Source: a virus. Taken from it: a stretch of DNA of 24,587 nt. The position numbers were made by a program, and so were the translations under genes. Position 1 is the first letter of the stretch. The number at the start of each line of letters is the position of its first letter. Below, piece by piece: positions 1-24,587 of the stretch. A model generated the notes under the pieces. That model was not told the DNA's origin and searched no databases. It saw nothing but the letters and a program-made list of their open reading frames with translations. Where the stretch lies: IMG/VR virus record IMGVR_UViG_3300005435_000050, positions 1-24,587 of that record; one strand, written 5' to 3'.

Positions 1-293
1 CCATCACAGAACACGTCGAACTGACCGATCTTAGATGCGGTCACCGCGATACCAGTACCACCAGCGGTTCCGTTGATGGTTCCACCAGCAGTCTTCAGGG
101 TCATCTGGCCAGCATTGCTGACCACCTGAATGAAGGTGAACTGACGGCCCTTACGAGCTGCGGATGCAGCTGGTAGGGTAATCACGTAGGCGTTGGTCGG
201 ATCGTAGAGGATCACGTAGTCATTGTCAGTGACCGTGTACGCTGCGGTCAGCGTAGCTGTAGTAGTGAAGTTGACGTCATCGAAGCCAGACAT
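1..293 (-). CDS. Tail fibre-like structural protein, N-terminal part (cut by window edge)
   Basis: An open frame starts with ATG at 293-291 and runs off the left edge with no stop, giving 97 codons. The product begins MSGFDDVNFTTTATL. It has an alternating hydrophobic/polar beta pattern with 'YVITLPAAS', then 'GRQFTF', then 'GGTINGTAGG'. This layout (a TLPAAS strand, a G-R-x-F turn, then a threonine/glycine-rich strand) is typical of the small beta domains at the ends of phage fibre and head-fibre proteins. The start overlaps the stop of the upstream holin-like gene by one base (TAATG), which fixes the start. A structural fibre role is inferred from the pattern, and the C-terminus is not visible. 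Confidence 0.7.
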   Translation of the reverse strand, partial: MSGFDDVNFTTTATLTAAYTVTDNDYVILYDPTNAYVITLPAASAARKGRQFTFIQVVSNAGQMTLKTAGGTINGTAGGTGIAVTASKIGQFDVFCD

Positions 294-472
294 TAGGCTC
301 CCTTTCCTAGATAGGTGTGAACCACTGCGCTGACTCCGGCAATGGCTGCGGATAGGATCAGAGCAGTACTGATGGAGCCGCCCTTGACCACAGCTCCTGC
401 AAAGGCAGTCAGGAAGATGACGCCCGCAGTCTGTAGATCGTGCTTGGTGAACTTGGGCAGTAGTCGCTTCAT
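293..472 (-). CDS. Holin-like small membrane protein (59 aa)
   Basis: This 59-residue frame starts at ATG 472-470 and stops with TAA at 295-293. It begins MKRLLPKFTKHDLQ, a short basic N-terminus. Two hydrophobic stretches follow, about residues 15-30 (AGVIFLTAFAGAVV) and 34-54 (SISTALILSAAIAGVSAVV), and the tail is short. Size, two candidate transmembrane helices and position directly after the endolysin fit a holin, which permeabilises the membrane at lysis. It overlaps the endolysin stop and the next gene's start by one base each (TAATG at both ends), so it is probably translated by coupling. Holin function is inferred from context because holins are too diverse for a sequence-only call. 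Confidence 0.75.
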   Translation of the reverse strand: MKRLLPKFTKHDLQTAGVIFLTAFAGAVVKGGSISTALILSAAIAGVSAVVHTYLGKGA

Positions 473-1338
473 TACAGACGCGCCTTCAGCTCTGCCAGGG
501 TCTCAGCAGCATTCTGCTGAGCCGTAGGTGCTCCGGTGACAGTGCCACCAGCCTTCAGTGCAGCCACTTCTGCCTGAAGAGTTTCAACCACGTGGACGAT
601 ATGTCCAACGCGTCCGGCCATCATGGTGATCAGGTCATTGAAGCTCTGCTGACCAGTCCATGTTCCGCCATCCTTGGCGAGATCCGGGTACCAGCCAGTG
701 ACCTGTGCTGGGAAGGTAAGAGGTGTGCTAGGATCCATAGTGTCTCCATTGATCAAATCGGATAGCTGCTGAACAGTGCCCTTGTAGGCGTTGAAGTCTA
801 CAGACTGGCCACCGTAGCTGAAAGCATTGGTGTACTGCCACACCGTAGGTGCTGGCTGTCCAGTGGCGTAGGCTTCCCACCCAGGACCTGTGTCCGAATA
901 GGTGGTGTAGGAGCTGGAGACCAGAATGGCCCCAGCGGCCGTCAGACGGTTCAGATCCCCGCCTACCTGCTCCCAGTACCACTTAGGGAAGTAGACGCCC
1001 CACACACGGCCCCCAAGGGCCTTCAGAGCCGCAATGAAGGCAACGACTACATCCACGCCAGGCTTGCTGGTTCCCTCAGTCTCCACGTCCAACATGCAAG
1101 GAATGTTCCCCGCGAAGTCGTGGTAGTACCTGGCCTGCTCAGCTGGATCAATGCCAGCCTTGAGGAAGTGGTAGCCGGAGAAGACAGCTCCTACGTTGTG
1201 CGCCTGCTCCTTGAAGTTGAAGAAGTCTGCATCCTTGTAGTAGTTACCCTCTGTCGCCTTGGCGATTACAGCAACGGTTCCACCCTGAAGACGCAGACCA
1301 TCTTCATATGAACTGATGTCAGGGAAAGCGATGGTCAC
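472..1338 (-). CDS. Endolysin, GH25 muramidase (lysozyme-type)
   Basis: The 288-residue product starts at a GTG. Residues 1-195 form a glycoside hydrolase 25 domain, the Chalaropsis/Cpl-1 lysozyme type that cuts the MurNAc-GlcNAc bond of peptidoglycan. Visible landmarks are 'PDISSY' (D7), 'AKATEGNYYKD', 'FSGYHFLKAG', 'MLDVETEG' (D84 and E86) and 'VDFNAYKG' (D181). The D7/D84/E86/D181 set matches the acidic active-site pattern of the family. The remainder (about 200-288) has no recognised wall-binding repeat. It ends in a helical, heptad-like stretch (VETLQAEVAALK) that might mediate oligomerisation. The start codon overlaps the stop of the 41-residue gene (GTGA), and the stop overlaps the holin-like start. 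There is no signal peptide, so release would need a holin. Confidence 0.93.
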   Translation of the reverse strand: MTIAFPDISSYEDGLRLQGGTVAVIAKATEGNYYKDADFFNFKEQAHNVGAVFSGYHFLKAGIDPAEQARYYHDFAGNIPCMLDVETEGTSKPGVDVVVAFIAALKALGGRVWGVYFPKWYWEQVGGDLNRLTAAGAILVSSSYTTYSDTGPGWEAYATGQPAPTVWQYTNAFSYGGQSVDFNAYKGTVQQLSDLINGDTMDPSTPLTFPAQVTGWYPDLAKDGGTWTGQQSFNDLITMMAGRVGHIVHVVETLQAEVAALKAGGTVTGAPTAQQNAAETLAELKARL

Positions 1339-1460
1339 TTCAGAATCCTTTCCAAATGCTTCTTAATCCTACGGTGGTGCCACAGGAATCCTGGAACTGC
1401 CACTACGACATTGGGCCAGATCTGATCCCACCACTCGTGTAGGAGTCTAAGTGTTGTCAT
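1335..1460 (-). CDS. Small putative membrane protein (41 aa), lysis region
   Basis: A 41-codon frame runs from ATG 1460-1458 to TGA 1337-1335. The product starts MTTLRLLHEWWDQIWPNVVV, continues with a hydrophobic segment to about residue 27, and ends in a strongly basic helix (HHRRIKKHLERILK). Its start overlaps the stop of the peptidoglycan-binding gene (ATGA), and its stop overlaps the endolysin start (GTGA). It therefore fills an otherwise unexplained 120-nt interval exactly, with coupling signals on both sides, which is the main reason to believe it. One membrane-spanning or amphipathic segment plus a basic C-terminus would suit a lysis accessory or holin/antiholin partner. I do not recognise the family. 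Confidence 0.72.
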   Translation of the reverse strand: MTTLRLLHEWWDQIWPNVVVAVPGFLWHHRRIKKHLERILK

Positions 1461-1801
1461 CCAAACCCAACATCGTCAGAGAATCCTGGTAGCTGATTGA
1501 ATGTCCTGGAAGCGCTCGAACCATCCCATCGGACCCAATCCGTTCCGCTTCCCGAATAGCGTCGGCCATCAGCCTCTGGATCGGCGACCCAATGAAGTTC
1601 ACCGAGTGTTCGCGCTGTGACTGCGTCAACCACGCCCGTGGCCGGGAGTCTGTGGAGTCGCTGCCATCCCCGGATGGCCCGTAGTGTGTCCTCATCTAGT
1701 CTTCCTGTCCTAGGGAGTTTTAGCAGAAGTTGAACGGTTTCTACTTCGTGGCCCACTGCCCCCAGTGAGATATCCTTGTCGAACCAGCTCGGCGTATCCA
1801 T
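1457..1801 (-). CDS. Stand-alone peptidoglycan-binding domain protein (114 aa)
   Basis: Residues about 11-70 form a PG_binding_1-type domain: 'SLGAVGHEVETVQLLLKL', then 'TGRLDEDTLRAIRGWQRLH', then 'LPATGVVDAVTARTLGEL'. This three-helix fold usually sits on cell-wall hydrolases and anchors them to peptidoglycan. No catalytic domain is present here. The C-terminal 40 residues are polar (Gly/Ser/Asp/Arg) with no clear fold. The start is ATG 1801-1799, preceded by a strong ribosome-binding sequence, so the 92-nt overlap with the upstream gene's 3' end looks genuine. The stop overlaps the next gene (ATGA). It may supply the wall affinity that the GH25 endolysin two genes downstream seems to lack. 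That link is inference. Confidence 0.85.
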   Translation of the reverse strand: MDTPSWFDKDISLGAVGHEVETVQLLLKLPRTGRLDEDTLRAIRGWQRLHRLPATGVVDAVTARTLGELHWVADPEADGRRYSGSGTDWVRWDGSSASRTFNQLPGFSDDVGFG

Positions 1802-2003
1802 TGACTGTCTCCTCTAGAACGCGAATGCGTTCATCCTTCAAGGCACCATCCTTCTTCATTTGCTTAATGGTCTGTTCGTGGACCAGCACGAGGGCCTGAA
1901 GATCTGCAATGAGATGCTTCTTAACGCTGGATCGCCCAACCACCACAGCAGCTGTCAGAGAACAGACAGCCAGAAGAATCTCCAAGAAGGCTGCAAGGGT
2001 CAC
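1710..2003 (-). CDS. Single-pass membrane protein with coiled coil (97 aa), lysis region
   Basis: The product begins MTLAAFLEILLAVCSLTAAV, a hydrophobic segment at about residues 3-23 that looks like an N-terminal membrane anchor. A charged helical region follows at about 25-75 (HLIADLQALVLVHEQTIKQMKK, then DERIRVLEETVNGYAELV) with heptad-like spacing of Leu/Val/Ile. The Ser/Arg-rich tail is probably disordered. The start is GTG 2003-2001, with a near-perfect Shine-Dalgarno overlapping the upstream stop. The last 92 nt overlap the peptidoglycan-binding gene in another frame. A membrane anchor plus coiled coil is seen in some phage holins and holin-like accessory proteins, so a lysis role is plausible. 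The exact role is unknown. Confidence 0.8.
   Translation of the reverse strand: MTLAAFLEILLAVCSLTAAVVVGRSSVKKHLIADLQALVLVHEQTIKQMKKDGALKDERIRVLEETVNGYAELVRQGYLTGGSGPRSRNRSTSAKTP
1809..1813 (-). promoter_or_regulatory. Ribosome-binding site for the peptidoglycan-binding gene
   Basis: On the minus strand AGGAG (within AGAGGAGA) lies 7 nt before ATG 1801-1799. It sits inside the coding sequence of the upstream 97-residue gene, which supports independent initiation of the overlapped gene. Confidence 0.75.
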
Positions 2004-2007
2004 GGAT

Positions 2008-2014
2008 CCTCCTT
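2008..2014 (-). promoter_or_regulatory. Strong Shine-Dalgarno of the membrane/coiled-coil gene
   Basis: On the minus strand AAGGAGG lies 4 nt before the GTG at 2003-2001. It shares bases with the TAA stop of the upstream 683-residue gene. It decides the GTG start. Confidence 0.75.
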
Positions 2015-4064
2015 AAGAGATCACACGGCACTGAAGAATGATATAGCCACCACGGGCATTGGAATCCTGATTACCCGCACTTGATGTCTTTGCCAGTTCA
2101 GGAGACTGCTGTTCGAATGTGTAGTTGTCCACTACCACCAGATTACTGGTATTGTAATTCAGGTCCTGAAGCAGCACTACATTTCCGGAAGCTGTGATAG
2201 CTTCCAGAGCCTGGATACGCTCAAATGAGAAGCCATCATAGCCCGTCTTGATACCATTTCGATCGGTTTCACTGTCCATGCAGAGCAGCGGAATCTCGAT
2301 CATAATCTGGCGACTGACACCCGGAAGTGCCCTCAGCTGATATCCATTCATGGTAGGACTGTAATTAACGTCGCCTGTTCCTGGATGGACTACAAACTTG
2401 AACTGGAACCATTCCTGAGCATTCCCGATATTACCAATCGTGAACGGCTGCGCCGCGCCACTAGTGCTAGAGCCATTGATACCAATAGCAATAGTAGATG
2501 GAGAAGTCAGGCTTGGGTTAAGCCCATAGATATCGATACCACCATCAGGGATATCCTGATGACGAAGATAGACAAACTTGAAGTGCTTAGGCTCAAGTGT
2601 GTTGAATCGAATCTTGGGAGTGTAGAAGAACCCAGAACTCTCGTTGGGCTGGCCCTGCTTACGGGTCAGGTCTGGTGTGTAGACAAAAGCGCCTACAGCG
2701 AAAGCGATGTTGGAGGTTGTGCCCATAGGGGCAATGCTGTTCACAGGCTGTCCACTGACAGCCAGGTCGCCAATCAGGTCATTGCAGTAAGGCTGTCCAC
2801 CGGTGGAAGTCTGCACACCCAGATCAATGCGCATGATCATGTCATGGTTGGAGGCTTCGGGTGGGTTCACCCATCCTGGCTGAGGGATAAGCTTGTTGCC
2901 CTGGTTGCCAATGAACATGAAGCGATCATAACCACCGATAGCCTGGACTCCCACGTTAGTGGGATCCTGCACAATCAGAGGACCATACACGATGTTGCCG
3001 TTGATGTCAGCTTCTGCAACACGGAAACCATGGTTGGTTCCAATGCCCACGAAGTAGCCAATGTAGGCATACATCGATAGAATCTTCTCACCATAAGGCA
3101 TCTGCATAGCTACGATACCGGAGGTAAGCGTTGGCATAGCTCCACCAGAGTCAAGCGTGAACTTGTGCACCTGGCTGATAGCGCCACCTGCATTACCGCT
3201 TACCAGGATGGCCGGACCAATCTCCGAGATGTCTGTGAAGACATACGAAGCATTCTGGTGAGTGAACTTGGGTGTTGGTAGAGTAGGCGGCGATCCGGCT
3301 ACAAGCTCATAGACGTTGTTGTCCATGCCCGCCACAAGGCGACCCTTCACGAACCCAAGAACGTAGTTGGCAGAAGCAGACGAGACGTTCCAGATCTTTG
3401 TAGCTGCCACCAGAGGAGTCGCAATGACTCCCTTGTAGATACCTGTCTTGTCTGCGAAGTAGTAGTTGGTTCCATCATCGGTGAATGTGTTAGCTAGGCC
3501 AGTAAGTCCACCAGGCATCACATAAGCTGTTGTGCTTGTGCCCAGGAAAGTCAGAGACTTTCCACCGATGTCTAGTGCTAGGACACCATCCTGGCCACTA
3601 AGCTGTGTGCTTCGCAGCTTCAGCGGACCGGTGAACGTGTTCGCAACTGTTCGCTGGAGAAGCTTCATTTGCCCAGGGGTGGACAGCATGTCCACACCTT
3701 CAGAGTAGAAGTATCGCTGGCCAAGGGTCTGATCTGTCGTGGTGTCCAGGAACTGTGTTCCTGCTCCCTGGCTGAAGTTGCTCTGGCTACGGAGCCACCA
3801 ACCCCAGATGGACTGCTCTCCGGGTACCTGCTGGTTGTCGAACTGATCCTTGCGGATCGGAGAGAAGGTACGCTGATAGATCCTACGGAAGTAGGATCCA
3901 CGAAGGGATTCACCACCAATGAACGGGATACCCGCAAGAGCATAGTCATATGCAATATCGGTACGCTGGTACAGAGCTGCGAGAGCACTAGGCAGAGGGA
4001 GAATACCGGCGGGGCTTGGCTGAAGGATGCCATTCTGGTTCTGGAGAAAGCTGGTAAGTCCCAT
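2013..4064 (-). CDS. Large tail protein, candidate nozzle (tail tubular protein B-like)
   Basis: A 683-residue protein with no catalytic motif. After an N-terminal segment (to about residue 130, rich in Q, F, Y and R) it consists of repeated short beta strands separated by turns. Examples are 'NYYFADKTGIYKGV', 'FVKGRLVAGMDNNVYELV', 'ISEIGPAILVSGNAGGAISQVHKFTL' and 'GYDRFMFIGNQGNKL'. This pattern is what a beta-propeller or propeller-like fold looks like, and T7-type nozzle proteins (gp12) contain one. Size and position after an adaptor-like gene fit that role in a short tail. The alternative is a large minor tail or receptor-binding protein. The frame is intact, and its ribosome-binding site AAGGA overlaps the stop of the fibre gene. 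The structural role is fairly safe and the nozzle assignment is inference. Confidence 0.72.
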   Translation of the reverse strand: MGLTSFLQNQNGILQPSPAGILPLPSALAALYQRTDIAYDYALAGIPFIGGESLRGSYFRRIYQRTFSPIRKDQFDNQQVPGEQSIWGWWLRSQSNFSQGAGTQFLDTTTDQTLGQRYFYSEGVDMLSTPGQMKLLQRTVANTFTGPLKLRSTQLSGQDGVLALDIGGKSLTFLGTSTTAYVMPGGLTGLANTFTDDGTNYYFADKTGIYKGVIATPLVAATKIWNVSSASANYVLGFVKGRLVAGMDNNVYELVAGSPPTLPTPKFTHQNASYVFTDISEIGPAILVSGNAGGAISQVHKFTLDSGGAMPTLTSGIVAMQMPYGEKILSMYAYIGYFVGIGTNHGFRVAEADINGNIVYGPLIVQDPTNVGVQAIGGYDRFMFIGNQGNKLIPQPGWVNPPEASNHDMIMRIDLGVQTSTGGQPYCNDLIGDLAVSGQPVNSIAPMGTTSNIAFAVGAFVYTPDLTRKQGQPNESSGFFYTPKIRFNTLEPKHFKFVYLRHQDIPDGGIDIYGLNPSLTSPSTIAIGINGSSTSGAAQPFTIGNIGNAQEWFQFKFVVHPGTGDVNYSPTMNGYQLRALPGVSRQIMIEIPLLCMDSETDRNGIKTGYDGFSFERIQALEAITASGNVVLLQDLNYNTSNLVVVDNYTFEQQSPELAKTSSAGNQDSNARGGYIILQCRVIS

Positions 4065-4072
4065 GTGAATCC

Positions 4073-5248
4073 TTAGACCAAACCGTACAGAGTGAAGGAA
4101 GATCCCGTTACGAAGTTTCCTGCATCCGGCAGGAGGGTCACGCTAGTGATAGCGGCTGTGCTAGCCCACGTTCCACCCATAGTTCCCGCGAATCCGTTAG
4201 TCGGAGATCCAACAGCATTGAATCCGGAATGGGCAGACTTGAACATAGATGTACTCTGAGCATTGGGGATCCAGAAGCTACCGGAGCCAAAGTAGTTAGC
4301 CGTATCATTAGCAGCTGTCTTGGCACCAATGTGAATCATGCTGACAGCGCCAGCGCTGTTCTGACCACTCACAGTAGCAGTGTTCGCCAGGACGATTTCC
4401 CAAGCGTAGTTGTTTCCACTGTCACCGTTGAACTGAAGGTTGACGAAACCACCAGTTGCAGCATTGTTGGTGCGGGCAGTGTATGCACCCTGGATAGTGT
4501 TCACCCAGGAAGGAACGTTGATTGTGGTAGAGGCACCAGTCGGAGCAGTTGTTCCCAACTTCACACGACCACCAAGAGGTGTCCATGTTCCGGGAGTTCC
4601 ACCAGCTGTGCAGATCCACAGGGAGTTGAACGTAGTGTCAACTACGATGTCACCAGTATTGAATGTTCCCGAAGAGGGACCAGTTGTAGAGGCAGCTGTG
4701 CTGAAGGCACCCACGAGACCGCTAGTCTGGGCTGTAGCTCCTGTGAGCCCTGTGAAACGGAAGAAGCCCTCTGTGACACTGCCAGTGCCGGACCAAGCAC
4801 CAGAGCCCATAGTCTGAGCACCAGTGTACTGTCCGCTACTGATGACCTTGTTGGTCAGTGTCTGAGAGTCTGTGGTTCCCACCACAGACGAACTACTAGT
4901 AAGACCATGAACAGCGTGGCCAGATGCATCCGGGGAAGAGGATGCATCGATGTGAGAGCGTGACTCTCGGAAGTCACGACCAATGTTACCATGGGTCACC
5001 GTGGCGTTCACGTTGTGGGCCAGGCCTGTTGTGCCATCAATGGCACGAGTGATCGTAAGGTTCAGACCGGCAATGTTGGTTACGTCTACAGGTTCCTGGT
5101 TCGACTGGCCAATGTCAAGGACCGCAGTGAAAGGAACGGCAGGCATGCCAAGTGTAGACGCCACCGGCATGGTTGTGGCAACCGATGTGATACCCGAAGT
5201 AATGAAAGTCTGGGGCACGTTGGTTGCATACTGCTGACCAGTTGGCAT
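4073..5248 (-). CDS. Tail fibre protein
   Basis: A 391-residue protein with three recognisable parts. Residues 1-95 form an N-terminal fibre-attachment style domain ('VATTMPVAST', 'FTAVLDIGQSNQEPVDVTNI', 'LTITRAIDGTTGLAHN', 'ATVTHG'). The sequence 'VGTTDSQTLTNKVISSG' near residue 125 is the short repeat motif that recurs in many phage fibre shafts. The C-terminal 150 residues form a beta-rich tip ending 'ITSVTLLPDAGNFVTGSSFTLYGLV', a common fibre-tip ending. The sequence is rich in Thr, Ser, Gly and Ala with few charged residues, as usual for trimeric fibres. It probably contributes to host recognition. It lies between the putative adaptor and nozzle genes, separated by 8 nt from each. Confidence 0.83.
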   Translation of the reverse strand: MPTGQQYATNVPQTFITSGITSVATTMPVASTLGMPAVPFTAVLDIGQSNQEPVDVTNIAGLNLTITRAIDGTTGLAHNVNATVTHGNIGRDFRESRSHIDASSSPDASGHAVHGLTSSSSVVGTTDSQTLTNKVISSGQYTGAQTMGSGAWSGTGSVTEGFFRFTGLTGATAQTSGLVGAFSTAASTTGPSSGTFNTGDIVVDTTFNSLWICTAGGTPGTWTPLGGRVKLGTTAPTGASTTINVPSWVNTIQGAYTARTNNAATGGFVNLQFNGDSGNNYAWEIVLANTATVSGQNSAGAVSMIHIGAKTAANDTANYFGSGSFWIPNAQSTSMFKSAHSGFNAVGSPTNGFAGTMGGTWASTAAITSVTLLPDAGNFVTGSSFTLYGLV

Positions 5249-5256
5249 GTTGACCC

Positions 5257-6162
5257 TTAGAAGTCGAAGTGGGATGGAATCTGGAAACGGTCACGCTGCT
5301 TCGCAGCTTCCTGCTCCAGGCGCTGTAGATAGAGCTGGCCGAAATACTGGGACACCTTGCTGGCAGCACCAGGCTGCGTGTACTGAGCACGCTCAGAGGC
5401 CTCTACAGAGGTGATAGAGAGACGTGGACCCTCAAGCTGGGGGGAGAGCTTCATGCAGGCGCCATACACGATGACATCCTGTGCAGTAGCCGGAAGACCC
5501 GTGATCGTAGCGAAGTCATCTGTAAGGTTGACCAACTCCGTTGGTTCCTTGCGGTAGGTAACGAAGATCTGCCTACCCGGCACAACGTCATCACCAATGA
5601 AGATAGACTTACCAGTGGAGCCAAGCTCGCCAGTGGCGATGTTGGCCTGTCCTACAAAGCGCCAGTTTTGCGCGAACCGCCAGACGTGCGACGGACCGAT
5701 GAGCTGGTACTGGACCGAGATGACTTCCTCCGCATCGGCGGGGAGTCCATATTCGTAGACGACGGAGATCTTGGGGATCGACGCGGTGTTGATCGCCCAA
5801 AGTTGGGGGTAGACGGAGCGGATGGCATCGTTGATAGCCTCTGTCAGTCGAACTGTCGGCCAGATCGGAGAGTTCTCAATCTTGGCTCCGAGCAGGTGGG
5901 AACTAGCCGTGGTTGAAGAATAACCACGGCCGAAGGATGAGATATTCACTGTGTTAGTAGTCTGGTTCACCGACTGCACAAGCATCAGTTCCTGATTGTC
6001 CACCTCAATGGTTCCACGCGAAACCTGTGTGGCATCAGCCACGGTGAAGGAAGTCTGCGAGTTGTTGATGTTCGCAGCAAGAGAGGTGAACTGCTGCTGG
6101 TTCTGGGAGAAGCCTGCAAGCTCCTGACGAACACGGTCAACCAGGTTCTGAAGTGTTGGCAT
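5257..6162 (-). CDS. Candidate head-tail adaptor (tail tubular protein A-like)
   Basis: A 301-residue protein. The N-terminus (MPTLQNLVDRVRQELAGF) is helical. A beta domain follows at about 25-105 ('TSFTVADATQVSRGTIEVDNQELMLV', 'ISSFGRGYSST'), then a helix 'LTEAINDAIRSVYPQLWAI' near residue 115. The C-terminal half alternates strands and helices and ends in a charged helix. A helix of the form 'EAINDAIRSVYPQLW' is reminiscent of adaptor proteins that form the ring between portal and tail. With the putative nozzle and fibre genes directly downstream, a T7 gp11-like adaptor is my best guess. A minor tail or head-tail connector role is the alternative. ATG 6162-6160 directly abuts the upstream TAA. 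Confidence 0.6.
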   Translation of the reverse strand: MPTLQNLVDRVRQELAGFSQNQQQFTSLAANINNSQTSFTVADATQVSRGTIEVDNQELMLVQSVNQTTNTVNISSFGRGYSSTTASSHLLGAKIENSPIWPTVRLTEAINDAIRSVYPQLWAINTASIPKISVVYEYGLPADAEEVISVQYQLIGPSHVWRFAQNWRFVGQANIATGELGSTGKSIFIGDDVVPGRQIFVTYRKEPTELVNLTDDFATITGLPATAQDVIVYGACMKLSPQLEGPRLSITSVEASERAQYTQPGAASKVSQYFGQLYLQRLEQEAAKQRDRFQIPSHFDF

Positions 6163-6531
6163 TTATCGTCCTAGAGACCAGGCGGTAGCGGTACCACCAA
6201 CCATGGTGGTAGTGACATCAGCACGGAGGAAGCGCACCGCGCCACCTGCGTTAGAGAAAGAAACCAAGGCGCTGCCTGGTCCAGTGAAGCTCACAATGCC
6301 AGCAGACAGAGTGGTTCCCGCCCCAAGCTTGCCAGTGAGAATGGCGTTGTTGAGCGGAACATAGTTCACCCCATCTACAGAGCCCAGAACAGTGACAGCA
6401 CCAGCAGTGGTTCCAGTGCTAGCAGTAACCTGACAAGTGCCACTGGCAAGGCCAGTGTCCAGGTCGAGCACCAGTCCGGTGTTGGTGGCAGTCTGGTTCT
6501 GGAAGTGGAGAAACGGAGCTGCGGATGCCAT
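6163..6531 (-). CDS. Small beta-rich structural protein (122 aa)
   Basis: The product is built of short strands low in charge and rich in Gly, Thr, Ala and Val, and contains 'VTVLGSVDGVNYVPLNNA' near residue 45. A 'GS.DG..Y..L' turn recurs in phage head decoration and minor structural proteins of a beta-sandwich type. The last part ('AVRFLRADVTTTMVGGTATAWSLGR') reads as the final strands of such a sandwich. Its position between capsid-region accessory genes and tail genes fits a decoration, head-completion or small tail protein. The start is at a TAATG overlap with the upstream gene, and the stop directly abuts the adaptor start. I cannot assign a specific role. Confidence 0.7.
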   Translation of the reverse strand: MASAAPFLHFQNQTATNTGLVLDLDTGLASGTCQVTASTGTTAGAVTVLGSVDGVNYVPLNNAILTGKLGAGTTLSAGIVSFTGPGSALVSFSNAGGAVRFLRADVTTTMVGGTATAWSLGR

Positions 6532-6935
6532 TAGATGATTCCCTTCGCGGTATCGCGAATAGTCTGCATATCGGAAGACTGATCAACCATAGCAGTCACC
6601 TGCTTGACAGTCTCGTTTGAAACGGCGTCATAACCGCCCTTGCCGTTCGGAGCAACCTGGAAGTCACGACCATAGGCCATACCGGTCTCCGCTGACATTC
6701 GCTCTGCGAACTTGAGCTTAGCCATTCCTGTACCATCAGGCTGGATACCCTGGGCTCGTAGCTCACGGTAGAGGCTCAGCTCCCGCTCGTGTAGGTTGTC
6801 CTTGGTTTTGTCAGCACCGTAGGCACTGCGGGCGAATCCCACCATCTGGCGCTTAGAGCGCATGCATTCACCGTAGGACTTATGGTCCTGGGTGGGGCAA
6901 CCTGTAGAGCAAACCGATTCGACGGTACTTCTCAT
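6531..6935 (-). CDS. Conserved actinophage-type protein with N-terminal cysteine motif (134 aa)
   Basis: Starting at ATG 6935-6933, the product begins MRSTVESVCSTGCPTQDHKS and continues 'YGECMRSK', placing cysteines at 9, 13 and 24. This Cys-xxx-Cys-P-T-Q-D-H-x-S-Y-x-x-C pattern is one I associate with small proteins encoded near head genes in actinobacteriophages. The function is unknown to me, and metal binding is possible. The rest is a charged helical region followed by 'MAYGRDFQVAPNGKGGYD' and a helical tail. Longer frames exist (to 6971), but the conserved motif needs only this start. No strong Shine-Dalgarno is visible. The 5' end overlaps the upstream gene by 56 nt. The stop forms TAATG with the next gene. 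Confidence 0.65.
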   Translation of the reverse strand: MRSTVESVCSTGCPTQDHKSYGECMRSKRQMVGFARSAYGADKTKDNLHERELSLYRELRAQGIQPDGTGMAKLKFAERMSAETGMAYGRDFQVAPNGKGGYDAVSNETVKQVTAMVDQSSDMQTIRDTAKGII

Positions 6936-7170
6936 CCGCGTCATGCCCATCCCAAATCTCATTAGCAGCACGGCTGCTCTTAGTTACATGACCGAAGAGA
7001 TCCCAGTCAATAGAAGCGATATGCCAGGATACCTGGCCTTCAGGTGTGTGGACATAGAGGATCTTCCAATCCTCACCATTGTCTTCATCCACACACCACT
7101 CAGAGGGATACATGCGAGACACCAAGGAGGCAAGGTGTGCACGTTCCCGATACAAGCTGTCGTAGCCCAT
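6880..7170 (-). CDS. Conserved actinophage-type hypothetical protein (96 aa)
   Basis: The product starts MGYDSLYRERAHLASLVSRM and contains 'EGQVSWHIASIDWDLFGHV' and near its end 'WDGHDADEKYRRI'. This arrangement (YRERAHL, then G-Q-x-x-W-H-I, D-x-D-L-F, then W-D-G-H-x-x-x-E-K-Y-x-R) is, from memory, a recurrent small family in actinobacterial phages. I know of no established function. The start at 7170 is chosen over a longer frame (to 7206) because it makes a TAATG overlap with the upstream stop. Its 3' end overlaps the next gene by 56 nt in another frame. Confidence 0.8.
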   Translation of the reverse strand: MGYDSLYRERAHLASLVSRMYPSEWCVDEDNGEDWKILYVHTPEGQVSWHIASIDWDLFGHVTKSSRAANEIWDGHDADEKYRRIGLLYRLPHPGP

Positions 7171-7568
7171 TAGTCGAAGGCTCCATGAGTCTGAGAGGGT
7201 GCCCAACCGTTGGCAGAGGTCTCATCAGTGCCCGGGTCTGCCCATTCACACTCAACGGAATAAAGGGTGTTTGTAAGAACCTTACGCTCATCCAGGTTGA
7301 TCACTGTGGTGTTTCCACCCATCCAGCCATCATGGTTGCACATGTAGTTGGCCTGGTGCTCTACATACTCAGGATCGTGGCCCGGATCAGCACCACGAGT
7401 GGTGCCCATAGCGCGAGACTTCTGAGCAGGGTTGTACATGAAGTGGGTCTCAGTCCACTTGTTGCCATTCTTCGGCAGGGTCATGATAGATGTTCCATCA
7501 GCACCTGTCTTAGTAGGCGTCTGGTCGGCATTGATGCCGAAACGAGGAGTGCCTGGAGTTCCAGCCAT
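7170..7568 (-). CDS. Hypothetical virion-region protein (132 aa)
   Basis: The product begins MAGTPGTPRFGINADQTPTK and is polar and Gly/Thr/Asn/Asp-rich, with little predicted hydrophobic core. The middle contains 'YVEHQANYMCNHDGWMGGN', with a cluster of His, Cys, Asp and Trp. The later part, 'TVINLDERKVLTNTLYSVE', looks like a strand-helix-strand. It lies in the tightly coupled block after the capsid genes, 1 nt from the upstream gene, and ends in a TAATG overlap. I do not recognise the family. A small head or head-completion protein is a guess from position only. Confidence 0.7.
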   Translation of the reverse strand: MAGTPGTPRFGINADQTPTKTGADGTSIMTLPKNGNKWTETHFMYNPAQKSRAMGTTRGADPGHDPEYVEHQANYMCNHDGWMGGNTTVINLDERKVLTNTLYSVECEWADPGTDETSANGWAPSQTHGAFD

Positions 7569-7569
7569 C

Positions 7570-7818
7570 TTAGAATACTCCTGATCCGATTGGGCCAGGA
7601 CCCTGGTAAGGAATCGACTGGCTACCTGGACGTGGTGTAGGACCCATACGGGTCATGTCCTTGCCAGTTGTAGCTGGCTTCTTGCCCTTAGTAGGCGGAG
7701 AGACTGTACGCTTAGCTACTGCCTTCTTGACAGTGGCCTTCTTAACAGCGGGCACAGCCTTCTTCACCTGAGTGATCTGCTTGGCAGACTTGACTGGCTT
7801 CTTCTTATTGGCAGCCAC
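7570..7818 (-). CDS. Lysine-rich, histone H1-like basic protein (82 aa)
   Basis: Translation starts at GTG 7818-7816, overlapping the upstream TAG (TAGTG). The first 53 residues hold 16 Lys and 1 Arg with no acidic residue. They are arranged in Lys-Lys-Ala/Pro/Val motifs ('MAANKKKPVKSAKQITQVKK', 'ATVKKAVAKR', 'PTKGKKPATTGK'). This matches the low-complexity tails of eukaryotic H1 and bacterial H1-like proteins, which bind DNA through charge. The C-terminal 29 residues are Pro/Gly/Ser-rich and uncharged. There is no predicted fold. It could be packaged with, or neutralise, the DNA in the capsid, or be a disordered structural protein. Its place among head genes favours a virion role, but DNA binding is inference. 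Confidence 0.75.
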   Translation of the reverse strand: MAANKKKPVKSAKQITQVKKAVPAVKKATVKKAVAKRTVSPPTKGKKPATTGKDMTRMGPTPRPGSQSIPYQGPGPIGSGVF

Positions 7819-8756
7819 TATGTTACCGCCTGGAAATCTCCTCCGACACCGGAGGCTAGAATGTTGGTTCGATCAGTTGAAGTGATCGGCTGGTTGTTCA
7901 CGAAGACCTGGGTTGCTGCTGCAATCTGATCTGTAGACTGATAGCGCTGGGCGCTGAATACTCCACCGTTGTTGAGAACGGTGAAGAAACGATTGATACG
8001 GTAACGGAACATTAGCATGTTCTGCCCCATTGGACCCTCCTCAATGAATGGGGGGTTGTAAAGCTGGGGCTGGTTGTCACTCACCGAGACAGACTCTGTC
8101 AGAAGAGACCTTGCCCCATCAAACTCAATGAGCGTGAGACGGGTGCGATAGCCAGCAGGCGTGGAAGGCCTGGACCACACAGCCATAGTAAGGCCATCGC
8201 CAGCATTGAGTGTGACAGACTGCACAGCGGAGGCACTGCCATCACTATTGGTCCAGGGACCAAGAGAGTTGTTCGAAGCACCACATACCAGGTTCAGGCT
8301 TGCAGCCTTCTTAGTCGGTGATGTCAGGGTGTTCAGGACGAGGTCCTGCCCCGATCCGTAGATGCTGTGCTCCAATAGCGCAGTGGAGTTGGCTCCGTTG
8401 AAGACAACAGCAATAGCCACAGCATTTGTGTTGGGGAGATCCTTGTCTCCGACACCAAGGGTCGGCGCTGGTACGAAGGTGAACGTGGCGGAAGTTCCGC
8501 TGTCACTGGCGTTCCAGGTGTGATACCATCCGGAGAGGGTAGAGCTGTCTGGTGCTCGAAGACTATCGAGTTCGAACCATGGATTGGGAGTCGCTGTGAA
8601 TTCACTTGCCCACCCTGGCTGATGAGTGATGATCTCGTTGTCAACGAAAAGGAAGACCACAATCAAGTCCCCCACGGCCGGACTACCACCAAACGGGACA
8701 GTGATAGAGGTTGCCGCTGGGGCTGTCGCAGTCGCGGAGAACTTGATTGTAGCCAT
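7818..8756 (-). CDS. Two-domain structural protein, probably virion surface or minor tail (312 aa)
   Basis: Starting at ATG 8756-8754 (AAGG six bases upstream), the product begins MATIKFSATATAPAATSITV. Residues 1-230 form a beta-rich domain ('VGDLIVVFLFVDNE', 'SGWYHTWNASDSGTSATFTF'). Its alternation and the 'W..W.ASDSGTSATFTF' stretch resemble jelly-roll or collagen-associated surface domains of phages. The last 70 residues ('FRYRINRFFTVLNNGGVFSA', then 'STDQIAAATQVFVNNQPI') look like a small C-terminal domain I associate with actinophage minor tail proteins. The longer frame reaching 8864 would overlap the capsid gene, and its first 36 residues are Arg/Ser-rich shadow sequence, so I trimmed it. 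The gene follows the capsid gene at 7 nt. It could be a decoration or fibre-like protein. Confidence 0.7.
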   Translation of the reverse strand: MATIKFSATATAPAATSITVPFGGSPAVGDLIVVFLFVDNEIITHQPGWASEFTATPNPWFELDSLRAPDSSTLSGWYHTWNASDSGTSATFTFVPAPTLGVGDKDLPNTNAVAIAVVFNGANSTALLEHSIYGSGQDLVLNTLTSPTKKAASLNLVCGASNNSLGPWTNSDGSASAVQSVTLNAGDGLTMAVWSRPSTPAGYRTRLTLIEFDGARSLLTESVSVSDNQPQLYNPPFIEEGPMGQNMLMFRYRINRFFTVLNNGGVFSAQRYQSTDQIAAATQVFVNNQPITSTDRTNILASGVGGDFQAVT

Positions 8757-8763
8757 CTTAACC

Positions 8764-9714
8764 TTACGTTGTGTGGATGCTCGAAGTCGTACGGACCTGG
8801 TACAGGGCCGCCTGACGGTAGATGCTCCAACCGGCCACACCGTACCAGCCGATCGGACGTGCACGCATCAGCTTGTCAACCACGGGACCGATCACCACGT
8901 GGAAGTCCTCAGAGCACGCCTCAGCCAGCGCCTGCTGTCCTGCGAACAGGGTGTAGAAGACACGGGTTGCACCGGAGCCAGTGGTGTCGTTGAAGGCACG
9001 AGGAGTCTCTACGAAGTAGGCACCCTCATACTCACCGATCTCACCAGCCCAGATAGAGCCAGGCGCAGAGTAAACGTGCGGTGCACGCCAACCAGCGATA
9101 GTTCCGGACTCAGAGCGCAGGTCGTAGGAAACCTCCGGGTGGATCGCAGCCCAGTAGAGGCTGCCCTTGCGAGGCATAGCCTTACCGGTACGAAGCTTAG
9201 TCACAGCGGCGCGAACGTCGCGGGACTGCATGATGTCAGTCGAGGTGATGGAGCCGTTGGCACCACCGGAGAGGCTCATAGAGCCACCCTGCTCACGAAT
9301 GACGTTGGTTCCACCGATCAGCACGTTCAGCACCACAGCGTCAATGGAGTCAACCATGTTGAACGCAACGATGTTGGCGATAGCCGGATCGATGTCGGAG
9401 AAGCTGAACAGGTTCAGCAGACGAGTGCGAAGCACGGCGTTACCGTACTCAGCCAGAGTCACGCTGACCGTGGAAGGGTTACCGATAGCAACCGCATCAG
9501 GGTCAACAGTCTCAGTCAGAGTGCTGGTAGCTGTCGCCAGGTCGTTGTACAGACTGAAGACGACGGAAGAACCCGGCTTGTCCTGCTGTGCAGGACGCTT
9601 GTCAGCAATCTCACGGTGGAGCGGCTGAGCACGTAGCTGGAATTCAACCAGTCGGTCATATGCAGTCTGGACAAGCGCAGCCACCGCACTGGTGGATGTA
9701 TACGCATTAGCCAT
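8764..9714 (-). CDS. Major capsid protein, N4 gp56-like (HK97 fold)
   Basis: The 316-residue product begins MANAYTSTSAVAALVQTAYD. It contains features of the N4-gp56 family of major capsid proteins: 'DKPGSSVVFSLYNDLATATS', 'LTETVDPDAVAI', 'VSVTLAEYGNAVLRTRLLNL', a long central helix region 'IANIVAFNMVDSIDAVVLN', and late 'YWAAIHPEVSYDLRSE'. Length is normal for the family (roughly 300-400). It follows the scaffold gene directly, the usual order. Its ribosome-binding sequence AGGA lies 11 nt before the ATG. The N-terminal arm is short, so there is no large delta-domain fused, consistent with a separate scaffold. The family call rests on pattern recognition and was not searched. Confidence 0.85.
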   Translation of the reverse strand: MANAYTSTSAVAALVQTAYDRLVEFQLRAQPLHREIADKRPAQQDKPGSSVVFSLYNDLATATSTLTETVDPDAVAIGNPSTVSVTLAEYGNAVLRTRLLNLFSFSDIDPAIANIVAFNMVDSIDAVVLNVLIGGTNVIREQGGSMSLSGGANGSITSTDIMQSRDVRAAVTKLRTGKAMPRKGSLYWAAIHPEVSYDLRSESGTIAGWRAPHVYSAPGSIWAGEIGEYEGAYFVETPRAFNDTTGSGATRVFYTLFAGQQALAEACSEDFHVVIGPVVDKLMRARPIGWYGVAGWSIYRQAALYQVRTTSSIHTT

Positions 9715-9730
9715 TTTGGCTTAGTCCTTT

Positions 9731-10228
9731 TTACATAGAGGAGATGTTCACCCCGTTAGACTGGAGCAGGGCAAGCAGCTCGGCTGCTGCACGCTCACCA
9801 TCATAGGGTCCATCCATCTTGATCTGGTCCATTTGGGACTTAAAGTCCTGAACTGTACGGGCGTCGTAGGCTTCCATATCCTTGAAGGCCTGGTAACCAC
9901 GCTGCTCCGCATCAGAAAGTGTGGTATCCCTTTCGGTGGAACCAGAAGTGCTTACGGGCTGTACCTTCCCGAAAACATCCTTGTTCTCGTTATACCACTT
10001 GTCCACGGACTCATCGTCCGTTCCTAGATCCGCAGGGTAGAACTTGGCTACCTTCGCATCCAGGCCACGACTGGTTAGGGCCTGAGCTAGAACACTTCCA
10101 CGCATCTGCTGCTGGTACTGGTCCTGCTGATCCTGGTACTGCTTGATCAGCTTGGCCTGCTCCTTGAGCTGCTTGCGCATGTTCTTCATGCCCTCAGACT
10201 CGTTAGGGTCTTCCCACTCGTTAGTCAT
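9731..10228 (-). CDS. Scaffolding protein (165 aa)
   Basis: The product is highly charged and helical. Residues 14-44 form a Lys/Gln/Glu coiled coil ('MRKQLKEQAKLIKQYQDQQD'), followed by 'YPADLGTDDESVDKWYNENK', then a second helical part to the end ('EAYDARTVQDFKSQMDQIKM'). It has no Cys and few hydrophobics. Small, acidic, coiled-coil proteins immediately before the major capsid gene are normally the internal scaffolds that direct procapsid assembly and are then removed. The start is ATG with GGGAG about 9 nt upstream. No protease gene is visible next to it, so removal without cleavage (as in P22 or phi29) is possible. The role is inferred from position and composition. Confidence 0.78.
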   Translation of the reverse strand: MTNEWEDPNESEGMKNMRKQLKEQAKLIKQYQDQQDQYQQQMRGSVLAQALTSRGLDAKVAKFYPADLGTDDESVDKWYNENKDVFGKVQPVSTSGSTERDTTLSDAEQRGYQAFKDMEAYDARTVQDFKSQMDQIKMDGPYDGERAAAELLALLQSNGVNISSM

Positions 10229-10340
10229 TCCTTGCTACTCCCATTTTAAGCCGCGCCAAGCCGGGGATGCCTGACGGATACTTTGATATGATGTCTCAGA
10301 CTGTATACACGAACACGTTGCTGAGTAAGACGTATCGGTG

Positions 10341-10412
10341 TGGACCAACGGGGAATCGAACCCCGACCCTCCGGGTGCAAGCCGGATGTGCTTCCGTTAT
10401 CACTAAAGGCCC
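10341..10412 (-). tRNA. tRNA-Ala(TGC)
   Basis: The minus strand folds as a cloverleaf. The T-arm is CGGGG, loop TTCGATT, CCCCG. The anticodon arm is TCCGG, loop CTTGCAC, CCGGA, giving anticodon TGC (reads GCA, alanine). The D-stem is GTG/CAC with GG in the loop, and the variable loop is GGGT. The acceptor pairs GGGCC with GGTCC and includes a G3-U70 wobble with A73, the classic alanine identity element. Acceptor positions 6-66 and 7-67 are T-T mismatches, so the lower stem is weak. The 3' CCA is not encoded (genomic CAC). There is no intron. It lies inside the late operon between the LysM and scaffold genes, preceded by a UUCG hairpin. The amino acid call is good, and activity is uncertain because of the mismatches. 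Confidence 0.82.
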
Positions 10413-10415
10413 AAG

Positions 10416-10439
10416 TTGATACACCCGAAGGTGTATCAA
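10416..10439 (-). other. Perfect 10-bp hairpin with UUCG tetraloop
   Basis: On the minus strand TTGATACACC pairs with GGTGTATCAA across a 4-nt loop TTCG, closed by C-G. The C(UUCG)G loop is an exceptionally stable RNA tetraloop. It lies 14 nt after the TAG stop of the LysM gene and 3 nt before the tRNA 5' end. No U-run follows, so a standard intrinsic terminator is unlikely. It could protect the upstream mRNA 3' end, or mark a processing point for the tRNA. Confidence 0.8.
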
Positions 10440-10453
10440 TAGAACTAATCAAA

Positions 10454-11602
10454 CTAGAACCCTGGTGCGCCAGCAGTTTGCTGCTGGAACGAGGACTTCT
10501 GGACTCCGGACTCACCGGAGAAGGCTGCTGTTTCCTGCTTGCCCAGCTGCTCCGCAGCATACTGTGCCTGGCCACTGGAGCCAAGGTACTGTTGCTCAAG
10601 AGTCTGCTGGTTGACGGGAACCTGCGAGCTGTAGATCTGGGATAGCTTCTGTGCAGTTGGGAGGATATCAGCGATACGCTGGTATGCACTCTGTGCCTGC
10701 TGGTAAGTGTCACCCATCTGGGCGTACTTCAAAGAGTCAGCTGCGCTGATCTGAAGGTTCTGCTGGAGTGCTGCTCCACCGATCTGAGCCTGGTTCAACT
10801 TCAGCTGAAGGGCTGGAGTTGGGTTCTGATCGTTGAGGAAGTAGGCAGCCAGATCACCAGTGCCGATACCCAACTGGTTGAAGTACTGGGTCACCTGAGG
10901 TGGTGCCTGTGTCGTGGCCTGGACAGCCATGTTCACACGATCCTGCAACTCGGTAGGACTCACGTCCTTGCCAATCCACTCAGCAAAGTTCGACTGATTA
11001 TCGAAGTGGTCGCTGAGACCATTCTGCCGAAGAAGCTGCTTGTAGGATGCCTCTGTGGACAGATACTCGGCAGGTGTCAGAACCTGTAGACCGTTCTTGG
11101 TACGGGCATCGTTCCCCGCGAACCGCTGCTTGTACTCTGGTGTCTGCTGAAGCAGCACCGTGATGGTGTCGCTCCCATAGCCATTCTGAAGATACTGAAG
11201 AATCTTCGGGGCTAGCGAGCCCAGTCCATACGAATTGAACAGCGTGGTGAGCGCAGCATAGGCATCTCGTTCCTGTCCAGGAACACCCTGTAGCTCTTGC
11301 TCCAATGGAGACAGGTTGCTTGGAGCAGGTGATCCCGAGTTTCCCATCGGGTAGTACAGTGTACCATTGGACAAGGACATGCCTGCAACAAGCGGAACTC
11401 GCTTGCCGTTGTGCTCAATGCTCGGATTATACTTCAACAGCGTAGCTACTGGGATACCTAGCCTGGCTGCGATAGTAGCAGGCGTATCGCCTGCCTTAAT
11501 GGTATAGGTGTGTGTAGCGGAGGCAGCACGTGTAGCATTGGAGGTACCAGAGAACTGCGCACCAGAAGGCATGGGAGCCTGCTGGCCCGGGGCTGTTGCC
11601 AT
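10454..11602 (-). CDS. LysM-domain virion protein, candidate ejected or internal protein (382 aa)
   Basis: Residues about 31-80 form a LysM domain ('HTYTIKAGDTPATIAARLGI', 'VATLLKYNPSI', 'VPLVAGMSL'), which binds peptidoglycan or chitin-like glycans. Before it is a Pro/Gln/Ser linker, and there is no signal peptide. After it, residues 100-340 are largely helical with conserved-looking blocks ('VLLQQTPEYKQRFAGNDAR', 'LTPAEYLSTEASYKQLLRQN', 'KDVSPTELQDRVNMAVQA') and a Gln/Ala-rich C-terminus. Its position after a lytic transglycosylase and an NlpC/P60 peptidase suggests the three act together on the wall during DNA entry. Alternatively it is a minor structural protein. The start is supported by AGGAG just before the ATG. 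The hairpin and tRNA follow downstream. Confidence 0.82.
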   Translation of the reverse strand: MATAPGQQAPMPSGAQFSGTSNATRAASATHTYTIKAGDTPATIAARLGIPVATLLKYNPSIEHNGKRVPLVAGMSLSNGTLYYPMGNSGSPAPSNLSPLEQELQGVPGQERDAYAALTTLFNSYGLGSLAPKILQYLQNGYGSDTITVLLQQTPEYKQRFAGNDARTKNGLQVLTPAEYLSTEASYKQLLRQNGLSDHFDNQSNFAEWIGKDVSPTELQDRVNMAVQATTQAPPQVTQYFNQLGIGTGDLAAYFLNDQNPTPALQLKLNQAQIGGAALQQNLQISAADSLKYAQMGDTYQQAQSAYQRIADILPTAQKLSQIYSSQVPVNQQTLEQQYLGSSGQAQYAAEQLGKQETAAFSGESGVQKSSFQQQTAGAPGF

Positions 11603-11610
11603 AGGTTCTC

Positions 11611-12912
11611 CTAGTACTCAAAGCCGAAGTTTACCAACACCTGATGAGCATTGGCCATAAATGCGTCCTGTGCATTGTCGGTGGACATCCACCGTGGATC
11701 CTGACGAACCTGCTTCTCAAAATCATACATGGGCATAGCCGTAGGCTGCCCATCCTGCGTATACTGCAACGCAGACTTGATCATAGGTGTCTGAATATTG
11801 ACGGATCCAGGACCCATCTCAAGCAGCTGCTGCGCACGCTGCATGTACGGAGAGGCGATATCGGATAGGTTCATGCCACTATTGATCTGCTTAGAATAGG
11901 CCGGATACATAGAGGCTGCTTGTGTGCGAAGCTGGGCCGACACACCCTGCACAGACTGCTTACCAGCCACAATCTGCTGGATCTGCTGATCCAGCTGAGA
12001 CTCAGGCATGAACACGCCAAGGTCCATCATAGACTGGCGGATCTGGTCTTCGTAGGAACCTGCCTGACCACCGAAGTGGTTGCCGGATACAGGCTTCAGA
12101 AAGGCCGCCATCTTCTGGTCAAGCACCGCAGTGTTCTGATCGTACCCGTTGGTGATCGCATCAATAGCGATCTGCTGTGCCTGCTGGGGAGTCAACTGAA
12201 CACCAAGCTGAGCAGCCGTGGCTGTCATCTGTGTCTGAAGGTTGTTGATGTTCTGGTTCCAGGTGGCCGGGTCAGACTTCATAGTGGCGAAAGCCTGACG
12301 GGCTGTAGCACTTGTGGTAGCCCACCAATGGCTATTCTGAATAGCTGCAATGAACTTGTCTGTAGACCATGTTCCGGATACAGCCTGGTTGTAAATGCCC
12401 TGAAGCTCAGGTACGGCAGTAATGAGGGCGGCAACCGTAGGATACTCAGAGCGTAGCTGATCCAAAGATAGCACTGGTTGGTTATCAGGAATGAATTGAG
12501 ATACGTTGCTATTGTTCAGGCTGATGCCTGAGTTATCCGTGGTAGCTTGCCCCAGGTTTGGCAGGTTGGCCTCAGATAGAATCGTATTGGCATAGCCTGC
12601 CTTACCACTTGTATCGCCATTGTAAGCAGACAGTGCTAGGTACAGGTTTCCCTTGTTCTGCTCAAGGAGCTTTCGCATGTAGCCGACGTAGGCGCTCAGC
12701 TCAGCCTTCAAATCTGTCTGACTTCCACTGGACCAGTCAGCCCATGTGGAAGGAAGGAACTGAACGATACCCTTCTCGCCGAACTGACCAACCGCATTGT
12801 TGTTGAATCCAGACTCATGGTCAATCTGAGCAGCCACCACAGCTACTGGAATGTTCAGCTGCTTCGCAGCATCAGCAACCCACTGCATGTACTGGGGTGG
12901 AACGTTAACCAT
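11611..12912 (-). CDS. Lytic transglycosylase (SLT) virion protein with C-terminal helical module (433 aa)
   Basis: Residues 1-115 are a soluble lytic transglycosylase domain. The catalytic Glu is E33 in 'AAQIDHESGFNNNAVG', followed by 'GIVQFLPSTW' (48-57) and the closing 'LALSAYNGD' (92-100). These enzymes cleave peptidoglycan glycan strands to 1,6-anhydro ends. Residues about 151-433 form a long helical module, unrelated to the enzyme, that recurs in the upstream NlpC/P60 protein: 'AVSGTWSTDKFIAAIQNSHW' near 177 and 'MYDFEKQVRQDPRWMSTDNA' near 395. T7 gp16 is a known precedent for an ejected transglycosylase. The absence of a signal peptide and the position fit that role. TAATG overlaps the upstream stop. 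Confidence 0.88.
   Translation of the reverse strand: MVNVPPQYMQWVADAAKQLNIPVAVVAAQIDHESGFNNNAVGQFGEKGIVQFLPSTWADWSSGSQTDLKAELSAYVGYMRKLLEQNKGNLYLALSAYNGDTSGKAGYANTILSEANLPNLGQATTDNSGISLNNSNVSQFIPDNQPVLSLDQLRSEYPTVAALITAVPELQGIYNQAVSGTWSTDKFIAAIQNSHWWATTSATARQAFATMKSDPATWNQNINNLQTQMTATAAQLGVQLTPQQAQQIAIDAITNGYDQNTAVLDQKMAAFLKPVSGNHFGGQAGSYEDQIRQSMMDLGVFMPESQLDQQIQQIVAGKQSVQGVSAQLRTQAASMYPAYSKQINSGMNLSDIASPYMQRAQQLLEMGPGSVNIQTPMIKSALQYTQDGQPTAMPMYDFEKQVRQDPRWMSTDNAQDAFMANAHQVLVNFGFEY
11614..12462 (-). repeat. Paralogous C-terminal module, copy in the SLT protein
   Basis: This covers codons 151-433 of the transglycosylase. It aligns by eye over its whole length with 13095-13934, with a GTWSTDKF block (12352-12375), a PAYxKxINxGM block and a YDFEKQ block in the same order. 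It is a divergent protein-level duplication with no long DNA-level identity. Confidence 0.85.
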
Positions 12913-14474
12913 TACTTCTCCTGGAAGCTTGTATCAGGAGCCAGGGAGCTGGCTGTAGGAGCCTGTGTTGGAGGGGCCTGCTGCTGTCCCTGAAGGGTTG
13001 GGAAGTTGGTGCTGCCACTAAGACCACCGAAGTTGGCTCGCGAGTTGTCTGTAACGCTCTGAGGGCTTGTCTGCGGAGTAGGCCCAAGGTCGCCAGACAC
13101 AAGACCCATGTCCGATAGAACCTGTCCTGCTGTCTGAGTCATGGACTCACGGGCGTTGTTCGTGGACAACCACTTGGCGTTGCTTCGCAACTGCTTCTCA
13201 AAATCGTACAGCGGAAGTTGAGAGGGAACTGCATCCTGGCCCTGTGTAGTGGTGCTCTGTAGAGCACCGCGTAGCGTAGGATCGAACAGGTCAATCCTGT
13301 TAGGATCAACCTCCCAGAGCTTTGCCTGTGCTGCGAGATAAGGAGCAGCGATCTGACCTACGGTCATACCATCGTTGATTTCCTTGGCATAAGCCGGAAA
13401 CGTCTGCGCAGCAATGGTCTGGATATTCGCTCGGCGGGCCTGTAGGCTATCCGTTCCAGCGACAATGCCAGAGACTGCGCGTTCCACATAGTCATCCGTG
13501 ACAGGGACGCCCATCTCGCGAGCATACTCGCGTACACCAAGCTCAACCTGCCCGGCATAGCCACTGAAGTGTCCCTGCTGAGACAGCTCCAAGTACTTGG
13601 ACAAATAGGCATTGATCTGACTGTCATTCATGTTGGTGACGAGGGCGAGATTTGCAAGGGAGGACATACCCGTGGAGGACAGGTGAACACCTAGCTTGGA
13701 AGCCAGATCAGTGAGTTCCAGGGTCTTGTTCTGCATGTCCTGGTTGTAGGCTGCCGGATCAGCGGTCTTCTCCTGAAGCACCTTGCGGGCACTATCGCTG
13801 TTTGCCTTCCACCAGTCAGTGTTCTGCAATGCAGCCTGGAACTTATCAGTAGACCAGGTGCCTGCCACAGCCTCACTGTAGATGTTGGCCAGTTCAGGAT
13901 CAGATTCCATGAAGGAAGCTGCTAGTCCATAGTTCTCATTCAACGTGCTGGAGTTGGGAGACTGTAGACCAAGTGACCCAAACAGATCATAGGTTGGGCG
14001 TGCGCTTGGAAGAAGCGCACTGTAGTCTGCACCATTCACTCCTGTGAAGCCAGCAGAGGTGGCATGTGTCAGACCGCCATCAAACACATTGGTGTTGACA
14101 ACACCACCGACACGGCCAACTCCTGTGATTCGAGCCTCTGTAGAGACAGGCACCACATGAATAGTTGTTCCCGTGTGGTCGGCAACCAGAACCATACCAT
14201 TACCAGCATACATACCAACGTGATCAGATGTGCCATTGTTGGAGGAGTCGAAGAAGACAAGGTCTCCAACCTGCGCCTGTCCCATAGGGATAGAGCGAAG
14301 TGCAGCAATCTGAGCATTGGAAGTACGAGGGATGTTCATCCCGAAGTGCTGATAACCGTACCACATCAAACCCGAACAGTCGAAGCCACCAGGAGCTTGA
14401 CCGCCCCACACATAGGGCTGTCCGATGAACTGCTCCAGGTAGTGGAAGACATCATCACCAGAAACTGTAGCCAC
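12912..14474 (-). CDS. NlpC/P60 peptidase virion protein with C-terminal helical module (520 aa)
   Basis: The domain begins 'DVFHYLEQFIGQPYVWGG' and carries 'GGFDCSGLMWYGYQHF' (catalytic Cys33), 'SDHVGMYAGNGM' (His85) and His100 in 'VLVADHTG'. This is the Cys-His-His triad of NlpC/P60 endopeptidases that cut stem peptides of peptidoglycan. Residues about 181-460 are the same helical module found in the downstream transglycosylase. The tail (460-520) is Pro/Gln/Thr-rich. I place the start at GTG 14474 with GAGGAG 9 nt upstream. A longer frame reaches 14894, but its first 100 residues overlap the upstream gene and have shadow-like Ser/Arg/Leu composition. It is probably ejected or tail-associated, opening peptide crosslinks while its neighbour cuts glycans. 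The stop overlaps the next start (TAATG). Confidence 0.87.
   Translation of the reverse strand: MATVSGDDVFHYLEQFIGQPYVWGGQAPGGFDCSGLMWYGYQHFGMNIPRTSNAQIAALRSIPMGQAQVGDLVFFDSSNNGTSDHVGMYAGNGMVLVADHTGTTIHVVPVSTEARITGVGRVGGVVNTNVFDGGLTHATSAGFTGVNGADYSALLPSARPTYDLFGSLGLQSPNSSTLNENYGLAASFMESDPELANIYSEAVAGTWSTDKFQAALQNTDWWKANSDSARKVLQEKTADPAAYNQDMQNKTLELTDLASKLGVHLSSTGMSSLANLALVTNMNDSQINAYLSKYLELSQQGHFSGYAGQVELGVREYAREMGVPVTDDYVERAVSGIVAGTDSLQARRANIQTIAAQTFPAYAKEINDGMTVGQIAAPYLAAQAKLWEVDPNRIDLFDPTLRGALQSTTTQGQDAVPSQLPLYDFEKQLRSNAKWLSTNNARESMTQTAGQVLSDMGLVSGDLGPTPQTSPQSVTDNSRANFGGLSGSTNFPTLQGQQQAPPTQAPTASSLAPDTSFQEK
13095..13934 (-). repeat. Paralogous C-terminal module, copy in the NlpC/P60 protein
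   Basis: This covers codons 181-460 of the NlpC/P60 protein and is the partner of the copy at 11614-12462. The shared blocks are GTWSTDKF (13839-13862), PAYxKxINxGM, and PLYDFEKQLR followed by WLSTNNA. Order and spacing match the other copy. Confidence 0.85.
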
Positions 14475-14483
14475 GTGACCAGA

Positions 14484-14489
14484 CTCCTC
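14484..14489 (-). promoter_or_regulatory. Shine-Dalgarno that fixes the NlpC/P60 start
   Basis: On the minus strand GAGGAG lies 9 nt before the GTG at 14474-14472. It is the only good ribosome-binding sequence between the upstream stop (14587) and the NlpC domain. Confidence 0.7.
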
Positions 14490-14531
14490 ATGTGTTGGGG
14501 GTGAAACTGCCGGGTGATAGGTTCTATGGAT

Positions 14532-14548
14532 GGGTGGGGCTACCACCC
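14532..14548. other. Short inverted repeat in the gap before the NlpC/P60 gene
   Basis: GGGTGG and CCACCC are separated by 5 nt, giving a 6-bp GC-rich stem. It lies 58 nt upstream of the proposed NlpC/P60 start. No U-run follows on the minus strand. It might shape translation initiation or be chance. Confidence 0.4.
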
Positions 14549-14586
14549 GGACAGTCTTCTGGCCTTCAACCCGAATAGTCGTTGGA

Positions 14587-15633
14587 CTATGGGACGGTAG
14601 TGGTCGGTCCGGATGCTTCCATTCCGGAAGCGGGGCCAGCAAGTGCCTTGATGAAGGCATTGAAGTAAGTTGTAGCTGCCTGGTAGGCTCCCTCTTCGGG
14701 AGACTGGAGAGCCTGCTGTCCGGCAAGGAACTGAATACCACGCTGAGCAATGCCACGCTGAGACACAGTATTCGTGAGCGTAGAGGTACCACCTGTAGAT
14801 CCAGACTGGTCCACCGGCATACCTGTAGAAGGATCGACCTGACCCACGCTCGAACCCTTTTCAGTGGTTTCGAACTTGCCGGTGTTTTCCTCACTTTGAT
14901 ACTGATACAGGCTGTTGAAGAATGCCTGATACTCGGACTGGGTTGGGTTGCGCCCCATCAGTCGAAAGTAGGAATCCGCTAGCGTACCAGCTGCGGTTGC
15001 TGGGTCAACGTACGACTTATAGACAGTCTCTGTCTGCGAGTCTGTGCTCGCAGAGTTGTTCGGGTTTCCGTTGCCAATGACACCGACATCCCCGGGAGCC
15101 TGCTTTGCATTGATGTTGTTCCAGCCCGTCTGGGCTGCCTTAGCGAGTACTTCATCCGGCGAGTACATGGACGTATCGCCATTAGGATCAGATACCTGAA
15201 GCGCGGCTTCCTGGACAACCATCTGCCAGGCTAGCGCTACCTCAGATGCACTTGGCGCCTTCTTGCTGGTGATAAGACCAGCCTGGTACATCTCGTCGAT
15301 GTACTTCTGACGCTGATTCGCATTGCCGTACCAGGTCTCAATAGAGCCCAGCGCGGTGTTGAAATTCTCGTAACTACCACCGTGCACTGTAGCCCCAACA
15401 GGCATGTTGCCCTTGATGTTGGAGTTCAGTGTCAGTGTGATGACCTTACCGTTGACCGTGATAGTGGCCTGAGGCAGAGTAGTTCCAGCAGAGTCTACTT
15501 GGACGTTCTGGACTAGGCCACTATTCGGACTGGCAGGGTTTAGATTGGCTGGAGCATTGGGGTTGCCCTGATCAGCGGGCGCTGCTCCTAGCGAAGGGCC
15601 TGGGGATGGCTGGGGAGGAGTTGGATTAGCCAT
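14587..15633 (-). CDS. Probable internal virion protein (348 aa)
   Basis: The product begins with a Pro/Asn/Ala-rich, disordered-looking stretch (MANPTPPQPSPGPSLGAAPA, to about residue 55). A short beta part follows ('TITVNGKVITLTLNSN'), then a helical region from about residue 90 ('SIETWYGNANQRQKYIDEMY', 'SASEVALAWQMVVQEAALQ'). Near residue 222 comes 'ADSYFRLMGRNPTQSEYQAF', a compact helical motif of the 'LMGRxPTxxE' kind seen in phage structural proteins. The C-terminus has a Gly/Ser/Thr linker and a final helix. There is no enzyme motif. Position between the 1522-residue protein and the NlpC/P60 protein suggests it belongs to the same internal or ejected set. The start overlaps the upstream stop (TAATG). 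Function is not recognised. Confidence 0.75.
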   Translation of the reverse strand: MANPTPPQPSPGPSLGAAPADQGNPNAPANLNPASPNSGLVQNVQVDSAGTTLPQATITVNGKVITLTLNSNIKGNMPVGATVHGGSYENFNTALGSIETWYGNANQRQKYIDEMYQAGLITSKKAPSASEVALAWQMVVQEAALQVSDPNGDTSMYSPDEVLAKAAQTGWNNINAKQAPGDVGVIGNGNPNNSASTDSQTETVYKSYVDPATAAGTLADSYFRLMGRNPTQSEYQAFFNSLYQYQSEENTGKFETTEKGSSVGQVDPSTGMPVDQSGSTGGTSTLTNTVSQRGIAQRGIQFLAGQQALQSPEEGAYQAATTYFNAFIKALAGPASGMEASGPTTTVP

Positions 15634-18600
15634 TAGTGCATGGGTTCCTTCCAGTCATCCTTGCGTAGGAATCGATCATAGAGTTGCGCAAACTTGGTAT
15701 CCGCCTGCATACGATCAGCCACCCAGTTGTCATACTCCTGAGCCAGATCCGCATTGGATGCAGCTGTCAAGGTCTTAGCCTTGCGCTTCTGGAGAGCAGC
15801 GTAGATGGTGTCTCGGATCTGAGAATAGGCATGCAGAGAGCGGATGTCACTTCGCATCGGATTGGACAGTAGAGCTGGGTCCTGAGCAATCTGGAACAGC
15901 CCCTGAATACGGTTCATGTAATCGTTCTGGTTGTATGCACCGTAGTTCGTGTAGAACTCAGGGTTGTAGCGGGTGTCCTGCGGATCACCCGTAGCTGCTA
16001 CAAAGTTGTTCAGGTAGGCCTTCAGGTCCTTGGCCTTTGGGTCATTGACGCTAGTCAATCCTCGTGCGGATAGCAGCGACTGAACCTGAGCAGATAGCTG
16101 GCCATACTGAGCCCAACCGGTATTGATCTGAGCCTGCTTGGCGGCATCCTGTGGAGAGAGCTTCTGTCGAAGCCCCTGAGACACTTGCCAGTCATAGGCC
16201 ATCTGGTCAAAGTTTCCGTTTCCCTCTGGCCCCACAATAGCGGCGGAGAGTTCAGGGAACTGCTTCAGCAGGCCTGCATACTTTCGTACGGCTACCGATG
16301 CTCCTACAGTTGCCGAGATCCCAGAGGGATCTGTAGCTAGCGACTGCGTGAACACCATGCCAGCCTTGCCATACTTATCATAGAAGTCCTGGCGGGCGTT
16401 CTTGGAATCAGCTGCCTGCATCCTTCGATACTCATCGATCAAGTACTGGTGAGAAGGAGCTGGCTTGAATCCTAGCGGAGATAGACGGTTAGCGAATAGA
16501 TCCACCACTGTCAGATACTTCGCTGTGTTCTCAATGTTTCCCCAGTCAGGCGGTGTAGTCCGCTGACCATTTAGGTAATCGTAGTACTGCTCCTGGTAGA
16601 TGGACCACACGTTCTTCGCATACTGAGAGGAAGAATCAGGACTACCAACCAATAGGTTGGATAGCGCTACAACATCATTCGCTCCCGAGGGAAGAATCTG
16701 CTGCATACTGTTCTGATCCACCATGTTGTTCAGCATGGAACGAACAACAGCGTTGTTCATCAGAGAAGGGTGATCCTTCACGATCTGGTTGGCTGGAACA
16801 GCCACCAGAGGACCGAACCCAGGATTGCCGATAGCATCGATGTAGGTCGGAGACACTAGAGTCTTCGCATCGATAGGAACGTCCGTCAGCCCACCAAGAG
16901 AACCAGCCAGAGCCTTGGGCATGTGAAGCACAAAGGAGGTGTTCTCCCATGGCGTGTTGACATTAGCCTTCTGCCCAGTGGTATTATCGATGGTGAACGG
17001 AGAGTTCCACAGCAGGCGCTTAGCCTGGTAGGCACGCCCAAGTAGTCCTGGATTCTCCATGATCAGCTTGGACCAAGTACTCATGGCGTTGAACCAAGCA
17101 TTGAAGAACGGACTCACAAAGCGAAGCGTATGTCCCATATCGTTGAAGCGGGACACATCATAGACCAGGTTCTTCAGGTCAGATCGCGCACCCGCGTGAG
17201 CGGCTGCCACAAGCATATCACGATCGCTCTTAGCCAGAACAGACTCACCTGTGTCCCTCATCCAAGACTGCACGCTGTCAGTAAGACGAGACTTGTACAG
17301 CGTGTTGTATAGCGGGTGGCGAACAATGATGTCATCCGGCATAGTGCCGGTCATCTCCATCAGCCACTCGGTAGACTTCTTCAGGATGTTGGTAGGGCCA
17401 TCTCCACCGTGCACAAGTGCAGCGATGTTAGCATTGATATCAGGTCGCATCTTGGCGTCTGGCATGAACTGCTCAATAGTCTTGGCATTGAACTTACCAG
17501 CCAAAGCAGCATCTCGCATGCCATCGAAGGGCAGATACTGCTTCACCATGGAAGCAACCTCGTTGACCTTCACATCAGGATCACCAACATGCAGGGCCTT
17601 CATGTACTGACGGCCCTCAGAGGTTCCTGTCATCCACTGTGATACAGCATCCAGGTCCTTGCCAGCAATGATCTGCTTGGCTACAGGATCAGGCAGTAGC
17701 TGGTTGCGGATGTAGTGAACGTAAGCGGGTGTGTGCTTCTCAGCATCATCAACAGCAGAGATGGTAGCGAAGCCAGGACCACGAATGGCCATCTGCATAG
17801 AGTGCGTCATCTTAGACGCACCATCGATAGTGCTCATAAAGGCAGGATGAGAACTGGAGACCCAACGGTAGTAGTCTCCATTAGGGCCACCAAAGGCCTC
17901 ATCCCAGCGCTCAGGAGAGCCCGCGATAGTGAACGTGCGCTCACCCAGACGATGGGTCTGGTTGATGAAGTCAAACTTCATCTTCTTCAAGTTATTGTAG
18001 TACTGCTTCTTGGCCAAGAGGTCAGAAGCCTTGATACGAGTTTCCTTAGGGACGTTTCGCCATCCCAGAGCCTTCTGCGTACGATACTGATTGAGCAGGC
18101 CCTCGTAGTCATTCTTTGCAAGACCGATCATCTGATCATGCTTCGACATGACGTTGTTCACGATCATGTTGTTGGTCAGGCGGTTACCATTGTTGCGAAG
18201 GAAGTTTCCGAAACCATCCTGTAGGTTACGCAGCGAAGCCAGCGCACCAACCTTAGCAACTCCGCGAAGGAAGTCGTCACCAATGTGGTTGAAGGCACGG
18301 TGACCGGTCATCAGAGTGACAGGCTTCCATACACCATAGATATTGTCCAGAGCATAGCCCAGAGCATCCTTAGACGTTGCGTAGGCGCTTCGTAGAGGGG
18401 CGAGTACCCCGCTGTCCTGCATGCGCTCTAGCGCGTTCTCCAGCTGCTTGAGGTTAGCCAGCGGAACAGCACCAGACTCCAGCTGGGTGATCAGCTGCGG
18501 ATGAGCAATGATCTGCTCATCGGCGGTAGGAAGCACACCCTGAGGATCCATACCAGGAACATTGATCTCACCATACGCACGAGACTTGGCAGCCTGGTAG

Positions 18601-20201
18601 ATGGTCTGACCCTTCTTACGTGTGGTAGTAAGAATCTTGGCCATCTGGTTATCAGAGATACCGAAGCGGTCACCGACGTTCTTGTAAACATCGTTCTCGA
18701 TGCTGGTCCAGATCTGCTGACGCTGAGCTACAGTTGCGTTAGCGTAGCGCTGTACGTAGTCAACCTTCTGCTCTGGTGTGAGCGTGGAGGACTTGTTCAG
18801 CCACGTACGTGCGTATTCAACCGCGTTGTCCTCATTGTGGTTGATAAGGCCTGGAACCCTATCAGTCAGAGACTGATAGATACGGATTGGGTAGTTGTAA
18901 CGAGCATTCTGGAAGATGTGCACGATAGAAGTATCGCGGGTGTTGACATACTTGCCAGCACCCTTCAGCTCAGCCAGGCGGTTAGTCAGCGCCGAAGTCT
19001 TAGTGATAGACTGTTGTGCACCGAAGATCTGGGACAGGCGGTTTGCTACGATATCATTGTCAGCAATCTGCGCCTGAGCAGCCTTGACCTTAGTCTGGGC
19101 TACCTTCTGAAGCCATTCATCACGATCACCCTCGACTGCCGAAGTAAGAGCATAGTTCTGCTCCACCTCAAGCGGCATAAGAGCATTAGAGATCTGGTTT
19201 GCCAAGTTCTCATTTTGAGTAGCCAGCATGTCTAGGGCAGAGCTGGAAACCTGAGGAATTCCCGCCAGAATCTGACGGATCATCCTAGACTCACCAGGAG
19301 TCTTGGCAGCATCAAGTAGAGCAGCGGTAGTGTAGCGGAAAGGGTTGGGCTGGTGGGGAGATCCCTTGACCATCGGGTGCTCCGCAAGGGAGGCAAAGTT
19401 GTAGCGGCCGTTTGCAACATCCTGGTCGAACTGCTGACCAGAATCAGAAGCGATCTTATCTAGCTTCTGAGCCACCGTGTCTGTAGACACGATAGGAGCA
19501 TCCTTCAGGGCGCGGATCACACCAGCAGCCTTGGTGATGTGGTTGGATGGATCAGCATACCAATCAATGGCAGCATCTTCACCACCCGAAGCAATCTGCA
19601 TACCCGCATGCAGCGGGTTGTTCTTGTCGTTCAGGTACTGGTCACGCTGAGCCACATTCAGTGGATCGACCACCTGGTGGCCTGGAGACCATTGAGGCTT
19701 GATCGGCCCGATGGGCTGCTGATCGTTGGCAGCAAGAACCGTAGCACGTCCAGGACTGATATGCGCAGACTGATCCCACGCCTGAGCCCATAGAGAACCC
19801 TGGGCCCAAGACCAGTTAGGATGTCCCTGCGAAGCCTCAAACTCATTGTGAGCAGAGTACAGAGCAATCGTCGTATATGGACGCTTGATCAGATTAGTGA
19901 ACAGCCAGTTGGTCGCATGAAAAACAGGAGAGATGGTGTGCGACTCGACATCATGCCAGATCTGGCCGATGTCCTGGAAAGGGTTGGTCAGAGACCATCC
20001 CTTAGACTTGTCTGGCTGCTGCTCCTGCTGAGCAGCCTGTTCCTGAGCGGAGGTGATAGCAGCTAGGTTTTGCTGGTCCTGAATTTGCTGGGTGCCAACA
20101 GCCTGGGAAGTGCCCAGTGTGCCGGACTGTCCTAGCGCACCAGAGGTGCCGAGAGAGCCGCTAGCTCCCTGAGCTTCCGGCTGGAAGGGCTGGACTGTCA
20201 C
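15633..20201 (-). CDS. Giant putative internal virion/ejection protein (1522 aa)
   Basis: This is the longest gene in the window and has an intact frame. Residues 1-66 are low complexity, with short 'LGTSG'-like repeats followed by a Gln/Ala-rich stretch. The rest is mostly helical and charged, without a catalytic motif I can name. Less polar patches occur near residue 620 ('YGVWKPVTLMTGHRAFNHIG') and near 1030 ('LRFVSPFFNAWFNAMSTW'). The second loosely resembles segments in other giant phage proteins. There are no tape-measure-type hydrophobic repeats or frameshift partner upstream. With NlpC/P60, SLT and LysM proteins directly downstream, it is most likely an ejected internal protein like T7 gp16 or the N4 virion proteins in role, not sequence. 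The start is GTG 20201 with GAGG 9 nt upstream, despite a 41-nt overlap with the preceding gene. Confidence 0.8.
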   Translation of the reverse strand: MTVQPFQPEAQGASGSLGTSGALGQSGTLGTSQAVGTQQIQDQQNLAAITSAQEQAAQQEQQPDKSKGWSLTNPFQDIGQIWHDVESHTISPVFHATNWLFTNLIKRPYTTIALYSAHNEFEASQGHPNWSWAQGSLWAQAWDQSAHISPGRATVLAANDQQPIGPIKPQWSPGHQVVDPLNVAQRDQYLNDKNNPLHAGMQIASGGEDAAIDWYADPSNHITKAAGVIRALKDAPIVSTDTVAQKLDKIASDSGQQFDQDVANGRYNFASLAEHPMVKGSPHQPNPFRYTTAALLDAAKTPGESRMIRQILAGIPQVSSSALDMLATQNENLANQISNALMPLEVEQNYALTSAVEGDRDEWLQKVAQTKVKAAQAQIADNDIVANRLSQIFGAQQSITKTSALTNRLAELKGAGKYVNTRDTSIVHIFQNARYNYPIRIYQSLTDRVPGLINHNEDNAVEYARTWLNKSSTLTPEQKVDYVQRYANATVAQRQQIWTSIENDVYKNVGDRFGISDNQMAKILTTTRKKGQTIYQAAKSRAYGEINVPGMDPQGVLPTADEQIIAHPQLITQLESGAVPLANLKQLENALERMQDSGVLAPLRSAYATSKDALGYALDNIYGVWKPVTLMTGHRAFNHIGDDFLRGVAKVGALASLRNLQDGFGNFLRNNGNRLTNNMIVNNVMSKHDQMIGLAKNDYEGLLNQYRTQKALGWRNVPKETRIKASDLLAKKQYYNNLKKMKFDFINQTHRLGERTFTIAGSPERWDEAFGGPNGDYYRWVSSSHPAFMSTIDGASKMTHSMQMAIRGPGFATISAVDDAEKHTPAYVHYIRNQLLPDPVAKQIIAGKDLDAVSQWMTGTSEGRQYMKALHVGDPDVKVNEVASMVKQYLPFDGMRDAALAGKFNAKTIEQFMPDAKMRPDINANIAALVHGGDGPTNILKKSTEWLMEMTGTMPDDIIVRHPLYNTLYKSRLTDSVQSWMRDTGESVLAKSDRDMLVAAAHAGARSDLKNLVYDVSRFNDMGHTLRFVSPFFNAWFNAMSTWSKLIMENPGLLGRAYQAKRLLWNSPFTIDNTTGQKANVNTPWENTSFVLHMPKALAGSLGGLTDVPIDAKTLVSPTYIDAIGNPGFGPLVAVPANQIVKDHPSLMNNAVVRSMLNNMVDQNSMQQILPSGANDVVALSNLLVGSPDSSSQYAKNVWSIYQEQYYDYLNGQRTTPPDWGNIENTAKYLTVVDLFANRLSPLGFKPAPSHQYLIDEYRRMQAADSKNARQDFYDKYGKAGMVFTQSLATDPSGISATVGASVAVRKYAGLLKQFPELSAAIVGPEGNGNFDQMAYDWQVSQGLRQKLSPQDAAKQAQINTGWAQYGQLSAQVQSLLSARGLTSVNDPKAKDLKAYLNNFVAATGDPQDTRYNPEFYTNYGAYNQNDYMNRIQGLFQIAQDPALLSNPMRSDIRSLHAYSQIRDTIYAALQKRKAKTLTAASNADLAQEYDNWVADRMQADTKFAQLYDRFLRKDDWKEPMH

Positions 20202-20382
20202 TGTTATCTACCTCAGACTGAAAGTGGGGGATATTGCTGAACAGATCTACTGGGGTGTTCCGAAGGGTATCCACTGCTACACCAACAGCAAGCTCAGGAT
20301 ACTGAGCTGCCTTAGGATCCTGCTGGATATTGTCCAGCACATTGCCCATGAAGTTCATAGGCGTAGCCAGTGAAGAAGCCAT
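20161..20382 (-). CDS. Small hypothetical protein (73 aa)
   Basis: The product begins MASSLATPMNFMGNVLDNIQ and is mildly acidic with a helical middle ('YPELAVGVAVDTLRN') and a Ser/Gly/Pro tail. The start overlaps the upstream stop (TAATG). The last 41 nt overlap the start of the 1522-residue gene in another frame. No motif is recognised. It lies in the block of small genes between portal and internal virion proteins, so a small structural or assembly role is possible but unproven. Confidence 0.7.
   Translation of the reverse strand: MASSLATPMNFMGNVLDNIQQDPKAAQYPELAVGVAVDTLRNTPVDLFSNIPHFQSEVDNSDSPALPAGSSGS
20211..20214 (-). promoter_or_regulatory. Shine-Dalgarno for the 1522-residue gene
   Basis: On the minus strand GAGG (in GAGGTAGATAACAGTG) lies 9 nt before the GTG at 20201-20199. 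It sits inside the 73-residue gene and supports the overlapping start. Confidence 0.65.
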
Positions 20383-20846
20383 TACGGAGCACCCTTCAAC
20401 AGATTGACAAATAGTCGAGTAGATGGAGTAGCATCGTTCATGTTTGCCATCATCTCGAACAGAGGCAGAGACTGGCTGATCTTTCCCATGTCCTGCGAGG
20501 CAACCTGAGCAGGCTGACCACCAAGGGCGGAAGGGCCAGGACCAGCACCCATAGCTGCACCAGCAGTTACAGGCTCATCAGGCCTAGCAGTTGGAGCAGA
20601 TAGCGGAGTTACCTGACCAGCAGCCGGATTCGCCGGGAGAGCATTCTGGTCGAAAGGCTGTGCTTGTCCCTGCGGAGAGGGAGAAGCAGATAGCGAAGCG
20701 CCTTGCTGTAGAGCTTGGAATTGAGAATTCTCGCCATACTTGGCATCGGGTAGGTCCTTTAGTGCTTGCGCGGGTCCACCATCAGTTCGCCTACTCAGCG
20801 GACCCGGCCCCGACACCCCGGCCGGATTCTGTGGTGGTGGCATCAT
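20382..20846 (-). CDS. Pro/Ala/Gln-rich hypothetical protein (154 aa)
   Basis: The first 115 residues are dominated by Pro, Ala, Gly, Gln and Ser (MMPPPQNPAGVSGPGPLSRR, then 'LSASPSPQGQAQPFDQ') and are probably disordered. The last 40 residues are a more ordered helix ('GKISQSLPLFEMMANMNDAT', 'RLFVNLLKGAP'). Two adjacent ATGs are possible; AGGAG lies 3 nt before the first and 6 nt before the second (20843), so the second may be used. The 5' end overlaps the upstream gene by 56 nt. The stop forms TAATG with the next start. A linker or scaffold-like role is conceivable, but the family is not recognised. Confidence 0.72.
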   Translation of the reverse strand: MMPPPQNPAGVSGPGPLSRRTDGGPAQALKDLPDAKYGENSQFQALQQGASLSASPSPQGQAQPFDQNALPANPAAGQVTPLSAPTARPDEPVTAGAAMGAGPGPSALGGQPAQVASQDMGKISQSLPLFEMMANMNDATPSTRLFVNLLKGAP

Positions 20847-21108
20847 GTGCTCCTGAGATTAGCATCTCGATCTCGCGAGATGCCTGTTCGGCGAAAGCCT
20901 GGCGGTTACGCTCAGATCGATACTTGGCTAGGGACTCTTCAGTAAGAGAACTGAAGAACATGGCGAAGGCCTTGAAGAGATCCCCGATCAGCTCAAAGAA
21001 TGCACCGAGGATCAGCCACTTGGTTCCCTTCTTGGGAGAACCTGGCGGTACCGGAAATGGCACCAACTCATCGTTGTCATCATCGTCATCGATCGGGAAT
21101 CGCATCAT
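20791..21108 (-). CDS. Putative membrane-associated protein (105 aa)
   Basis: The product begins with an acidic run (MMRFPIDDDDDNDELVPFPV), then 'GSPKKGTKWLILGAFFELIG' leading into a hydrophobic helix (about residues 31-53, 'LILGAFFELIGDLFKAFAMF'). A charged helix follows to about residue 86, and the tail is Gly/Thr-rich. The hydrophobic helix contains acidic and basic residues, so it may be amphipathic and not truly transmembrane. GGAG lies about 11 nt before the first ATG. It overlaps the following gene by 56 nt. In a structural operon, a membrane-interacting virion protein would make sense, but nothing more specific can be supported. Confidence 0.7.
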   Translation of the reverse strand: MMRFPIDDDDDNDELVPFPVPPGSPKKGTKWLILGAFFELIGDLFKAFAMFFSSLTEESLAKYRSERNRQAFAEQASREIEMLISGAHDATTTESGRGVGAGSAE

Positions 21109-21110
21109 GT

Positions 21111-21485
21111 TTAGCTAGCTCCGCTACGCTCAGTTCCTGGGTTGCCCGGAGAGGATCCCTGTCCAGGGTTGTAAGTTCCACCGACCGGTGTAGAGCGGAA
21201 TCCACGGATACCCTCACCCGGCCACTTGTTCGCCACACCAGTTCCACCAGCCATAGCGGTGAAGTCCATGCTGTGGCCGTCTAGACCGTCAGAGTCAACC
21301 AGTCCAGTCCAGTTAGCCTCGATAGCACCGGTGTTCGCCGGTACGGAGCCAGACTCGAAAGTGTGCTCGTCTACACGGTTGTGGCCCATGCTGTCCGGCC
21401 CCATGTCACCCTGACGGGGAGGAGTGGGAGGAACTGCATCGGAGAAATCAGGACGCGAGAACTGGCGTCCGCCTGCGTTAGCCAT
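21111..21485 (-). CDS. Gly/Pro/Asp-rich hypothetical protein (124 aa)
   Basis: Starting at ATG 21485 (TAATG with the upstream stop), the product reads MANAGGRQFSRPDFSDAVPP and continues with a polar, Gly-rich sequence containing 'HTFESGSVPANTGAIEANW' and ending 'GQGSSPGNPGTERSGAS'. There is a short run of possible beta strands in the middle (about 45-85), and the rest looks disordered. I trimmed an N-terminal extension (to 21509) because the overlap start is more consistent with the rest of the operon. No family is recognised. It may be a small virion surface or head protein. Confidence 0.7.
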   Translation of the reverse strand: MANAGGRQFSRPDFSDAVPPTPPRQGDMGPDSMGHNRVDEHTFESGSVPANTGAIEANWTGLVDSDGLDGHSMDFTAMAGGTGVANKWPGEGIRGFRSTPVGGTYNPGQGSSPGNPGTERSGAS

Positions 21486-21685
21486 TAGCCAATCACCTTC
21501 TTGCAGCAACTCGTAACGTACGAGTTCTTCTTCTTAGGGTTGGGAACGGCAACCTTAGTTCGCGCTCCACAGTCTTCACATCCCGCTGGATTCTCAAAGA
21601 TGCGGAATGCGCGGACGAATCGGTCGTCCTCGATGCTGATGCCCTGAGACACCATGATCTTCTTAAGTCGGTCTAGGTCTGTCAC
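21485..21685 (-). CDS. Small four-cysteine, putative zinc-ribbon protein (66 aa)
   Basis: Translation starts at GTG 21685-21683, overlapping the portal TGA (GTGA). The N-terminal half is helical (MTDLDRLKKIMVSQGISIED). The C-terminal half holds 'GCEDCGART' (C36, C39) and 'YVTSCCKKVIG' (C60, C61), a spacing that could coordinate one zinc ion in a ribbon-like knuckle. The basic run 'PNPKKKN' lies between the pairs. Small zinc proteins encoded next to portal or terminase genes occur in other phages, but their roles vary. A head-assembly or DNA-binding role would be guesswork. Confidence 0.77.
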   Translation of the reverse strand: MTDLDRLKKIMVSQGISIEDDRFVRAFRIFENPAGCEDCGARTKVAVPNPKKKNSYVTSCCKKVIG

Positions 21686-23478
21686 TGAATCGGAATCTTC
21701 CTCTGAACGTTAGCCTGTAGGTTCGGTGCTCCACTACCACCAGAGAGGCCACTGAGCATCTTCATGATGTCCTGCTGCTGGGGCTGCTGCCCCATCTGGC
21801 CAGGAGGCCCCTGGGGGGCTCCAGGAGGCCCTGGAGGACCGGCCATACCGGGAGGGCCCTGCTGGGCCGTCTGGTCGTCCTGTGGAGGCTGCTTAGGTGG
21901 TGTCCAGGCCTCAAGGATAGCCTGGTGTAGAGGAACCCCAGACTCTCGCTTCTTCATGACAGTAGCGAGCTTGGTGATAGTGTCCATCGGATCAGCACCC
22001 TGTGCAGCCATAGCTGGGATAGCCATAGCCGTTTGAGCAAGCATCTGCTTCAGGGAATCAGTCATCTCTTCGGTGTCGATCTGCTCCATGACCTGATCAA
22101 CGTTAACGTCGAAAGGCAGTTGTCGCAGAGCAAAGTCACGACTGATGAGCTTGTCTCCACGCGCTTGTAGGAGGAACACAAGGGCCCGGTTAGGGTCCAT
22201 TCCCGCAGCCATACCGTAGGTGACATCGACCTGGTATACCCCTGCGATATCACGACTCGGAACATAGGTCTCCTCAAACTGCTGACCGTTGACCTGAACA
22301 CGGATGAAGCGCTGCTTAGTGGGCCAGAACTTCTCATCCATTTCAAAGGCAGCACCAACAGCACGGCGGAGAGCATCACCGATGATCAGCTGGTAGGTGC
22401 GAACCTTGGAGTCAATGGTTCCCATCAACTCTTCCATACCACGACCGGTAACGATCGAGCCAGGAGACTTGCCTGTGGCACCCTCTGGGAAACGAGCACC
22501 GACAGTGATGTCCTGGTTCAGGATCTCTCCCTGCTGCCAAGCAGCCGGAGACATGTCAAGAGCCGGGTAGTGGATGTCCCTACCGTTGTTCGTGCGAATC
22601 ACACGGTCGGGACCGAAAGGAATATTGACCACGTCGCTGGGAACAACCAGCGGCGAGTTGACTGCCTTCTTAGCGGCGCGCATACCCATCTGGGCAAACA
22701 CCGCACGGGCAATCTGGATCCAGATCACATCATCGTACGCGCCGCGATTCTCATCATCAAACTTAGGAGATTCAGCAACGAACACCGGACAACGTCCGAA
22801 CTTGTTCTGGATGCGCATAAGCTCTAGGTTGTCCCTAGAGGGGACGAACCAGATGATGTCTGTGTCATCCATGTAGTTGACAAGTTCGAGCTTCTGGTTA
22901 CTCTCAGCGTGGGTACCCGTTCGTAGCGCGTTGGCTAGATGAGGGAACTTCGCACAGAGCGAGTCCACGTCAGAGTCATACACCTTGAAGAAGTAACGCG
23001 TGCGGGCGTAGACATCTAGTTCGTAGTAGCAGCCCAGCGGATTCTCAAAGCGCAGTCGCGGACCTGCCTGAACTTCCTCATCACCGAAGAACGGTTCAAG
23101 AACGATAGGCAGGAAACTGTAGGTGTTGAGCCAGTCGGAGGCCTCAACAAGGTTGACCTTGATACGAGAGTTCTCAAGGTAGTTATGGGCGATCAGCGTG
23201 CGGCGCTGAGCGTACTTCTTTTGGCGGTCACTAACCATGACTCCGGTTGTGCAGGAGACGGTTGGCATCACGCCGATCTGCTCAGCAGAGTACTGGGCCG
23301 CCACGTTGATGACATTGGAGACGATCGGCTTGGGAAAGTCGTCGGCCAGAAGGCCAGGTGCCACACGGTCAAGCTCAGATGCGCGAACGGCGCGCACCTC
23401 ATTCATACGTAGATCACGAGAATAGTAACGGAGACGTGTCGCGTTTACCTTCTTGGCGATCTCATACACACTGGCCAT
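21682..23478 (-). CDS. Portal protein with collagen-like C-terminal tail (598 aa)
   Basis: The product begins MASVYEIAKKVNATRLRYYS and continues 'DDFPKPIVSNVINVAAQYSA', a segment I associate with actinophage portals. Long alternating helix/strand regions with 'ENPLGCYYELDVYARTRYFF' and a central 'IARAVFAQMGMRAAKKAVNS' follow. Length fits portal subunits, which form the 12-mer ring at the packaging vertex. It sits directly after the terminase gene, the standard order. The C-terminal end contains a Gly-Pro-Pro repeat region (541-563). The start at 23478 gives a TAATG overlap with the terminase stop, and I trimmed a four-residue longer frame. The stop overlaps the zinc-ribbon gene. Protease activity was not seen. 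Confidence 0.88.
   Translation of the reverse strand: MASVYEIAKKVNATRLRYYSRDLRMNEVRAVRASELDRVAPGLLADDFPKPIVSNVINVAAQYSAEQIGVMPTVSCTTGVMVSDRQKKYAQRRTLIAHNYLENSRIKVNLVEASDWLNTYSFLPIVLEPFFGDEEVQAGPRLRFENPLGCYYELDVYARTRYFFKVYDSDVDSLCAKFPHLANALRTGTHAESNQKLELVNYMDDTDIIWFVPSRDNLELMRIQNKFGRCPVFVAESPKFDDENRGAYDDVIWIQIARAVFAQMGMRAAKKAVNSPLVVPSDVVNIPFGPDRVIRTNNGRDIHYPALDMSPAAWQQGEILNQDITVGARFPEGATGKSPGSIVTGRGMEELMGTIDSKVRTYQLIIGDALRRAVGAAFEMDEKFWPTKQRFIRVQVNGQQFEETYVPSRDIAGVYQVDVTYGMAAGMDPNRALVFLLQARGDKLISRDFALRQLPFDVNVDQVMEQIDTEEMTDSLKQMLAQTAMAIPAMAAQGADPMDTITKLATVMKKRESGVPLHQAILEAWTPPKQPPQDDQTAQQGPPGMAGPPGPPGAPQGPPGQMGQQPQQQDIMKMLSGLSGGSGAPNLQANVQRKIPIQ
21790..21858 (-). repeat. Collagen-like Gly-Pro-Pro repeat segment of the portal gene
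   Basis: Codons 541-563 of the portal read GPPGMAGPPGPPGAPQGPPG and then QMG, with Gly at nearly every third position, flanked by Gln/Pro-rich sequence. Collagen-like Gly-X-Y runs in phages can form triple helices, but this one is short and slightly irregular (APQ break). Confidence 0.8.
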
Positions 23479-24587
23479 TAAGCCTCCCACCAGCGACCTG
23501 GATTGATAATCACTGGCTCGGGAAGATCAGGTTGGTTGGTGAAACCCTGTGAAGCCTGATACCAGTCGATATTGATAACTACTTGTTCCTCACGCTCTCG
23601 CTCAGAGAGCCAGCCAGCATCCCAATGCGCAGAGCCATCCTGGAAGTCAAGGAGTTCGCGGCATCGAATCTCACAGAACCATAGAGCCATCACGCAGTCT
23701 TGGACAGGCGCCTTGTTCATGGTAGGCGTAGGGTACCAAGCAACCAGCTGTTCGACAAGGGCTTGGAGACCAGAGTGGTTTCTGCGGCTCGGGAACTCGA
23801 TGGCGTTTCGTCCTTGCTCGAAGCCCTTGAACAAGTTTGCCATAGTAGCGACGCCCCACTGAGTATCCCACTTGTTCTTTCCTGTCGTGTGAGCGGACAT
23901 ACGAACACCACGGGATGCCATCCAGGTGCTCAGGTCCTCATCCTGGAGGATACTAGCCTGGTAGGCGTTGGACTCGATTCGCCATTCATTCACTCCGTAA
24001 CGTCGTGTCCATTCCTTCATGACCGCCGCGATTTGGGCGGGAAGGGCTCCGTGCTGATTCCAAACGTCTAGAACATATCGTCGGCCAGTAGAAAGGTCCG
24101 CCCCGACGACAACCATAGCTGTATAGTTAGTAGCTGCCGGGTCGAGTCCGGCGACCACGTAGAGCCCTGCCATACCTTCTGGACGGACACCGGGGAAGCC
24201 GGGAACAATAACTCCTGGAAGACGGCCACCGTTCGTACAGCCGTCAATCTCTTGCTGTGTGAACGTAGTGGACTGACTGATCTGAGCCTGCATGTATACA
24301 CGTGACCAAGTCTCCGCGCTCATCTGGTTGCGCTTCTCGGCGAGAGCCGGACCATTCCACATAGGGTATAGACCCTGCTCATCTGGCTCTACCTTGTCGA
24401 GCCCCATAGGCTCGACATTAGTCTTAGGCCATAGAGTCTTCCAAGTCTTCGGATCATCCGTCATCTCAAGCACAGCGGGCTGCGAAAGGTAAGTGTAAGG
24501 CGACTCGCCTGTGACATACCACTCGGGCTTTCGGATCTCGGAGTACAGATCCTGGGCGGCGAGTCGGGTGCCAACGATGATAAGCTT
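23478..24587 (-). CDS. Terminase large subunit, C-terminal part (cut by window edge)
   Basis: The frame is open to the right edge, giving 369 residues, so the N-terminal Walker A/B part lies outside the window. Residue 1 is numbered from the last codon in the window. The visible start 'KLIIVGTRLAAQDLYSEI' matches the segment following the ATPase core. The nuclease domain shows 'YVVAGLDPAATNYTAMVVVG' (D149), 'EWRIESNAYQ' (E205) and 'APVQDCVMALWF' (D297), the three acidic positions expected of an RuvC-like metal-dependent nuclease that cuts concatemers during packaging. It is followed by the portal gene with TAATG overlap, as usual for phages. Partial only because of the window boundary. Confidence 0.9.
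   Translation of the reverse strand, partial: KLIIVGTRLAAQDLYSEIRKPEWYVTGESPYTYLSQPAVLEMTDDPKTWKTLWPKTNVEPMGLDKVEPDEQGLYPMWNGPALAEKRNQMSAETWSRVYMQAQISQSTTFTQQEIDGCTNGGRLPGVIVPGFPGVRPEGMAGLYVVAGLDPAATNYTAMVVVGADLSTGRRYVLDVWNQHGALPAQIAAVMKEWTRRYGVNEWRIESNAYQASILQDEDLSTWMASRGVRMSAHTTGKNKWDTQWGVATMANLFKGFEQGRNAIEFPSRRNHSGLQALVEQLVAWYPTPTMNKAPVQDCVMALWFCEIRCRELLDFQDGSAHWDAGWLSEREREEQVVINIDWYQASQGFTNQPDLPEPVIINPGRWWEA

Follow-up and report, generated by a model that had tools for sequence, protein, structure and literature searches.

The locus reported here invites comparison with the ejection proteins of T7. One of these, gp16, has a transglycosylase at its N-terminus, and movement of lysin domains from one ejection protein to another is known (PMC8954989). 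Most descriptions of such proteins concern podoviruses that infect Gram-negative bacteria; phi29-like phages, with Gram-positive hosts, are said to lack them (PMC8954989). Two groups of actinophages share genes with the locus. Relatives among the Streptomyces Beephvirinae (cluster BF) that have been imaged by TEM are podoviruses with tails of ~16 nm, and cluster BF has no identifiable tape measure (PMC11536984; PMC13097060). The Planktophila phages E7 and F5 are cultured isolates (OX376640, OX376641), and the paper describing their isolation reported an ~8-kb island encoding proteins without homologues in the other of the two phages (PMC10202952).

Here, we analyzed the whole of a 24.6-kb virus record from IMG/VR (24,587 nucleotides), hereafter called the window. 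Its minus strand forms one long structural block, in which a partial terminase gene and the portal gene are followed by small genes, by the genes for a 1522-aa protein, a 348-aa protein, an NlpC/P60 protein (gene 1), an SLT protein (gene 2), and a LysM protein, and then by the genes for a scaffold-like protein and the major capsid protein. Later structural genes come next, and then a GH25-type endolysin gene. The cassette that contains the two hydrolases is thus encoded between the portal and scaffold/major capsid genes, whereas adaptor and fibre genes (2013-6162) lie apart from the pair. Judged from its relatives, the window phage would be a podovirus with an actinobacterial host. Near the endolysin gene, a 114-aa ORF (1457-1801, minus strand) looks, by eye, like a peptidoglycan-binding domain. 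Coordinates are collected in Table 1.

Table 1. Features of the hydrolase cassette and the endolysin gene in the window
Feature	Position	Strand	Basis or remark
GH25-type endolysin, separate from the hydrolase pair	472-1338		
LysM + phrog_8424 protein, 382 aa; LysM at about 11414-11506	10454-11602	-	Pfam and PHROGs matches
Gene 2 (433 aa): SLT head plus module	11611-12912	-	Pfam and PHROGs matches
C-terminal core of module (~170 residues), kept in hydrolase-free Planktophila-phage proteins	11614-12126	-	hhalign E 5.9e-21; HMM positions ~95-290 matched
Module copy 2 (residues ~140-433)	11614-12495	-	All-helical model, pLDDT mostly 83-96
SLT lytic-transglycosylase head (residues ~1-117)	12562-12912	-	Pfam SLT E 1.3e-10, 41 bits vs cut-off 21.3
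Gene 1 (520 aa): NlpC/P60 head plus module	12912-14474	-	GTG start 14474, GAGGAG upstream
C-terminal tail of the gene-1 protein (residues ~461-520), rich in Q/P/S and predicted to be disordered	12915-13094	-	pLDDT < 50
Module copy 1 (residues ~166-458), phrog_6654 region	13101-13979	-	All-helical model, pLDDT mostly 70-89
NlpC/P60 head (residues ~1-127)	14094-14474	-	Pfam NLPC_P60 E 3.2e-25, above cut-off
348-aa protein, always upstream of the pair; homologue fused to module core in Planktophila phages	14587-15633	-	Family in 40 ORFs; profile score higher than in any of 200 shuffles
1522-aa protein, candidate large internal/ejection protein	15633-20201	-	Sequence homology

A C-terminal module shared by two hydrolases

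The NlpC/P60 and SLT proteins both end in a module of ~290 residues. BLASTP aligned residues ~132-431 of the SLT protein (about 12519-11620) with residues ~146-458 of the NlpC/P60 protein (about 14039-13101) at 34% identity and 57% positives over 315 residues (201 bits, E 3e-62). Profiles built from the window's clade only, one from NlpC-bearing and the other from SLT-bearing modules, matched over 280 columns with 100% probability (E 1.1e-48). A first-pass annotation of the DNA had proposed a long C-terminal region common to the two proteins, and both the alignment and the profile comparison bear this out, with the three sets of motifs that it had picked out all in register; its length of 280 residues was a slight underestimate, the module being nearer 290. 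Modeled singly, each protein is predicted to consist of its own head, SLT or NlpC/P60, joined to a helical module.

PDB fold searches with both predicted proteins returned match lists filled by the heads, with no match to the module seen among them, and a profile search of PDB sequences with the module yielded nothing convincing. The best module-only match among viral predicted structures was an uncharacterised phage protein of 271 residues (TM 0.79, own length). The W-rich N- and C-terminal motifs of the module look alike; profile comparisons made for an internal repeat, and for similarity between the module and the phrog_8424 domain, both gave background-level values.

The initial reading did not recognise the module from any named family; that it belongs to no known family was not supported. 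The profile phrog_6654 (PHROGs v4, unknown function) matches both window proteins over the full module length (E 3.7e-72 and 1.3e-81) and is matched by all 63 members of alignment A2. PHROGs assigns no function to this family, neither Pfam nor NCBIfam has a model covering the module, and our literature search found no paper naming phrog_6654. The module is a family already present in public data, the identity and job of which had not previously been worked out. Within an annotated phage collection, the records that contain it are 29 from Streptomyces Beephvirinae and two from Planktophila phages. A scan of bacterial genomes, which reaches close relatives only, gave no match with the window SLT protein; with gp13 of the Streptomyces phage Stella, a scan of the same reach matched the head and not the module. 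Relatives of the Stella-type gene-2 head that lack the module were seen in MAG contigs L079-L082, from Reyranella, Microvirga, and Kaiserbacteria bins.

The usual endolysin has a C-terminal binding domain after an N-terminal enzyme, and the position of the module, together with the LysM domain on a neighboring protein, could be taken to mean that the shared region acts like the binding domain of a modular endolysin, bringing two lysins to the peptidoglycan or wall polymers of the host. We consider this improbable, given that the ~290 helical residues match no Pfam or NCBIfam wall-binding domain, that a scan of the genome collection, reaching close relatives, recovered the Stella gene-2 head, but not the module, in bacterial contigs, and that the module is embedded in a structural cassette and is retained in proteins that carry no enzyme.

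Catalytic heads and their exchange

The N-terminal enzymes are unrelated, as had been supposed at first pass: they match different Pfam families (SLT, E 1e-10; NLPC_P60, E 3e-25) and are predicted to adopt different folds. The predicted papain-like fold of the NlpC/P60 head resembles NlpC/P60 structures with Z scores of 16-20.6 over ~120 residues (1.4-2.3 Å; best match, Z 20.6, 124 residues, 1.5 Å), and the catalytic Cys (DCSG) and His (DHVG) are conserved. The third NlpC catalytic position is Val in 12 out of 12 window-clade proteins shown, whereas most Streptomyces-phage homologues have His; the window-clade head may be impaired or may use another residue. The start of gene 1 is most plausibly the GTG at 14474, as suggested by the alignment and a ribosome-binding-like site. 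For the SLT head, which contains HESGFN and AYNG motifs, the predicted lysozyme-like fold matches lytic transglycosylases with Z scores of 11-13.5 over ~117-124 residues (2.5-3 Å; best match, Z 13.5, 117 residues, 2.7 Å).

Among the loci retrieved from IMG/VR, taken together with those of the window and of Stella, 37 have genes 1 and 2 adjacent and in the same order, with NlpC/P60 first in 37 of 37. The head of gene 2 varies among these loci, being of the window SLT type in 11, of a divergent SLT type in 23, and something else in 3. Two of these carry a Pfam SLT_3 head and sit at separate places on the module tree (L037 and L040), and in another, L044, gene 2 (L044:11295-12170) encodes the module alone, with a GTG start at the module boundary and no hydrolase head. 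Since the heads vary and the module is kept, heads turn over on a constant chassis, and the early idea of a duplicated module with swapped catalytic heads holds up, gene 2 occurring with at least two SLT-type heads, with SLT_3, or with none.

Wherever gene 2 was seen with an enzymatic head, that head was a member of the lysozyme/transglycosylase superfamily. Domains of this superfamily are expected to cut glycan strands and NlpC/P60 domains to cut stem peptides, so the pair would combine a predicted peptide cutter with a predicted glycan cutter. As both heads come from hydrolase families that are used in endolysins, the proteins could conceivably act in lysis at the end of the cycle rather than at entry. 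This is very improbable, because the window has a separate GH25-type endolysin gene (472-1338), Stella gp3 is annotated as an endolysin, the pair lies within a structural block, and some homologues have no enzyme at all.

The modules of the window NlpC, window SLT, Streptomyces-phage NlpC, and Streptomyces-phage gene-2 proteins each form a clade, and the module tree pairs the paralogues within each phage clade (99/96). Such grouping by phage clade would suggest separate duplications or gene conversion; a single ancestral duplication was not rejected by the AU test (p 0.21).

The surrounding cassette and its replacement in Planktophila phages

A block of five genes, encoding a large protein, a 348-like protein, gene 1, gene 2, and a phrog_8424 protein, recurs across relatives. 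For the 1522-aa protein of the window, homology to Stella gp10 extends along most of the protein (E 6e-78), and there is also homology to the 1711-aa protein of F5 (E 1.3e-6). The phrog_8424 protein has LysM as an optional N-terminal head; this head is present in some window-clade members and absent from others (L009, L012) and from the Streptomyces phages, Stella included; its presence varies within the set L005, L009, L012, and L017.

Streptomyces Beephvirinae have this tandem pair in 29 records, under the annotation “minor tail protein” or “glycosylase.” In Stella, gp12 (NlpC) and gp13 are side by side, with order and neighbors matching the window, and are labeled “minor tail protein.” Considering the ~16-nm tails of these phages and the lack of a tape measure, a protein of >1500 aa beside the hydrolases reads more easily as an internal or ejection protein than as a tape measure.

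In E7, F5, and related contigs, the equivalent position is occupied by a single module protein of 364-443 aa without a hydrolase head, the C-terminal ~150-200 residues of which match the module core (E7-type hhalign E 5.9e-21; F5 versus the window NlpC module, E 1.6e-12). There is moderate evidence, based mainly on shuffles and matching gene position, that these proteins join the module core to a 348-like portion. Compared with the 348-aa protein, the N-terminal part gave a profile score of 30.6, whereas 200 shuffled controls reached no more than 25.2. The 348-family HMM matched the F5 protein with E 0.0015; the hhalign probability was only 13%, and unrelated short comparisons gave similar P values. 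As the C-terminal half of the module persists without a hydrolase, the module is more than an enzyme carrier. With this qualification, the duplicated C-terminal module proposed at first pass stands; its attachment may be to the internal core, to the tail, or to the partner enzyme.

The DNA of E7 and F5 is 93-97% identical on both flanks of one ~8.5-kb segment that has no nucleotide match (L002:2340-10888 for E7; L066:3547-11813 for F5). Three proteins of the cassette are encoded in this segment: large, module, and phrog_8424-type. The island proteins are remote relatives from the same families, with 26% identity between the phrog_8424-type proteins of E7 and F5 (E 1e-10), and the module proteins of both phages match the window modules. 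Going by these sequence comparisons, the E7/F5 island is an allelic replacement of the same three-protein cassette. The fact that the large, module, and phrog_8424 genes differ together suggests that their products work together, although a single recombination event can also swap neighboring genes that encode non-interacting products.

A possible ejection apparatus and its likeness to known systems

The explanation we favor, with a probability somewhat better than even, is that phrog_6654 is a virion chassis domain in an ejection-type cassette of actinophage-like podoviruses, and that its duplicated copies carry NlpC/P60 and lysozyme-superfamily heads that would open the wall at DNA entry. 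Gene position, synteny, and the E7/F5 block replacement agree with, and fit, a virion-chassis role. Three further considerations speak for ejection: a separate endolysin is present in the window and annotated in Stella; heads change while the module stays, the third protein likewise having an optional LysM head; and T7 gp16 offers the precedent of an N-terminal transglycosylase among ejection proteins between which lysin domains move (PMC8954989). Against it count the depositors' naming of homologues as “minor tail protein,” a gene order unlike that of T7, and the lack of similarity to T7 gp14-16. Where in the virion the proteins sit, what they assemble with, when they act, and whether their heads are active enzymes are matters of inference; our search found no virion proteomics or structure for any module-family member.

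In the proposed mechanism, the module would have been duplicated, each copy carrying a different N-terminal peptidoglycan hydrolase, and the C-terminal modules would pack with the 1522-aa, 348-aa, and phrog_8424 proteins into an internal or portal-proximal assembly. At infection, the module proteins would exit with the DNA, and their heads would cut glycan and peptide bonds, so that the wall is breached locally before the genome passes. 

The main rival is that the module docks both hydrolases on the outside of the short tail, as tail-tip lysins that drill the wall by contact. The phi29-like phages have tail-knob lysins with a similar division of labor, and many NlpC/P60 and SLT domains occur in phage tail proteins. 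The depositors' annotation of the homologues as minor tail proteins points the same way, as do the NlpC/P60 proteins of enterococcal podoviruses, which have been placed near a possible tailspike (PMC10194240). We nevertheless regard a tail-tip location as rather unlikely: the genes lie between portal and scaffold, away from the adaptor and fibre genes (2013-6162), the block includes a >1500-aa protein even though the tails are only ~16 nm, and the module core persists without hydrolases.

The ejection reading can be extended, more tentatively, to the possibility that actinobacterial podoviruses have their own, non-T7 ejection apparatus, in which two paralogous chassis subunits co-assemble with complementary glycan- and peptide-cutting heads, the whole cassette evolves and recombines as a unit, and turnover of the heads follows the wall of the host. 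A conserved cassette found in phages of both Streptomyces and Planktophila would be a candidate means by which such phages breach the cell wall, and the reading supplies a functional hypothesis for PHROG families 6654 and 8424 and for the 348-aa and large-protein families, which are now mislabeled or unlabeled. Laboratory Streptomyces phages in culture would allow the exchange of heads on an unchanging chassis to be tested.

Among the closest known systems is phrog_6654, to which Stella gp12/gp13 belong: the window modules match this family over its full length (E 4e-72 and 1e-81), and Stella has the same tandem pair, order, and neighbors. The window clade differs from Stella in its different, sequence-divergent SLT head, in having Val at the third NlpC position and a third protein with LysM, and in the disordered gene-1 tail, which is missing from Stella gp12, where the protein terminates with the module. 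The single module proteins of E7/F5 and phrog_34303 share a C-terminal core of ~170 residues and neighbors with the window; they differ in having one copy, no hydrolase head, and an N-terminal part that resembles the 348-aa protein.

With regard to T7, hmmsearch without filters and hhalign gave background scores only when the module, 348, 8424, and large families were compared with gp14, gp15, and gp16, and given this lack of homology we do not class the cassette as a member of the T7 ejection-protein family. The window also differs from T7 in having two separate enzymes on paralogous carriers, in the position of the cassette upstream of the scaffold gene (the internal-protein genes of T7 are downstream of the capsid gene), and in the likely Gram-positive-type hosts of such phages. 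By maximal 19-residue hydropathy, a crude measure of membrane-spanning segments such as gp14- and gp16-like proteins should have, the large proteins of the cassette score 1.08-1.41, versus 1.44 for T7 gp16. Some features are shared: the window SLT head has a hit (E 1e-13) to phrog_342, a family labeled “internal virion protein with endolysin domain,” its predicted fold aligns with that of T7 gp16 (9jyy_I; Z 11.4, 126 residues, 3.5 Å), and in both cases an N-terminal hydrolase is carried by a virion protein, putatively so here, that adjoins a protein of >1000 aa. In these respects the cassette resembles T7 gp16, which may serve as its working functional analogue.
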